Shown: piece by piece, positions 1-64,000 of the stretch
Numbering within the stretch: the first letter of the stretch is position 1
Layout: every line of letters starts with the position of its first letter
Source: Amycolatopsis albispora
GTDB lineage: Bacteria; Actinomycetota; Actinomycetes; Mycobacteriales; Pseudonocardiaceae
Direction: 5' to 3'
Length of the DNA stretch: 64,000 nt
Assembly (NCBI RefSeq): GCF_003312875.1
Contig: NZ_CP015163.1
Coordinates: forward strand, 3,596,001 to 3,660,000
Position numbers and translations under genes: made by a program
The notes under the pieces: generated by a model
What the model saw: the letters and a program-made list of their open reading frames with translations, nothing else
What the model was told of the DNA's origin: nothing
Databases searched by the model: none

Positions 1-206
1 TCGAAGGCGTCCAGGTTCTCCGCCGCCTGCCCGACCGCGATCTTCGCGCCCTGCGCGCGCAGGCCGGGGAAGGCACGCGAGTCCTTGGCGTCCGAACCGG
101 ACACTTCGGCACCCCGCGCGAGCAGGATGCGGGCGATCCCGCTCATGCCGGCACCGCCGATGCCGATCAGGTGCGCCCGCCGCAGCACCTCGGGAAGTTC
201 CGTCAT
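1..206 (-). CDS. murC: UDP-N-acetylmuramate--L-alanine ligase MurC (N-terminal part, cut by window edge)
   Basis: Only the first ~68 codons are present; the gene continues past base 1. MurC is the cytoplasmic ATP-dependent ligase that adds L-alanine to UDP-MurNAc, the first peptide step of peptidoglycan precursor synthesis. The visible part carries the glycine-rich nucleotide-binding motif [11 protein letters not shown] at about residues 15-25 and then [10 protein letters not shown], both typical of the MurC Rossmann-like first domain. The ATG at 206 overlaps the TGA of murG (ATGA), so translation is probably coupled. Its place after murG is the usual actinobacterial dcw order. The identification is firm, but the rest of the gene cannot be judged. 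Confidence 0.93.
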
Positions 207-1336
207 TTCGCCGCCGCCTCCAGCACGATCCGGGCCAGCACCTCGTCGGCTTCGCGGTGCCCGAGACCCACCGCGGCCGCGCTCATCTCCGCCACCCTGG
301 CCTTATCCGCCACCAGCGGCACCACAAGTTCGGCCACCTTGCCCGCGGTCAGGTCCGCGTCCTCGACCAGCAGCGCCGCGCCGGCGTCCACCGCGGGCTT
401 GGCGTTGAGGCCCTGCTCGCCGTTGCCGTGCGGCAGCGGCACAAAAATCGCGGGCAGCCCCACCGCGGAAACCTCGGCCGCGGTCATCGCGCCGGACCGG
501 CAGAGCACCGCGTCGGCGGCCGCGTAGGCCAGGTCCATCCGCTCCAGGTACGGCACCGGCACGTAGGCCGGCTTGTCCGGGAACTCCTGCACCACCAAGG
601 TGTTCTTCGGGCCGTGCGCGTGCAGCACGCCGATGCCCGCGTCGGCGAAGTCCTTGGCCGCGCCGGAAATCGCGTTGTTGATCGAGGCTGCGCCCTGCGA
701 ACCGCCGAACACCAGCAGCGTCGGCGCGTCCGGGTCGAGCCCGAAGTGCGCGCGTGCCTCGGCACGCAGCGCCGCGCGGTCCAGCGAGGTGATCGAGCGC
801 CGCAGCGGGATGCCGACGACCTCGGCGTTGGGCAGCGGGGTGCCCGGCACCGCGACCGCGACGCGCGCGGCGAAGCGAGCACCGACCTTGTTCGCCAGCC
901 CGGCGGTCTTGTTCGCCTCGTGCACCACGATCGGCACGCGGCCACGCGCGGCCAGGTACGCGGGCAGCGCGACGTAACCGCCGAAGCCGACCACCACGTC
1001 GGCACCCACCCGCTCCAGCACCTCGCGGGTCTTCTTCACCGAATCGCGCACCTTCAGCGGCAGCCGGAGCAGCTCCGGCGTCGGCTTGCGCGGCATCGGC
1101 ACCGGCGGGATCAGCTCCAGCGGATACCCCCGCTCCGGCACCAGCTTGGTCTCCAGTCCGCGTGCGGTGCCGAGCGCGACGATCTTCGCGTCCGGCCGCA
1201 GGCGCTTGACCGCGTCCGCGAGCGCGAGCGCCGGCTCGATGTGGCCTGCCGTGCCACCGCCCGCCACCACCACGGTCGGCGCCGCCTGGTCGACGGCCCT
1301 GCTGGCTCTGTCCGCTCCCACTGCCGGGTCTGTCAC
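203..1336 (-). CDS. murG: MurG, undecaprenyl-PP-MurNAc-pentapeptide GlcNAc transferase
   Basis: MurG transfers GlcNAc from UDP-GlcNAc to lipid I at the inner face of the membrane, giving lipid II. The 377-residue product has the N-terminal glycine motif GGGTAGH at about residues 26-32, a second glycine motif GGSQGA in the middle, and the C-terminal UDP-GlcNAc-binding stretch [10 protein letters not shown] followed by PHGNGEQ. Length fits the family. The start is GTG at 1336, overlapping the TGA of ftsW as GTGA. About 20 residues precede the first beta strand, so an internal start cannot be excluded, but the overlap with ftsW favours this one. It sits between ftsW and murC as in other actinobacteria. 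Confidence 0.96.
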
Positions 1337-2799
1337 CGACGTCCTCTCCGTGTCGAACTTCCGCGTGCCGTAGTGGCCCTGGTCGCACCGCCGCCGCGCC
1401 GCTGGACGGCGGCGGGCCTGCCGTCGCCGCGGGCCGCGGGACGGCCGCGCTTGGTACCGCTGCCACGCGCACCGGCGGAGCCCCGGCGCTTGGTCGGCGG
1501 ACGGTACGGCTCGGGCGCCGGCAGGCGCAGCAGTCGCCCGAATTTACCCGGCCCCTGCGTGCGCAGTGCGGCCACCGCCTCCGGTTCGTGCCGGGCGCAG
1601 TTGGCCAGGATGCCGAGCAGCAGCATGGTCACCACCAGTGAGGTGCCGCCGTAGGAGATCAGCGGCAGGGTCACCCCGGTGACCGGCAGCAACCCGATCA
1701 CGTAGCCGATGTTGATCGCCGCCTGCGCGACCACCCACACCGTCAGCGTGCCGGCCACGATCCGGATCCACGGGTCCAGGTTACGCGTGGCGATCCGCAT
1801 GCCGACCACGGCGAGCAGGCCGAACAGCCCGATCACCACCACGCAGCCGACGAACCCGAGTTCCTCGCCGATCAGCGCGAAGATGAAGTCGTGCTGCACG
1901 TTCGGCAGGTAGCGCCACTTCGACTGCCCCTGCACCAGCCCCTTGCCGAAGAAGCCGCCCTCGGCGATGGCGTAGAGCGCCTGGTTGGCCTGCAGCCCCT
2001 TGCCCTGCGGGTCGGCGCCGGGGTTGAGGAAGGTCATCACGCGGTCCAGCCGGTACTGCGCGATCAGCGCCAGGATGACCGCACCGCCGACACCGCCGGC
2101 CAGGATCACCCCGAACAGCCGCTTCGGCGCACCGGCGAACCACAGCAGCGCGACCAGCACCACGCCGAGGGTGACCGTGCCGCCGAGGTCGGGCTGCGCC
2201 ATCACCAGCGCGAACATCAGCAGCGCGGCGGGCACCACCGGGACCAGCAGGTGCCGCCACTGGTGCAGCACGTTGTACTTGATCACCAGGATGTGCGCGC
2301 CCCACAGCGCGAGCGCCACCTTGGCCAGCTCGACCGGCTGCAGCGAGAACGGCCCGACCACGAACCAGCCCTGCGAGCCGTTGACGTTCTTGCCGAGCGG
2401 GGTGAGCACCAGCATCAGCAGGCCCAGGCAGACCACCATCGCGGTGGACGAGAGCGCCCTGATCCGCCGCAGCGACACCCGCAGCCCGATCAGGAACGCC
2501 AGCGAGCCGATGCCGACGAACATCAGGTGCTTCTGGAACAGCGCGTACACCGACGAGCCGGTCTCGGGGTTGTAGGAGGACGGCGACGACGCCGAGAGCA
2601 CCATCACGATCCCGATCACCGTCAGCGTGCCGGTGATGGCGAGCACCAGGTGGAACGAGGCCAGCGGCCGCGACAGCCACGCGGTCAGCGCGAACTGCTC
2701 GGTGGAAAAGCTCCTGGACGACCGCTCGCCCTTCGCCCGCCGCCGCGCCGCGCGCCCGGCCGCGGTCTTGCCCTCGTCGTCAGCCTCAGCCGCTGTCAC
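1333..2799 (-). CDS. ftsW: FtsW, SEDS-family lipid II polymerase of the division septum
   Basis: FtsW is a polytopic membrane glycosyltransferase that polymerises lipid II at the septum with its partner class B PBP. I start it at GTG 2799 (488 residues), inside the 3' end of murD with a 14-base overlap; an open frame further upstream exists but only shadows murD. The protein opens with a basic cytoplasmic segment, then about ten hydrophobic segments. SEDS landmarks are [26 protein letters not shown] and IGEELGFVG. The last ~60 residues form a very Arg/Gly/Pro-rich cytoplasmic tail, a common actinobacterial feature. The TGA overlaps the murG GTG. RodA is the alternative member of this family, but the dcw position argues for FtsW. 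Confidence 0.93.
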
Positions 2800-4186
2800 T
2801 GTTCCGCCCCCGGCCCGCCATGGCATGCACCGCGGCGGTGAAGGCATCGCCACGCTGGGCGTAGTCGCGGAACATGTCCAATGAGGCGGCCGCGGGCGCC
2901 AGCACCACCACGTCCCCGGGACGTGCCATGGCACTGGCCGCACTCACCGCCGCAGTCATGGGCTCATCGTCACCCGGGCGGAGCGTCTTCACCGGGACAT
3001 CCGGCGCGTGTCGCGCCAAAGCGGCGGCGATCACCGGCGAATCCACGCCGAGCAGCACCACCCCGCGGAGGCGGTCGGCGGCGGCCTGGACCAGCCCGTC
3101 CACCGCGGCCCCCTTGAGCTGACCGCCGGCGATCCACACCACGTCGGCGTAGGCCCCGAGCGAACCGGCGGCGGCGTGCGGATTGGTGGCCTTGGAGTCG
3201 TTGACGTAACGCACCCCGGCGACCTCGGCGACCTCCACCGCCCGGTGCGCGCCCGGCTGGAACTCCCGCAGCCCCTTGGCGATCGCGTCGGCGGGCACGC
3301 CGTACGCCCGCGCGAGCGCGGCCGCGGTGAGCGCGTTCAGCACGTTGTGCGCCCCGGCCGGGCGCACGTCGGACAGCGCGCCCAGTTCCTCGGCGCGGTG
3401 CACCGGGTCGGCCACAAAAGCGCGATCGACCAGCAGGTCCTCCACCACGCCCAGCTCACCGGGCCGCGGCGTGTCCACCCCGATGCCGACCTGGGTGGCG
3501 GACTCGGGCGCGTACGCGGCGGCCAGCCGGACCGACCACTCGTCGAGCGAGTTGTGCACCACGGTCGCCGAGTGCTGGTGGATCTTGCCCTTGGCGGCGG
3601 CGTACTCGGCCATCGAGCCGTGCCAGTCGATGTGGTCCTCGGCCAGGTTGAGCACCACCGACGCGTGCGGCGCCAGCGACCGCGACCAGTGCAGCTGGAA
3701 GCTCGACAGCTCCACGGCCAGCACGCGGTGCCCGGCGAGCACCGCGTCCAGCACCGCGTAGCCGACGTTGCCGCAGGCCACCGCGTCCACCCCGGCCGCG
3801 CGCAACACCGACTCCAGCATGCCGACCGTGGTCGTCTTGCCGTTGGTCCCGGTGACCGCCAGCCACACCGGCGGCTCCGGCAGGTCCTGCCCGATCCGCC
3901 AGGCCAGCTCGACGTCGCCGATCACCTCGACGCCCGCCGCCTCGGCGGCCACCAGCAGCGGCGCGGTCGGCCGCCAGCCCGGGCTGGTCACCACCAGCGC
4001 GGTCCCCGCCGGCGGTTCGGTCAGGCCGGGGGCCAGCGCGGCCCCCAGCCCGTCGAGTTCGGCGAGGCGTTCGGCGTTGCCGTCGGTCACGGTGACCTCG
4101 GCACCCAGCCCGAGCAGCGCGGTGACCACGGACCGGCCGGTCACCCCGGCCCCGGCCACGAGCACGTGGCGTCCGGCCAGCTCCAT
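2786..4186 (-). CDS. murD: MurD, UDP-MurNAc-L-alanine--D-glutamate ligase
   Basis: MurD adds D-glutamate to UDP-MurNAc-L-Ala using ATP in the cytoplasm. The 466-residue product has an N-terminal Rossmann-like domain (AGAGVTGRS near residue 12), the Mur-ligase ATP P-loop TGTNGKTTT at about 112-120, and the YVNDSKATNPHAA motif in the last third. Length is normal. A good ribosome-binding site (GGAAGGA) lies about seven bases before the ATG at 4186, and 17 bases separate it from the mraY stop. This is one of the few gaps in an otherwise overlapping operon. Its 3' end contains the ftsW start. Confidence 0.96.
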   Translation of the reverse strand: MELAGRHVLVAGAGVTGRSVVTALLGLGAEVTVTDGNAERLAELDGLGAALAPGLTEPPAGTALVVTSPGWRPTAPLLVAAEAAGVEVIGDVELAWRIGQDLPEPPVWLAVTGTNGKTTTVGMLESVLRAAGVDAVACGNVGYAVLDAVLAGHRVLAVELSSFQLHWSRSLAPHASVVLNLAEDHIDWHGSMAEYAAAKGKIHQHSATVVHNSLDEWSVRLAAAYAPESATQVGIGVDTPRPGELGVVEDLLVDRAFVADPVHRAEELGALSDVRPAGAHNVLNALTAAALARAYGVPADAIAKGLREFQPGAHRAVEVAEVAGVRYVNDSKATNPHAAAGSLGAYADVVWIAGGQLKGAAVDGLVQAAADRLRGVVLLGVDSPVIAAALARHAPDVPVKTLRPGDDEPMTAAVSAASAMARPGDVVVLAPAAASLDMFRDYAQRGDAFTAAVHAMAGRGRNSDSG

Positions 4187-4205
4187 CAGCTAGTCCTTCC
4201 CTGCG

Positions 4206-5288
4206 TCAGCCGCCGCCGGCCAGCTGCTCGCTGTAGAACAGGCCGAGGCCGAACATGCAGCAGATCGCCGCGAGCAGCCAGAACCGGATGATCACCGTGG
4301 TTTCGGCCCAGCCTGCCAGCTCGAAGTGGTGGTGGAACGGGGCCATCCGGAACAACCGCCGCCGGGTGGTGCGGAAGACCGCGATCTGCAGCACCACCGA
4401 GATCATCTCGACCATGAACAGGCCGCCGATGACGATGGCGAGCAGCTCGGTGCGGGTGGTCATGGACAGCCCGGCGACCAGGCCGCCGAGCGCCAGCGAG
4501 CCGGTGTCGCCCATGAAGATCTTCGCGGGCGCGGCGTTCCACCACAGGAAGCCGACGCAGGCGCCGGTGGCGGCCGCGGCGACCACTGCGAGGTCCAGCG
4601 GGTCGCGCACGTTGTAGCAGGCGGCCGCCGGGCTCTCCGCGCAGCTGAGCCTGGCCTGCCAGAACGAGATGACCACGTAGGTGGCCAGCACCATGGCCGC
4701 CGCGCCGCCGGCCAGGCCGTCCAGGCCGTCGGTGAAGTTCACCGCGTTCGACCAGCCGGAGATGACCACCAGGGTGAACAGCACGAACAGCGGGATCGGC
4801 AGCACGATCAGCTCGATGTCGCGCACGTAGGACAGGTTCATCGACGCCGGGCTGAGCCCGTTCTCGTCGGCGAACTGCAGCGCGAGCACCGCGAAGGCGA
4901 CCCCGACCACCACCTGGCCGACGATCTTCGCCGTCTTGTTCAGCCCGAGGTTGCGCTGCTTGCGGATCTTGATGAAGTCGTCGAGAAAACCGACCACGCC
5001 GAGGCCGACGCCGAGGAACAGCACCAGCAGGCCGGAGGCGGACGGGCCGCTGCTGTTGTCGTCGCCCATCCAGTTGATCAGGTGGGCGACGAAGTAGCCG
5101 ACCACCATCGCGATGATGATCGCCACGCCGCCCATGGTCGGCGTGCCGCGCTTGGACTTGTGCCCGGCCGGGCCCTCCTCGCGGATCTCCTGGCCGAAGC
5201 CCTGGCGGGAGAACACGCGGATCAGGTACGGCGTGAGCAGGATGGAGACCAGCAGGCCGACGGATGCCGCGATCAGGATGCTGATCAC
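4206..5288 (-). CDS. mraY: MraY, phospho-MurNAc-pentapeptide translocase
   Basis: MraY is the integral membrane enzyme that transfers phospho-MurNAc-pentapeptide from UDP to undecaprenyl phosphate, making lipid I. The 360 residues are mostly hydrophobic, consistent with ten membrane helices. Family signatures are all readable: GTPTMGG near residue 49, FLDDFIKI (Mg/substrate aspartates), [12 protein letters not shown], and the C-terminal [11 protein letters not shown] histidine motif. The ATG at 5288 overlaps the murF stop (ATGA). Length and motif order match the family exactly. Confidence 0.97.
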
Positions 5289-6751
5289 GCCTCACCGCCA
5301 GTACCCGCGAGCACCGCGTCGGCCACCCGCCACAGCGCGGCGGCCTTGGATGCCTTGACCAGCACCACGTCCTGCGGCCGCAGCTGCTCGCGAAGCAAGG
5401 CGATGGCGGCGTCGGTGTCGGGCACCAGGACGGACTCCTCTCCCCATGAACCTTCGTGGCTTGCGCCTTGGTGCATCGCGGCGGCTTCCTCACCGACCAC
5501 CACGAGCCTGCCGATGTTGAGCCGGACGGCCAGGCGGCCGATCTCGTCGTGCGCGGCCACGCTATCGGCACCGAGTTCGCCCATCACACCGAGGACCGCC
5601 CAAGATCGGCGGCCCGCGCTCATCGAGGCGAGGGCCTTCAGCGCCGCCCGGACCGACTCCGGGTTGGCGTTGTACGAGTCGTTCAGCACCACCAGGCCGT
5701 CTTCCCTGGTGGTGACCTCCATGCGCCGGGCGGAGCGCCGGGTCACCGCGGACAGCCGCGCGGCCACATCCTCCAGCGAGGCACCCAGCTCCAGCGCGAC
5801 GGCGGCGGCCGAGAGCGCGTTGCCGACGTGGTGCTCGCCGTGCAGCGGCAACTTCACGTCCGCGGAACCGGCGGCGGTGACCAGCCGGAACGAAGCGCGG
5901 GCCTGCTCGTCGAGCACCAGGTTCTCGGCGCGCACGGCCGCGTCCGGGTGTTCGCCGACGCCGACCACCCTGGCCTTCGTCCGCGACGCCATGCCCGCGA
6001 CCAGCGCGTCGTCGAGGTTGAGCACCGCGATGCCGTCTTCCGGCAGCGCCTCGGGCAGTTCGCCCTTGGCCTTGGCGATGCCCTCACGCGAACCGAACTC
6101 GCCGACGTGCGCACTGCCCACGTTGAGCACCACGCCGATGCGCGGCGGCGCGATCCGGGCCAGCTCGGCGATGTGCCCCGGCCCGCGCGCGGACATCTCG
6201 AGCACCAGGTACCGGGTGCTCGCGTCGGCACGCAGCGCGGTCCACGGGTGGCCCAGCTCGTTGTTGAACGAACCGGGCGGCGCGACCGTCGGGCCCAGCG
6301 GTTCGAGCAGCTGCGCGATCAGGTCCTTGGTGGAGGTCTTGCCCGACGAGCCGGTCACGCCGACCACGGTCAGCCCGGTCTTCGCCAGCTCACCGACCAC
6401 GTGCGCGGCGAGCTTGCCGAGCGCGGCCAGCACGGCGGCACCGGAACCGTCGGAGTCCCCGGTGAGCACCATCGCGCGCTCGTTCGCCTGCCCGTCGGCC
6501 AGCGGCGGCACGATCACCGCGGGCGCGTCGACCTCGCGGGCCGCGAGCACCCCGGCCGCGCCGGCGGCCACCGCCTTGGCGGCGAAGGTGTGCCCGTCGA
6601 CCTTCTCGCCGGGCAGCGCGATGAACAGCCCGCCTTCGGTGAGCTGCCGCGAGTCGAACTCCACCGATCCGGTGACCCGCTGGCTGCCGTCGGTGCCGTG
6701 CAGCCGCCCGCCGACGATCTCGGCGATTTCGGCCAGGGTCAGCGCGATCAC
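5285..6751 (-). CDS. murF: MurF, UDP-MurNAc-tripeptide--D-alanyl-D-alanine ligase
   Basis: MurF adds the D-Ala-D-Ala dipeptide to complete the UDP-MurNAc-pentapeptide. The 488-residue protein has the expected three Mur-ligase domains: a substrate domain in the first ~110 residues, a P-loop [12 protein letters not shown] near residue 130, and a C-terminal domain after [12 protein letters not shown] (about residue 345). The serine in place of asparagine in the P-loop is common in MurF. It is coupled to murE upstream (start 6751 overlaps the murE stop at 6748) and to mraY downstream. Confidence 0.96.
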
Positions 6752-8343
6752 GCGTGCACCCCCAGCCTGATGCGGATCGCGGCCTCCAGCTCGTCGCGGT
6801 CGGAGAAGGGGTGCACCACGCCGTGTGCCTCCTGCCCGGTCTCGTGGCCCTTGCCCGCGACGAGCACGATGTCGCCCGGGCCTGCCAGTTCCACCGCACG
6901 CGCGATGGCCGCGCGCCGGTCGCCGATTTCCTCGATCTCGCCGCCCGCGGCACCGGCCGACCGCGCACCGGCGAGCATCGCCGCGCGGATCGGTTCCGGG
7001 TCCTCGGAACGGGGGTTGTCGTCGGTCACGATCAGCACGTCGCTGCGCCTGGCCGCGGCCTCGCCCATCATCGGGCGCTTGGCGGTGTCGCGGTCGCCAC
7101 CGCAGCCGAGCACGGTGATCACACGGCCGTCGGTGCGGGCACGCAGTGCGTCGAGCGCCTGCGCCACCGCGGCCGGCTTGTGCGCGTAGTCGACCACCGC
7201 GGTGAACGGCTGTCCCAAGTGGACGCGTTCCATCCGGCCCGGCACCTCGACCTCGCTCAGCCCGCGCACGATGTCGGGCAGTTCCACGCCGGTGACGTCC
7301 AGGATCGCCGCGGCCAGCAGCGCGTTGGCCACGTTGAACTCACCCGGCAGCGGGATCTTCGCCGCGGCGGTGCGGCCACCCGGCGCGTGCAGCACGAACG
7401 ACTGCTCGCCGGTGGGCAGCGCGGTGAGCTCGGTGGCGGTCCAGGCCGCCTCGTTCTCCGGTTCGGTGGACACGGTCACCGTGTGCGGGGTGACCAGCGC
7501 CTGCCCCCACGCGCTGTCGACCACCACCACCTCGGTGGTGGACCGGCCGTCGAACAGCAGCGACTTGGCGGCGAAGTAGTCCTCCATGTCGCGGTGGAAG
7601 TCCAGGTGGTCCTGCGACAGGTTGGTGAACGCGCCGACCGCGAACCGGGTGCCGGTGACCCGGCCCAGCGCCAGCGCGTGGCTGGACACCTCCATCGGCA
7701 CGTGCGTGACGCCCTGCTCCACCATCACCGCGAACAGCGCCTGCAGGTCGGGCGCCTCCGGGGTGGTGAACGCGCTGGCCAGCCGCTCACCCGCGATCCG
7801 GGTCTCCACCGTGCCGATCAGCCCGGTGGTGCGGCCCGCGGCACGCAACCCGGAGTCGATCAGGTAGGCCGTGGTGGTCTTGCCGGAGGTACCGGTCACG
7901 CCGAGCACCGAGAGCTTCAGCGACGGCTCGCCGTAGATCCACGCGGCCATCAGGCCGAGCGCCTGGCGCGGCTCGGGGTGCACGAGCACCGGCAGCCCGG
8001 AGTCGCGCACGGCGGGGCGCTCGGCGCCCGCCTCGTCGGTGAGCACCGCGGTGGCACCGGCGGCGATCGCGGCTTCGGCGAAGTCGGCGCCGTGGGCGCG
8101 GGCACCGGGCAGGGCGGCGAACAGGTCACCGGGCAGGACGTGCTGGGCGCGCAGGGTCGCGCCGGTCACCGCCGTCTCCACGCTTTCGGGTGGCGCGATC
8201 AGCCGGGCGTCGGCGCGGGCGACCAGCGTGTTCAGCGGCACCGGCTCGGTCAGCGCCGGCCGGGGCGGTGCGACGACGGCCTTCACCGGGCTGTCCGGCA
8301 CCTGCCCGCCGGACCTGCCAGGCCCATCGTTGTTGACAGACAC
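6748..8343 (-). CDS. murE: MurE, UDP-MurNAc-L-Ala-D-Glu--meso-diaminopimelate ligase
   Basis: MurE adds the third stem-peptide residue. The 531-residue protein has the P-loop VTGTSGKTTTAY near residue 150 and the DNPRSEDP motif near residue 430; DNPR is the signature of enzymes that select meso-diaminopimelate rather than lysine, which fits an actinomycete of wall chemotype with mDAP. The start is GTG 8343. A -10-like hexamer ends 7 bases upstream with no ribosome-binding site, suggesting a leaderless transcript that would begin this cell-wall operon. The upstream neighbour is an Mce-associated gene, not ftsI. Confidence 0.95.
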   Translation of the reverse strand: MSVNNDGPGRSGGQVPDSPVKAVVAPPRPALTEPVPLNTLVARADARLIAPPESVETAVTGATLRAQHVLPGDLFAALPGARAHGADFAEAAIAAGATAVLTDEAGAERPAVRDSGLPVLVHPEPRQALGLMAAWIYGEPSLKLSVLGVTGTSGKTTTAYLIDSGLRAAGRTTGLIGTVETRIAGERLASAFTTPEAPDLQALFAVMVEQGVTHVPMEVSSHALALGRVTGTRFAVGAFTNLSQDHLDFHRDMEDYFAAKSLLFDGRSTTEVVVVDSAWGQALVTPHTVTVSTEPENEAAWTATELTALPTGEQSFVLHAPGGRTAAAKIPLPGEFNVANALLAAAILDVTGVELPDIVRGLSEVEVPGRMERVHLGQPFTAVVDYAHKPAAVAQALDALRARTDGRVITVLGCGGDRDTAKRPMMGEAAARRSDVLIVTDDNPRSEDPEPIRAAMLAGARSAGAAGGEIEEIGDRRAAIARAVELAGPGDIVLVAGKGHETGQEAHGVVHPFSDRDELEAAIRIRLGVHA

Positions 8344-8350
8344 AGGCGGC

Positions 8351-8381
8351 AGGTTACCGGCGGCGCATTCGGGTGACCCAA
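8351..8381 (-). promoter_or_regulatory. Possible leaderless promoter of murE
   Basis: Reading the minus strand, TAACCT (8356-8351) lies 7 bases before the murE GTG, and TTGGGT (8381-8376) lies 19 bases before that. There is no Shine-Dalgarno sequence in front of the GTG. This spacing fits an actinobacterial sigma-70-type promoter making a leaderless mRNA. The 19-base spacer is on the long side, so this is an inference from sequence only. Confidence 0.35.
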
Positions 8382-8429
8382 GGCGGTACTGGGTGCGAGC
8401 GGCCGATCGCTCTTTGGTAGCGCGGAACT

Positions 8430-8447
8430 CTCCCCCGGGCCGGGGAG
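8430..8447 (-). terminator. Possible terminator after the mce operon
   Basis: A short hairpin (CTCCCC, six-base loop, GGGGAG) starts 5 bases after the stop of the last Mce-associated gene (8453). It has no clear T-tract. It could separate mce transcription from murE, but the stem is only six pairs. Confidence 0.35.
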
Positions 8448-8452
8448 CCGGG

Positions 8453-9115
8453 TCACAGTGCGGTGAGTTCGGCGATCTTCCAGGAGCCGTCGATTTTCTT
8501 CGCGCGCACGTCGAGATGGGCGGCCGAAGAGGTCTGCCCGTTCTCGCCGGGACGCAGCGTCTGCTGGTCGAGGAACACCAGCAACCGCGCGCTGTCGGCC
8601 CGCAGTTCCCGCACGCCCGCCGAGCGGATCGTGGTGGTGCGCACCAGTTTCTCCGCCTCCGCCTGCTGCCGCGCCGCGGCGAAGCTCTCCTGGTACTGGG
8701 TGACCGCCTTGTCCACCAGCAGCCCGCCCGCGGCGCGCTCGGTCCGGTCGAGATTGGCGTAGTCGTAGGAGAAAATCGCCTTCACCGCGGCACCGACCTG
8801 ATCGGAGACCTCGGCCGTGGCAGCGGCGTCCACCAGCGCGAGGTTCGCCGACGGATCGCCTTCGGACAGCCGCGCCGCCTCCACGCCGAACCAGACCGCG
8901 CACCCGGTGGCGAGCACTAGCACCGCCGCGAGCACGGCGATCGAAGTGGCCAGCCGGGAATCCGTTTTGCCCGTTTCCGCCGATTCTTCCGCCGGCTTTT
9001 CCGATTCGGTGCCGTCGGTGCCGGAGACGGCATCGGTGTCCAGTTCCAGCGTGCCCGAATGCGTTTCGGTGAATTCTTCGCCGGTTTCCGTGTCCTGCTT
9101 GTCAGTACCCATCAT
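8453..9115 (-). CDS. Mce-associated membrane protein (Mam4B-like)
   Basis: This 220-residue protein has a very acidic, Thr/Glu-rich cytoplasmic N-terminus (about residues 1-50), one membrane helix (about 55-78, SIAVLAAVLVLATG) and an exported domain ending in DGSWKIAELTAL, the typical end of Mce-associated (Mam) proteins, which resemble NTF2-like folds. Mam proteins sit at the end of mce operons and are thought to stabilise the import complex. It starts at ATG 9115, overlapping the previous gene's TGA, with a second ATG at 9112. By position it corresponds to mam4B. Family assignment is good; molecular function is not established. Confidence 0.8.
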   Translation of the reverse strand: MMGTDKQDTETGEEFTETHSGTLELDTDAVSGTDGTESEKPAEESAETGKTDSRLATSIAVLAAVLVLATGCAVWFGVEAARLSEGDPSANLALVDAAATAEVSDQVGAAVKAIFSYDYANLDRTERAAGGLLVDKAVTQYQESFAAARQQAEAEKLVRTTTIRSAGVRELRADSARLLVFLDQQTLRPGENGQTSSAAHLDVRAKKIDGSWKIAELTAL

Positions 9116-9612
9116 CAGCCCGCCTGGACGGCGCTCACCTTCCAGCCCTGGTCGGTCCGGGTCAGTTCGACGGACAGCCGGCTGCGGTTGGGCACCGGCG
9201 GCTCGTTGTTGATCCCGATCCGCACGTCCAGCACGGCGACCAGCCGCGCGGTGTCTGGCAGCAGCTCCACCAGCGCCGCCTGCCGCACCGACGCGGTGGC
9301 CATGGTCCTGGTCTCCGCCGTGCGCTTGAGGTGCTCCTCGCGGTCGGTGGCCAGGTCCTTGCCGAACTGCCCGGTGCTGACCTGCAGCCAGCGGTCGTAG
9401 TCGAACTGCACGGTGCGGTAGTCGACCGTGTTCAGCGCGGTCAGCGCGGTGGAGGCGGTGGACAGCACTTCGTCGCGCTCACGCGCGCGGGTCAGCTCGT
9501 CGTCCTGCGCGGCGGCCCGCCACGACCAGCCGAACCAGGCGGCCGCGGCCACGGCGAGCACCGCGGCCACCAGCAGGCCACGCCGCAGCAGGCGGAGGTT
9601 CACGGATTTCAC
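9115..9612 (-). CDS. Mce-associated membrane protein (Mam4A-like)
   Basis: This 165-residue single-pass membrane protein has a basic start, a helix at about residues 9-27 (LLVAAVLAVAAAAWFGW) and an extracytoplasmic domain with DYRTVQFDYDRWL and the closing GWKVSAVQAG, the pattern of Mam proteins. Two in-frame GTG codons, 9612 and 9603, are possible starts. I chose 9612 because GGA lies about nine bases before it. It is 17 bases after mceF and overlaps the next mam gene. By position it is the mam4A counterpart. Confidence 0.78.
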   Translation of the reverse strand: MKSVNLRLLRRGLLVAAVLAVAAAAWFGWSWRAAAQDDELTRARERDEVLSTASTALTALNTVDYRTVQFDYDRWLQVSTGQFGKDLATDREEHLKRTAETRTMATASVRQAALVELLPDTARLVAVLDVRIGINNEPPVPNRSRLSVELTRTDQGWKVSAVQAG

Positions 9613-9629
9613 ACGCGCACGATTCCAGA

Positions 9630-10874
9630 TCAACCGGGCAAGCCCAAGAGTCCGCCGACATTTTCCGAGCCGGGCCGCCCGGCCAGGTCCAGCAGGCCGG
9701 GAAGCTTGGGCTGCCCCGGCGGCGCCGGTGCCTGCGGTGACGGCTTGGCGGGCACCTCGACCGGCTTGCCCGCGTACGGCGCGTTCTGCGCCCCGCGCAC
9801 CCCGGTCGGACTGCCCGGTGGCTCCGCGCAGTACGCCTCGGTGTTGGCGGGCAGTTCGCTGGTGTCGTTCGCGGGCCGTTGCTTGGTGCCCTCGTAACCC
9901 TTCGTGCACGAGTACGGGTCGAACAGGTTCAGCACAAAACCGAGGTGGCCCTCCCCGTTCGAGGTGACCGACCGGCTGAACGCGGAGATCACCGGATACG
10001 CCACCAGCAGCTGTTCCACCGCGTCCACCCGCACGGTGGTGATCTGCGCGGTGGTCAGCAGGTTGGCGAAGACCACCCCGAGATCAGTGCCCGAGGTGGC
10101 CAGCACGTCGCTGACCTGCCTGCTCAGCTTCGGCGCGTCGTCGATCACCTTGCGGAGCTGCGGGTCGGACTCCTTCAGCTGCGCGCTGATCTCCTTGAGC
10201 CCGCTGGCCAGCGAAGTCAGGTTGTCGCCCTGGCGCCGCTGCGTGTCCAGCACCACCCGGGCGTCGGCGAGCAGCGCCCGGGTGTCGGGCAGGTGCTCGG
10301 TCGCGGTGGTGGTGAACGAGCCCGCGGTGTCCAGCAGCAGCCGCAGGTCGGGCCCGGCGTCGGCGAAGGCGAGATAGGTCTCGTCCACCACCGTCCGCAG
10401 CGACTGGGGATCCACACTGGACACCAGCGAGTCCAGATTGGACAGCACGGTGTCCGGTGACACCGGGAGCTGCGTGCGATCCTTGGTGATCACGCTGCCT
10501 TCTTCGAGGTACGGCGCGTTCTCGTGCAGCGGCCGCAGGTCCACGTACTGCTCCCCGACCGCCGAGCGGTTGGCGACCACCGCCGCGGTGTCGGCGGGGA
10601 TCTTGGGCCCGTCGTCGGCCAGGTCCAGCCGGACGTCCACGCCGTCGGGCCGCAGCACCAGCTCGGTCACCTTGCCGACGGTCACCCCGCGGTAGGTCAC
10701 CTCGGCGTTGACGAAGATGCCGCCGGAATCGGCCAGCCGCGCGGTGACCAGGTAACCACGCGCGCCGAACAGCCGGTCCAGCCCGGCGTAGTTGCCGCCC
10801 GCGTAGACCACCGAGACCACGGCGATCAGCACAAAGGCGATCAGCTGGATGCGGTGCTTGCGGCCGAGCGTCAT
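9630..10874 (-). CDS. mceF: MceF-family steroid-import protein
   Basis: Mce proteins form the periplasm-spanning part of ABC-like lipid/steroid importers. The 414 residues comprise an N-terminal anchor (about 9-27), the MlaD/MCE domain (about 38-115, with GGIFVNAEVTYRGVTVGKV), a long helical region and a Pro/Gly-rich C-terminus. It is the sixth mce gene in the A-F order, which is the main reason for the letter F. The ATG at 10874 overlaps the mceE stop. Confidence 0.9.
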   Translation of the reverse strand: MTLGRKHRIQLIAFVLIAVVSVVYAGGNYAGLDRLFGARGYLVTARLADSGGIFVNAEVTYRGVTVGKVTELVLRPDGVDVRLDLADDGPKIPADTAAVVANRSAVGEQYVDLRPLHENAPYLEEGSVITKDRTQLPVSPDTVLSNLDSLVSSVDPQSLRTVVDETYLAFADAGPDLRLLLDTAGSFTTTATEHLPDTRALLADARVVLDTQRRQGDNLTSLASGLKEISAQLKESDPQLRKVIDDAPKLSRQVSDVLATSGTDLGVVFANLLTTAQITTVRVDAVEQLLVAYPVISAFSRSVTSNGEGHLGFVLNLFDPYSCTKGYEGTKQRPANDTSELPANTEAYCAEPPGSPTGVRGAQNAPYAGKPVEVPAKPSPQAPAPPGQPKLPGLLDLAGRPGSENVGGLLGLPG

Positions 10875-12034
10875 CAGCCACCTCCCAGGATGCCGTCGAG
10901 CAGGCCGTCCAGCCCGCCGAGCACACCGCCGCCCGGCACGCCCAGCGGTGGTGGCGCGGTCGGCAGCGGTAGTGACGGCGGCGGGGGCGCCGACGGGTTC
11001 TGCGGCAGCGCGATCGGTGGTTGCGAGGAGTTGAGGAAGTTCTGCACCAGTGAATCCAGGTTGAGGTCGACGCGGGCACGCACGTTCGCGTAGTCGCCCT
11101 TGACCACCGCGCCCGCCGCGTCCGGGAACGGGTAGGTGGGCAGGATCTTCAGCGCGGTCGGCAGGTTCTGCCCCGCTTCGGCCAGCTTCTCCAGTGTCGG
11201 CTCCAGCGCGCGCAGGTCGGCGATCAGCTCGTCGCGGCTGGCGTTGACCGTGGTCACCGCGACATCGGAGAGCTTGTCCAGCGACTGCAGCATGCCGACC
11301 AGCTGATCGCGTTGCGTGGTGACCACCTGCAGCCCCGGCGCGAGGTCGTTCAGCGCCACCTCGAGGTCGTCGGTCTGCGAGTTGAGCGTGCTCGACAGCC
11401 GGTTCAGCCCGTCGATGGCGCGCACGATCTCACCCTTGTGCCCGTCCAGCTCGGTGGCCACTTCGTCCACTCTGGACAGCAGGGCGCGGATGTCGGCCTC
11501 GTTGCCGGACAGCGCGTTGGTCAGCTCCTGGCTGATCGTGCGCAACTGGTCGATGCCGCCGCCGTTGAGCAGCAGGGAAAGCGCGCCGAGCACCTCCTCC
11601 ACCTCGGGGTTGCGATTGGTCTTCGCCAGCGGGATGACCGCGCCTTCCCCGAGCCTGCCGTCCGCCTGCTCCCCGGCCGACGGCCCGCGCAGCTCGACGA
11701 ACTTCTCGCCGAGCAGGCTGGACTGCCGCAGCTCGGCGCCGGAGTTCGCGGGCAGCACCACGCCGCCGTTGACCACGATCCGCACCACCGCGTAGTGGGT
11801 GTCCTCCGACAGCGCGATCTCCTCGACCCGCCCGACCGGCACGTCGGCCACCTTCACCGCCGCCTGCGGCACCAGGTCCAGCACGTCGGTGAACTGCACG
11901 GTCAGCCGGAACGGGTGGTCGCCGAGCTCCGCCCCGCCCGGCAGCGGGGTGTCGTACATGCCGGCGAACTCCCCGCAGCCGCTGAGCAGCAACGCGCCCG
12001 CCACCGCGGCGACCAGCTTGCGGCACCTGGTCAT
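10874..12034 (-). CDS. mceE: MceE-family lipoprotein
   Basis: This 386-residue protein is the lipoprotein member of the Mce set. It begins with a short signal peptide and a clear lipobox, LLLSGC, with the modified cysteine at about residue 20. An MCE domain (VVPQ-like entry at about 55-125, with VADVPVGRVEEI) and a coiled, Pro-rich C-terminal part follow. I place the start at ATG 12034, which overlaps the mceD TGA (ATGA). The frame is open much further upstream, but that stretch merely shadows mceD. In mce4-type systems this gene corresponds to lprN. Confidence 0.9.
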   Translation of the reverse strand: MTRCRKLVAAVAGALLLSGCGEFAGMYDTPLPGGAELGDHPFRLTVQFTDVLDLVPQAAVKVADVPVGRVEEIALSEDTHYAVVRIVVNGGVVLPANSGAELRQSSLLGEKFVELRGPSAGEQADGRLGEGAVIPLAKTNRNPEVEEVLGALSLLLNGGGIDQLRTISQELTNALSGNEADIRALLSRVDEVATELDGHKGEIVRAIDGLNRLSSTLNSQTDDLEVALNDLAPGLQVVTTQRDQLVGMLQSLDKLSDVAVTTVNASRDELIADLRALEPTLEKLAEAGQNLPTALKILPTYPFPDAAGAVVKGDYANVRARVDLNLDSLVQNFLNSSQPPIALPQNPSAPPPPSLPLPTAPPPLGVPGGGVLGGLDGLLDGILGGG

Positions 12035-13224
12035 TTGACCCCCAGGTTGCCCGAGAGCAGGTCCACCAGCGGCAGCGGCAACGGCGGCAGCTCGCCGTTC
12101 TGGATGGAGTTGAGCATCTGCGACAGCGAAGGCACCTTGAGCGTGCCGTCGACAATGGGCGCCAGCCCCTGGCACAACTGCCCGAGCGTGTCCGGCAGCT
12201 GGGCCGGCGTCCCGGCGCTGACCAGCTTGCACACGGTGACCATCAGCGGGTGCGCGAGTTCGTTCGCGTTGTACCGCACCGCGATGCTGCCCGACGCCGC
12301 GTCGTAGGTGTTGATGAAGTTCGTCATGCCGGTCGGCCCGACGTCGAGCACCTCGGCCAGCGCGCCCCGCTGGTCCACCAGCACCTTGGTGATCCCGGCA
12401 AGTTTGTCCACATTGGAGCCGAGCAGGTCGCGGTTCTCTTCGACGAACCCGCGCACGTCGTCCAGCGAGGTGGCCAGCGAGGTCAGCGCGGCGCCCACGT
12501 CGTCGGACTCCGAGGACAGGTGACCGGCCACATCGGACAGCCGCGCGTAGAACTCGTTGAGCTGCTTGTCGCTGCCCGCCAGCATTTCGGTGAACGACTT
12601 GAGGTTCTTCACCGTGGCGAACATGTCGCCCTTCGAACCCTCCAGCGTTCTGGACAACTCGGAGAGCCGGGTGACCGTGTCGTTGAGGTTCTGCCCGTTG
12701 CCGTCGAGGTTCGCCGCCGCGGTGTCCAGCACACGCGAAAGCGCCCCGTCCTGGTTGGCGCCCTGCGGCCCCAGCGACGTCGACAGCTCGTTCAGGCTGC
12801 CGTACAGATCGTCCAGCTCGGCGGGCGTGGCCGTCCGGTCGGTGCCGATGACCGCTCCCGAAGCCAGCTCCGGCCCCTCGTCGTAGGCCGGGGTCAGCTG
12901 CACGTACCGGTCGCTGACCAGGCTCGGCGCCACCACCACCGCACCGGCGCCCTCGGGGATCTGCACCCCGCCGTCCACCCGCATTTCGACCCGCACCACC
13001 GCGCCCTGGGGCGTCACCTCGGTGATCTCGCCGACCGGCACGCCGAGCACCCGCACCGCCGAACCGGCGTAGAGCCCGACGGTTTTCTCGAAGTACGCGG
13101 TGATCCTGGTGCCACCGGGGTCGCGCACCGCGAACCACAGTCCGGCCGCGAGCACCAGCAACGCCACGCACGCCAGGGAAAGCCACGACAGCAGGCTTCG
13201 CCCGGCCCTGGTCTCGACGGTCAT
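12031..13224 (-). CDS. mceD: MceD-family steroid-import protein
   Basis: The 397-residue protein has an N-terminal membrane anchor (about 12-32), an MCE domain at about 38-115 (VGLYAGSAVRVLGVPVGEI), then a long alpha-helical portion rich in Leu/Asp/Ser. It has no lipobox. It is the fourth mce gene in the operon. The ATG at 13224 overlaps the mceC stop and the stop overlaps the mceE start. Confidence 0.9.
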   Translation of the reverse strand: MTVETRAGRSLLSWLSLACVALLVLAAGLWFAVRDPGGTRITAYFEKTVGLYAGSAVRVLGVPVGEITEVTPQGAVVRVEMRVDGGVQIPEGAGAVVVAPSLVSDRYVQLTPAYDEGPELASGAVIGTDRTATPAELDDLYGSLNELSTSLGPQGANQDGALSRVLDTAAANLDGNGQNLNDTVTRLSELSRTLEGSKGDMFATVKNLKSFTEMLAGSDKQLNEFYARLSDVAGHLSSESDDVGAALTSLATSLDDVRGFVEENRDLLGSNVDKLAGITKVLVDQRGALAEVLDVGPTGMTNFINTYDAASGSIAVRYNANELAHPLMVTVCKLVSAGTPAQLPDTLGQLCQGLAPIVDGTLKVPSLSQMLNSIQNGELPPLPLPLVDLLSGNLGVK

Positions 13225-14252
13225 CGCGGGGCCACCCCCTGGTTCGGCGCGGCGATCGGCGGACTGCAGCCCTCCGGATTGATCTGCGCCCCGGCCACGG
13301 TGATCACCGGCGGCAGCAGCCCGCAGATGTAGCCCTCGAACCAGCGTCCGTTGCCGGTGGCGTTCGCGCCGATCCGGGTGAACGGCGCGAGCAGTTCCAG
13401 GCTGCGGCTCAGGTTCTCCTGGTTGCGGTGCAGCACGTCGGTGACCGTGCCGAGCTTCTCCAGCGCCGGCTTGAGCTGCCCGCGGTTGTCCGCGACCAGC
13501 CCGGAAAGCTGGTCGGACAGCTGCTTGGTGCCGTCCAGCAGCCGGGTGATCGCGTCCTGCCGGTTCTGCAGTTCGGTGAGCAGCAGGTTGCCGTCACCGA
13601 TGATGCGTGAGAGCTGGGCGTTGCGGTCGGACAGCGTTTTCGAGACCTGGCTGGTGTTCGACAGCAGGTTCGCGAGTTCGGTGTCCCGCGAGGACACCGT
13701 CTTCGACAACGACGACAGCCCGTCGAGCGCCTCACGCAGGTGCGGCGGGGTGTCCTTCAACGCGTCCGAGAGCACGTTGAAGCTCTGCGCCAGCTGGTCG
13801 GTGTTGACCTCCTGGACCGTGTCGGACAGCTTCTCGAAGGCGTCCTGCAGCTCGAACGGCGTGCGCGTGCGTTCCAGTGGAATGGACGCGGCCGGATCTT
13901 GCGGCTGCTCCCCCGCCGGGTGCAGCGCCAGGAACTTCTCGCCCAGCAGCGTCTTGATCTCGATCGACGCGATCGTGGCGTCCGGCACGCCGACCCGTTC
14001 CACCTCGAACTCGACCAGCACCTTCTTGCGGTCCAGTTCGACCGAGGTCACCTCGCCCACGGTCACCCCGGCCACCCGCACCTCGTTGCCGGCGGCCAGC
14101 CCGGCCGACTCGGCGAACTCCGCGGAATAGCCGATCCCCTTGTCCAGCAGTGGCAGGTCGTTCCAGGCGTAGGTGACCACGGCGACCAGCGCGATCAGCA
14201 CCAGCGCCACGCCGCCGACCGCGGCCTGGTTCCGTTCCCGCAGCGGCGTCAT
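13221..14252 (-). CDS. mceC: MceC-family steroid-import protein
   Basis: The 343-residue product has an N-terminal anchor (about 12-30), an MCE domain at about 40-115 (GLAAGNEVRVAGVTVGEV) and a helical region. It ends with the CGLLPP...C pattern seen in several mce gene products. The start is ATG 14252, overlapping the mceB stop; codons upstream in the same frame are only the shadow of mceB. It is the third mce gene in the operon. Confidence 0.9.
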   Translation of the reverse strand: MTPLRERNQAAVGGVALVLIALVAVVTYAWNDLPLLDKGIGYSAEFAESAGLAAGNEVRVAGVTVGEVTSVELDRKKVLVEFEVERVGVPDATIASIEIKTLLGEKFLALHPAGEQPQDPAASIPLERTRTPFELQDAFEKLSDTVQEVNTDQLAQSFNVLSDALKDTPPHLREALDGLSSLSKTVSSRDTELANLLSNTSQVSKTLSDRNAQLSRIIGDGNLLLTELQNRQDAITRLLDGTKQLSDQLSGLVADNRGQLKPALEKLGTVTDVLHRNQENLSRSLELLAPFTRIGANATGNGRWFEGYICGLLPPVITVAGAQINPEGCSPPIAAPNQGVAPR

Positions 14253-15283
14253 GACGGCTGGCACCTCTCCGGCATCTCGTTGGTGGGAATCGGCAGGAAC
14301 GGCACGGTGATGTTCAGCGAGGAGATGCCGATCGTGCCGGACAGCCCGCACAGGTAGTAGTTGAACCAGCTGCCGTAGCTCAGCGTGCGGGTGAACTTCT
14401 CCAGGTTGCCCGGCATCACCTGCAGCAGTTCGTTCAGCAGTTGCTCGGAGTCGGCGAGATTGCCGGACAGCTGCCCGAGCGCGGCGATGTCCTCCTTCAG
14501 CGGCGGCCGGGCTTCGGCGAGCAGCCCGGCGGTGGTGTCGGTCAGCTCACCGAGCGCGGACACCGCTTCCCCGATCGGCTGGCGCTGCTCGGCCAGGCCG
14601 GTGACCAGCTGCTGGGTCTGGTCGATCAGGTTGCCCAGGCCGGGCCCGCGCTGGTTGATCGTGCCGAGCACGTTGTTCAGGTTGGTGATCACCTCGCCGA
14701 TCACCGCGTCCCGGTCGGCGATCGCCGAGGTCAGCGACGCGGTGTGCGAGAGCAGGCTGCGGATCGTGCCGCCCTCGCCCTGGAACACCTGGATGATCTC
14801 GTAGGACAGCTGGTTCACCTGTGCCGGTTCGAGTGCTTTGAACAGGGGCTCGAACCCGTTGAACAACACGGTCAGGTTGAGCGCGGGCTGTGTGCGCTCC
14901 ACCGGGATCCGGCCGCCGTCCGGCAGCTTGCCGTCACCGTCCACTGTGGTCCCGAGCGCGAGGTAGCGCTGGCCGATCAGGTTGCGGAACTTGACCGTCG
15001 CGGTGACCGCCTCGGGCAGCTCCCGCAGCGCGTCCACGCCGAAATGGACCTCGGCGCGGTGGTCGTCCGAGACGGTGATGGACTCCACCTGCCCCACCTT
15101 GACCCCGGCGATGCGGACGTCGTCGCCCTCCTTGAGGCCGGAGGAATCGGTGAACACCGCGCTGTAGCGGGCGCTGTCGCCGAAGTCGGTGTTCGCGATG
15201 GTGGCCCCGAGCACCGCGGTGAGCAGCACGGTCACCACCGCGAAGGCCAGGATCTTCAGCAACGCCGGTACGAAGCTCCTCAT
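14249..15283 (-). CDS. mceB: MceB-family steroid-import protein
   Basis: The 344-residue protein has an anchor at about residues 8-28 (ILAFAVVTVLLTAVLG), the MCE domain (about 38-115, GLKEGDDVRIAGVKVGQV), a helical coiled region and a C-terminus with YYLCGLSG, the conserved Mce cysteine segment. The start is ATG 15283, overlapping the mceA TGA. It is the second mce gene. Confidence 0.9.
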   Translation of the reverse strand: MRSFVPALLKILAFAVVTVLLTAVLGATIANTDFGDSARYSAVFTDSSGLKEGDDVRIAGVKVGQVESITVSDDHRAEVHFGVDALRELPEAVTATVKFRNLIGQRYLALGTTVDGDGKLPDGGRIPVERTQPALNLTVLFNGFEPLFKALEPAQVNQLSYEIIQVFQGEGGTIRSLLSHTASLTSAIADRDAVIGEVITNLNNVLGTINQRGPGLGNLIDQTQQLVTGLAEQRQPIGEAVSALGELTDTTAGLLAEARPPLKEDIAALGQLSGNLADSEQLLNELLQVMPGNLEKFTRTLSYGSWFNYYLCGLSGTIGISSLNITVPFLPIPTNEMPERCQPS

Positions 15284-16596
15284 TCGAGCGTCACCTCCGC
15301 TCCCCGGTACAACGGCGCGACCAGCAGCCCGCCCCAGCCCGGCACCTCGGCGGGCGGCAGGCCCAGTGCCGGCGCGGTGAGCGCGGAGATCAACTGCTGC
15401 TCCTCCGGCGAGTTCGCCAGCGAACTCGCCCCGCCACCACCGCCGGGCAGGTCCGGTCCCGGCGACTTCGGCGGCGCCGGCTTGCTGGACCCGTCCTCGA
15501 TCGGGCCGCCCGGCGGGTACTGCGGCCACCGCCCCGGCGGCGGCACGTCCGGATAGCACCGCGGCCCGCGCTTGTCGTCGTAGCGCGGTTCGTCCACGCC
15601 CGGCAGGTACTTGCCGCGGCTGGCGGTGATCCGGATGGTCACGTGGTTCATCTCGTCGGTTCCCTTGCCGAACGCTTCCTCCGCGCGGGGCACCGATTCG
15701 GCGAGCTGGCGCAGCAGGCACGGGTACTCGGGCGCGTACTTCGCCAGCACGTCGAGCGTGGGCCGCACGGTTTTGGTCAGGTTGATCAGGTTGTCCTGGT
15801 TGACCTCGAGAAAGCTGGTCAGGTCGGCAGAGGCGTCGGTGACCGTGCCGAACATCTCCGCCACGCCGTTCTGCTTCTCCACCAGCGTGCGCGTGGTCGT
15901 GGTCAGGTCGGACAGCGCGTCGAGGAAGTCCGGGGCGGCGCGGTTGTAGACGTCGGCGGTGTCGGCCAGTCCGGTGATATCGGCCTTGATGTCGGGTAGC
16001 GACGGGTTCAGCTGGCCGAGGTAGTCGGAGAGTTGCACCAGCGTCTGCCCGAGCTGCTCACCCCGGCCCTCCAGCGCGGTGGCCACCGCGTTCAGCGTGC
16101 TGGACAGCTTCTGCGGCTGCACCGACTGCAGCAGCGGCAGCACGTTGCCGAGCACCTCCTCCAGCTCGATGGCGGTGCTGCTGCGGTCCTGCCCGATCAC
16201 CGCGCCCGCGGCGATCGGCGGCGCCGGGTCGCCGGGCACCTGCAACGCCACATACCGTTCCCCGAACAGGGTTTTCGGCAGCAGCCGCGCGTTGACGTTG
16301 CCCGGGATCACCTCGGTCTTGTCCGGGTCGAGCGCGAGTTCGAGCACCGCGGCGTCCCCGGCGGCCCTGATCGAGCGCACCTCGCCGACCACCATGCCGC
16401 GCACCTTCACGTCGGCGCCCTCGCGCATCTGGTTGCCCACGTGGTCGGTCTCCAGCGTGACCGCGGTGTAGGGCACGAACTTCTTTTCGTAGATGGCGAT
16501 CGTGACGGTGAAGAACAACGCCACCACAACGAGGAACAGCACACCGAGCGCCTGGTGGCGCAGGCGGCCGAGGAGGATGCGGCGCCCGGGGTTCAT
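15280..16596 (-). CDS. mceA: MceA-family steroid-import protein
   Basis: The first of the six mce genes, 438 residues. It has a membrane anchor at about 15-35, an MCE domain at about 42-125 (QMREGADVKVRGMVVGEV), a helical part and a Pro/Gly-rich C-terminal tail (about 345-400). In mce4 systems MceA takes part in binding and transfer of cholesterol. The ATG at 16596 overlaps the stop of the second yrbE gene. The gene order yrbE-yrbE-mceA-F-mam-mam is complete. Confidence 0.91.
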   Translation of the reverse strand: MNPGRRILLGRLRHQALGVLFLVVVALFFTVTIAIYEKKFVPYTAVTLETDHVGNQMREGADVKVRGMVVGEVRSIRAAGDAAVLELALDPDKTEVIPGNVNARLLPKTLFGERYVALQVPGDPAPPIAAGAVIGQDRSSTAIELEEVLGNVLPLLQSVQPQKLSSTLNAVATALEGRGEQLGQTLVQLSDYLGQLNPSLPDIKADITGLADTADVYNRAAPDFLDALSDLTTTTRTLVEKQNGVAEMFGTVTDASADLTSFLEVNQDNLINLTKTVRPTLDVLAKYAPEYPCLLRQLAESVPRAEEAFGKGTDEMNHVTIRITASRGKYLPGVDEPRYDDKRGPRCYPDVPPPGRWPQYPPGGPIEDGSSKPAPPKSPGPDLPGGGGGASSLANSPEEQQLISALTAPALGLPPAEVPGWGGLLVAPLYRGAEVTLE

Positions 16597-17447
16597 CCGG
16601 AAATCCGCACGGTCGTGTTGGTGCCCCAGATCGCCAGGCTGAGGAAGAAGTCGAGCACCGAGATGAGCACGATCGAGGTGCGCACCGCCCGCCCGACCGC
16701 GATGCCGACCCCGGCGGGCCCACCGCGCGCGGTGTAGCCGTAGTAGCAGTGCGAAAGGATCACCAGGACGCTGAAGATGATCACCTTCAGGAACGACCAG
16801 AGCACGTCCTCCGGCGGCAGGAAGAGCCCGAAGTAGTGGTCGTAGGTGCCCGCCGACTGCCCGTAGAACCAGATGGTGATCTGCCGCGACGCCAGGTACG
16901 AGGACAGCAGGCCGACCGCGTAGAGCGGGATGACCGCGGTGACCCCGGCCAGCACGCGCGTGGTGACCAGGTACGGCAGGCTCGGCACGCCCATCACCTC
17001 GAGCGCGTCGATCTCCTCGGAGATCCGCATCGCGCCGAGCTGAGCGGTGAACCCGCAGCCGACCGTCGCCGACAACGCCAGCCCGGCCGACAGCGGCGCG
17101 ACCTCACGGGTGTTGAAGTAGGCCGAGATGAACCCGGTGAGCGCGGCGGTGCCGAGCTGGTTCAGCGCGGAATAACCCTGCAGGCCGACCACCAGGCCGG
17201 TGAACAGCGTCATGCCGATCATCACGCCGAGCGTGCCGCCGATCACCGCCAGCGCGCCGGTGCCGAAGCTGACCTCGGTGAGCAGGCGCAGCGTCTCGCG
17301 TGAATAACGCCGCAGCGTGCGCGGCGTCCAGGCGATCGCGCGGGCGTAGAAGGACAGCTGCGCGCCGAAGCCCTCCAGGAACGCCCCCGGCCGCGCGATC
17401 ATCTCGAGGGTGCGGTCCGGCACCCGTTCGGTACTGGTTTCGGTCAT
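16593..17447 (-). CDS. yrbEB: YrbE-family permease B of the Mce importer
   Basis: YrbE/MlaE proteins are the membrane permeases of Mce transporters and work with a shared ATPase encoded elsewhere (MceG/Mkl). The 284 residues hold about five to six hydrophobic helices and the MlaE signature region ISEEIDALEVMGVPSLPYLV. The start is ATG 17447, overlapping the stop of the preceding permease gene; a GTG at 17450 is an alternative. No ATPase gene is present in this window. Confidence 0.91.
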   Translation of the reverse strand: MTETSTERVPDRTLEMIARPGAFLEGFGAQLSFYARAIAWTPRTLRRYSRETLRLLTEVSFGTGALAVIGGTLGVMIGMTLFTGLVVGLQGYSALNQLGTAALTGFISAYFNTREVAPLSAGLALSATVGCGFTAQLGAMRISEEIDALEVMGVPSLPYLVTTRVLAGVTAVIPLYAVGLLSSYLASRQITIWFYGQSAGTYDHYFGLFLPPEDVLWSFLKVIIFSVLVILSHCYYGYTARGGPAGVGIAVGRAVRTSIVLISVLDFFLSLAIWGTNTTVRISG

Positions 17448-18232
17448 CACAACGCCTTCGGGGGAACGATGCGGAGGTAGATGGCGGTGAGCACCACGTT
17501 GATCGCGAACAGCAGCAGGAAGGTGATCACCACCGCCTGGTTGACCGCGTCCCCGACCCCCTTCGGCCCACCGGACGGGTTCAGCCCGCGGAAGGCGGCC
17601 ACCACCCCGGCGACGAACCCGTACAGGAACGCCTTGATCTCGCTGACCCACAGGTCGGGCAGCTGCGCCAGCGCGTTGAAGCTGGCCAGGTACGCCCCGG
17701 GCGTGCCGCCCTGCATGACCACGTTGAAGAAGTAGCCGCCGAGCACGCCAACCACGCTGACCAGGCCGTTGAGCAGCACCGACACCACGATCGCGGCCAG
17801 CACCCTCGGCACGATGAGCCGCTGGACGGGGTTGACGCCCAGCACCTCCATCGCGTCGATCTCTTCGCGGATCTTGCGCGCCCCGATGTCCGCGCAGACC
17901 GCGCTGCCGCCCGCGCCCGCCACCAGCAGCGCGGTGATCAGCGGGCTCGCCTGCTGCACGATGGCCAGCGCGCTGGCCGCGCCGGTGAACGACTGCGCGC
18001 CGATCTGCTGGGTCAGCGAGCCCAGCTGCAGCGCGATCACCGCGCCGAACGGGATCGCCACCAGCGCGGTGGGCAGGATGGTCACGCTGGCGAAGAACCA
18101 GCACTGCTGGATCCACTCGCGGAACTGGAAGGGCCGGCGCGGGATGGCGCGCAGCACTTCCCAGGCCAGGGTGGCCAACCTGCCCACCTGGGCCAGTGCC
18201 GCCGTGCCGGGCATCGTCGCCAGGCCAGCCAT
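17447..18232 (-). CDS. yrbEA: YrbE-family permease A of the Mce importer
   Basis: The 261-residue MlaE/YrbE permease has hydrophobic helices throughout and the signature ARKIREEIDAMEVLGVNPVQ near residue 118. It is the first transporter gene of the operon, 16 bases after a short-chain dehydrogenase gene. It pairs with the next permease to form the membrane core of the importer. The order matches yrbE4A-yrbE4B of mycobacterial mce4. Confidence 0.91.
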   Translation of the reverse strand: MAGLATMPGTAALAQVGRLATLAWEVLRAIPRRPFQFREWIQQCWFFASVTILPTALVAIPFGAVIALQLGSLTQQIGAQSFTGAASALAIVQQASPLITALLVAGAGGSAVCADIGARKIREEIDAMEVLGVNPVQRLIVPRVLAAIVVSVLLNGLVSVVGVLGGYFFNVVMQGGTPGAYLASFNALAQLPDLWVSEIKAFLYGFVAGVVAAFRGLNPSGGPKGVGDAVNQAVVITFLLLFAINVVLTAIYLRIVPPKAL

Positions 18233-18248
18233 CGCGCCTCCGGACTCG

Positions 18249-19010
18249 TCAGACCTTCAAGGCGTGCGTGGCGGTCGCCCCGCCATCCGCCACGAACTCA
18301 CTCCCCGTGCAGTACGAACTGTCGTCACTGGCCAGGAACGCGACCAGCGCGGCGATCTCCTCGGCCTCGCCGACCCGGCCCAGCGCCACCTTCTTGCCCA
18401 CCAGCGACATGTCCACCGGCGCACCCCCGAGCGCGTCGGTGATCATCTTCGTGTCGATCGCGCCGGGGTGCACCGAGTTCACCCGGATCCCGCGCTCGCC
18501 CAGTTCGAGCGCGGCCACCTTGGTCATGCCGCGGATGGCGAACTTGCTCGCGGTGTAGGCGGTCAGGTAGGGCATCCCGGCCAGACCCTCCACAGAGGAC
18601 ACGTTCACGATCGAGCCGCCACCGGCCTCGGTCAGCGGGCCGACCGCCGCGCGCATGCCGAGAAAGGTGCCGATCTGGTTCACCCGGATCACGCGTTCGT
18701 AGTCGGCCAGCTTGGTCTGCTCCAGCGCCGAGAAGAACAGCACGCCCGCGTTGTTGACCAGCACGTCGAGCTTGCCGAACGCCTCGGCCGCGCGCCCGGT
18801 CGCCACCGGCCAGGCGTTCTCGTCGGTGACGTCGAGGTGCTGGTACACGCAGGCGTCCCCGAGTTCGGCGGCGAGCTTCTCACCCAGCTCGTCGGCCACG
18901 TCGGCGGCCACCACCCGCGCGCCGTCGGCGACGAACCGCCGGGCCGCCGCCGCGCCCTGTCCCCTGGCCGCCCCGGTGATCAGAGCGACCTTGCCGTCCA
19001 GCTTGCCCAT
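18249..19010 (-). CDS. Short-chain dehydrogenase, 3-alpha(20-beta)-hydroxysteroid dehydrogenase-like
   Basis: The classical 253-residue SDR has TGAARGQG (cofactor loop, about 12-19), NNAG, a catalytic serine in NVSSVEGLAG, and YTASK for the Tyr/Lys pair. The run SSVEGLAGMPYLTAYTASKF and the closing SSYCTGSEFVADGG strongly resemble actinobacterial 3-alpha,20-beta-hydroxysteroid dehydrogenases (FabG3 type). That fits its place in a steroid-import operon, but the substrate is inferred from context. An Asp after the second beta strand (AADVAD) suggests NAD rather than NADP. The gene is an addition compared with the mycobacterial mce4 order. Confidence 0.83.
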   Translation of the reverse strand: MGKLDGKVALITGAARGQGAAAARRFVADGARVVAADVADELGEKLAAELGDACVYQHLDVTDENAWPVATGRAAEAFGKLDVLVNNAGVLFFSALEQTKLADYERVIRVNQIGTFLGMRAAVGPLTEAGGGSIVNVSSVEGLAGMPYLTAYTASKFAIRGMTKVAALELGERGIRVNSVHPGAIDTKMITDALGGAPVDMSLVGKKVALGRVGEAEEIAALVAFLASDDSSYCTGSEFVADGGATATHALKV

Positions 19011-19054
19011 CGCGCCTCACATCATCTCGTCGGTCGGTGGCCCGCACGGCCTTC

Positions 19055-19942
19055 CTAAGGCAGGGAAAGGACTTCGGGCGTGACGAACATGCGGTCGGCG
19101 TCGCGCTCGGCGAAGTACCCGCCGAGGCGTTCCTCCAGTTCGTCCTGGCTCCACAGCTGGTTCCCGGTGTCGAACCGCTGCTCGATCGTGGGCGGGGCGA
19201 GCAGCGCGACCATGCCCCCGTGCACCACGAAGAGCTGGCCGTTGATCTTGGCCGCGGACGGTGACGCGAGATAAGCGACCAGCGGCGCCACGTGCTCGAC
19301 GGACAGCGGGTCGACGCCCTCCGGCGCGTCGCCGAACACGTCCTTGGTCATCGCGGTGCGGGCCCGCGGGCAGATCGCGTTGGCACGCACGCCGTACTTG
19401 GCGAGCCCCCGGGCGGTGGACATGGTCAGCGCCACGATGCCCGCCTTCGCCGCCGCGTAGTTCGGCTGCCCGGCCGAGCCGAGCAGGAACGCCTCCGACG
19501 CGGTGTTCACCACCCTGCCGTACACCGGTTGCCCGTCTACTTTGGACTTGTTGCGCCAGTAGGCGGAGGCGTTGCGGGAGAGCAGGAAGTGCCCGCGCAG
19601 GTGCACCCGGAGCACGAGGTCCCACTCCTCGTCGGACATGCTGAACAGCATCCGGTCGCGCAGCACCCCGGCGTTGTTCACCACCACGTGCAGCCCGCCG
19701 AACTGCCCGACGGCGGCTTCCACGAGCGCGTCCGCGGTGGCGCGCTCGCCGATGTCCCCGGTGACCGCGACGGCCTTGCCGCCGGCCGCCTCGATCTCCT
19801 CGACCACCGAGGCCGGCTCGGCGACGTCGTTGACCACCACCGACGCACCGGCCGCCGCCAGCGCCAGCGCCTCCGCACGGCCCAGCCCGGCACCGGCTCC
19901 GGTGACGATCGCAGTGCGGCCTTCCAGGGTCACCGAAGTCAC
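19055..19942 (-). CDS. Short-chain dehydrogenase, Hsd4A-like
   Basis: The 295-residue SDR has TGAGAGLGRAEA (cofactor loop), VVVNDVAEP, NNAGVLRDRM, NTASEA and the catalytic YAAAK. The NNAGVLRDRM and N(D)VAEP segments are typical of the (3R)-hydroxyacyl-CoA/17-beta-HSD type 4 group, to which mycobacterial Hsd4A belongs. It is the first gene of the mce operon, exactly where hsd4A lies, and is expected to act on steroid or steroid side-chain CoA intermediates. The start is GTG 19942, with GGAG five bases upstream. The promoter region behind it carries KstR-type palindromes. Confidence 0.82.
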   Translation of the reverse strand: MTSVTLEGRTAIVTGAGAGLGRAEALALAAAGASVVVNDVAEPASVVEEIEAAGGKAVAVTGDIGERATADALVEAAVGQFGGLHVVVNNAGVLRDRMLFSMSDEEWDLVLRVHLRGHFLLSRNASAYWRNKSKVDGQPVYGRVVNTASEAFLLGSAGQPNYAAAKAGIVALTMSTARGLAKYGVRANAICPRARTAMTKDVFGDAPEGVDPLSVEHVAPLVAYLASPSAAKINGQLFVVHGGMVALLAPPTIEQRFDTGNQLWSQDELEERLGGYFAERDADRMFVTPEVLSLP

Positions 19943-19993
19943 CAGAACTCCACCACCTGTCGCATCGTCACTGACCGTCGGATGCAGTCAGAC

Positions 19994-20007
19994 TAGAATC
20001 TGTTCTC
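19994..20007. promoter_or_regulatory. KstR-type operator 1 (imperfect)
   Basis: TAGAATCTGTTCTC resembles the KstR palindrome TnnAACnnGTTnnA with two mismatches. It lies 52 bases before the Hsd4A-like start, where a repressor would control the mce operon. Confidence 0.6.
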
Positions 20008-20049
20008 GTCCAAGGCAAGGCCGTTTTGCAGCAGGTTTCGGACATCCAC

Positions 20050-20063
20050 GAGAACGCGTTCTA
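20050..20063. promoter_or_regulatory. KstR-type operator 2
   Basis: GAGAACGCGTTCTA matches the KstR palindrome TnnAACnnGTTnnA at all positions but the first. It lies in the middle of the 242-base divergent region between the mce operon and the acyl-CoA dehydrogenase genes. Confidence 0.68.
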
Positions 20064-20113
20064 GTACAAGCCGGTGCCGATGGCTTCCTCCGGCCGGTGT
20101 TCTGCGGTACAAC

Positions 20114-20127
20114 TAGAACCTGTTCTA
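20114..20127. promoter_or_regulatory. KstR-type operator 3 (perfect palindrome)
   Basis: TAGAACCTGTTCTA fits the KstR consensus completely and is symmetrical over 14 bases apart from the central pair; CTAG extends it on both sides. It lies 57 bases before the acyl-CoA dehydrogenase ATG at 20185. KstR is the TetR-family repressor of cholesterol catabolism in mycobacteria and Rhodococcus. The regulator gene itself is not in this window. Confidence 0.75.
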
Positions 20128-20184
20128 GATTAACGCGGTTAACGGGCATACACCAGAACGAGCCCGACGGGCGGAGGTGACGGT

Positions 20185-21366
20185 ATGCGGATCGGATACA
20201 CCGAGGCGCAGGAGCGGCTGGCGGACGAACTGCGCTCCTACTTCGCCCGGCTGATGACCCCCGAACGCCGCGAAGCACTGGGCGCGGGCGGCGCCGAGTA
20301 CGGCAAGGACGGCGCCTACCAGGAGATCGTGCGGGAGCTGGGCCGGGACGGCTGGCTCGCGCTCGGCTGGCCGGAGGAGTACGGCGGCCAGGCGCGCTCC
20401 ATGCTGGACCAGCTGGTGTTCACCGACGAAGCGGCGGCCGCGGGCGTGCCGGTACCGTTTCTGACCATCAACACCGTCGGGCCGACGATCATGCGGTACG
20501 GCACCGAGGAGCAGAAGGCCTTCTACCTGCCCCGGATCGCCGCCGGCGAACTGCACTTCTCGATCGGCTACTCCGAGCCCGGCGCCGGCACCGACCTGGC
20601 CTCGCTGAGCACCCGCGCGGTCCGCGACGGCGACGAGTACGTGATCAACGGCCAGAAGATGTGGACCAGCCTGATCGAGTACGCCGACTACGTCTGGCTG
20701 GCCGCACGCACCGATCCCGACGCGAAGAAGCACCGCGGCATCAGCATCCTGGTCGTGCCCACCACCGCCGAGGGCTTCTCCTGGACCAAGGTTCGCACGG
20801 TGGCCGGCGTCGGCACCAGCGCGACCTACTACTCCGACGTGCGTGTCCCCCTCAGCGCCCGGATCGCCGAGGAGAACAAGGGCTGGCCGCTGATCACCAA
20901 CCAGCTCAACCACGAGCGGGTCGCGCTGACCTCGGCCGCGCCGATCCGCACCGCGCTCGGCGAGGTGCGTGACTGGGCGCAGAAAACCCAGGGCCCCGAC
21001 GGACGGCGGGTGATCGACGCCGAATGGGTCCGGCTGCACCTGGCCCGCGTGCACGCGCACGCCGACTACCTGAAACTGCGCAACTGGAAGATCGCCTGGG
21101 CCGCGGCCGAACAGGAACTCGGCCCCGGCGAGGCCTCGGCCACCAAGGTGTTCGGCACCGAGTTCGCGCTGGAGGCCTACCGGTTGCTGATGGAGGTGCT
21201 CGGCGCGGGCGCCGTGGTGCGCGAGGGCTCCCCCGGTGCGCTGCTGCGCGGCCGGATCGAGCGGCTGCACCGGTCCGCGCTGATCCTCACCTTCGGCGGC
21301 GGCACCAACGAGGTGCAGCGCGACCTGATCGCCGCCACCACGCTCGGCCTGCCGGTCACGCGCTGA
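20185..21366 (+). CDS. Acyl-CoA dehydrogenase, ChsE4 (FadE26)-like
   Basis: The 393-residue acyl-CoA dehydrogenase has an N-terminal helical domain, the FAD/substrate motif FSIGYSEPGAGTDLASL near residue 130, NGQKMWTS, and a C-terminal domain ending with FGGGTNEVQRDLIA. In mycobacteria the mce4 operon faces two overlapping-function genes, fadE26-fadE27, whose products form an alpha2beta2 dehydrogenase that starts beta-oxidation of the C27 steroid side chain. Gene order, divergence and operators all match here. GGAGG sits seven bases before the ATG. The pairing with the next gene is inferred from context. Confidence 0.86.
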   Translation: MRIGYTEAQERLADELRSYFARLMTPERREALGAGGAEYGKDGAYQEIVRELGRDGWLALGWPEEYGGQARSMLDQLVFTDEAAAAGVPVPFLTINTVGPTIMRYGTEEQKAFYLPRIAAGELHFSIGYSEPGAGTDLASLSTRAVRDGDEYVINGQKMWTSLIEYADYVWLAARTDPDAKKHRGISILVVPTTAEGFSWTKVRTVAGVGTSATYYSDVRVPLSARIAEENKGWPLITNQLNHERVALTSAAPIRTALGEVRDWAQKTQGPDGRRVIDAEWVRLHLARVHAHADYLKLRNWKIAWAAAEQELGPGEASATKVFGTEFALEAYRLLMEVLGAGAVVREGSPGALLRGRIERLHRSALILTFGGGTNEVQRDLIAATTLGLPVTR

Positions 21367-21379
21367 AAGGGGACGCCAG

Positions 21380-22453
21380 ATGGACTTCTCGCTGACCGAG
21401 GCGCAGCACGACCTCGGCGGGCTCACCCGCCGCATCCTCGACGGCAAGCTGGACCCGAAGTCGTGGGAACCCCACGGTTCCGGCGGCTTCGACCGAGCAC
21501 TGTGGACAGAGCTGGCCCGCGCCGGAATCCTCGACGCGGCCCTGCCTTCGAATGCCGGTGGTGGCGGATTCGGCCTGCTGGAGCAGTGCTCGGTGCTGAT
21601 CGAGCTGGGCCACGCGGTGGCCCCGGTGCCGTACCTGCCGAGCATCACCATGGCCGCTTCCGCACTGGCCGAGTTCGGGACCGGGCGGCAGCTGGAAACC
21701 CTGGTCCCGGTGCTACGCGGCGAACGGGTGCTGACCGCGGCCGTACCGGATGCGGGCAATCCGTGTGCGTTCACGGCCGAGGCCGAAGGCGACGGCTGGC
21801 GGCTCACCGGTGCCCAGACCGCCGTCCCGGCCGCCGCCTACGCCGACGCCCTGCTGATTGCCGCCACCACGCACGACGGTGACGCGGTGTTCGTGGTCAA
21901 CCGTGACGCCGCCCAGATTTCCCCGCAGGAGGTCGTCGACCGCGGCGACGCCGGCCTCGTCGAGCTGAACGACGTGCACGTCGGCGACTCGGCGCGCCTC
22001 AGCGGTGCCGGAGTCGCCGAGTGGATCCGCCTGCGCGGCACCACCGGGCTGTGCGCCTACCAGCTCGGCACGGTCGAACGCGCGCTGGAGATGACCACCG
22101 AATACGCCAAGGAACGCAAGCAGTTCGACAACGTGATCGCCTCGTTCCAGGCGGTCCGGCAGCGGCTCGCCGACGCCTACACCGACGTGGAAGCGGTCCG
22201 CCTGACACTGTGGCAGGCCGCCTGGCGGCTGTCCGAAGGCCTGCCCGCCGACGAGGAAGTGGCCACCGCCAAGTTCTGGGCGGCCGAAGCCGGGCACCGG
22301 GTCGCGCACACCGCGGTGCACCTGCACGGTGGTATCGGCATCGACGTCGACTACCCGCTGCACCGGTATTTTGTCGCCGCCAAGCGCGCGGAGTTCACCC
22401 TCGGCGGCGCCACCGCGCAACTGCGGCGGCTCGGTGACCTGATCTCCGGCTGA
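21380..22453 (+). CDS. Acyl-CoA dehydrogenase, ChsE5 (FadE27)-like
   Basis: The 357-residue acyl-CoA dehydrogenase-family protein starts 13 bases after its partner, with AAGGGG before the ATG. It is shorter and more divergent than a canonical ACAD. It keeps the C-terminal helical domain (YQLGTVERALEMTTEYAKERKQF, then HLHGGIGIDVDYPLHRYF), but the middle FAD motif of the full-length enzymes is not recognisable. This is what is known for the second subunit of ChsE heterotetramers. Expected role: steroid side-chain CoA dehydrogenation together with the preceding protein. Confidence 0.84.
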   Translation: MDFSLTEAQHDLGGLTRRILDGKLDPKSWEPHGSGGFDRALWTELARAGILDAALPSNAGGGGFGLLEQCSVLIELGHAVAPVPYLPSITMAASALAEFGTGRQLETLVPVLRGERVLTAAVPDAGNPCAFTAEAEGDGWRLTGAQTAVPAAAYADALLIAATTHDGDAVFVVNRDAAQISPQEVVDRGDAGLVELNDVHVGDSARLSGAGVAEWIRLRGTTGLCAYQLGTVERALEMTTEYAKERKQFDNVIASFQAVRQRLADAYTDVEAVRLTLWQAAWRLSEGLPADEEVATAKFWAAEAGHRVAHTAVHLHGGIGIDVDYPLHRYFVAAKRAEFTLGGATAQLRRLGDLISG

Positions 22454-22509
22454 GACCAGTATCTGGGAGCCGTGGCGGGCTTCCGCCCGGTTGTGCTCCC
22501 CTGAGCCGG

Positions 22510-23491
22510 GTGAACACACTGCCGATCTTGGATTTGTCCCGTTTCCGGGTGCCGAGGCAGCGGGAACGATTTCTGGCCGAACTGCGCCACGCCGCGCACG
22601 AGGTGGGTTTCTTCTACCTCGTCGGACACGGTGTCGCCCCGGAAACCATGCGGGCGATCGTCGATTCGGCACGCCGGTTCTTCGCCCTGCCGCAGGCGCA
22701 GCGGCTGGAGATCGAGAATGTGCGTTCACCGCATTTCCGCGGATACACCCGAACGGGTACGGAACAGACCGCCGGTGGCGCGGACTGGCGCGAGCAACTC
22801 GACATCGGCCCCGAGCGCCCCGCACTGCACCTGACCGAGGACGATCCCCGCTACCTGCGCCTGATCGGCCCGAACCAGTGGCCGTCCGCCCTGCCCGAGC
22901 TGCGGGACGTGGTGCTGCTCTGGCAGTGCGAAGCGCTGCGGGTCTCGCGTGAGGTGCTGCGGGCACTGGCCGTCGCGCTCGGCCAGGAACTGACGTATTT
23001 CGACCGCTGGTTCGACGCGGAAGCGGCGGTGCACCTGAAAGTGGTGCACTACCCGCCACGCGAACCCGGCGGCACCGAGCAGGGCGTCGGTTCACACAAG
23101 GACTACGGTTTCCTCGCCCTGCTGCAACAGGACGAGGTCGGCGGGCTCCAGGTCCAGCGGGCCGACGGTTCCTGGATCGACGCCACCCCGATTCCGGACA
23201 GTTTTGTGGTGAACATCGGCGAAATGCTGGAAATCGCCACGAACGGATACCTGCGTGCGACACAGCACCGGGTGCTGAGCCCACCGGCCGGCGTCGACCG
23301 GTATTCCATCCCGTTCTTCCTCGCCCCACGCCTGGACGCGGTGATCGAGCCGATCGATCTGCCGCCCGACCTGGCCGCCGTCGCCCGCGGGGTGACGCAG
23401 GACGAGAACAATCCGCTACTGGCCGCCTATGGCGAAAACGCCTTGCTCGGCTGGCTGCGCTCGCACCCGCGAGTGGCGGAGCGCTGGTGGC

Positions 23492-23511
<20 letters not shown>
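22510..23511 (+). CDS. 2-oxoglutarate/Fe(II)-dependent oxygenase, isopenicillin-N-synthase family
   Basis: The 333-residue protein has the DIOX_N domain (about 1-120, PILDLSRF and EVGFFYLVGHGV) and a double-stranded beta-helix core. The iron ligands are H196-x-D198 (in SHKDYG) and H253 (in TQHRVLSP). R264 and S266 (RYS) would hold 2-oxoglutarate. It belongs to the plant-GA-oxidase/IPNS-like group, whose substrates vary widely; the substrate here is unknown. It starts at GTG 22510, 56 bases after the ChsE5-like gene on the same strand, so it may share the steroid transcript. Its last 20 bases overlap the end of the convergent acetyltransferase gene. Confidence 0.85.
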
Positions 23512-26203
<2,692 letters not shown>

Positions 26204-26205
26204 CT

Positions 26206-27378
26206 TCAGTCCCTGGGATCGTCCGGATCGAGACCGTGCAACGGGAAGACCGCTCGCCGGGTGTCGCGGATGGCGATGTCCACCGGGTCGTCCTGCCCGT
26301 CGCCCCACGGGCGGTAGGCGGTGTCGGCCTCGTCGGTCATCTTGAGCGGCAGTTCGGCACCGGGAGCGGCCCGGCCGACCGTGTCCCGCCAGCCCGGCGG
26401 CAGCGGTGTTTCCGGGCTGACGTCCCGGTCGAGCACGGTGGCCAGCAGGTGCGTCCACGAGCGCGGCACCACGCGGATGAGCTGGTAGCCACCACCACCG
26501 ACGGCCAGCCACTTGCCCCCGGCGTACCGCTGTGCCAGCTCGCGGAGCGTCCGGTAGATCTCGCGGTGGCCGTCGACCGACAGCGACAGATCGGCCAGCG
26601 GATCCTCCTCGTGCGAATCCACCCCGCACTGCGTGACCAGCAACTGCGGCTGGAACTGCTCCAGCAGCGACGGCACCACCGCGTGGAACGCCCGCAACCA
26701 CCCGGGGTCCCTGGTGTGCGGCGGCAACGGGAGGTTCACCGACGTGCCCTCGGCGCCTTCCTCCCCCGTCTCCCCGGAGTAGCCCGTGCCCGGCCACAGC
26801 GTGAACGGGTGCTGGTGCAGCGAAACCGTCAGCACCCGCGGGTCGTTGTAGAAGGCCGCCTGGACCCCGTCGCCGTGGTGGACGTCCGTGTCCACGTAGG
26901 CGATGCGGTCGAACCCGTGGTCCAGCAGCCACGAGATGGCGATCGAGCAGTCGTTGTAGACGCAGAAGCCGGCGGCCCGGTCGGGCATCGCGTGGTGCAG
27001 CCCGCCGGCGATGCTGACCGCGCGCTCAGCCTCGCCCTCGGCGAGCTTCCGCGCGGCGAGCAGGGTGGAGCCGACCACCAGCGCGGCCGAGTCGTGCATG
27101 CCGGAGAACACCGGGTTGTCGGTGGTCCCGAGCCCGTGGCCGACGTCCCAGCCCGCCATCGGCGCCTGCTTGACCGCCTCCAGGTACTCGGGCACGTGCA
27201 CCCGGTACAGCTCCTTGTCCGTCGCCGCCTCCGGGACCAGCAGCTCGACGTCGTCGAGCACGCCGAGCTCACGGGCTAGCCGGATGGTCAGCTCCAGGCG
27301 GACCGGGTTGAACGGGTGCTCACCACCCAGGTCGTAGCCCAGTAGCGCGGGATCCCAGACGACGGCGGAGGGGTGCAT
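26206..27378 (-). CDS. acuC: AcuC-type class I deacetylase
   Basis: The 390-residue protein belongs to the zinc histone-deacetylase superfamily. Its hallmarks are GGLHHAMPDRAAGFCVYND (paired histidines), YVDTDVHHGDGVQ (zinc-binding Asp/His), QCGVDSHEEDPLADL and GGGGYQ near the C-terminus. AcuC in Bacillus deacetylates acetyl-CoA synthetase and reverses Pat/AcuA acetylation. The neighbouring GNAT-synthetase gene makes the same role likely here. It starts at ATG 27378, 29 bases after the sulfurtransferase stop. Confidence 0.9.
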   Translation of the reverse strand: MHPSAVVWDPALLGYDLGGEHPFNPVRLELTIRLARELGVLDDVELLVPEAATDKELYRVHVPEYLEAVKQAPMAGWDVGHGLGTTDNPVFSGMHDSAALVVGSTLLAARKLAEGEAERAVSIAGGLHHAMPDRAAGFCVYNDCSIAISWLLDHGFDRIAYVDTDVHHGDGVQAAFYNDPRVLTVSLHQHPFTLWPGTGYSGETGEEGAEGTSVNLPLPPHTRDPGWLRAFHAVVPSLLEQFQPQLLVTQCGVDSHEEDPLADLSLSVDGHREIYRTLRELAQRYAGGKWLAVGGGGYQLIRVVPRSWTHLLATVLDRDVSPETPLPPGWRDTVGRAAPGAELPLKMTDEADTAYRPWGDGQDDPVDIAIRDTRRAVFPLHGLDPDDPRD

Positions 27379-27407
27379 GCCCGAAACCCTAATGCGTCCG
27401 CGGGCGC

Positions 27408-28256
27408 TCAGCCGGGCTCGTGACCGGTGGCCGCCGGTCGTTCCGGGTCACGCGACCAGTGCGACCAGGAGCCGGTGTACAGCGACGCCGGTGCCGGGTG
27501 CCCGGCGATCTCCAGTGCGAGCACCACCGAGCTCGCGGTCACCCCCGAGCCGCAGTACGCGCCGACCGGCGTAGTCGCGCCGACTCCCAGCGAGGCGAAG
27601 TGCTGTGCCAGCACTTCAGGCGCGTGCCAGTGCCCATCGGCGCCGGAGTGGGCGCTGAACGGCGCGTTGCGTGCCCCCGGGATGTGCCCGGCCCGCGGAT
27701 CGACCGGCTCGGTCTCGCCGGCATACCGCTCCGGAGCGCGAGCATCGAGCAGCACACCGTCACGGGCCAGCTCCGCCGCTTCGTCGGCGTTCAGCACCGG
27801 CATGCCCCCGGGCCGCACGACGATGTTGCCCGGCGACGGCACCTCTTCTTCGGTGGTCACCGGCCTGCCCTCGGCCTCCCAGGCGGCGAACCCGCCGTCG
27901 AGCACCGCCACCTCGGCGTGGCCCGCCCAGCGCAGCAGCCACCACGCCCGCGCCGCCACGGACGAGTCGGCGTCGTCGTAGGCCACCACCAGCCTGCCCT
28001 CGTCCACTCCGGCCAGCCGCAGCGCTTCCTGCAGGGCCGCGGGCTCGGGCAGCGGGTGCCGCCCGCCCTCACCCGGCGGCGCGGCCAGCGCGGTGTCGAG
28101 ATCGGCGAACACGGCCGAGGGGATGTGCCCGGCGCGGAACGACTCGACCCCGGGAGGCCCGGCGAGACGCCAGCGGACATCCAATACGGTGGGTCGCGAA
28201 TCGAGCGGGCCGTCCAGCAGGCCGGCCAGCTCCGCGGTCGTGATCAAGGGGGACAT
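27408..28256 (-). CDS. sseA: 3-mercaptopyruvate/thiosulfate sulfurtransferase (two rhodanese domains)
   Basis: The 282-residue protein has two rhodanese domains: an inactive N-terminal one (about 1-130, VLDVRWRLAG, GHIPSAVFADLD) and a catalytic one (about 150-270, LLDARAPERYAGE, GHIPGARNAP). The active cysteine is C235 in CGSGVTA. The CGSGVT loop is characteristic of 3-mercaptopyruvate sulfurtransferases rather than thiosulfate enzymes, which have a basic CRxGxT-type loop. It is the first gene of a minus-strand run with acuC and the acetyltransferase. Confidence 0.87.
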   Translation of the reverse strand: MSPLITTAELAGLLDGPLDSRPTVLDVRWRLAGPPGVESFRAGHIPSAVFADLDTALAAPPGEGGRHPLPEPAALQEALRLAGVDEGRLVVAYDDADSSVAARAWWLLRWAGHAEVAVLDGGFAAWEAEGRPVTTEEEVPSPGNIVVRPGGMPVLNADEAAELARDGVLLDARAPERYAGETEPVDPRAGHIPGARNAPFSAHSGADGHWHAPEVLAQHFASLGVGATTPVGAYCGSGVTASSVVLALEIAGHPAPASLYTGSWSHWSRDPERPAATGHEPG

Positions 28257-28329
28257 GCGGCCATCTTCCAGCAGGCCGGGCCGCCCGCGCAGCCCGGCCG
28301 CCCGACCGGGGAATTCCAGGTCACCTGCC

Positions 28330-28353
28330 GTAGTCGTCGTCGATAGCGACTAC
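28330..28353. promoter_or_regulatory. Inverted repeat upstream of the IdeR-like gene
   Basis: GTAGTCG, ten bases, CGACTAC forms a perfect 7-bp interrupted palindrome 29 bases before the regulator's ATG. It is followed directly by TACCAT (28351-28356), which could serve as a -10 box. It is not the iron box expected for IdeR (TTAGGTTAG type). It may be an operator for another factor or chance. Confidence 0.3.
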
Positions 28354-28382
28354 CATGGGAGACGCGGACGAAGGGGACAGAA

Positions 28383-29078
28383 GTGAACGAGCTCATCGAC
28401 ACCACAGAGATGTACCTGCGCACGATCTACGAGCTCGAGGAAGAGGGCGTCGTTCCGCTGCGCGCCCGCATCGCCGAGCGTCTCCAGCAGAGCGGTCCCA
28501 CGGTGAGCCAGACGGTCGCCAGGATGGAGCGCGACGGCCTGGTCATCGTCGCGGACGACCGGCACCTCAAGCTCACCGACCACGGCCGGGAGCTGGCGAT
28601 CGCGGTGATGCGCAAGCATCGCCTCGCCGAACGCCTGCTGCTCGACGTGATCGGCCTCGAGTGGGAGCACGTGCACAAGGAGGCGTGCCGCTGGGAACAC
28701 GTGATGAGCGAGGCCGTCGAGCGCAAGCTGGTCAAGCTCCTCAACAACCCGACGACCTCCCCGTACGGCAACCCGATCCCCGGCCTCGACAAGCTGGGCG
28801 CCGGTGACCCCGCTCCGGACGCCGAGGCCGACCTCGTCCGCTTGGACGAGTTCGCCCGCGCCGGCGGCGGCAAGGTGGAGATCCGCCGAATCGCCGAGCA
28901 CGTGCAGCAGGACGAGACCCTGATGACCGAGCTGAACTCGGTCGGCCTGGTCCCCGGCCAGACCGTCAGCGTGAGCCGGGCCAACGGCTCGGGCTCCACC
29001 ATCGAGATCACCGGCGAGAGCATCAGCGTCCAGGTCGCGCCGTCGGTCCTGCACGCGGTACTGGCGCAGGCGCGGTGA
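28383..29078 (+). CDS. ideR: Iron-dependent regulator IdeR/DtxR family
   Basis: The 231-residue protein starts with [21 protein letters not shown], practically the DtxR/IdeR N-terminus. It has a winged helix (about 1-65), a dimerisation/metal domain with the motif CxxEH-like stretch [11 protein letters not shown] near residue 102 (metal-site 2 Cys102 region), H79 in [10 protein letters not shown], and a C-terminal SH3-like domain (about 150-231). These features distinguish it from shorter MntR. It would repress iron-uptake genes when Fe(II) is bound. The stop overlaps the galK start (GTGA), an unusual coupling. Confidence 0.9.
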
Positions 29079-30262
29079 GCGCGGCCAGCGACGCCGCCGC
29101 CACGTTCCGCTCACTACACGGGAAGGAGCCCGTGGGGGTCTTCTCGGCCCCCGGCCGGGTGAACCTGATCGGGGAACACACCGACTACAACGACGGCTTT
29201 GTGCTGCCCTTCGCCTTGCCCCACCGGCTCGCCGCCGCCGTCGCGCCGCGTGAGGACGAGCAACTCACCGTGGCCACGCTCGGCTCGGACGGCCGCGTGC
29301 AGCAGGCCGACCCGGTGAACATCAGCGAACTCGAGCCCGGTCAGCTCGAAGGCTGGGCCGCCTATCCGGCCGGCGTCGCCTGGGTGCTGCGCTCGCACGG
29401 CTTCGAGCGCGGTGCCGACGTCGTGCTGGCCGGCGACGTGCCCACTGGTGCCGGGTTGTCCTCCTCGGCGGCGCTGGAATGCGCCGTCGCCCTCGCCCTG
29501 CTCGGCGCGGCCGGCGAAGCCGATCCGGACGAGCGCCGCCGCACCGAGATCGCCCGGCTGGCCCAGCGCGCCGAGAACGAGTTCGTCGGCGTGCCCACCG
29601 GCGTGCTCGACCAGACCGCCTCGATGCGCTGCGTCGACGGCTGCGTGCTGTTCCTGGACGTGCGCTCCGGCGAAATCGAGCAGGTCCCGTTCGACGCCGC
29701 CGCGGCGGGGTTGCGGGTCCTGGTCATCGACACGCGTGCCAAGCACACGCTCGCCGAGTCCGGCTACGGCGACCGCCGCCGCGGCACCGAACGCGCGGCC
29801 GACCTGCTGGGCCTGAAGGCGCTGCGCGACATCGAACCGGACGGTCTCGACGACGCGCTGGCCCGGTTGCCGGAGGACCTGCGACCGCTGGTCCGGCACG
29901 TGGTCACCGAGAACCAGCGCGTGCTCGACGTGGTCACCCTGCTCAAGTCCGGTCGCCTGGCCGAGATCGGCCCTTCGCTCGACGCCTCCCACGTCAGCAT
30001 GCGGGACGACTACCGGATCTCCTGCCTGGAACTCGACGTCGCCGTCGACGCCGCCCGCGCCGCGGGTGCCCTCGGCGCGCGGATGACCGGCGGTGGTTTC
30101 GGCGGCTCCGCGATCGCGCTGGTGCCCGAGGCCGACCTGGCCAAGGTGGAGGCCAACGTGAAGGCCGAGTTCGAGCGCGCGGGGCTGAAGGCACCCCGCA
30201 CGTTCGTCGCCGTGCCCTCACCCGGCGCCCGCCAGGACCCACCGGAGACCTGGGCCGGGTAA
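29075..30262 (+). CDS. galK: Galactokinase GalK
   Basis: GHMP-family kinase of 395 residues phosphorylating galactose at C1 (Leloir pathway). Motifs: the galactokinase signature [19 protein letters not shown] near residue 28, the GHMP ATP loop [11 protein letters not shown] near 127, and the third motif [11 protein letters not shown] near 347. The start is GTG 29075, inside the TGA of ideR. galE follows 91 bases later, making an incomplete gal operon; galT is absent from this window. Confidence 0.95.
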
Positions 30263-30353
30263 GGCAACCCCGCCTGCGCCGGAACGTCGGTCAGGGTGGA
30301 GACTTTCCGCCACCTGAACCCAACGCCGCCGTACTGGAAGGGCCACCGAGCAC

Positions 30354-31355
30354 ATGCCTACCGACAACCCGAACACGCCTCTGAAGCTGGTCGTCACCGG
30401 CGGCGCCGGTTATGTGGGCAGCGTCTGCACCCAGCGGCTGCTCGAGGCGGGCCACCAGGTCACCGTGGTGGACGACCTGTCCACCGGCCACGCCGACGCG
30501 GTGCCCGACGGCGCCCGGTTCGTCGAAGGTGACGCCGCGGACACGCTGCGCACCTTGCTGGCCGAAGGTTTCGACGGCGTGCTGCACTTCGCCGCGAAGT
30601 CGCTGGTCGGCGAATCGATGCAGGACCCGGCCCGGTACTGGCACGGCAACGTGGTCACCTCCCTGAAGCTGCTGGACGCCATGCGCGAGCACGGCACTCC
30701 CCGGCTGGTCTTCTCCTCCACCGCGGCCACCTACGGCGAGCCGGAAGTCTCGCCGATCGCGGAGACCGCACCGACCCAGCCGACGAACACCTACGGCGCC
30801 ACCAAGCTGGCCGTGGACAACGCGATCACCACCTACGCGCGGGCCCACGGCCTGGCCGCGGTGAGCCTGCGCTACTTCAACGTGGCCGGCGCCTACGGCA
30901 GCATCGGCGAGCGGCACAGCACCGAGACCCACCTCATCCCGCTGGTGCTGCAGGTGGTCACCGGCGACCGCGAGCAGATCCAGATCTACGGCGAGGACTA
31001 CCCCACCGAGGACGGCACCGCGATCCGCGACTACATCCACGTCGCCGACCTCGCCGACGCCCACCTGCTGGCCCTGCGCCACGCCACCGCCGGTGAACAC
31101 CGCATCTACAACCTCGGCAACGGCACCGGCTTCTCGGTGCGGCAGGTGATCGAGGCCTGCCGCGAGGTCACCGGGCACCCGGTGCCCGCCGTGGTCGCGC
31201 CGCGCCGGGCCGGGGACCCGGCCGTGCTGGTCGCCGCGAGCGACCGGGCCCGTGCCGAACTGGGCTGGCGGCCCCAGCGCGCCGACCTGACGGGCATCGT
31301 CGCCGACGCCTGGCGCTTCACCCAGGAACGCCGCGGCGCCGCGAACCCCGCCTGA
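30354..31355 (+). CDS. galE: UDP-glucose 4-epimerase GalE
   Basis: Extended SDR of 333 residues that interconverts UDP-galactose and UDP-glucose. It has GGAGYVGS (NAD loop, about 12-19), DDLSTGH, the catalytic serine in [14 protein letters not shown] for Tyr/Lys (near 148-152) and [10 protein letters not shown]. It follows galK and ends with an exceptionally strong hairpin terminator two bases after the TGA. Confidence 0.94.
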
Positions 31356-31356
31356 C

Positions 31357-31398
31357 CAAATGTCCGGGCCGCCGCGATCACGGCGGCCCGGACATTTG
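31357..31398 (+). terminator. Strong intrinsic terminator after galE
   Basis: A perfect 18-bp stem (31357-31374 with 31381-31398) with a six-base loop CGATCA begins two bases after the galE stop and is followed by TCCTTTG. Symmetry means it could stop transcripts from both sides. Confidence 0.85.
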
Positions 31399-31403
31399 TC
31401 CTT

Positions 31404-31412
31404 TGTGGACAA
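31404..31412 (-). promoter_or_regulatory. DnaA-box-like 9-mer
   Basis: Minus-strand TTGTCCACA, the 9-mer favoured by DnaA in high-G+C actinomycetes, lies just after the galE terminator and 99 bases beyond the 3' end of the DUF4192 gene. Single 9-mers occur by chance. It is listed because two more lie at the other end of that gene. Confidence 0.35.
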
Positions 31413-31461
31413 TTAACCGGCTCGCGAAGATTCACTCTTGAGTTTTCAATGATCGCGTTCA

Positions 31462-31481
31462 CGCGAGCGTCAGCGCTCGCG
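31462..31481 (-). terminator. Hairpin after the DUF4192 gene
   Basis: CGCGAGCG, loop TCAG, CGCTCGCG gives a perfect 8-bp stem 29 bases downstream of the DUF4192 stop. The T-tract is poor, so function as a terminator is likely but not certain. Confidence 0.5.
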
Positions 31482-31510
31482 GACGTTGGGCTGAACCGTC
31501 GTCAGCGTGG

Positions 31511-32569
31511 TCACTTTCCCTTGGCTGGCGGCAGGTCGATGTCGAGAGCCGGGTCCGCCCGGCCCAGATCGGCGAGGCGCGACGGCGGCAGCATCGCGTC
31601 GATCGCCCTGGACAACAACCCTGCCAGCAGGTGCCCCGGATCGGCCTCCAGCGCGTTGTCCATTGCCATGCCGGCGAAGGTGCCGTCGCCGCGCAGGTAG
31701 GAGCTGAACGCGAGCAGCGTGGCGAACTGCGCGCGTTCCGGTGGCGGACATTCGCGGACCATGGCCAGCCACAGTTGCTCGGCCGCCCTCGCCACGGCTG
31801 TGCCGGACGGCACCGCCAGCGCGAGGCAGGCGTCACGCACTTCGGTGATCTGCAGGGCGAACACCAGATCGAGCACGTCCTTGTCGGACAGTTCGAGCCT
31901 GCCGCGATGGGCACGGCGGATGGCCGCCCGCACCACGGCGAAGCCCTGTTCCGGCACCATCGCCCGCGAATCCGGCTCGGCTTCGTCGGCCGCCTGGTCG
32001 AGTTGGCGCGAACGCCGTGAGATCGCCTCCGGATCGGTCGGGTCCAACCTGGCCGCACTGGCCTCGCGGCTGCTGAAGGTGACCAAGCCCGCGCTCGCCG
32101 CCACGGCCGCGATCCGGCCGTGTTCGAGGTCCGGCAACTCACCGCGGCAGTCCGGATCCAGATAACACCGCCACGGCATGCCGGTGCGGATTTCCGCCAT
32201 CCACAGGAAGTGGACTGGGTCAACACCGGTGGCGGCGAACTGTTCTCGTATGGTTTCGACCAATTCCGCACCGGCGAACTCACCGCCACCACCGATGATG
32301 AGCACGGTGGCCGCGGAGTTGCCATGCACCAGCGGCACGAATCTCTCCGCCACCGCCAGTGCGAATCCTGGCGGTGGCAGATCACTTCTGGCCATCTGCA
32401 CGATGCTGCCGGGCTGACCGTTTTCTCCGTGCCGGTGCACGATGAGCACCACGGAGTTCGCGGGACGGAAGCCAAGCATGGGGGGAACAGTGGCGATCAT
32501 CTCGCCGGGATCGCCGCCAAGGTTGAGGTTGGCGCCGTTCTGGGCTGCGGGGCGTGTGGACGTTGTCAT
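31511..32569 (-). CDS. DUF4192 domain protein
   Basis: The 352-residue protein is of the actinobacteria-specific DUF4192 family, recognised by the opening PGEMIATVPPMLGFRPANSVV, the DPVHFLWMAEI segment, GRIAAVAASAG and the C-terminal LLAFSSYLRGDGTFAGMAMDNAL...PGHLLAGLL stretch. The function of the family is unknown. There is no signal peptide or membrane helix. I start it at ATG 32569. The upstream 170 bases hold two DnaA-box-like 9-mers and then the terminator of the M23 peptidase gene, so it is its own transcription unit. Confidence 0.82.
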   Translation of the reverse strand: MTTSTRPAAQNGANLNLGGDPGEMIATVPPMLGFRPANSVVLIVHRHGENGQPGSIVQMARSDLPPPGFALAVAERFVPLVHGNSAATVLIIGGGGEFAGAELVETIREQFAATGVDPVHFLWMAEIRTGMPWRCYLDPDCRGELPDLEHGRIAAVAASAGLVTFSSREASAARLDPTDPEAISRRSRQLDQAADEAEPDSRAMVPEQGFAVVRAAIRRAHRGRLELSDKDVLDLVFALQITEVRDACLALAVPSGTAVARAAEQLWLAMVRECPPPERAQFATLLAFSSYLRGDGTFAGMAMDNALEADPGHLLAGLLSRAIDAMLPPSRLADLGRADPALDIDLPPAKGK

Positions 32570-32619
32570 GGGTCCACTGTGCGACGAGAAGCAAGGTCGT
32601 GGGGCACGAGTCGCGAAAC

Positions 32620-32647
32620 TGTGGACAACTCGAGCCGTTGTGGATAA
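32620..32647 (-). promoter_or_regulatory. Two DnaA-box-like 9-mers upstream of the DUF4192 gene
   Basis: Minus-strand TTATCCACA (32647-32639) and TTGTCCACA (32628-32620) are the Escherichia coli and the actinomycete consensus DnaA boxes. They have the same orientation, 19 bases apart start to start, and lie 51-78 bases before the DUF4192 ATG. The position suits DnaA control of that promoter. The region is too small to be a replication origin. Confidence 0.5.
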
Positions 32648-32691
32648 CTCGCCGGGCCGCCTTGCGCCGCGGGGTAGGCTGCATCGCAGAG

Positions 32692-32730
32692 GAATGGGGC
32701 ACTGCCCGCCGAGCGAGCAATGCCCCATTC
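32692..32730 (-). terminator. Terminator after the M23 peptidase gene
   Basis: A 14-bp stem with one mismatch (32692-32705 with 32717-32730) lies 12 bases after the peptidase stop on the minus strand. No long T-tract follows. Confidence 0.6.
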
Positions 32731-32742
32731 ACGAGATCGATA

Positions 32743-33600
32743 TCAGTCGCAGTGCTCGAAGGGGCTTTCGTAGGTCGTCGTACCGACCGATCCGCCCCAT
32801 TTCACGCAGGTTTTCGCGGCGGCCTTCTTGACCGGGCCCGCGTAGTAGGTGAAGTTGCCCGAGTCGGTCACCCTGGCCGAACCCTGCACCTCAAGAAACG
32901 CCGAGGTGGGCGAAGCCGTGCCGAGCGAGACCGATTTCAGCGTAGTCACGCAGTTGTTCGAGTTGTCCGCGTTGTAAAGGAGATAAGCCGTGCCCGAAGT
33001 ACCCAGGTTGGCCGAGTCGATCACGTCGAAGCCAGCGCCGCAGACCTGCTCGGGGGTGTACGGGTTGTTCCCGCCGCCACCGCAGTTGTTCTTGCTGGTG
33101 AAGTTCGTGTGGCCGTAGTACGGAACCGCGACGCCGTGCAGCACCGCCTTCTGCGCCACGCCGTTCAGCCGCTGTTCGTAGTGCAGGTGGGGGCCGGTCA
33201 CGCCGCCGGTCGCCCCCGCTTTCCCGATCTGCTTGCCCAGCGCCACCTGCTGGCCGACCGAGACCTCCTGGGAGGAAAGATGTGCGTAGCGGGTCCGCCA
33301 GCCGCTGCCGTGGTCGATCTCGATCCAGCGGCCGTAGCTGGTCGAACCGGTGTTGCCGACCACGGTCACCTTGCCGGCGGCCGAGGCGAGGACCGGCATG
33401 CCGGTGATGCCCGACTTCTGGAAGTCGACCGAGTTCGCCGGGTTGTGCCCGCTGAACGTGGCCGCGGTGACGGTGACGCCGCACTTGAACGGCACCTGGA
33501 AGTTGGGCGCCGCCGAAGCGGTGCCCTGCGTGGCCACCAGGCCGAGCACCGGCAGCACGAGGGTGGCGGCCGCCGCCGTGAGCCGTCTCAACACAGACAT
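32743..33600 (-). CDS. Secreted M23 family metallopeptidase (peptidoglycan endopeptidase type)
   Basis: The 285-residue protein has a Sec signal peptide (about 1-30, ending TASA-AP) and a LytM/M23 domain at about 35-165. Zinc ligands are seen as H and D in GHNPANSVDF and the HLHYE motif near residue 140. The C-terminal ~105 residues (YTPEQVCGAGFDVIDSA to the end) form a Cys-containing module found behind several actinomycete secreted peptidases; it is probably a binding domain. ATG 33600 has GGAGG seven bases upstream. M23 enzymes usually cut peptidoglycan cross-bridges. Whether this one does is inferred. Confidence 0.88.
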   Translation of the reverse strand: MSVLRRLTAAAATLVLPVLGLVATQGTASAAPNFQVPFKCGVTVTAATFSGHNPANSVDFQKSGITGMPVLASAAGKVTVVGNTGSTSYGRWIEIDHGSGWRTRYAHLSSQEVSVGQQVALGKQIGKAGATGGVTGPHLHYEQRLNGVAQKAVLHGVAVPYYGHTNFTSKNNCGGGGNNPYTPEQVCGAGFDVIDSANLGTSGTAYLLYNADNSNNCVTTLKSVSLGTASPTSAFLEVQGSARVTDSGNFTYYAGPVKKAAAKTCVKWGGSVGTTTYESPFEHCD

Positions 33601-33667
33601 CGATACCTCCGGGATACGGGGACTCGTCAGCGACCAGCCAAGCGATCGCGCGTACACGTTCCGTACA

Positions 33668-33701
33668 AAACGGGCCGCCCCGCCAGCGGAACGGCCCGTT
33701 T
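33668..33701 (-). terminator. Terminator after the X-Pro peptidase gene
   Basis: AAACGGGCCG pairs with CGGCCCGTTT over 10 bp around a 14-base loop. On the minus strand the stem ends in TTTTGT. It lies 12 bases beyond the stop at 33714 and looks like a standard rho-independent terminator. Confidence 0.78.
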
Positions 33702-33713
33702 GCGGTGAATCCC

Positions 33714-35525
33714 CTAGAAAGCCGCGCGGAGCGCCTCCTTGCCGCCTGCCACCGGCAAGGTGATCGAGGTCTTGGTCAGGTCGATCGCCACCCCGGCGCC
33801 CGGCTTCGGGCGCAACGTGAAGTCGTGGTCGCTGGACAGCAGCACGAACTCCAGCTTGTGGCCAGTGGCCAGCACGTAGTCGTCCGGCTGCAGTTCGAAC
33901 GAGACCTTGTACGACTTGCCCGGTTCGATCGGCTGGGTCCTGGCCGGGTCGGTGCGGTTCTGCGGGTCGGTCCAGCCCCGGGTGATCACCTTGGCCTTGC
34001 CGTCGGGCGCGCGGTCGACCAGCACACCGGTCACGTTGGCCGCGGGCCGGTCGAACGACACGCTCAGGTCCACCTTCGCCGTACCGCTCAGCCGCACCGG
34101 CTGCCGCGCCTCGGTGGTCGAGTAGGCCAGGCGGTTGCCGGAGCTGGGCAGGTCGACGAGCTGCTCGACGGTCTTGGTGGCGTCGTCGGCGAGCCGTTCG
34201 ACCTGCGGACGGCCCGGCAGCTTGTGCCGCGGGTCGAGCTTGCCGCGGGCGCTACCGCCCGGCCACGGGTAGATCGTCGCGTCGGAGGTGCCGGGGAGCG
34301 GCCACTCGGCTTCGTCGGCCCACGAGCCGTTCTCGCGCTGGATGGTCGACTTCGGCTCCTTCTCGATGCCGTTGTCGAGGTCGTAGAGGTAGTGCGAGAC
34401 CCACTTGTTCAGGGTCGCGAGCCACTCCTCCTTGCGCAGCGAATACGGGTCGGCGTGCCCGGACTGGTGCCACCAGATCTTGTGCTCCACCCCGTGTGCC
34501 TTGAGCGCTTCGTACCACTTGGCGACCTGGCTGGTGGTCACGTTCCAGTCGTTGAGGCCGTGGACCGCGAGCACCGAGGCACGCACCTGGTCCACGTCGT
34601 TGAGGTAGTTCCGCTCGTCCCAGAAGGGGCTGTAGTCGCCGGTGATCCGGTCCTGCTGGGCGGCCAGCTCGTCGAGCACCGGGCGGCACACCGCGCGGTC
34701 GGCACGGGTGTGCACGTACTCGGCGAGCACGTCGGCGTCCTCACCCTGGTAACCACCGGGGGCCACCACGGCGCCGTTTTCGCGGTAGTAGTCGTACCAG
34801 CTGGAGATCGCGGCGATCGGGATGATCGTCTCGAGGCCCTCGACCCCGGTGCTGGCGACAGCGTTCGGCAGCGTGCCGTTGTACGAGACGCCCATCATCG
34901 CGGTCTTCCCGGTGGTCCAGTCCGCCTTGGCCGCGGCGCCAGCGGCGTCACGCGCGGGTGTCCGGTTGTTGAGCCAGTCGACCACGGACCTGGCGCCGAT
35001 GGTCTCGTTCTCGCCACCGGTGGTCGGACAGCCCGTCGACTGGCCGCTGCCGAGCGATTCGCCGTACACCACGGCAAACCCGCGCGAGGTGAAGTAGGAC
35101 TCGTAGCGCCAGGTGATCGGCGCGGCGTACGGGCCGACGTCGGAGGTCCGGCCACGCGGGCCCGCGGCGGGCGCGGGCTGGCCCGGCACGTAGAGCTCGA
35201 CATCGACGTTGTGGTTGGCGACGTCGTTGCCACCGGCGTAGTACGGGCTCGCCTGGTAGATGACCGGCACCTTGAGCCCGTTCTGGGTGGCCTTCGGGCG
35301 CACCACCTCGACGTGCACCTCGTCGTTCTTGCCGTCGCGGTCGCTGTCGACCGGTGCGGTGACCCAGACGTTGTCCCGGACGACGTCGGCCGGGTCGAAC
35401 ACCGGTTGGGCCTGTCCGTTCTCGAAGACCGGCCCGGTGGGCGGAGCGACCTGGGCGCTGACGGGCTGCACCAGCGCCAGCGGCAGCAAACCGACGAGCA
35501 CAGCGGCAAGGCGTGCGGATCTCAC
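33714..35525 (-). CDS. Secreted Xaa-Pro dipeptidyl-peptidase (S15 family)
   Basis: The 603-residue protein has a signal peptide (about 1-25, ending VSAQ). An S15 alpha/beta hydrolase domain follows, with nucleophile S214 in GVSYNGT, acid D in HGLNDWNV, and His in SGHADP. The last ~150 residues form a C-terminal jelly-roll domain (PVRLSGTAKVDLSVSFDRP). It releases Xaa-Pro dipeptides from peptides outside the cell; this composition also resembles CocE/NonD hydrolases, but the full arrangement favours PepX type. It is divergent from the DUF4139 gene. Confidence 0.88.
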   Translation of the reverse strand: MRSARLAAVLVGLLPLALVQPVSAQVAPPTGPVFENGQAQPVFDPADVVRDNVWVTAPVDSDRDGKNDEVHVEVVRPKATQNGLKVPVIYQASPYYAGGNDVANHNVDVELYVPGQPAPAAGPRGRTSDVGPYAAPITWRYESYFTSRGFAVVYGESLGSGQSTGCPTTGGENETIGARSVVDWLNNRTPARDAAGAAAKADWTTGKTAMMGVSYNGTLPNAVASTGVEGLETIIPIAAISSWYDYYRENGAVVAPGGYQGEDADVLAEYVHTRADRAVCRPVLDELAAQQDRITGDYSPFWDERNYLNDVDQVRASVLAVHGLNDWNVTTSQVAKWYEALKAHGVEHKIWWHQSGHADPYSLRKEEWLATLNKWVSHYLYDLDNGIEKEPKSTIQRENGSWADEAEWPLPGTSDATIYPWPGGSARGKLDPRHKLPGRPQVERLADDATKTVEQLVDLPSSGNRLAYSTTEARQPVRLSGTAKVDLSVSFDRPAANVTGVLVDRAPDGKAKVITRGWTDPQNRTDPARTQPIEPGKSYKVSFELQPDDYVLATGHKLEFVLLSSDHDFTLRPKPGAGVAIDLTKTSITLPVAGGKEALRAAF

Positions 35526-35660
35526 ACGGACCCCCTGTGAAGGTGTGGTGAAAGGACTGCGATGACACTTGCTCCGGCCGACAGGGGTGTCAAGCCCTTC
35601 CCGGCGTTAACCGACGAAAGACGGCACGGGCGCTCTGCGTTTGGACTAGCGTCGGGTTTC

Positions 35661-37226
35661 ATGCCGACCCCCGTGCGCGCCCCGATCGTCGCCGTCACCG
35701 TCTACCCGCAGCACGCCAGGATCGTCCGCCGGGCCCGGACCGAACTGGGTGGTGACGGCCGGTTCTCCATCGGCGGGCTGCCCCGGACCCTGCTGCCGGA
35801 TTCGGTACGTGCCTCGGGCACCGGGCCCGCGTCCATCGTCGGTGTGGACGTCCGCCCGCAGCACCTCGCCCGGCCGACCGAGCGAGAACTGGACGAGCTG
35901 CTCGAACGCCAGCGCGTGGCCAAGCGGAAGCTCGACGAGGTGACCGACGCCGAAGCCGTCGAGACCGGGCGGGCGGACCTGCTGAGCGCACTGGCGCAGC
36001 GATCCGGCCGGGCGTTCGCCGACGCGCTCGCCGCCGGGAACGCGCAACCGTCGCGGGTGGCCGAGATCGGTGACGCGCTCGCGGCGCAGCTGTCCGATGT
36101 GCTCGCCAGCCGACGGGAGCTGGCCGACCGGCACGCCCGGCTGGCCGAGGAACTGGCAGCGGTCGAGCGTGAAGTCACGGCGCGGCAGGCGGCGCAAACC
36201 CCCGACCGCACCGAAGTGGTGATCGAACTGGAACCGGCCGAGGACGCCGGCCCCGCCGAGGTCGAGCTGGAACTGTCCTATGTGGTCACCAATGCCCGGT
36301 GGGAGTCCGGTTACGACATCCGGCTCGACGAGGACCGGGTGCGGCTCACCTGGTACGGCCTGGTCACCCAGCACACCGGCGAGGACTGGCCCGAATGCGA
36401 ACTGATCCTGTCGACCGCCCGCCCGGCGGCCACCGTGCACGTGCCGGAGCCGCAACCCTGGTACCTCGACCGCGCCGTGCCCACGGCAGTGCGCGGGGGC
36501 AGCGCGGCCGCAGGTGGACGCGGTGGCGGTTACGGTGCGTCGATGCCGGAGATGGCCGCACCCGCGGGGCCACCGATGGCGGACATGACGGCCCAGGTGG
36601 AACAGGGCGCGGCAGCGGCGTCGTACCGGCCTGCGCGGCCGGTCGCGGTGCCCTCCGACGGCGGCGCGCACCGCACGACGATCGCGACGCTGGGACTCGA
36701 CGCGGAACTGAGCTACGTGACCGCGCCGGTGCTCGCGGAGGAGGCGTACCTGCGGGCCACGGTGACCAACGGCGGTGAACACACCCTGCTGCCGGGCAAG
36801 GCGTCCGTCTTCCACGACAACGAATTCGTCGGCACCACGCGGCTGGACACCTGGGCGCCGGGTGAAGAGGTCGAGCTGGCGCTCGGGGTGGACGACAGGC
36901 TGCGCGTGAAGCGCGAGCTGCGGCGGCGCAGCGCGACGAAGACCGCGCTGACCGGCACGCGACGGCGTGAGCTGGAGTACCGGATCACGGTCACGAACCA
37001 CGGTCCGCGCGTCGCGCCGATCACCGTGCTGGACCAGGCGCCGGTTTCTCGCGACGAGGCGATCGTGGTGCGGGACGTGCGCACCTCCCCCGACCCCGAA
37101 GAGCTGAGTTCGCTCGGCGAGGTCACCTGGCGGTTCGAGCTGGCTCCGGGTGCTTCGGCCGAAGCGAACCTGTCGTTCCGGGTGGACGTGTCGAAGGGGG
37201 TGGAGCTGCGCGGCTGGCGCGAGTGA
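35661..37226 (+). CDS. MuiA-like protein with DUF4140/DUF4139 domains
   Basis: The 521-residue protein has an N-terminal DUF4140-like domain (about 10-100, VTVYPQHARIVRRA and LPRTLLPDSVR), a coiled-coil segment (about 95-190) and a DUF4139 domain (about 200-520, YVVTNARWESGYDIRL, GEDWPECELILSTARP, VTNHGPRVAPITVLDQAPVS). A Gly/Ala/Met-rich low-complexity insert lies near residues 280-325. Family members are called mucoidy-inhibitor MuiA-like; their biochemistry is unknown. I start at ATG 35661; codons upstream in frame lie in the divergent promoter region. There is no ribosome-binding site, so it may be leaderless. Confidence 0.8.
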   Translation: MPTPVRAPIVAVTVYPQHARIVRRARTELGGDGRFSIGGLPRTLLPDSVRASGTGPASIVGVDVRPQHLARPTERELDELLERQRVAKRKLDEVTDAEAVETGRADLLSALAQRSGRAFADALAAGNAQPSRVAEIGDALAAQLSDVLASRRELADRHARLAEELAAVEREVTARQAAQTPDRTEVVIELEPAEDAGPAEVELELSYVVTNARWESGYDIRLDEDRVRLTWYGLVTQHTGEDWPECELILSTARPAATVHVPEPQPWYLDRAVPTAVRGGSAAAGGRGGGYGASMPEMAAPAGPPMADMTAQVEQGAAAASYRPARPVAVPSDGGAHRTTIATLGLDAELSYVTAPVLAEEAYLRATVTNGGEHTLLPGKASVFHDNEFVGTTRLDTWAPGEEVELALGVDDRLRVKRELRRRSATKTALTGTRRRELEYRITVTNHGPRVAPITVLDQAPVSRDEAIVVRDVRTSPDPEELSSLGEVTWRFELAPGASAEANLSFRVDVSKGVELRGWRE

Positions 37227-37315
37227 GCACCGTGCTGGCGCGCCCTTCGTACCGACAGGCAACCGACAGCAACTGGTAACCGCGGAAAAACACTCGATCG
37301 GGTTATATCGATGGC

Positions 37316-38248
37316 ATGCGCCCCCGGTCCGTGGTGTTCGGCCTGGTCGCCACCCTCGCGGTGACGGCGGGCTTGACCGCGGTGGCCGTGGTCGCCCGGC
37401 CCGAGACCGAGCCGAAGCACGAGGTGGCGATGGCCTTGCCGTCGTCGGCCCCACTGCCGGACGGTATGGCGTCGCCGTCGTCCGCCGCCCCCGCGCCGGG
37501 GGTCCCGCTCACCGAAGAAGAGCGGGCCGAGGTGGCGTCGGCTGTGGTCGCGGCGGTGGAATCGGCCGCGCCCGGCACCGATCTCGGGCTCGCCGTGTAC
37601 GACCGGGTGACCCGTTCGGCGGTGGCCGCCGAGAACGCCGACGCGCCGTTCTACTCGGCGTCGGTGGTCAAGCTGCTCATCGCGATCGACCTCCTGCACG
37701 ACGCGGGCTGGACCGCGGACGACCGCGCGAAGGAAAACCTCGCGCAGCTGCTCGGCGCGAGCAACGACGGCGTCGCCGATGCGCTGTGGGCGGCCGGGGG
37801 CAGGCGCGACATCGTGCGGCAGGTGAGCGCGTTGATCGGGCTGGCGAACACCACTCCCCCGAACGTCTCCGACGAGTGGGAGATGACGCGGCTCAGCGCG
37901 CAGGACGTGATCACCACCTACGAGTACATCCACCACGGGATTCCCGGTTCCGCGCGGGACGTGCTGCTGGCCGCGCTCACCGGGCCCGACGACCGCGCGG
38001 CCGACGGGTTCGACCAGTTCTTCGGCATCCCGGCGGCGCTGCCCGAAACCACCTGGGGCGTGAAGCAGGGCTGGATGCGGGCGGCGGGACACGTTGTGCT
38101 GCACACGACCGGGGTGGTGGGCGATCGGTATTCGGTCGCGCTGCTGACCCACCAGCCGTCGCGACTGAGCTACGAAACCGCGTCGCAGGCCATCACGGCG
38201 GGCATCGCGGCGATGGCGCCGGTGCTGTCGGGCGCGGAGAAGGGCTAA
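37316..38248 (+). CDS. Secreted class A beta-lactamase-fold serine hydrolase
   Basis: The 310-residue protein has an N-terminal signal/anchor (about 5-27) and a Pro/Ser-rich linker to about residue 65. The penicillin-recognising fold follows: S116-V-V-K119 (nucleophile and general base), an SND stretch at about 149-151 where SDN is expected, and WGVKQGW near residue 240 where a KTG triad would lie. The variant second and third motifs mean true beta-lactamase activity is doubtful. It may be a peptidase or a cell-wall protein of the fold. It stands alone, 89 bases after the MuiA-like gene. Confidence 0.75.
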   Translation: MRPRSVVFGLVATLAVTAGLTAVAVVARPETEPKHEVAMALPSSAPLPDGMASPSSAAPAPGVPLTEEERAEVASAVVAAVESAAPGTDLGLAVYDRVTRSAVAAENADAPFYSASVVKLLIAIDLLHDAGWTADDRAKENLAQLLGASNDGVADALWAAGGRRDIVRQVSALIGLANTTPPNVSDEWEMTRLSAQDVITTYEYIHHGIPGSARDVLLAALTGPDDRAADGFDQFFGIPAALPETTWGVKQGWMRAAGHVVLHTTGVVGDRYSVALLTHQPSRLSYETASQAITAGIAAMAPVLSGAEKG

Positions 38249-38263
38249 GTAAGCTCGCTGTCC

Positions 38264-39328
38264 GTGGTCACGCCAGAGCCGCCCAAGATCCAGCGCCGGG
38301 TGATCTCGGCCGCCGACATCGCGCTGAAGACGAAGAGCCAGGTCGTTCCGCTCGAAGTGCTCAACGCGCTCGGCTGGCTGCCGTCGGCGCGGGTCGACGA
38401 ATGGCGCCGGGGTCAGGCGCCTCACCTCGGCGACAGCCTGGCCGTCGACACCGAAAAGGTCCGGACGGCGCTGGGTTACCTGCGCGAATGGGCGGCCGGA
38501 CGCGGACTGCGCGCCACCGAGGTGAGCTACCTGGCGGCCACGCGCGACCGGCGTCCGCTGCGGTTCACCCCCGACGGCGACGAAGCACTCGAACGGCTCT
38601 TCCAAACGCACTGGGTCTCGGCGGATCTGTCCGAGAAGCGGTTGGAACGGTTGCGGGAGCGGCAAAGCAAGGCGCCGGACCTGGTGGTGGTGCGGTCGGC
38701 GAAGGCCTGGGTGTGCGACGGCTGCGGCATTCGTGGTGACGCGGGTGAGCTGGTGTTCGAAGAGGACAAGTCGTCGCTGTGCCTGACGTGCGCCGATTTT
38801 GACCACCTGCGTTTCCTGGCGTCCGGCAACGCGGCACTCTCGCGGCGGGCGAAGAGCGAAAGCAAGCTGTCGGCTGTGGTGGTCGAGTTCAACCGGCGGC
38901 GGAAGCGGTACCAGCGGATCGGCACGCTCGTCGAGGAGGACGCGCTGGAACGCGCGGAGCAACGTTGCCTCGCCGACGAGGACATCCGCGCCCGGCGACG
39001 GGAACGGGACGCCGAGCGCCGCGTGAACGCGGACGCGGAATTCCAGGCGGAGCTGGCCGCGGCCATCCGGGCCGCGTTCCCAGGTTGCCCGGACGAACGC
39101 GCGCTGGCGATCGCGGCGCACGCGGGCGTGCGGGGCAGCGGCCGGGTGGGGCGGTCCGCGGCGGGGCGGGCACTGGACGAGGACGCGGTGCGGGCCGCCG
39201 TGGTCGCCTCGATCCGCCACGTCGACACCGACTACGACGATCTGCTCATGGCCGGAGTGCCCCGGGCGGAGGCCCGCGAACGCATCCGCCCGGCGATCGA
39301 CCGCGTGCTCGCCCGGTGGGCTGGTTGA
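38264..39328 (+). CDS. DUF2293 domain protein
   Basis: The 354-residue protein has the C-terminal DUF2293 pattern (residues ~270-354), in which IRHVDTDYDDLLMAGVPRAEARERI is typical. A zinc-ribbon-like CDGCG...CLTCADFDHL stretch lies near 150-175. The middle and C-terminal parts are strongly basic and helical (RRRERDAERR), suggesting nucleic-acid contact. No function is known. The start is GTG 38264, 15 bases after the preceding gene. Confidence 0.72.
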   Translation: MVTPEPPKIQRRVISAADIALKTKSQVVPLEVLNALGWLPSARVDEWRRGQAPHLGDSLAVDTEKVRTALGYLREWAAGRGLRATEVSYLAATRDRRPLRFTPDGDEALERLFQTHWVSADLSEKRLERLRERQSKAPDLVVVRSAKAWVCDGCGIRGDAGELVFEEDKSSLCLTCADFDHLRFLASGNAALSRRAKSESKLSAVVVEFNRRRKRYQRIGTLVEEDALERAEQRCLADEDIRARRRERDAERRVNADAEFQAELAAAIRAAFPGCPDERALAIAAHAGVRGSGRVGRSAAGRALDEDAVRAAVVASIRHVDTDYDDLLMAGVPRAEARERIRPAIDRVLARWAG

Positions 39329-39490
39329 GCGTGATTGCACGCGGCCGCAGCGGGCCGCGGGGCCGCGAGCGAGGTCGCTTGGGTCGAGTGGGCGGCGGGC
39401 GCGCGCAGCCACCTCAGCAGTGAATGACGGCGGCGCGAGAGAGGACATGCGGCCGCGGCGAGCGGCGCCCCGCGAGTGATCGCGCGGGTG

Positions 39491-39563
39491 CGGCAGGCGA
39501 GTGTGGCGGGCTGCGGCGGGCGGGTGCGGCGGGCGGCGGCAGGCGAGTGCGGCGGGCTGCGGC
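39491..39563. repeat. 27-bp direct repeat, two copies 46 bp apart
   Basis: The stretch beginning CGGCAGGCGAGTG occurs at 39491-39517 and 39537-39563 with a single difference (T or C at its 14th base). The intervening bases are also a GCGGGC-rich variant, so slipped-strand duplication is likely. Confidence 0.75.
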
Positions 39564-39681
39564 CATGCCGGGCCAGTCCAGTGGGTCGCGCGGCCGCGCG
39601 ACAAAGGGCGCACGAGTGACGCAGCCAGCCCGGCGGTGGGTGCGTGTGGACGTGGGCGGGAAGCCGCGCATGGCCAGGCCA

Positions 39682-40000
39682 GGCCAGGCGCGGGCGCGTG
39701 GGGCCGCCCGGGTGGCGGGTGAGTGCGTGCACCGTGGGCCGCGCGTGGCCAGGCGCGGGCGCGTGGGGCCGCCCAGGTGACGGGTGAAGTGCATGGACCA
39801 TGGCCGCGCATGGGCGGTTCAGCGGCGGGCAGGTAGCCGCCCTGATGGTGGCTGCGTGGACCGTGGCCGTACGTAGCCAGATCAGCGGCGGGCGGGTAGC
39901 CGTCCTGATGGTGGGTGCGCGGACAGTGGGCCGCGGGTGGGCGAGCCGGGGTGGGCGTGTGGGGCCGTCCCGGTGGCAGGTGAACGTGTGGTCGCGCCCC
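39682..40000. repeat. Degenerate tandem repeat, about five units of ~64 bp
   Basis: Units start near 39682, 39747, 39812, 39875 and 39939. The first two share GGCCAGGCGCGGGCGCGTGG and continue alike; the third and fourth share AGCGGCGGGC.GGTAGCCG.CCTGATGGTG. All carry a (C/G)GTGGG-rich middle and end in a GGCCGCG-like block. A more decayed unit may precede them near 39620. No reading frame is conserved through the units. Confidence 0.7.
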
Positions 40001-40011
40001 GGGGCAGGGGG

Positions 40012-40443
40012 TCAGCCTTGGGCGATGTAGGCCTGTAGCTGGTCGTGGCGTTCTTCGAGTTCGTTCAGCCTGGTTTTCACCACGTCCCCGATGCTGACGA
40101 TGCCGGCCAGCCTGCCGTCCACGACGACGGGGACGTGCCGGATGCGGCGTTCGGTCATCACGGCGCTCAGGTGGTCGACCGAGTCCTCCGGGGTGCACGT
40201 CGCCACCAGGGTGGTCATGATCTCCGACACCGGCCTGTTCAGCAGCTCCGGCCCCCGGTCGTGCAGGCGCCGGACGACGTCGCGTTCGGACACGATGCCG
40301 ACCACCTGCTCATCGGCACCGAGCACGACCATCGCGCCGACGTTGTGTTCGGTCAGCTGGGCCAGCAACTCGGTCACGCTGGATTCCGGGGCCACCGTGG
40401 CCACCAGGGTTCCCTTGCTCCGCAACACGTCGGCGATCCGCAT
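40012..40443 (-). CDS. CBS-domain pair protein
   Basis: The 143-residue protein consists almost entirely of two CBS domains (about 8-60 and 72-125), with VVGIVSERDVVRRL and LAGIVSIGDVVKTRL as the matching second halves, and a short helical tail. Such stand-alone pairs bind adenine nucleotides and act as sensors. The partner is unknown. It starts at ATG 40443. Upstream 120 bases hold no further gene. Confidence 0.88.
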   Translation of the reverse strand: MRIADVLRSKGTLVATVAPESSVTELLAQLTEHNVGAMVVLGADEQVVGIVSERDVVRRLHDRGPELLNRPVSEIMTTLVATCTPEDSVDHLSAVMTERRIRHVPVVVDGRLAGIVSIGDVVKTRLNELEERHDQLQAYIAQG

Positions 40444-40563
40444 GGCAGCTCCTCACGCTGGTGACCCGGCTCACACCAGGTTAGGGCCAGCGGGCCGAGC
40501 ACGAAAGTCGCGAACCGGACACCACCGGAGTGGCGGCCTCCCGGCAGCCACCCGGCCGCGGGC

Positions 40564-41442
40564 TCAGCCGAGCAGCTCACGCAGCGCAGCGATCACCTCC
40601 TCCGGCCGCTCCTCCGGCAGGAAATGCCCACACGCCAACGCCTTCGTGGTGACCGACGGCGCCCACGAGCGCCACAGCGCGGCCGGATCGAAGGGCAGCG
40701 GCGCCTCACCCGGGTCCTGCCACAGGGCCAGCACCGGCATGGGCAACCGCCGGCCGAGTGCTTTGTCCTGCTTGTCGTGTTCCAGGTCGAAGCACACCCC
40801 GGCCCGGTAGTCCTGGCAGATCGCGTGGATCACCGAGGGTTCGGACAGCGTGCGCAGGTACTCCGAACGGACCTCGGCGGGCAGCGCGCCGGTGACCTTG
40901 GTCCAGCCATCCAGGAAGTGGCCGAAGAACACCGCCGGATCGGCCCCGATCATCCGCTCCGGCAACGGTTCCGGATGCGCCAGGAAGGACAGGTGGAACG
41001 CGAACACCCCGCCCGCACCCGCCAGCGCGCCGAAGACGTCCACCGCGGGCAGCACGTCGAGCACCGCGGTGTGCGTCACCCGGTCGGCGTGGTCGAGGCC
41101 CATCCGGAAGGCGACCAGGCCACCGCGGTCGTGCCCGGCCACGGCGAACCGCTGGTGGCCCAGCGTGGTCATCAGCTCGGCGAACGTGGCGGTCATCGCC
41201 CGTTTCGAGTAGTGCTCGACGCCCTCCCCCGGCGGCCCGCTGTCCCCGTAACCCGGCAGGTCCGGGCAGATCACCGTGTACGACTCGGCGAGCGCGGGCG
41301 CGACCGCGCGCCAGGTCAGGTGCGTCTGCGGGAAGCCGTGCAGCAACAGCAGCGGCGGGCCCGCGCCGCCGATCGCGACGTGCAGGTCGGTGCCGCCGGC
41401 GGTGAGCCTGCGGGTGGTGAAGCCGGGGATGCGGGTGGTCAT
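40564..41442 (-). CDS. Alpha/beta hydrolase, haloacetate dehalogenase/epoxide hydrolase type
   Basis: The 292-residue alpha/beta hydrolase has the oxyanion motif HGFPQTHLTW (about 35-44), nucleophile D105 in GHDRGG, the D61-LPGYGDSG loop, and a C-terminal His (about 273, CGHFLPEE). An aspartate nucleophile with HGFPQ is characteristic of fluoroacetate/haloacetate dehalogenases and soluble epoxide hydrolases. Substrate cannot be decided. It is 38 bases downstream of the MocR-type gene on the same strand. Confidence 0.83.
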   Translation of the reverse strand: MTTRIPGFTTRRLTAGGTDLHVAIGGAGPPLLLLHGFPQTHLTWRAVAPALAESYTVICPDLPGYGDSGPPGEGVEHYSKRAMTATFAELMTTLGHQRFAVAGHDRGGLVAFRMGLDHADRVTHTAVLDVLPAVDVFGALAGAGGVFAFHLSFLAHPEPLPERMIGADPAVFFGHFLDGWTKVTGALPAEVRSEYLRTLSEPSVIHAICQDYRAGVCFDLEHDKQDKALGRRLPMPVLALWQDPGEAPLPFDPAALWRSWAPSVTTKALACGHFLPEERPEEVIAALRELLG

Positions 41443-41480
41443 GCAGGGAAGGTCGCACAGGGGTACGACATTCAGCTCGC

Positions 41481-42884
41481 TCAGTGCAGGATTTCGCGGA
41501 GGCGGGACAGCCCGGCCTCGATCTTGGCGAACGGGATACCGCCATAGCCGAACACAAAACCGGGCCGCCGCCCGGGCAGCACGGCGTACTCGTCCAGGGT
41601 GTTGACCAGCACGCCGCCCCGCAGCGCCCGCCGCGCCGCCGTCGCGGTCGGCCGCGTGCTGTACGCGCTCACGTGCAACCCCGCCGCGGACGGGATCGGC
41701 GTCAGCAGGCGGGCGAAGTCCCGCTCCAGCAAGGAAATCACCAGATCGTGCCGACGCCGGTACTCGCGTCGCATGCGCCGGACGTGACTCGCCAGCCCGC
41801 CGTCGTCGATGAACCGCGCGAGCGCCGCCTGCACCGGTCCGGCGGAATGCCAGTCGGTGACGAACCGCGCCTTCGCCACCACCCGGCACAGCGATGCGGG
41901 CGCCACCAGGAAACCCAGCCGCAGCCCGGGCGAAAGCACCTTGGAGAACGAGCCGACGTAGCCCACGCGGCCGGTGGAATCGAGGCTGTGCAACGGTTCC
42001 AGCGGCCTGCCGTGGTACCGGAACTCGGTGTCGTAGTCGTCCTCCACCAGCACCGCCCCGGTTTTCCCGGCCCACGCCACCAGTTCGAGCCGCCGGTCCA
42101 GCGACATCGGCAACCCGAGCGGGAACTGGTGCGAGGGCGTGACGTAGACCAGCTTCGTGCCGCGCGGGAGGTCCGCGACCCGGATGCCCTCGGCGTCCAC
42201 CCCGACCGGCACCACCTCGGCGCCGAGCGCCTCGAAGGCGAACCGGGCCGGCGGATAGCCCGGATCTTCGACGGCGACCCGGTCGCCCGGCCGCAGCAGC
42301 ACCCGCCCGAGCAGGTCGATCGCCTGCTGGGCGCCGCTGGTCACCACCACCTCCTCGGCCGAAGCCCGCACGTCACGCGAAACCGCGATGTGCCGGGAAA
42401 TCGCCTCGCGCAGCCCGGCGTGCCCGGCCGGATCGCCGTACTCCAGCGAATCCGGCGAAGACACGCGCAGCTCACCGCCGAGCAGCCGCCGCCAGGTGTC
42501 GAACGGGAACCGGCTGACATCGGGAATCCCGGCCTGGAAGTCGAATTCGGCCCGCACCCCGGCAGGCAACGGCAGCCGGACGCGCTCCCACACCTCGGCC
42601 GTCTCGATCGGGAACTCGGTGGCGTGCCGGCGTGCCGCGCTCCCCGGCACCCTGCGGACGAAGGTGCCCGCGCCGACCCGGCCTTCGAGAAAGCCCTCAC
42701 CGGTCAGCCGGTCGTAGGCGGCGCTGACGGTGTTCCGGGAGACGGCGAGCCGTTCGGCCAGTTCCCGCGTGGGCGGCAGCGCCTCACCCGCGCGGAGCCT
42801 GCCGTCGAGGATCGCCTCGCGGATCTGCCGGTAGATCTCCTCTCGACGGCCGCGCCCGGCCTCGGTGTCGATGTGGATCTCCAT
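41481..42884 (-). CDS. MocR/PdxR-type GntR regulator with aminotransferase domain
   Basis: The 467-residue protein has an N-terminal GntR winged helix (about 10-75, LPPTRELAERLAVSRNTVSAAYDRL) joined to a fold-type I aminotransferase-like domain. In the latter, GAQQAIDLL, EDPGYPPAR, EDDYDTEFRYHGRPLEPL and the PLP lysine in GSFSKVLSPGLRLG are all intact. PdxR members activate pdxST, but no pdx genes are here. Its neighbours are a hydrolase and a protease, so the target is open. It starts 9 bases after the metallopeptidase stop. Confidence 0.86.
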   Translation of the reverse strand: MEIHIDTEAGRGRREEIYRQIREAILDGRLRAGEALPPTRELAERLAVSRNTVSAAYDRLTGEGFLEGRVGAGTFVRRVPGSAARRHATEFPIETAEVWERVRLPLPAGVRAEFDFQAGIPDVSRFPFDTWRRLLGGELRVSSPDSLEYGDPAGHAGLREAISRHIAVSRDVRASAEEVVVTSGAQQAIDLLGRVLLRPGDRVAVEDPGYPPARFAFEALGAEVVPVGVDAEGIRVADLPRGTKLVYVTPSHQFPLGLPMSLDRRLELVAWAGKTGAVLVEDDYDTEFRYHGRPLEPLHSLDSTGRVGYVGSFSKVLSPGLRLGFLVAPASLCRVVAKARFVTDWHSAGPVQAALARFIDDGGLASHVRRMRREYRRRHDLVISLLERDFARLLTPIPSAAGLHVSAYSTRPTATAARRALRGGVLVNTLDEYAVLPGRRPGFVFGYGGIPFAKIEAGLSRLREILH

Positions 42885-42893
42885 GACGGCCGC

Positions 42894-43808
42894 CTAGCGG
42901 ACCTCACCGTCGGCGGCGGTGAAGGTGTTGCACGCCGAGGTCGCCTTCTGGAACCCGGCTTTGGCCCATTTGACCTGGTTGGGCACGGTGCCGTGGCTGT
43001 CGCTGCCAATCGAGTTCTCGAACTCCTTGACCCCCTGCTGCGCGAGCGCCTTGCTGACCGAGCCGCGGCCGCTGGTGCTGGCCAGGAAGAGCCCGGCGAA
43101 GCAGTTCGCCTGCAGCTCCATCCGGCGCGTGACCTGCAGTTCTCCGGGGCTGTCCTCGCCGTGCGCCGACATCTCCTCGAAGGCGGCCTCCATGATGCCG
43201 CTGAGCGACTGCACGTGGTGGCCGTACTCGTGCGCGAGCACCGCCAGGTGCGCCGCCTGCACCGTGCCCACGGTCTCCAGCAAGCGCTTGCGCGGCATGT
43301 GGATGGCCTTGTCGGCCGGGCAGTAGAAGGCGGTGGCCTCCTCCTTGGGCGGCAGGCCACCGCACGAGCTCTCGGTCTCGTCCTTGATCTGCAGCACGGG
43401 CGTGGAGAACGGCTCGCCGACGCTCTCCAGGGTCGGCTTCCACGCCGCGTCGAGGCAGCGCATGGCCGCCTCGTAGTAGGCCTGGAGCTGCTCCTCCGAC
43501 CGGCGCAGCGAGGGCAGCTGGCAGTTCGTCTGCGGCAGTTCGACGCCCTCGGCGAGCAGCGGGTTCTCCGCGGTGGCGAACACCGGCCCCGGCTGGCCCG
43601 GCTCACGCTGCGAGTGGACCCCCGACCCGGCCGGCCTGGCCTGCCCGGTGACCACCGTCTCACCGAAGCTGACCACGCCGAGCCCCGGCAGCGCGACGGC
43701 GGCAACGACCGCCACCACCAGCACCAGGACGCCCAGCACCCGGACGGGTGAGTTCGAGGGCGGCGGCGACGCGGGTGGCGGCCAGGCGGACGTCGGCTCG
43801 ATGTTCAT
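42894..43808 (-). CDS. Membrane-anchored neutral zinc metallopeptidase (YpfJ family)
   Basis: The 304-residue protein has a Pro-rich cytoplasmic start, one membrane helix (about 22-44) and an extracytoplasmic domain with the zinc motif H193-E194-Y-G-H197 followed by HVQ. A downstream QANCFAGLF stretch is typical of the YpfJ/putative neutral zinc metallopeptidase family. Four cysteines (CQLP, RCLD, SSCGG, FYCP) suggest disulfides. The start is ATG 43808, divergent from the prolyl oligopeptidase gene with 54 bases between. Confidence 0.85.
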   Translation of the reverse strand: MNIEPTSAWPPPASPPPSNSPVRVLGVLVLVVAVVAAVALPGLGVVSFGETVVTGQARPAGSGVHSQREPGQPGPVFATAENPLLAEGVELPQTNCQLPSLRRSEEQLQAYYEAAMRCLDAAWKPTLESVGEPFSTPVLQIKDETESSCGGLPPKEEATAFYCPADKAIHMPRKRLLETVGTVQAAHLAVLAHEYGHHVQSLSGIMEAAFEEMSAHGEDSPGELQVTRRMELQANCFAGLFLASTSGRGSVSKALAQQGVKEFENSIGSDSHGTVPNQVKWAKAGFQKATSACNTFTAADGEVR

Positions 43809-43862
43809 TTCCCCCACCCTCGGCAGCTGTCCCGAGGATACCGGTAGGCGAGACTGGAGGGC

Positions 43863-45890
43863 ATGACCGAGATCGACGACGACCCGTACCTCTGGCTGGA
43901 GGACGTCACCGGCGAGCAGGCGCTCGACTGGGTGCGCGCCCGCAACGCCGAGACGGTGGCCGAGCTGACCGGCGGCGAGCGGTTCGGCGAGCTGCGCGAC
44001 CGCATCCGCGAGGTGCTCGACGCCGACGACCGCATCCCGTACCCCCGGCGGCGCGGCGAGTTCCTCTACAACTTCTGGCGCGACGGCGAGCACCCCCGCG
44101 GGCTCTGGCGGCGCACCACGCTGGAGCAGTACCGCAGGTCGCGGCCCGAGTGGGAGCTGCTGCTCGACGTCGACGCGCTCGCCGAAGCCGAGGGCGAGAA
44201 CTGGGTCTGGCACGGCGCGAACGTGCTGCGCCCCGACTACCGGCGCTGCCTGGTCTCGCTCTCACGCGGTGGCGCCGACGCGACCGTGGTCCGTGAGTTC
44301 GACCTCGAAACCCGCGAGTTCGTCGAGGGCGGCTTCGAGGTGCCCGAGGCGAAGACGCGGATCGGCTGGATCGACCACGACCGCGTGTACGTCGGCACCG
44401 ACACCGGTCCCGGCTCGCTGACCACCTCCGGTTATCCCAGGGTGATGCGTGAATGGCGCCGGGGCACGCCGATCGAAGAGGCCCCCGTCGTCTACGAGGG
44501 CAAGCCCGAGGACGTGGCGGCGTTCGCCTACCACGACTTCACCGAGGGCTTCGAACGCGACTTCGTCGGCCGCAGCCTGGACTTCTACCGGTCGGAGCGC
44601 TACCTCCGCCGCGCCGACGGCACGCTCACCCGGATCGACGTGCCCGACGACGCCCAGCCGTCGGTCCACCGCGAATGGCTGCTCGTCCGGACCCGCTCGC
44701 CGTGGACGGTCGGCGGCACCGAGTACCCGGCGGGCGCGCTGCTCGCCGCCGACTTCGACGCCTACCTCGCCGGGTCGCGCGAGCTGACCGCGCTCTTCCT
44801 CCCCGACGCGCACACCTCGCTCGAGTACTACACCTGGACACGCGACCACCTGCTGCTCGGCACGCTCTCCGACGTGAAGGCCCGGCTCCGGGTGCTCACG
44901 CCGGGCCCGGACGGCTGGACCGACGAGCCGCTGCCGGGTGCGCCGGAGGTCGGCAGCGCGGACATCGTCGACACCGATCCCGACCACAGCAACGAGTACT
45001 TCCTCGACATCAGCGGCTACACGCAGCCGTCCACCCTGGTGCGCGGGGTGATCGGCGAGCGGGCCGAGCCGATCCGGTCCGCACCGTCCTTTTTCGACAG
45101 CACGGGAATCGAGGTGGCGCAGTACTTCGCTACTTCGGACGACGGCACCGCGATCCCGTACTTCGTGGTGCGCCCCGAAGGCGCGGACGCCGGGCCGGCC
45201 ATGCTCTACGGCTACGGCGGTTTCGAGGTCTCGCTCACCCCTTCCTACAGCGGTGCGACCGGCCGCGCGTGGCTTTCGCGCGGCGGTACCTACGTGGTGG
45301 CCAACATCCGCGGTGGCGGTGAGTACGGTCCCGGCTGGCACACCCAGGCGGTGAAGGCGGAGCGGCACCTGGTGTACGAGGATTTCGCCGCCGTGGCGAA
45401 GGATCTGGTGGCCCGTGGCATCACCACCCCGGACCGGCTGGGCATCCAGGGCGGCAGCAACGGCGGCCTGCTGATGGGCGTGATGCTCACCCGCTACCCC
45501 GAGCTGTTCGGCGCGATCGTCTGCCAGGTGCCGCTGCTGGACATGCGGCGCTACCACAAGTTGCTGGCCGGGGCCTCCTGGATGGCCGAGTACGGTGATC
45601 CGGACGACCCGGAGGACTGGGCGTTCATCGGCGAGTACTCGCCGTACCACAATGTCCACAGTGGACGTGACTACCCGCCCATCCTGTTCGTCACCTCGAC
45701 CAGGGACGACCGGGTGCACCCGGCGCACGCCCGGAAGATGGTGGCGCGGATGCGCGAGCTGGGTTATCCGGTGCGCTACCACGAGAACATCGAGGGCGGG
45801 CACGGTGCCGCGGCCGACAACGAGCAGCTGGCCTTCAAGACCGCGCTGACCTTCGAGTTCCTGTGGCAGCAGCTCAGCCGGCCTCGGTGA
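43863..45890 (+). CDS. Prolyl oligopeptidase family protein (S9A)
   Basis: The 675-residue cytoplasmic-type protein has an N-terminal beta-propeller (about 60-400) and a C-terminal alpha/beta hydrolase domain. The catalytic serine is S532 in GGSNGGLLMG, acid D615/D616 in TRDDRVHPAH, and H647 in GGHGAA. The opening DDPYLWLEDVTGEQALDWVRARN is the typical S9A start. It probably cleaves short proline-containing peptides. Its end overlaps the remains of an SMR gene on the other strand. Confidence 0.91.
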   Translation: MTEIDDDPYLWLEDVTGEQALDWVRARNAETVAELTGGERFGELRDRIREVLDADDRIPYPRRRGEFLYNFWRDGEHPRGLWRRTTLEQYRRSRPEWELLLDVDALAEAEGENWVWHGANVLRPDYRRCLVSLSRGGADATVVREFDLETREFVEGGFEVPEAKTRIGWIDHDRVYVGTDTGPGSLTTSGYPRVMREWRRGTPIEEAPVVYEGKPEDVAAFAYHDFTEGFERDFVGRSLDFYRSERYLRRADGTLTRIDVPDDAQPSVHREWLLVRTRSPWTVGGTEYPAGALLAADFDAYLAGSRELTALFLPDAHTSLEYYTWTRDHLLLGTLSDVKARLRVLTPGPDGWTDEPLPGAPEVGSADIVDTDPDHSNEYFLDISGYTQPSTLVRGVIGERAEPIRSAPSFFDSTGIEVAQYFATSDDGTAIPYFVVRPEGADAGPAMLYGYGGFEVSLTPSYSGATGRAWLSRGGTYVVANIRGGGEYGPGWHTQAVKAERHLVYEDFAAVAKDLVARGITTPDRLGIQGGSNGGLLMGVMLTRYPELFGAIVCQVPLLDMRRYHKLLAGASWMAEYGDPDDPEDWAFIGEYSPYHNVHSGRDYPPILFVTSTRDDRVHPAHARKMVARMRELGYPVRYHENIEGGHGAAADNEQLAFKTALTFEFLWQQLSRPR

Positions 45891-45990
45891 GCCTGGCCAG
45901 CACGATGCCGCCGACGATCAGGCTCAGCGCGGCCAGCCTGCCCGCGCTGAGCGGATCGTGGGCAGTGGCCTGGTGAAAGTTCTCGGGGAC
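45874..45990 (-). pseudogene. SMR-family transporter gene, C-terminal remnant
   Basis: Reading inward from the insertion element on the minus strand, the frame LVPENFHQATAHDPLSAGRL... ends in LIVGGIVLARLTEAG and a TGA at 45874. The hydrophobic ending is typical of the fourth helix of small multidrug resistance proteins (EmrE/SugE). It lacks helices 2 and 3. The N-terminal counterpart lies beyond the element. It overlaps the 3' end of the oligopeptidase gene. Confidence 0.6.
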
Positions 45991-46972
45991 TAGACGAGTA
46001 ATGCGTAAGTCGGTCAGTGGTCGTAGGCGGTAAGGGATCGGGTGACGGGTTGGCCGGTGGCGCGGTTGTGCCAGATGGCGGCGGTCAGCGCGAGTAGTCG
46101 TTGGGCGATGCGGACGCCGACGCCCTCGATGGTGCGCCCACCGTGTTGTTCGAGGTTTAGTTGACCTTTGAGTGTGTCGTTGACCGACTCGATGAGCTGG
46201 CGGATGGACTTGAGCAGCGGTTCGCCGGGATGTGGTGTGCGGTTGCGGTAGGACGGGCGGATCAGCCGGATCCCACGCTCGTGCAGGAACCGGTCCAGCT
46301 CACGGGAGACGTAGCCCTTATCGGCGATGATCAGCAGGCCGGGACGTTCGCCGAGTAGGTGGGGTTCATGGTCGCACAGGGCCATGAGCACCTGCCGCTC
46401 GTCGATCTTCGGATCGGCCAGTGCCCAGGTGACCGGAAGCCCGGCCGGGGTGCAGACCAGGTGCAGGCGCAGGCCCCAGAACCAGCGGGAGTGCGAACGG
46501 CAGAAGCCGTATTTCGCCCAGCCCGCCAGGTCCGAACGCTTGGCCGTTGGCCGGGAGCGGCCGCACTCCACCGGGGTGGAGTCGACGATCCAGGTCGTGT
46601 CGGTCCACAGGTCGGTGTCCGCCGCCAGCCAGCGCATCACCTGCTTGATCAGTGGCAACGCGGCACGCAGGCGGCGGTTGTAGCCGGGCTGTCCAGGCAG
46701 GAACGGAAAGGCGCCGGGCATACGGGCGGGTACGAACCGCAGCCAGCGGGCTTCGGAGGTGAACCCGAGCAATGCCTGGCCCACCGCGAGGGTGACCAGC
46801 TCGGCGTCGGTCAGCCTGGGCGGTCTGCCCAGGCGGCGCCTGCTCGCGAGGTGGTCGTCGATCCTGACGTAGAGTGCGGTCAGAAGGGTGTTCAGGTCTG
46901 TCGTCACAAACGGATCTTGAACACCCTTCGTCCTTCCCCGGCTACCACCCCGACTTACGCATTACTCGTCTA
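45991..46972. mobile_element. IS982-family insertion sequence
   Basis: A complete element of about 0.98 kb with one transposase gene and perfect 23-bp terminal inverted repeats (45991-46013 and 46950-46972, outer bases TAGACGAGTAATGCG). CTAG occurs at both junctions (45990-45993 and 46970-46973). Because CTAG is its own complement it can be counted either as part of the repeats or as a 4-bp target duplication, giving 976 to 982 bp. Perfect ends and an intact gene suggest recent activity. Confidence 0.88.
46014..46907 (-). CDS. IS982-family transposase
   Basis: The 297-residue DDE transposase opens with TTDLNTLLTALYVRIDDHLA and PRLTDAELVTLAVGQALLG, and has acidic residues in VDSTPVECGRSRPT, IADKGYVSREL and IESVNDTLKGQLNLE. 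The RQLIESVNDTLKGQL...HGGRT segment is diagnostic for actinobacterial IS982-type enzymes. No frameshift or stop is present. The gene starts about 60 bases inside the right repeat. Confidence 0.92.
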   Translation of the reverse strand: MTTDLNTLLTALYVRIDDHLASRRRLGRPPRLTDAELVTLAVGQALLGFTSEARWLRFVPARMPGAFPFLPGQPGYNRRLRAALPLIKQVMRWLAADTDLWTDTTWIVDSTPVECGRSRPTAKRSDLAGWAKYGFCRSHSRWFWGLRLHLVCTPAGLPVTWALADPKIDERQVLMALCDHEPHLLGERPGLLIIADKGYVSRELDRFLHERGIRLIRPSYRNRTPHPGEPLLKSIRQLIESVNDTLKGQLNLEQHGGRTIEGVGVRIAQRLLALTAAIWHNRATGQPVTRSLTAYDH

Positions 46973-47086
46973 GGCCGCGCGCGCAGCGCGTCCGTTGAGG
47001 GCGGTGGCGGGCTGGCGGGTGGGTTTTATGCTCTGCGCCCACACGATCTCCACCAGGCCCGCCGCCACCAGGAGCAACCAGCTCAC
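46970..47086 (-). pseudogene. SMR-family transporter gene, N-terminal remnant
   Basis: A GTG at 47086, overlapping the azoreductase TGA, opens SWLLLVAAGLVEIVWAQSIKPT. This is the first helix of an SMR transporter including the conserved glutamate (residue ~13) and the KPT turn. The sequence then turns into unrelated residues and stops at a TAG formed exactly at the IS end. Together with the fragment on the other side it shows an azoreductase-SMR operon disrupted by the element, with part of the middle deleted. Confidence 0.68.
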
Positions 47087-47724
47087 GACGCCAGCCGATC
47101 GACCGCGGCCAGCGCGGCGGCGTGCGACTCCCGCCGCTTGCCGTCCAAATCGGACAGTGACGGATCGACCACCGCGTTGGTCAGCTCAGCGTGCACGAAC
47201 CGCACGTCGGTGACGTCGTAGTGCCCGGCGAAGAAGTCACGCAGGTACCGCTCCTGGTAGTCGAAGGGCTCACGCGGGGTGCCCGCCCCATACGCGCCGC
47301 CACGCGCGCCGACCACTACAAAAGCCTTCCCCGACAACGACATCCGCGGGAAGGTGACCTGGTCGATCCAGGTCTTCAACGCGGCCGGGACGGAGAAGTT
47401 GTACATCGGCGCCCCGATCAGCACGACGTCCGCGGCGAGCAGTTCGTCCAGCAGTGGCGCGACGACCGCCCACGCCTCGCGCTGCGCGTCGGTGCGCACG
47501 GCCTCGGGGTACCGCGCGGGCTCGGTGATGCCGTGGGCCAGCAGGTAGTCGCAGATCTCGGTCCACGCCTCGCCGATCAGCGGCACCGGGTCGGCGGCGA
47601 GGTCGCGGTAGGTGTACCCGGCGCCGGGGTGCGCCGCACGCCAGGCTTCGGCGAACCGGGCACCCAGCTGTCGCGAGAAGGAGTCGCGGCGGGCACTGGA
47701 ATCGAGGTGGAGCAACTGCGCCAT
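47083..47724 (-). CDS. azoR: FMN-dependent NADH azoreductase
   Basis: The 213-residue flavodoxin-like protein has LLHLDSSARRDSFSRQL (phosphate loop), GAPMYNFSVPAALKTWID (flavin loop) and VVGARGGAYG, typical of AzoR/acyl-carrier phosphodiesterase-like quinone reductases. It reduces azo compounds and quinones with NADH and may protect against electrophiles. GGAGG lies before the ATG at 47724. It is divergent from a TetR gene with two palindromic operators between them, so it is the obvious target of that repressor. Confidence 0.88.
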   Translation of the reverse strand: MAQLLHLDSSARRDSFSRQLGARFAEAWRAAHPGAGYTYRDLAADPVPLIGEAWTEICDYLLAHGITEPARYPEAVRTDAQREAWAVVAPLLDELLAADVVLIGAPMYNFSVPAALKTWIDQVTFPRMSLSGKAFVVVGARGGAYGAGTPREPFDYQERYLRDFFAGHYDVTDVRFVHAELTNAVVDPSLSDLDGKRRESHAAALAAVDRLAS

Positions 47725-47749
47725 GGGAGGTCCCTCCGGAAGATCACCG

Positions 47750-47776
47750 AGTAAGTGGACACCGCGTCCACTTACT
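47750..47776. promoter_or_regulatory. TetR operator 1 (27-bp palindrome)
   Basis: AGTAAGTGGAC, five bases ACCGC, GTCCACTTACT: perfect 11-bp arms. It is centred 39 bases from the azoreductase ATG, the position of that gene's promoter. Confidence 0.8.
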
Positions 47777-47793
47777 CCCCACCCTACGCGCGA

Positions 47794-47812
47794 AGTGGAC
47801 ACGATGTCCACT
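47794..47812. promoter_or_regulatory. TetR operator 2 (19-bp palindrome)
   Basis: AGTGGAC, ACGAT, GTCCACT repeats the core of the first operator, centred 40 bases further on. It lies directly before TACAGT (47812-47817), a probable -10 box of the regulator gene, so the repressor would also silence itself. An ATG at 47804 lies inside this operator. Confidence 0.75.
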
Positions 47813-47824
47813 ACAGTGCGAGAG

Positions 47825-48403
47825 GTGACCCGTGAACGCGCCGACGCCGCCCGGAACCGCGCCAAGGTGCTGCACGCGGCCGAGGCGCTGTTCGCCGAGC
47901 GCGGGGCCGAAAACGTGACGATGGACGACATCGCGAAGGCGGCCGGGGTCGGCCGGGGCACGCTCTACCGGCGGTACCCCGACCGCGCGGCCATCGCCGT
48001 CGCCCTGTTGGACGAGCACGAGCGGAAGCTGCAGGAACAGCTGCTGCGCGGCGATCCGCCGCTCGGTCCCGGCGCGCCGCCCGCCGAGCGGCTGGCCGCC
48101 TTCTACGCCGCGATGCTCGACCTGCTCGCCGACCACGGGCACCTGGTGCTGGGCAGCGAGATCGGGCACCAGCGCTTCGGCACCGGCGCCTACGGTTTCT
48201 GGCGCGCCCACGTGCACGCGCTGCTCACCGAAGCGAGCCTGCCCGATCCCGACGGCCTCGTCGACGTCGTGCTCGCGCCGCTGGCCCCGGAACTGTTCCG
48301 CTACCAGCGGGAACGCGGCGTGAGCCTGGACCGGCTCAAGCGGAACCTGCGTGAACTCGCGTTACGCACCTGCGGGCTTGGCGACGCCGCCGGACGCGCT
48401 TGA
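47825..48403 (+). CDS. TetR-family transcriptional regulator
   Basis: The 192-residue protein has an N-terminal TetR helix-turn-helix (VTMDDIAKAAGVGRGTLYRRYPDR, about residues 32-55) and an all-helical ligand domain. I use GTG 47825, seven bases after a TACAGT -10-like box, as a leaderless start. An in-frame ATG at 47804 would sit inside the operator palindrome. It is divergent from azoR with twin operators between. Its last 42 bases overlap the end of the convergent amidohydrolase. Confidence 0.85.
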   Translation: MTRERADAARNRAKVLHAAEALFAERGAENVTMDDIAKAAGVGRGTLYRRYPDRAAIAVALLDEHERKLQEQLLRGDPPLGPGAPPAERLAAFYAAMLDLLADHGHLVLGSEIGHQRFGTGAYGFWRAHVHALLTEASLPDPDGLVDVVLAPLAPELFRYQRERGVSLDRLKRNLRELALRTCGLGDAAGRA

Positions 48404-49889
48404 GACCAGGCCGCCGCCGCAGCCGCAGCCCGACACGGGCGGTTCCGGGAACTGCTGCTCGGCGGCGGCCTTCTCGATGTCCGCCAGCATGCGCGTGCGC
48501 TCGCCGGGTCCGAGGTAGCGGCCGCGATGCACCACGGCGTGGATGCGGCGGGTGTTGGTGATGTCGGCGAGCGGGTCCTCGTCGAGCACCACCAGGTCGG
48601 CCACCTTGCCCGGCTCGACCGTGCCCTCGGTGCGGTCGCGGCCGAGGAATCGCGCGGCGTCCCTGGTCGCCGCCTGCAACGCACTCATCGGCGACAACCC
48701 CGCGCGCACCAGCAGTGCCAGCTCGTCGTGCAGGGAGAAACCCGGGAAGCAGAAGGCGTTGTTCGAGTCGGTCCCGGCCAGGATCGGCACGCCAGCGCGG
48801 TGCAGGTCGCCGGTCATCGCGAGTTCGGCCTCGAAGAACCGCCGGTGCTCCTCGATCTCCACTGGGGTGGCCGGTCCGGTCTGCTCGACCTGGAGCCACC
48901 AGTAGTCGGTGATCATCTTCGGCAGGTAACGCAGGCGCGGATCGTTGCGGTCGAACCCGCTCGCGGGCAGGGAGAGCGCCCTCAGCACGCTCAGCGTCGG
49001 CGACGCGTGGGTGCCGTTGCGCCGGAGCCGGTCGAACAGGCGGCGCGCGCGACGCCGGTCGTGCGTCGTGGCCGCTTCGCGCTCCAGTGCCCGGGCGACG
49101 GTGTACCAGGCCTGCGGGTTCGCCGGATCGATCGGCGTCGCGGCGAGGCGCTCGCGTAGTTCGGCCTCCTTCGACGAGGTCGCGGTGAAGAAGCCGAACA
49201 GGTGCTCCATGCTGTGCTGACCGGCGTCGGCGGCGTCGAGCGCGGACATCCGCTCCGGCACGTGCCCGACAAACCGGAGGCCGACACGCCGGGACTCGTC
49301 GGCCACCGCGTGCAACGCCTCCGCCGACAGCATCGAGTACACCTTGACGAAGTCCGCGCCCTGCTCCTTCATCGTCCGGACCGGCCGCGCGTGCCTCGTC
49401 CGGGGTGCTCACCGACACCGCCCCGGTCGGCGCGTGGACCGAATGCGGCCCGTCGATGATGTTGCTGGCGATCACCATGCGCGGACCGGTGACCACCCCG
49501 CGCTCGATGCGATCGCGCAGGTCGGGCAGCTGCGGGTGGAAGTAGCCGTACATTTCGCGGATCCCGGTCACCCCGTTGACCACGTACAGCGGCGGGTAGA
49601 TCGCGTCCAGCGGCACGGTGTGCACGTGCATGTCCCACAGCCCGGGAATCACGAACTTGCCACGCAGGTCGATCACCCGCGCGCCCGCGTGAGCGACCGA
49701 GCCTGCCGCCACGATCCGGTCGCCGATCAGCGCGATCGTGCAGCCGCGCCGCGGGCGGCCGCCGGTGCCGTCGATCAGCGTGGCGCCGGTGAGCACGAGC
49801 GGGGTGGCCGCGGTGGCCGTTCCGATGGTGGCGAGCAGGCCGCCCGCGACGGCGGCGCCGCCTTTGAGGAAGTCACGTCGAGTGGGCAT
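48362..49889 (-). pseudogene. Tat-exported amidohydrolase, frameshifted
   Basis: The N-terminal part (from ATG 49889) has a twin-arginine signal (TRRDFLKGGAAVAGG), then an amidohydrolase beta-domain and the metal motif DMHVHT. Near 49376-49383 the frame breaks: after STPDEARAA the reading continues correctly only in the next frame (TMKEQGADFVKVYSML to the end, including ILAGTDSNN and GTVEPGKVADLVVLDEDPL). The total length is 3n+1, consistent with one extra base in the GGCCGG stretch. The C-terminus ends with a CGCGGG cysteine-glycine cluster. Either a true frameshift mutation or a sequencing error; otherwise the gene is full length (~508 residues). Confidence 0.82.
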
Positions 49890-49946
49890 GGCCGACACCG
49901 TGCACCTTGACGTAGCGGGAGAGTCAAGCTCGGCTAGCGTGGAGGG

Positions 49947-52913
49947 GTGTTGGTCCTGCACGGCCTGGGCACCGCGGCCGGTGAAGTCGCGTTGTGGGCC
50001 GAGGACTCGGCGCTGCCCGCGACGGTGAGCGGCCCGCTGCCCGGCGCCGCCGTCGCGCACCCGTTCGCCGTCGAGGACCTGTCCCACCTGGTGCCGGGCG
50101 GCCGGGCCGAGGTCGTGCCGCTGCTGCTGCCGTCGACCGGTGACGGGCCGCTCGCCTCCCCCGAACTGGTCCGCGACCCGCTGGCCGAGCCGGCGCCCCC
50201 GACCGGCGTCCGGCTGGAGCCGTGGCTCGTGCCCGCCGTGGTGCTGTCCCCCGGTGCCGCCGCCGAGGTGCTGGCCGGGCTCACCGAAGCCCAAGTCCGC
50301 CTCGGCAGCTCACCGCACTACCTGCGCCAGGTGACCGCCTTCGCCGCGGACCTGGCCGACCGCGGGCGCGTGCTGCCGGGCCTGGTCACCGGCGTCGGCG
50401 GGCTGCGCGCGCGGTGGCGGCCCGCACTGTCCGGAGTGGACTCGGCACGGTTCGCCAAGCTGGCCGCCGCGATGCCGCCGATCTGCCGCGCGCAGCCCGT
50501 GCGACCCGAAGACACCGACGGCCGTCCGGCTGCCGAGGTGCTCCGCTCGCTGCTCAACGCGCTGACCGACCACGAGGTCCGCGACCGGCTGGACGGGCTC
50601 CAGCTGGCCACCGGCTCCGGCGCGGTCGAGTCCTGGCTGGGCGCGCTCACCGGTGAACCCGGGTTCGAGGCCGACCGCCACGAAGCCCGCGAGCTGCGCG
50701 ACCGGATCGACGCCTGGCACGCCAGCGCCGCGCACGACGCCGCAGTCCGGCTGGGCTTCCGGCTGCTGTCCCCGGAGCAGAACGAGAAGGAGGACTGGCG
50801 GCTGGAGTTCCTGCTCCAAGCCGTCGAGGACCCGTCCGTGCTGATCCCGGCGAGCCAGGTGTGGCGGTCCGGCCAGCACGACGTGCTCAGCCGGTGGATC
50901 CACCGCCCGCAGGAGCTGCTGCTGACCGAACTCGGCCGCGCCAGCCGCCTGTTCCGGCGGCTCGACGACGCGCTCGCCGAAGCGCACCCGGCCGGTCTCG
51001 ATCTCGACGCCGAAGGCGCCTACGACTTCCTCACCCAGGCCCCGGCGCTGGACGAGGCAGGCTACGGCGTGCTGTTGCCGAAGGAGTGGCGGCGTCCCGG
51101 TGACGTCGCGCTCCGGCTCGAAACGCGGAGCAAGTCGGCCACCGGGGTGGTGACGAAGGACCGTCCGCTCGACCTCAAGCAGCTCGTCGACTACCGGTGG
51201 GAGCTGTCGGTGGGCGGGCAGAGGCTGTCCGAAGCCGAGCTGGCCTCGCTCGCCGCCGCGAAGGTGCCGCTGGTCCGCCTGCGTGGCCAGTGGACCCGCA
51301 TCGACCAGCGCGGACTGGCCGCCGGGCTGGCCTTCCTGAACACCAGCCGCCGCGGGGAGATGTCGGTCAGCCAGGCGATCCGGCACCTCGGCGCGAGCCC
51401 GGCGCCGCTGCCGGTCGCGGAGGTCACCGGCGACGGGCGGTTCGGTGAGCTGCTCGAAGGCAAGGCGGGCCGGTTTGTCGAACGGATCGACACGCCGCCC
51501 GGATTCCACGGCACGCTCCGGCCGTACCAGCTCCGCGGGCTCGCGTGGCTGGCCTTCCTGGACGAACTGGGGCTGGGCGCCTGCCTCGCCGACGACATGG
51601 GCCTCGGCAAGACGGTGCAGCTGCTCGCGCTGGAAGCGTTGTGCCGCAAGGACGGCCCGCGACCACCCACACTGCTGGTCTGCCCGATGACGGTGGTCGG
51701 CAACTGGCAGCGTGAAGCCGCGCGGTTCACGCCGGACCTGCGCGTGCACGTCCACCACGGCATCGACCGCGGCCCGGTGCGCGCGGCCGAAGCCGATCTG
51801 GTGATCACCACCTACGCGCTCGCGGCCAGGGACGCCGAATCTCTGTCCGAAGTGGACTGGGACCGGGTGGTGCTCGACGAGGCGCAGAACGTCAAGAACA
51901 GCGCGTCACAACAGGCAAAAGCGGTGCGCGGGTTCACCGCCCGCCACCGCGTGGCGCTGACCGGCACCCCGGTGGAGAACCGGCTCGCCGAACTCTGGTC
52001 CATTATGGACTTCCTGAACCCCGGTTTCCTGGACACCGCCAACACCTTCCACGCGCGGTTCTCGGTGCCGATCGAACGCCACGGCGACCACGAAGCCGCC
52101 GCCCGGCTGCGCCGCGCCACCGGGCCGTTTGTGCTGCGGCGGCTGAAAACCGATCCCGTGGTGATCGACGACCTGCCGGAACGCCTGGAGTTCAAGCAGC
52201 TCTGCACGCTCACCGCCGAGCAGGTCACGCTCTACCGCGCGGTGGTCGACGACATGCTCGACCAGATCGCGCAGGCCGAGCAGATCAAGCGCAAGGGCCT
52301 GGTGCTGGCGACGATGTCCAAGCTGAAGCAGGTGTGCAACCACCCGGCGCACTTCTTCGGCGACGGCTCGGAACTCGCCGGGCGGTCCGGGAAGCTGGCG
52401 CGACTGGAGGAAGTGCTCGAAGAGGTGCTGGCCGAAGGCGACAAGGCGTTGTGCTTCACGCAGTTCGCGCGGTTCGGCGCGATGCTGGTGCCGTACCTGT
52501 CCGAACGCTTCGACACCGAGGTGCTGTTCCTGCACGGCGGCACCAGCCAGCCCGAGCGGGACAGGCTGGTCGAACGCTTCCAGTCACCCGGCGGGCCGTC
52601 GCTGTTCCTGCTCTCGCTCAAGGCGGGCGGCACCGGGCTGAACCTGACCGCGGCCAACCACGTGGTGCACATCGACCGCTGGTGGAACCCGGCGGTCGAG
52701 GACCAGGCCACCGACCGCGCGTTCCGCATCGGGCAGCGGCGTGACGTGCAGGTCCGCAAGTTCGCCTGCGCGGGCACGCTGGAGGAGAAGATCGACCGGA
52801 TCCTGACCGAGAAGGCGTCGCTGGCGCGGCTGGTGGTTGGTGCCGGGGAGCACTGGCTCACCGAGCTGTCCACCGAGAGCCTGCGCGAACTGCTCACCCT
52901 GGAGGCGCCATGA
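49947..52913 (+). CDS. SNF2-family DEAD/H-box helicase (HepA-like)
   Basis: The 988-residue protein has an N-terminal region (about 1-500) including a DUF3670-like SNF2 accessory segment, then the two RecA-like lobes. Walker A is in DDMGLGKTVQ (K555), Walker B is D644-E645-A646-Q647, and the C-terminal lobe has FTQFARFG, LFLLSLKAGGTGLNL and DQATDRAFRIGQ. It is an ATP-driven dsDNA translocase, probably in DNA repair or remodelling. The start is GTG 49947; TAGCGT six bases upstream suggests leaderless expression. The SWIM-finger gene overlaps its stop (ATGA). Confidence 0.9.
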   Translation: MLVLHGLGTAAGEVALWAEDSALPATVSGPLPGAAVAHPFAVEDLSHLVPGGRAEVVPLLLPSTGDGPLASPELVRDPLAEPAPPTGVRLEPWLVPAVVLSPGAAAEVLAGLTEAQVRLGSSPHYLRQVTAFAADLADRGRVLPGLVTGVGGLRARWRPALSGVDSARFAKLAAAMPPICRAQPVRPEDTDGRPAAEVLRSLLNALTDHEVRDRLDGLQLATGSGAVESWLGALTGEPGFEADRHEARELRDRIDAWHASAAHDAAVRLGFRLLSPEQNEKEDWRLEFLLQAVEDPSVLIPASQVWRSGQHDVLSRWIHRPQELLLTELGRASRLFRRLDDALAEAHPAGLDLDAEGAYDFLTQAPALDEAGYGVLLPKEWRRPGDVALRLETRSKSATGVVTKDRPLDLKQLVDYRWELSVGGQRLSEAELASLAAAKVPLVRLRGQWTRIDQRGLAAGLAFLNTSRRGEMSVSQAIRHLGASPAPLPVAEVTGDGRFGELLEGKAGRFVERIDTPPGFHGTLRPYQLRGLAWLAFLDELGLGACLADDMGLGKTVQLLALEALCRKDGPRPPTLLVCPMTVVGNWQREAARFTPDLRVHVHHGIDRGPVRAAEADLVITTYALAARDAESLSEVDWDRVVLDEAQNVKNSASQQAKAVRGFTARHRVALTGTPVENRLAELWSIMDFLNPGFLDTANTFHARFSVPIERHGDHEAAARLRRATGPFVLRRLKTDPVVIDDLPERLEFKQLCTLTAEQVTLYRAVVDDMLDQIAQAEQIKRKGLVLATMSKLKQVCNHPAHFFGDGSELAGRSGKLARLEEVLEEVLAEGDKALCFTQFARFGAMLVPYLSERFDTEVLFLHGGTSQPERDRLVERFQSPGGPSLFLLSLKAGGTGLNLTAANHVVHIDRWWNPAVEDQATDRAFRIGQRRDVQVRKFACAGTLEEKIDRILTEKASLARLVVGAGEHWLTELSTESLRELLTLEAP

Positions 52914-53635
52914 CCTGGTGGTCCCGGCGGTTCCTGGAGACGCTCGACGGGCTCGGCCTCGGCGGTTACCGCACCAGCGGGCAGCGGTCCGCGCGTGCCG
53001 GGTACGTGCTGAACCTGTCGGTGTCGACCAGCCTGGTGACCGCGCTGGTCCGCGACTCCGGGCCTGATCCGCACCGCGCGCGGATCGCGGTCAAGGCCTT
53101 TGAATCGGCGGACTGGGCGCGGATCGAGCAGGAACTCGCCGCGCAGGCGGTGTTCGCGGCGAAGCTGCTCGCCGGTGAGGTGCCCGCCGATCTCGAAGGC
53201 TTGTTCGTGAAGCTGGGGCTGAGCCTGTTCCCGCGGAGCTTGCGGGAGATGACGATGGACTGCTCCTGCCCCGGCTGGGAAGTGCCGTGCCGCCACCTGG
53301 CCGCGGCCTGCGTGGTGCTCGCGGAGTCGTTCGACGCCGATCCGTTCACCTATCTCGCCTGGCGCGGGCGCACGCGGGAGCAACTGCTGGACCGGCTGCG
53401 TGCGCTGCGCACCCACTCGGCCGACCGGGACACCGGGCCCGCCACCCTGGCCGACGAGCTGGATTCCTTCTGGGGCAAGCGAACCGAGGTGGCGGTTTCC
53501 GGTGGGGCGACCACCTCGGTGCTCGACCAGCTGGATCCGCTGCCGCTGGAATCCGGCGGCAGGTCGGTCACCGAACTGCTGCGCCCGGCTTACGACACGA
53601 TGACCTCACGGCCACGGGCCGAGCCCGGGAAGTGA
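52910..53635 (+). CDS. SWIM zinc-finger protein
   Basis: The 241-residue protein has a SWIM finger C118-x-C120-x6-C127-x-H129 (CSCPGWEVPCRH). Its N-terminal half has WWSRRFLETLDGLGLGGYRTSGQRSARAGYV, the standard opening of actinobacterial SWIM partners of SNF2 helicases. The gene is translationally coupled to the helicase and presumably forms a complex with it on DNA. Function beyond that is unknown. Confidence 0.87.
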   Translation: MTWWSRRFLETLDGLGLGGYRTSGQRSARAGYVLNLSVSTSLVTALVRDSGPDPHRARIAVKAFESADWARIEQELAAQAVFAAKLLAGEVPADLEGLFVKLGLSLFPRSLREMTMDCSCPGWEVPCRHLAAACVVLAESFDADPFTYLAWRGRTREQLLDRLRALRTHSADRDTGPATLADELDSFWGKRTEVAVSGGATTSVLDQLDPLPLESGGRSVTELLRPAYDTMTSRPRAEPGK

Positions 53636-53855
53636 CTTGTCGACACGGCGGCTTCAGCACCAGGCGAACACCTTCGGGCGCGCGGGGCGCGAGGAAGTCG
53701 AGCGCGTGCGCGCAGAACTCGGGACTCCAGTCGTCCGGCCGGTAACCGAGGTCCGCATCGGCGAAGTGGATCTCCAGCTCGCGCCACCAGCAGAAAACCG
53801 TGGCCGGCAACGGCCCGTCGCGGTAGCTGGTCGGCAGCTGCCAGCCGTAGCTCAG
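53568..53855 (-). pseudogene. C-terminal remnant, maleylpyruvate-isomerase-like
   Basis: A minus-strand frame with no plausible start reads RLSYGWQLPTSYRDGPLPATV, FCWWRELEIHFADADLGY and EFCAHALDFLAPR. This resembles the C-terminal half of mycothiol-dependent maleylpyruvate isomerase/DinB-like proteins (the WWRELEIH part). It begins at a stop codon just beyond the NmrA-like gene and runs into the 3' end of the SWIM gene. I take it as a decayed gene end; chance cannot be excluded. Confidence 0.4.
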
Positions 53856-54649
53856 CCGCCGCTGTCACCGGCGTCGGTGAACCGGCTGGGCCGCCGGGTG
53901 GCGCGCTCGGCGAGGAACTGCTCGAAGGTGATCGTCCCGTCGAACCGGTCGCCGACCAGGTTGTGCCCGCTCCGGTACCCGGCCATGATCCGGCCGGGCA
54001 CGCGGAGCGGCACGAGCAACCGCCGCCGTCCGGTGGCGGCGAAGTAGGCACGTGCGAGGCTCTTGGCGTCCCGGATCTCCGGGCCGCCGAAATCCGGGAC
54101 GCGCCCGGCCGGCTCACCGAGCGCGAGCTCGGCCAGCCGGTCGGCCACGTCCCGCGTGTCGACCGGCTGGAACCGGATCGACGGCACCGGCACGATCGGT
54201 GACCGCCCCAGCGTCGCGAAGATGAACTGGATGAGTTCGTGGAACTGCGTCGCGCGCATCGTGGTGTACCCGAGGCCGGACGCCTCCAGCTGCCGCTCCA
54301 CGGCGAGCTTGGTCTTGTAGTACGGCAACGGGATGCGGTCGATGCCGACGATGGAGATGTACACCAGGTGCGCCACCCCGGCCCGCTTCGCCGCGGCGAA
54401 CAGCTTCGCGGCGGACTGCTCGTCGCCGCCGGTCAGCGTGGTGGCGCAGTGCACCACGGTGCCCACGCCGGCCAGCGCCGCGTCGAGCCCGGCGCCGGTG
54501 CGCAGGTCCACCGGCACGAACCGGCTACCGCCGGCCACCGGCCGCGTCCGCCTGCTCAGCACCACCACCTCGCGCCCGGCGCCGAGCAGGGTCCGGACCA
54601 CTCGCCTGCCCAGCGAACCGGTGCCACCGGTCACCACGATCGGAGTCAT
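53852..54649 (-). CDS. NAD(P)H-binding atypical SDR (NmrA-like)
   Basis: The 265-residue atypical short-chain reductase has the nucleotide loop TGGTGSLGRRVV (about 6-17), VVLSRRTRPV, HCATT, YISIVGID and YYKTKLAVE. There is no classical YxxxK. The fold resembles NmrA/NAD(P)H-binding oxidoreductases, often redox sensors or quinone reductases. ATG 54649 has GGGAGGG upstream. Substrate unknown. Confidence 0.82.
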   Translation of the reverse strand: MTPIVVTGGTGSLGRRVVRTLLGAGREVVVLSRRTRPVAGGSRFVPVDLRTGAGLDAALAGVGTVVHCATTLTGGDEQSAAKLFAAAKRAGVAHLVYISIVGIDRIPLPYYKTKLAVERQLEASGLGYTTMRATQFHELIQFIFATLGRSPIVPVPSIRFQPVDTRDVADRLAELALGEPAGRVPDFGGPEIRDAKSLARAYFAATGRRRLLVPLRVPGRIMAGYRSGHNLVGDRFDGTITFEQFLAERATRRPSRFTDAGDSGG

Positions 54650-54681
54650 CGCCCTCCCTTTCGCCGCGTTCGAGCTGTGGA

Positions 54682-55398
54682 CTACACAGCGGGCCCCGAT
54701 GTGACAGGGTCCGGCAGTTCCGACGTCCTTCCCCAGATCCGGAGCACGTCGGCGACGAACTGGCGTCGCGTCAGGCCGAGTGCTCGCAGGGCCGGGCCGT
54801 GGTCGTAGGACACCGTGACCACCGCGCCGAACAGCAGCACCCGCCACACGCCGTGCACCAGCAGCCGCGCCGGCCGTGACAGCGGCGCGAACGCGGCCGC
54901 GAGGCGCCGCAGGTGGAACGGGACGTGCCGCTCCTCGTCGGCGAGGATGCGCCCGGCGACCTCGGTGGTCAGCGCGTCCGGCGTGCCGTCGCGCAGCGCG
55001 CGGTAGTAACGCAGCGCGACGACCTCGGCGATCATCAGCACCATCAGTTCCAGGCGCAGCCCGAGCGCACGGCGGAGCCGCACGAACACGGCGTCGGTCC
55101 AGTGGCCGCCGATGGTCTTCGCGTTCGCGGCGGTGAGCAGGTGTTCGAGAAGGCGCGCGTGGTTGCGCTCCTCGTCGACGAACATCCGCACCGCCGTCGA
55201 ATACGCCGCGTCCCCGGCGGCTTCGGCCTTCGCGATCAGGTTGGCGCCGTCACCCGCCTCGCCGACCTGGAACCGCTGCACACTGCGGATCACCGCCGCC
55301 GGCAACTCGGCCCCCTTTGTCCACTGTGGATCACCCAGCTCCCGCCGCCGCTCGGCTTCCGCCTCGAAGTGCTCGACCCACCCGGTGAATTCGCTCAA
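54682..55398 (-). CDS. Ferritin-like di-iron domain protein
   Basis: The 238-residue all-helical protein has E-x-x-H motifs DEERNHARLLEHLL (near residue 90) and ADEERHVPFHLRRL (near 165), arranged as metal ligands of a ferritin-like four-helix bundle. I use the TTG at 55398 because AAAGGAG lies seven bases before it and no ATG/GTG fits. The reading frame is open further upstream without a ribosome-binding site. Its role (oxygenase, metal storage or hydroxylase) cannot be told. Confidence 0.7.
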   Translation of the reverse strand: MSEFTGWVEHFEAEAERRRELGDPQWTKGAELPAAVIRSVQRFQVGEAGDGANLIAKAEAAGDAAYSTAVRMFVDEERNHARLLEHLLTAANAKTIGGHWTDAVFVRLRRALGLRLELMVLMIAEVVALRYYRALRDGTPDALTTEVAGRILADEERHVPFHLRRLAAAFAPLSRPARLLVHGVWRVLLFGAVVTVSYDHGPALRALGLTRRQFVADVLRIWGRTSELPDPVTSGPAV

Positions 55399-55590
55399 CT
55401 TGCCACTCCTTTCCTTCCGTCCCTTGAGACGGGCGGTGCACGGAGCGCGTTGGCCGAACCCACCGGGAGGTTCGATGGACGGTTTGTGGAGATCCTGTGG
55501 ACTCGCCTGCCGCGGGGAGCTGACCCGACACTTTCCGTAACACAAGTACCACGTCGACCGACATGCTGAGAGCAGACTTGAGGGGGGCAC

Positions 55591-56166
55591 ATGGACGTCA
55601 GCCACAAGCAGATTGTCGACTACTGGGCGGCGGTCGAGGACGAATCCGGCCTGGCCGTCGACTGGGCTGAAGCCCACGAACGGTGCTGGCGCTGCGGGTA
55701 TCGGTCCCGCCTGGAGAGATGCCACATCATCCCCGACTCGCTCGGCGGACGCGCTTCGCCGGACAACCTCGTGTTGCTGTGCGGCCGATGCCACCGCGAG
55801 GCACCGAACCATGCGGAACCCGAGTACATGTGGCGGTGGTTGCGAGCCACCTGTGTTCCCTTATACGACACCTACTGGACGATCCGCGGCACAGCGGAAT
55901 TCGAGGTCATGTTCGGCAGGAAACCACTCGAATGCCTGTTGGCGGCCGGAATCGCCGTCGACGAACTGACAGATGGGTTCCGCGCCGTGCTGAAAGACGA
56001 GTTCGCCAGGGCGGTCATCCACTTCGGCGAAGGTCGCCTCAACCCGTCCACCATCGCCTGCATCATGGCCGAAGCCGAGAGGAAGCTGGCACATCACCAT
56101 GGCGTCACCCTCCCGGACGAACCAGTGACCCGGGCAAACCAGTGGATGTTTGGTGCTCGCTCGTGA
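55591..56166 (+). CDS. HNH endonuclease
   Basis: The 191-residue protein has a compact HNH fold (about 30-72): C32-x2-C35, R43-C44-H45-I-I-P-D, N59 and C64-x2-C67-H68 form the zinc knuckles and the His/Asn/His active centre. The rest is helical and unrecognised. A strong ribosome-binding site (GAGGGGGGC) precedes ATG 55591. Its stop overlaps the start of the next gene (GTGA), so the two are one unit. Base composition is visibly richer in A and T than its neighbours. Presumed DNA nuclease, probably in defence. Confidence 0.82.
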   Translation: MDVSHKQIVDYWAAVEDESGLAVDWAEAHERCWRCGYRSRLERCHIIPDSLGGRASPDNLVLLCGRCHREAPNHAEPEYMWRWLRATCVPLYDTYWTIRGTAEFEVMFGRKPLECLLAAGIAVDELTDGFRAVLKDEFARAVIHFGEGRLNPSTIACIMAEAERKLAHHHGVTLPDEPVTRANQWMFGARS

Positions 56167-58193
56167 CCTTGACGATGGCGGACGTTCGGCTCGGTCCGCT
56201 GGCCGGTACCGAACTGACGCTCTGGTGCACCAAGTCCGGACGGCTTTGGCACGGCGACGACACCTGCCCGGGAATGAAGCAGCGAGCACGGCACGTCGTG
56301 CAGAAGCAGCCCCGTAAGGGCTCGTTGGCGGACCTGGTTTCACCCGGGCGGGTGCACTGCGTTCCGCAAGGTCCGCTTGCCGACCACTTCGCCGCGGGAG
56401 AGGCGCTCGTCGATTTCGACGCTCGCACCGACACCCTCGTCCAACTACTGGGAGAGGGCACGGTCGACCTGACCGCTTTCGACCTCGCCACCATCCGGCA
56501 GAAGCACCCGAAGGTGGTCAGGGCGCCGCTCGTCAAGGTGTGGAAGCAGTGTCGCGAGCGCCGGGAATCGTTCCTCGCCGAGCTGGCCGAAATGCTGACC
56601 GAACGGCTACCGGTGATGGTCGCCGCCGCTTGGCTCCGCACCAACGACCGCTCGGAGCAGGACACCAAACATCGCAAGTACGCCAGGTTCGTCGAAATCG
56701 CGGTACGGGAGTTCCAGCCGATAGAACAACTCGAGGAGTGGGACATCCGGTACCTGGCCGGCATCCACGTGCTCCCCAGGTTCCTCGACCTGGTCTGGGA
56801 GGGCGAAAACCCCACCTCGGCAGCCAGGAAAGTCGCTGCTCAGCAAGCCAAGTGGGCACGTCGAGCGGTCGACACGTTGTCAGACTCAGATAAGGCCGAC
56901 GAGAGATGGTCAACTCTCCCGGACCGCGTCCATGAGGTGTGGACCACCACCGCGCTGCTTTGGATCGGCCTTCTCGACGGAATCTGCGCCGCGAACCACG
57001 GTGAGACCTTCGCCCTGTTCCACGAGGACCAGCTCCCGGTGCCAACGTACGCGTTCCATCGGCTGTTCCCCTGCGCCCGAATCAGGACAACCACCTTCAC
57101 CTGGCTCGCTGGAGCCATACCCGCGATCTTCCGGCTGTGCCTGAAGGAGCGCACACGCGGCTTGAACGGCATCGAAGTGGACCCCGAAGATTCCTTCGTC
57201 TACGACCACAAGAGACCCGCCTTGTTCCTGAAAAACCTGTTCACATTGCACGGGTTTCCGGAGTTGGCTCGTTGTGTGGAAAACGTGGCGGCGGACCCAC
57301 CTCGGCACCCTCCGTTCGACGCAAGCAAAATCGACGACTACTTCCGAGGTTTCGGCTACGGCTTGAATGACTACGGGCTCGCCCCCGCGGACTGCCGCTA
57401 TGCAGCTCAGCTGGCACAGGGGGATCGGCGAATTCGCAAGGGTTGGCTCGCCGGTATCCACGACGAGCCGAACGAACCCACCATCTCCGTGGGAGGCCTG
57501 CCCATCGAGGTAGTTCGCTTGCTGGAAAAGGGGAACGCCGCCCAACTGTTGTCCGCGATCCAGTTGCACGTCCGGCGAGACCAGCTGGCCACCGTGCGGG
57601 CGGCCGTCCGGCGGCCCGGCGCCCTGGAGCGGGAGATCCAGGCCGCGCTGAGCGACGCGTGGTGGATGTTCGGGGGTGAGTTCGTCGGCGAAGCAGCACG
57701 GCGCCGCTTGGTGGCCACGGCCGAACTCGACATCCCGCTGCTCCAGCCGGATGGGGTTCTCCACGTCGTGGAGTTGAAGCGAGCCGACGTCCCGGTTGTG
57801 CGAAATCATCGCAATGGCCTCATTGTCGGAGCCGTGGTACACGAAGCCGTCGGCCAGACGATGAACTACTTGACCTTGCTCGACGAACAGCGCACGAGCT
57901 TGCAAATCGAGTTCGGTATCGACACCCGCCGCGCGAGCGCGACCGTGGTCGTCGGCCACCCCGGGTTCCAGCAGAATCTTTCTGCCGCGGAGATCCACGA
58001 GACGTTGCGCATCTTCAACAGCCATCTCAGCCGAGTCGAAGTCATTACCTACCAGCAACTACTCGACCGGGCGGAACGGGTGCTCGATCTGGTGGGAAAG
58101 CCGGACGGGGTGCCTGCCGCTGAAGCAGGCACCCCGTCCGGGAGCGTGACTCAGCTGCAGCCCGAGGTGGCGCCGCAGCCTTCGCAGGCGTAG
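56163..58193 (+). CDS. Large protein with C-terminal Shedu-like (DUF4263) nuclease domain
   Basis: A 676-residue protein beginning at GTG 56163 inside the HNH stop codon (ATG 56175 is an alternative). Residues ~1-60 hold a cysteine-containing module (LWCTKSGRLWH, TCPGM, VHC). Residues ~60-480 are unfamiliar, mostly helical, with two hydrophobic stretches. Residues ~495-610 read as a Shedu/DUF4263-type PD-(D/E)XK nuclease: W500-W-M-F503-G, D523 in AELDIPLL, E537-L-K539 in VVELK, Q565 in VGQTMNYL. Shedu (SduA) is an anti-phage nuclease. The last ~30 residues run into the nrdJ terminator and 3' end, overlapping nrdJ by 43 bases. Function is inferred. Confidence 0.72.
   Translation: MTLTMADVRLGPLAGTELTLWCTKSGRLWHGDDTCPGMKQRARHVVQKQPRKGSLADLVSPGRVHCVPQGPLADHFAAGEALVDFDARTDTLVQLLGEGTVDLTAFDLATIRQKHPKVVRAPLVKVWKQCRERRESFLAELAEMLTERLPVMVAAAWLRTNDRSEQDTKHRKYARFVEIAVREFQPIEQLEEWDIRYLAGIHVLPRFLDLVWEGENPTSAARKVAAQQAKWARRAVDTLSDSDKADERWSTLPDRVHEVWTTTALLWIGLLDGICAANHGETFALFHEDQLPVPTYAFHRLFPCARIRTTTFTWLAGAIPAIFRLCLKERTRGLNGIEVDPEDSFVYDHKRPALFLKNLFTLHGFPELARCVENVAADPPRHPPFDASKIDDYFRGFGYGLNDYGLAPADCRYAAQLAQGDRRIRKGWLAGIHDEPNEPTISVGGLPIEVVRLLEKGNAAQLLSAIQLHVRRDQLATVRAAVRRPGALEREIQAALSDAWWMFGGEFVGEAARRRLVATAELDIPLLQPDGVLHVVELKRADVPVVRNHRNGLIVGAVVHEAVGQTMNYLTLLDEQRTSLQIEFGIDTRRASATVVVGHPGFQQNLSAAEIHETLRIFNSHLSRVEVITYQQLLDRAERVLDLVGKPDGVPAAEAGTPSGSVTQLQPEVAPQPSQA
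58103..58139 (-). terminator. Intrinsic terminator of nrdJ, inside the Shedu-like gene
   Basis: A perfect 15-bp stem (58103-58117 with 58125-58139) with the seven-base loop CGCTGAA begins 11 bases after the nrdJ stop on the minus strand and is followed by CTTTCC. It lies within the last 30 codons of the opposing Shedu-like gene. Confidence 0.85.
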
Positions 58194-61100
58194 CACGAGC
58201 CGGCCGGTCGCATCTTGGTGCCGCAGGTCATGCAGAGCGGCGCATCGGCCACCTTGCCGAGGTGCAGTTCCATCAGCTCGGCGGAGGTCTGCGGCTTCCG
58301 TTCGCTTTCCGGCTCGGCTTCCTCGGCGTAGACGCTGCTGCGCAACTCGTCGAGATCGACCCCTGGCGGCTCGGCGGTGGCCGTGCCGTAGTCGGTGTCG
58401 GCCTGTGCCGCGCGTTCCTCGGCGGTGAAGATGCCGAGCTGCGAACGCTTTTCGTACGGCAGGTAGTCCAGTGCGAGGCGCCGGAACAGGTAGTCGAGCA
58501 CGCTGGTGGCGATCCGCACGTCCGGGTCGTCGGTCATGCCCGCCGGCTCGAAGCGCAGGTTGGAGAACTTCGAAATGTAGAACTCCAGCGGGATCCCGTA
58601 CTGCAGGCCGACCGAAATGGACATGGAGAACGCGTCCATCACCCCGGCCAGCGTGGACCCCTGCTTGCCGAGCTTGATGAAGATCTCGCCGAGCCCGTCG
58701 TCCGGATAGGACCCCGCGTGCAGGTAGCCCTCGGCACCGCCCACGGTGAACGAAACCGTCTGGCTGGGGCGTTTCTTCGGCAGGCGCTTGCGGACCGGGC
58801 GGTACTCGACCTGGGGTGCCTCGGCGGGCTTGTCCGACTTGGCGGTGGACAGCGGCTGGCCGACCTTGCAGTTGTCGCGGTAGATCGCCAGCGCTTTCAG
58901 GCCGAGTTTCCAGCCCTGGAAGTAGATCTCCTCGACGTCGGCGACGGTCGCCGACTCCGGCATGTTCACCGTCTTCGAGATGGCGCCGGACAGGAACGGC
59001 TGCACCGCGGCCATCATCCGCACGTGACCCATCGCCGCGATGGCACGCTCGCCGACCGCGCAGTCGAACACCTCGTAGTGCTCCGGCCGCAACCCCGGCG
59101 CGTCCACCACGTGCCCGTGCTGCGCGATGTACTCGACGATCGCCTCGGCCTGCTCGCCCTGGTACCCCAGCACGGACAGCGCGCGCGGCACCGTCTGGTT
59201 CACGATCTGCATCGAGCCGCCGCCGACCAGCTTCTTGAACTTCACCAGCGAAAAGTCCGGCTCGATCCCGGTCGTGTCGCAGTCCATCATGAAGCCGATG
59301 GTGTTGTGGCTGACAAACCCGTTCGCGACGTAGGTGACGTTCTCCGGCACGGACAGGTCGTAGGTCGGCCGCACCCCGCCGTCCTCATTTGCCGCCACCG
59401 TTTCGAAGAGGTAGCCGAGCGCGTGCCCCAACTGCTCGTCGAGCGTCTCGGCGAACAGCCGCGACGCCAGCCTCCTGGCCACCCCGCCCGTCTTCCGCAG
59501 TGACTGGAGCACCGCGTCGCGGTCCTCGTGCCCCGGCGGCACCAGCGAGTTCCAGCGCTCGGCGGGCAGGAAGACCAGGTCGCGCTTCGCGGACGTGCGC
59601 GGTTCCACCGCCACCACCGCGCGCGACTTGCGCTCACCGATGAAGCCGACCACCTCGTCGAACGCCGGTGCGTGGTCGACGTCGCGCACCCGCACCTGGT
59701 ACTGGGCACCGCCCCGGCCGCTGGTGATCTCCCGCGTGGTCGTCGCCAGGCGCAGGGTCAGCATCATCGAGCGGATGTCTTCGGCAAAGGTCTCCGACGC
59801 CGTGCTCACGCTCGGCACGCCTTCGAGAACCGTGCCGTCCGCCTCGAACAAACCACGCAGGAACGCCGCGTACACGGTCACGTCGTTCGTCTCGCGGATC
59901 GCGGCGGGCACGCGTGGCGTCCAGCCGTTGCCGGTGTGATCGGTGCCGGGCAGGTCCTTGGCGAACCCGGCCGCCCGCCACCAGTTGGCCAGGCGCACGG
60001 AAGCGAACAACACCTCCTGGTGACCGGCGGCCGGGGTGACCGTGGCCTCCACCCCGAACAGCCCCTTGCCCAGTACCCGAAGTCGCTCGACCACGTCGAG
60101 ATCGGCGTCCGCGACGCGGAACCGAAGCCCCTCGGCGTGCAGGCTTCCCTCGCCCATGAAGTAACCGGCCAGTTCGGCCAGGTCCTCGTCGACGAAGCCG
60201 GGGACCACCGTGGTCCGGTCGCCCTCACAGGCCTGGTCCAGCACCGGCATCGCCACCCGGCGCGGTTCGCCGACCAGCCCGCCCAGTTGCAGCGGCAGGA
60301 CGTCACCGGAGCGCACATCGGCGAGCCGCTTCCACACCCAGGCTCCGTTCTCGACCACCTTCACCCGGTGGGCGAGGGTGCCCTGGATCCGGTACCCGCC
60401 CGCGGTGACCAGCCGCCGGGTCGGCTCCTCGCCGTTGACGAAGAACCTGGTCGCCCGGCGCGGTCCTTCGTCGGTCGCGACGGTGAAGTCGACGTCCTGC
60501 CAGCGATCGCCGTACACCTCGCCCAGCTCGGACAGCCGGGCGAGCCCGCGGTCGGTGGTCACCAAGGTGTCGGCGGTCAGGCAGCCGGTCGGGGCGAGCA
60601 CGCTCGCCTGGGCGTTGCGCCAGCCGTGCTCGGTGCCGATCTTGATGCCGCGGTGCCACTCCTCGGAGGCGAGCTTGCGCACGGCGGCGTCGGTGGTGTG
60701 GTAGGTGCGGATGAGCTCGTTCGCGGCGGCGTGCTTGCGCATCACCCGCTGGTGCGCCTCGGCGTTGCGCGCGTAACCCTCGTACGGGCCGACCACACCG
60801 GCCAGTTCGGCGGAGCGGCGGTAGGACACGCCGGTCATCAGCGAGGTGATCGCCGCCGCGAGCGCGCGGCCGCCGTCGGAGTCGTAGGCGTGGCCCATCG
60901 CCATCAGCAGCGCGCCGAGGTTGGCGTAGCCGATGCCGAGCTGGCGGAACTTCCGCGTGGTGTCACCGATCGGCTCGGTCGGAAAGTCGGCGAAGCAGAT
61001 GGAGATGTCCATCGCGGTGATCACGAACTCGACCGCGCGGGCGAACCGGTTGGCGTCGAAGGTGCCGTCCTCGCCGAGGAACTTCAGCAGGTTCAGCGAA

Positions 61101-63301
61101 GCCAGGTTGCAGCTGGAGTTGTCCAGGTGCATGTACTCCGAGCACGGGTTGGACGCGGTGATCCGGCCGGACTCGGGGCAGGTGTGCCAGTCGTTGATGG
61201 TGTCGTCGTACTGGATGCCGGGGTCGGCGCACTCCCAGGCCGCCTGCGCCATCGAGCGGAACAGCTTCTTCGCCTCGACCTCGGTGACCACCTCGCCGGT
61301 CTGCCTGGCGCGCAGGCCGAAGGTGGTGTCGGCCTCGACCGCCTGCATGAACTCGTCGGACACGCGCACCGAGTTGTTGGCGTTCTGGTACTGCACGGAG
61401 GAGATGTCGGCACCGGACAGGTCCATGTCGAACCCGGCGTCACGCAGGACGCGGATCTTCTGCTCTTCCCTGGCCTTGGTCTCGATGAACTCTTCGACGT
61501 CGGGGTGGTCGACGTCGAGCACCACCATCTTCGCCGCCCGGCGGGTGGCCCCGCCCGACTTGATGGTGCCCGCGGAGGCGTCGGCGCCACGCATGAACGA
61601 AACCGGGCCGGACGCCGTGCCACCGGAGGACAGCAGTTCCTTCGACGACCGGATGCGCGACAGGTTCAGGCCCGCGCCGGAGCCGCCCTTGAAGATCAGG
61701 CCCTCTTCGCGGTACCAGTTCAGGATCGACTCCATCGAGTCGTCCACGGCGAGGATGAAGCAGTTGTGCACGCGAAGGTTCCCGGCAAGGAACTCCCCGC
61801 TGTCGGTCTGGATGTCGTAGACCTCCATCGGCCCGAGGTCCTCGATGCGCGCGATCTCCAGCCGCTTGGTCGGCTTGGCGGGCCTGCCCGGCCGTTCCAG
61901 GCTCGCCTCGAGCTTCGCCGACTTGCGCTCGTCGACGAAGCCGATCTCCGCCGCGAAGATCTCCCAGTCACCCCGGTTCTGGATCCGCAGCGACCAGCAG
62001 CCGTGCCGGTTCGGCCGGGGGTCGGCCTTCTTCGCCACCCGCGAGAAGATGCCGAAGCGCAGCAGGAGGTTCTGCACCCCGCGGACCAGTTGCTCGCAGA
62101 TCATGTCCATGCCGACCAAAGTGGACCGCTCGCGATCCGAGACATAGCCCTCGGCCTGGAACAGGCTACGCAGGTACGCGGCCACCACGGGCAGCGGCGC
62201 GGTGTACAGGCGCGCCGGGACCGTCATGGCCGCACCGCGGGTACGCAGGCTCCAAGCATCCACAAAGGACTGGAGATGGTTGCCGCAGAGCCGGGTGCGA
62301 CGACAGTCCAGTCCCTCGTCTTTGGTGACCACTGACCGTTCGTGGCGGTGCGCTCCCGGGAACACCCGGTCGAGGGCGTCGGTCACCCAGGCGAGCTCCG
62401 CGTCGTTGACGGTCATCGCCTCGATGGTCAGGGACCGGTTCGTGCCCTCGTAGCGTCCGACGAACCCATCGGACTGCAGCCAACCCGCCAGCGCCGCTTC
62501 GGCGATCTCGCGCTGATCGATCTCCCGCTCACCGAACGAGCGGACCCGGTGCCAGTCGAGCTGGTCCCCCGGGCGCAGCGTGCCCGCTTCGACGAACTCG
62601 CCGCCGGTGGCACTCGTCGCCTTCCAGACCAGGTGATCGGCGGTGACGTCCAGCGTGTACCCGGCCTTGGTGTGCACCCGGTGGACGTTCTTGCGGCCGT
62701 TGGCCTTGGTGGCCACCACGCCGGTGACGCCGTGTCCGTCGTAGACCTTCGCCCCGACCGCGTCCGTGTCCACCAGTTCCCCGATCGGCACCAGCCCGGT
62801 GGGTGTACTGACCAGGGCGTGGTACGGCAGGCAAGCCGAGACCTGCTGCTTCGAAGCGGTGCCGACGTTGAACCAGACCGGGGAGTTGAAGCTGAACACC
62901 TGGTGCAGCAGCATCCAGGTGAGCTCGTGCTCGAAGATCTCGGCGTCGGCCGGGGTGGCGAAGTAGCCGTGCTCGGTACCGGCGCGGACGTAGGTGCCGA
63001 CCACGCGGTCGATCAGCTGCTTCAGGCTGCGCTCGCGCTGCGGGGTGCCGACCGCGCCGCGGAAGTACTTGCTGGTCACGATGTTGGTGGCGTTCACCGA
63101 CCAGAACGCGGGGAACTCCACGCCGCGCTGCTCGAAGTTCACCGTGCCGTCGCGCCAGTTCGTCATCACGACGTCGCGTTGTTCCCACTCCACCTCGGCG
63201 TACGGGTGCACGCCCTCGGTGGTGAACACGCGGCGGATGCCGAGCCGGCCGGGTTGCCGCTGCTCAACGGCGTCCGCGCCGGTTCCCACGGTTTCGGTCA
63301 T
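58151..63301 (-). CDS. nrdJ: Class II (B12-dependent) ribonucleotide reductase with two inteins
   Basis: NrdJ makes deoxyribonucleotides from ribonucleotides without oxygen, using adenosylcobalamin. The precursor is 1716 residues (ATG 63301, AGGGAG five bases upstream; GTG 63307 is an alternative). Two inteins of 357 and 427 residues leave a mature enzyme of ~932, the usual length. Extein landmarks: QVSA|CFILAVDD, the active-site finger NPCSE with DNSSCNLASLNLL, APTG|TIGFMMDCDTTG, and a C-terminal zinc motif CMTCG...CYACEGCG. It is transcribed after nrdR. Splicing of both inteins is required for activity because each sits in a conserved active-site strand. Confidence 0.95.
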   Translation of the reverse strand: MTETVGTGADAVEQRQPGRLGIRRVFTTEGVHPYAEVEWEQRDVVMTNWRDGTVNFEQRGVEFPAFWSVNATNIVTSKYFRGAVGTPQRERSLKQLIDRVVGTYVRAGTEHGYFATPADAEIFEHELTWMLLHQVFSFNSPVWFNVGTASKQQVSACLPYHALVSTPTGLVPIGELVDTDAVGAKVYDGHGVTGVVATKANGRKNVHRVHTKAGYTLDVTADHLVWKATSATGGEFVEAGTLRPGDQLDWHRVRSFGEREIDQREIAEAALAGWLQSDGFVGRYEGTNRSLTIEAMTVNDAELAWVTDALDRVFPGAHRHERSVVTKDEGLDCRRTRLCGNHLQSFVDAWSLRTRGAAMTVPARLYTAPLPVVAAYLRSLFQAEGYVSDRERSTLVGMDMICEQLVRGVQNLLLRFGIFSRVAKKADPRPNRHGCWSLRIQNRGDWEIFAAEIGFVDERKSAKLEASLERPGRPAKPTKRLEIARIEDLGPMEVYDIQTDSGEFLAGNLRVHNCFILAVDDSMESILNWYREEGLIFKGGSGAGLNLSRIRSSKELLSSGGTASGPVSFMRGADASAGTIKSGGATRRAAKMVVLDVDHPDVEEFIETKAREEQKIRVLRDAGFDMDLSGADISSVQYQNANNSVRVSDEFMQAVEADTTFGLRARQTGEVVTEVEAKKLFRSMAQAAWECADPGIQYDDTINDWHTCPESGRITASNPCSEYMHLDNSSCNLASLNLLKFLGEDGTFDANRFARAVEFVITAMDISICFADFPTEPIGDTTRKFRQLGIGYANLGALLMAMGHAYDSDGGRALAAAITSLMTGVSYRRSAELAGVVGPYEGYARNAEAHQRVMRKHAAANELIRTYHTTDAAVRKLASEEWHRGIKIGTEHGWRNAQASVLAPTGCLTADTLVTTDRGLARLSELGEVYGDRWQDVDFTVATDEGPRRATRFFVNGEEPTRRLVTAGGYRIQGTLAHRVKVVENGAWVWKRLADVRSGDVLPLQLGGLVGEPRRVAMPVLDQACEGDRTTVVPGFVDEDLAELAGYFMGEGSLHAEGLRFRVADADLDVVERLRVLGKGLFGVEATVTPAAGHQEVLFASVRLANWWRAAGFAKDLPGTDHTGNGWTPRVPAAIRETNDVTVYAAFLRGLFEADGTVLEGVPSVSTASETFAEDIRSMMLTLRLATTTREITSGRGGAQYQVRVRDVDHAPAFDEVVGFIGERKSRAVVAVEPRTSAKRDLVFLPAERWNSLVPPGHEDRDAVLQSLRKTGGVARRLASRLFAETLDEQLGHALGYLFETVAANEDGGVRPTYDLSVPENVTYVANGFVSHNTIGFMMDCDTTGIEPDFSLVKFKKLVGGGSMQIVNQTVPRALSVLGYQGEQAEAIVEYIAQHGHVVDAPGLRPEHYEVFDCAVGERAIAAMGHVRMMAAVQPFLSGAISKTVNMPESATVADVEEIYFQGWKLGLKALAIYRDNCKVGQPLSTAKSDKPAEAPQVEYRPVRKRLPKKRPSQTVSFTVGGAEGYLHAGSYPDDGLGEIFIKLGKQGSTLAGVMDAFSMSISVGLQYGIPLEFYISKFSNLRFEPAGMTDDPDVRIATSVLDYLFRRLALDYLPYEKRSQLGIFTAEERAAQADTDYGTATAEPPGVDLDELRSSVYAEEAEPESERKPQTSAELMELHLGKVADAPLCMTCGTKMRPAGSCYACEGCGATSGCS
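59303..60583 (-). other. Intein 2 of NrdJ (427 residues, homing endonuclease)
   Basis: It starts with CLTADTLV (C1), has block B TLAH, ends with GFVSHN and is followed by Thr as the +1 residue; removal restores APTG-TIGF. Two LAGLIDADG-type motifs, ELAGYFMGEG and LRGLFEADG, lie ~110 residues apart, so a homing endonuclease is included. The first motif has Glu in place of the usual Asp, which may keep or weaken cutting. Confidence 0.9.
61763..62833 (-). other. Intein 1 of NrdJ (357 residues, homing endonuclease)
   Basis: It starts with CLPYHALVSTPTG (C1), has block B VTADH, ends with NLRVHN and is followed by Cys as the +1 residue; removal restores QVSA-CFIL. LAGLIDADG-type motifs ALAGWLQSDGF and YLRSLFQAEGY lie ~110 residues apart. 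Splice residues (C1, TxxH, HN, +1 Cys) are intact. Confidence 0.9.
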
Positions 63302-63336
63302 GGGCACTCCCTCGTTCCGGCACGGAACGGCGAGCC

Positions 63337-63813
63337 TTACTCGTCGTTCGCGCTCTCTTCGCTACCGGCTATGGCCTGGCGAAGGTCCGCGATCTCCTTC
63401 TCGAAGTCCTCGACCGAGGAGAACGAGCGGTAGACGCTGGCGAAGCGCAGGTAAGCGACCTCGTCGAGGTCGCGGAGCGGGCCGAGGATGGCGAGACCGA
63501 CCTCGTGACTCGGGATCTCGGCGAGCCCGGCGGACCGGATCGATTCCTCGACCCGCTGCGCCAGCTGCTGGAGATCGTCGTCATCGACGGGGCGGCCCTG
63601 GCAGGCGCGGCGCACCCCCCGCACCACCTTGTCCCGGCTGAACTGCTCGGTGACCCCGGACCGCTTCACCACGGCGAGCACCATCGTCTCGGAGGTGGTG
63701 AACCGTCGGCCGCACTCCGAGCACGACCGGCGGCGGCGGATCGCCTGCCCCTCGTCCACCTCGCGCGAGTCGACGACGCGGGAGTCGGCGTGACGGCAGA
63801 ACGGGCACCGCAT
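63337..63813 (-). CDS. nrdR: NrdR, ribonucleotide-reductase repressor
   Basis: The 158-residue regulator has an N-terminal zinc ribbon (C3, C6, C31, C34) with MRCPFC and [11 protein letters not shown], then an ATP-cone domain (about 46-136, [16 protein letters not shown]) that senses ATP/dATP. NrdR represses nrd genes when dATP is high. It lies 35 bases upstream of nrdJ on the same strand. The upstream region has a possible NrdR box. Confidence 0.95.
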
Positions 63814-63906
63814 CAGCAGACCACCCTTCCTTCCGCGGCAGGTGTGCACACCCGGGACAACTGGCTCCGATTCTACCCCAAGCTGTGGACCAACTACAGG
63901 CGTGTT

Positions 63907-63923
63907 ACCACTAGATATGGGGG
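63907..63923 (-). promoter_or_regulatory. Possible NrdR box upstream of nrdR
   Basis: Minus-strand CCCCCATATCTAGTGG resembles the NrdR box (acaCwAtATaTwGtgt type) around its A/T core. A second, weaker match may exist ~30 bases closer to nrdR. NrdR normally needs two boxes, so this is tentative. Confidence 0.4.
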
Positions 63924-64000
63924 TGGACTCTAGAAGCGCACCGGGCCGACCGCAACCGCGCAACGCCGCTGGACCGGGTGAATGCAGAACCTCGGATTCA

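Follow-up and report, generated by a model that had tools for sequence, protein, structure and literature searches.

Known Shedu is a single-gene nuclease, as the original prediction for the locus described here rightly stated. In SduA of E. coli, DNA ends are bound by a clamp at the N-terminus, which sets the nuclease free (PMC12904381). The accessible portions of two further papers already describe Shedu proteins with varied N-terminal domains (PMC12137116, PMC12839542), among them the type I-D protein VcSduA of V. cholerae, whose N-terminal domain is a GHKL ATPase (PMC12137116). For free-standing HNH genes a described parallel is mobE of phage T4, a homing endonuclease gene that lies in the gap between nrdA and nrdB with a start-stop overlap (PMC2988022, in its accessible part).

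The window, that is, the whole stretch of 64,000 nucleotides of Amycolatopsis albispora DNA that we analysed, holds an HNH gene and a 676-residue Shedu gene, followed by a convergent nrdJ (Table 1). We put at about two in three the probability that this is a single-gene Shedu whose N-terminal part of ~200 aa was swapped for a 421-aa module on a flexible linker, that the module both restrains the nuclease and senses, and that the HNH protein is not an obligate partner. Both reading frames lie where they had been placed, with the HNH stop and the Shedu GTG start overlapping as GTGA; the overlapping upstream HNH gene sets this genome apart from the Shedu/SduA of E. coli and B. cereus. The Shedu gene had been put right against nrdJ, which is correct as to the neighbour, but its stop codon lies inside nrdJ, a convergent overlap of 43 bp rather than mere abutment. 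The last ~30 Shedu residues are encoded by a 17-bp inverted repeat and antisense nrdJ; the repeat is presumed to be a transcription terminator, and a terminator scan requiring a T run called none at 58101-58141. G+C of the HNH-Shedu unit is 64.3%, vs 70.5% for the whole window, and no non-overlapping 2603-bp stretch, sampled every 100 bp of the window, was lower; the local counts first reported were reproduced (58.3% over 57301-57360, 76.7% over 50461-50520). The window's nrdJ contains two inteins (LAGLIDADG and intein-splicing domains), with inserts at about 61775-62830 and 59303-60478.

Table 1. Features of the HNH-Shedu locus and altered relatives of the HNH gene; positions are those of the window unless locus handles are given.
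Feature	Position	Strand	Basis
HNH endonuclease gene, 191 aa	55591..56166	+	PF01844, PF14279, phrog_7370, motif table
Shedu/SduA-type gene, 676 aa, GTG start at 56163	56163..58193	+	ORFs, PDLC00401, PF14082
N-terminal module, residues 1-421	56163..57425	+	alignments A4/A7, stand-alone relatives, model
Candidate metal site H30-x4-C35 ... H65-C66	56250..56360	+	column counts; metal binding putative
Linker, residues 422-445	57426..57497	+	pLDDT under 50 over 422-444
SduA PD-(D/E)XK core, residues 446-645	57498..58097	+	profile matches and fold
Catalytic motif D523 ... E537-L-K539	57729..57779	+	invariant in 7 rows of alignment A2
C-terminal tail, residues 646-676	58098..58193	+	647-676 pLDDT under 50
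Perfect 17-bp inverted repeat, arms 58101-58117/58125-58141	58101..58141	.	just past nrdJ stop
nrdJ (class II ribonucleotide reductase), convergent neighbour marking slot	58151..63307	-	two inteins here
Motif-altered HNH loci of g11 (Lentzea) beside nrdJ	L098, L100, L101, L131-L142, L144

Sequence and fold together support the assignment of the C-terminal part to the DUF4263/Shedu PD-(D/E)XK nucleases, for which DNA cutting is predicted. SduA_C (PF14082) matches residues 489-634 (E 8.8e-12, 45.9 bits vs a cut-off of 27), the PADLOC SduA profile PDLC00401 matches residues 446-642 (E 3.8e-82), and structural comparison shows the Shedu (SduA) fold. The accessible text of PMC8565338 gives the PADLOC Shedu cut-off as E 1e-25 with 50% alignment coverage; the E value of our protein is within that limit, with 200 of the 404 profile positions (49.5%) aligned, in the second half of the model only. 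W500, F503, D523, E537, K539 and Q565, at the positions originally given, are invariant in all seven rows of alignment A2, window row counted in. The closest cores are those of actinobacterial SduA proteins of PDLC00401 (L004, L005 and L008; 44-50% identity in the best segment), which match the profile from its start with an N-terminal part of ~200 aa, the part that is replaced in the window protein. Septu, a PtuA ATPase with a PtuB HNH protein, was ruled out for want of the ATPase partner: a Pfam search of the 676-aa protein at E 1 found nothing of ATPase type.

The replacing module, in a model of residues 1-422 (mc2000a5aeae5; pLDDT 89, pTM 0.85), consists of a small N-terminal beta part, a long-helix bundle and an alpha/beta part. 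It is unmatched by fold or family in Shedu/SduA of E. coli (8ps4, 8ps5) and B. cereus (8ti8, 8ti9), and its fold has no clear match in the PDB. VcSduA follows the same plan, with a large exchanged domain N-terminal to the Shedu core, but no Pfam family, GHKL or other, matches our module. We did not find this module in family libraries or in the accessible Shedu literature, two main Shedu papers being outside that scope; what had been called an undescribed composition is thus new, within the same scope, in its specific N-terminal module, but not in the diversity of Shedu N-terminal domains as such. A cysteine module had also been claimed for this region, which indeed belongs to no known family; the motif is better described as H30-x4-C35 ... 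H65-C66. Of the 17 rows in the alignment, 15, 15, 14 and 15 respectively keep these four residues; P0010 and P0139 begin too late to include them, and P0011 has Cys in place of H65. C22 is kept in only 7 of the 17. The motif may bind metal.

The module also occurs by itself, as a rare protein. It is homologous over its length to stand-alone proteins of ~450 aa, at about 24-35% identity (alignments A4 and A7), and a profile search in which 7999 candidates were scored matched it to nine proteins of 344-460 aa without a Shedu core (P0131-P0139). Stand-alone genes are intact in L091-L093 and match in two frames in L094 and L095. Among the stand-alone loci examined, L091 adjoins a recombinase gene and L094 a GmrSD-type gene; the contig of L092 carries an integrase gene elsewhere. 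The Shedu copy of G538 has an in-frame stop at residue 429, just past the module. Over six pairs, dN of the module was 2.1-2.8 times that of the core (window-G538, 0.218 vs 0.083), as expected of a sensor under changing pressure and equally of any less constrained domain.

By analogy with E. coli SduA, the module would most likely hold the nuclease inactive, until a phage-linked signal or DNA structure contacts it and releases the nuclease, whose freed PD-(D/E)XK core would then cut DNA; the anti-phage role, the sensing and the autoinhibition are read from these resemblances. The HNH gene, from a widespread free-standing family, shares with Shedu a turnover-prone site beside nrdJ and is probably co-transcribed with it here, yet is not an obligate partner.

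Relatives of the Shedu protein are few. Among 5.8 billion proteins searched (7995 candidates scored) there were eight besides itself; an organism is named for five of these, in each case an actinomycete. Some Shedu match was found in 53 of 390 Pseudonocardiaceae genomes; four of these (that of the window, G538, G516 and G400) have the gene at full length, and in G402 it has decayed. Across the order, 397 sampled genomes yielded 19 with a match, of which the window's alone is full length. These searches scored the best two or three candidates per genome, so the counts are lower bounds. A C-terminal Shedu scar (L090:8166-8285) lies beside nrdJ in G456, of the window's genus, the rest of the gene being absent, and all six loci (window, G538, G516, G400, G402 and G456) are convergent to nrdJ. 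Five database relatives (P0004, P0005, P0006, P0008 and P0010) share the inverted-repeat C-terminal peptide of the window protein, which P0007 and P0009 do not; this shared ending suggests that all five likewise adjoin nrdJ, as confirmed for P0010, the copy in G516. At the protein level the window's Shedu is closer to that of G538 (74% identity) than to that of the congeneric G516 (68%), whereas its nrdJ is closer to that of G516 (87% vs 81%); exchange of Shedu between genera is nevertheless not established, because the synonymous distance of nrdJ points the opposite way (0.43 to G538, 0.52 to G516).

The HNH protein of the window has the motif and the stand-alone gene of a free-standing HNH endonuclease: it matches PF01844 (E 2.4e-9), PF14279 (E 2.6e-8) and phrog_7370 (E 2.3e-11), and its motif is complete (C32, C35, C44, H45, N59, C64, C67, H68). 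It has 376 relatives; among the best 120, all eight motif residues are kept in 103 of the 119 others, and proteins of Nostoc, Geobacter, Gallionella and Undibacterium are found at 56-60% identity. Six hits came from viral contigs, four of them clear members (L123-L126; 39-58% identity). An orthologue (E 1e-15) occurs in 22 of 386 Pseudonocardiaceae genomes, and a phylum-wide sample of 346 genomes had three bearers, window counted in. A plasmid of Enterococcus hirae carries an unannotated HNH relative flanked by genes of the SEC-C and AbiH families (L103:8001-8482; alignment in two pieces), and two distant actinobacterial relatives (L129:8429-9046, L130:8342-9700) have, by eye, a peptide deformylase-like gene within about 1 kb.

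The two genes had been proposed to form a two-gene defence system. This is not supported, because co-conservation, whose absence had been named in advance as a refutation, is absent: the window alone has HNH beside Shedu, with HNH at none of the four other Shedu loci (four full-length and one decayed among 390 genomes) and Shedu at none of the 21 other HNH loci (22 bearers among 386 genomes), a count that leaves out the contigs of database relatives P0004, P0005, P0006, P0008 and P0009. HNH and any Shedu core occur together in four genomes (G000, G578, G586, G591), where about three are expected if the two are independent (22/386, 53/390), and on different contigs in the three besides the window. 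Outside the family, no Shedu relative was found in the flanks covered of seven HNH loci (two actinobacterial, four viral, one plasmid). A real two-gene unit, ancestral at the nrdJ site and split by differential loss, in which HNH nicks the invader and Shedu is activated on the breaks, is therefore an unlikely reading, though the best placed of the alternatives. In its favour, and against our own reading, the GTGA overlap suggests translational coupling, and the loci examined have the two genes in one and the same slot next to nrdJ, more than chance would have it for unrelated genes. In genus g2, G338 has HNH only, G400 Shedu only and G402 (Actinokineospora diospyrosa) a decayed Shedu only; these three and the window have common far-side flanking genes, some with extra genes between, and therefore represent one slot. 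The scar in G456 and the intact HNH motif of the window fit this unit as well. Most likely HNH stands on its own in the slot that it shares with Shedu, an ancestral facultative pair being the possible alternative.

Rather less probable is that HNH is a homing-type endonuclease with its site at or near nrdJ, whose cutting drives turnover, with Shedu a passenger. Each of the 22 HNH loci in the family runs convergent to nrdJ and lies no more than about 0.8 kb from it; only in the window does Shedu come between. On viral contigs the relatives have DNA-metabolism genes around them (in L124-L126, genes of exonuclease, helicase, methylase, PhoH or SMC-like type). Like phage free-standing HNH genes (phrog_7370, with T4 mobE as a functional parallel, as far as the accessible account goes), ours combines an HNH motif, a small free-standing gene, relatives on viral contigs and, in Pseudonocardiaceae, a ribonucleotide reductase neighbour. 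Our HNH genes, for which homing is putative, differ from these in being chromosomal, beside nrdJ in 22 bearers of one bacterial family, and in having lost motif histidines in most Lentzea (g11) loci: one or both (H45, H68) are gone in 16 of 17. Outside g11 the motif is intact in all five loci, two of which (G083, G398) match in two frames. Fixed homing endonucleases degenerate, and the motif losses and frameshifts fit such a course. However, eight g11 loci share the altered motif CCHLNCCV with dN/dS of 0.07-0.32 over 28 pairs, which is not neutral decay; because of these values the altered HNH seems maintained, possibly as a domesticated, nuclease-dead protein. Moreover, no NrdJ relative was found in the flanks of the same seven loci outside the family (the query being class II NrdJ only, and the downstream flank of L126 short), the window's inteins have no counterpart in the other nrdJ genes compared, and a single insertion, inherited vertically, accounts for the position.

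It is improbable that the module represents an immune sensor with a hitherto undescribed fold and an H-C/H-C metal site, able to act by itself or in fusion with Shedu, and that it takes part at this locus in a facultative relay where a paired HNH makes the breaks that license Shedu, the HNH half later being retained as a nuclease-dead protein beside nrdJ in Lentzea. That the Shedu gene is a decaying acquisition without current function is very improbable: low G+C, a tail encoded by the inverted repeat and antisense nrdJ, and two of five copies at the slot decayed or interrupted (G402, G538) would fit, but the window ORF is intact, its catalytic residues are kept and dN/dS of the gene is well below 1, and five database relatives end in the peptide of the inverted repeat as well, so that such a tail is no sign of decay.

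The slot beside nrdJ, with its turnover of two nuclease genes and an altered HNH that is seemingly maintained, lends itself to the study of how defence genes are gained, lost and perhaps domesticated; both the Shedu gene (G538, G402) and the stand-alone module (L094, L095) are being lost in places. Shedu nucleases have a common core and differ in the N-terminal part, which is thought to set what is sensed. The module of this family is large, confidently modelled, without a matched family and found both fused and alone, and would thus offer a sensor separable from its nuclease for testing.
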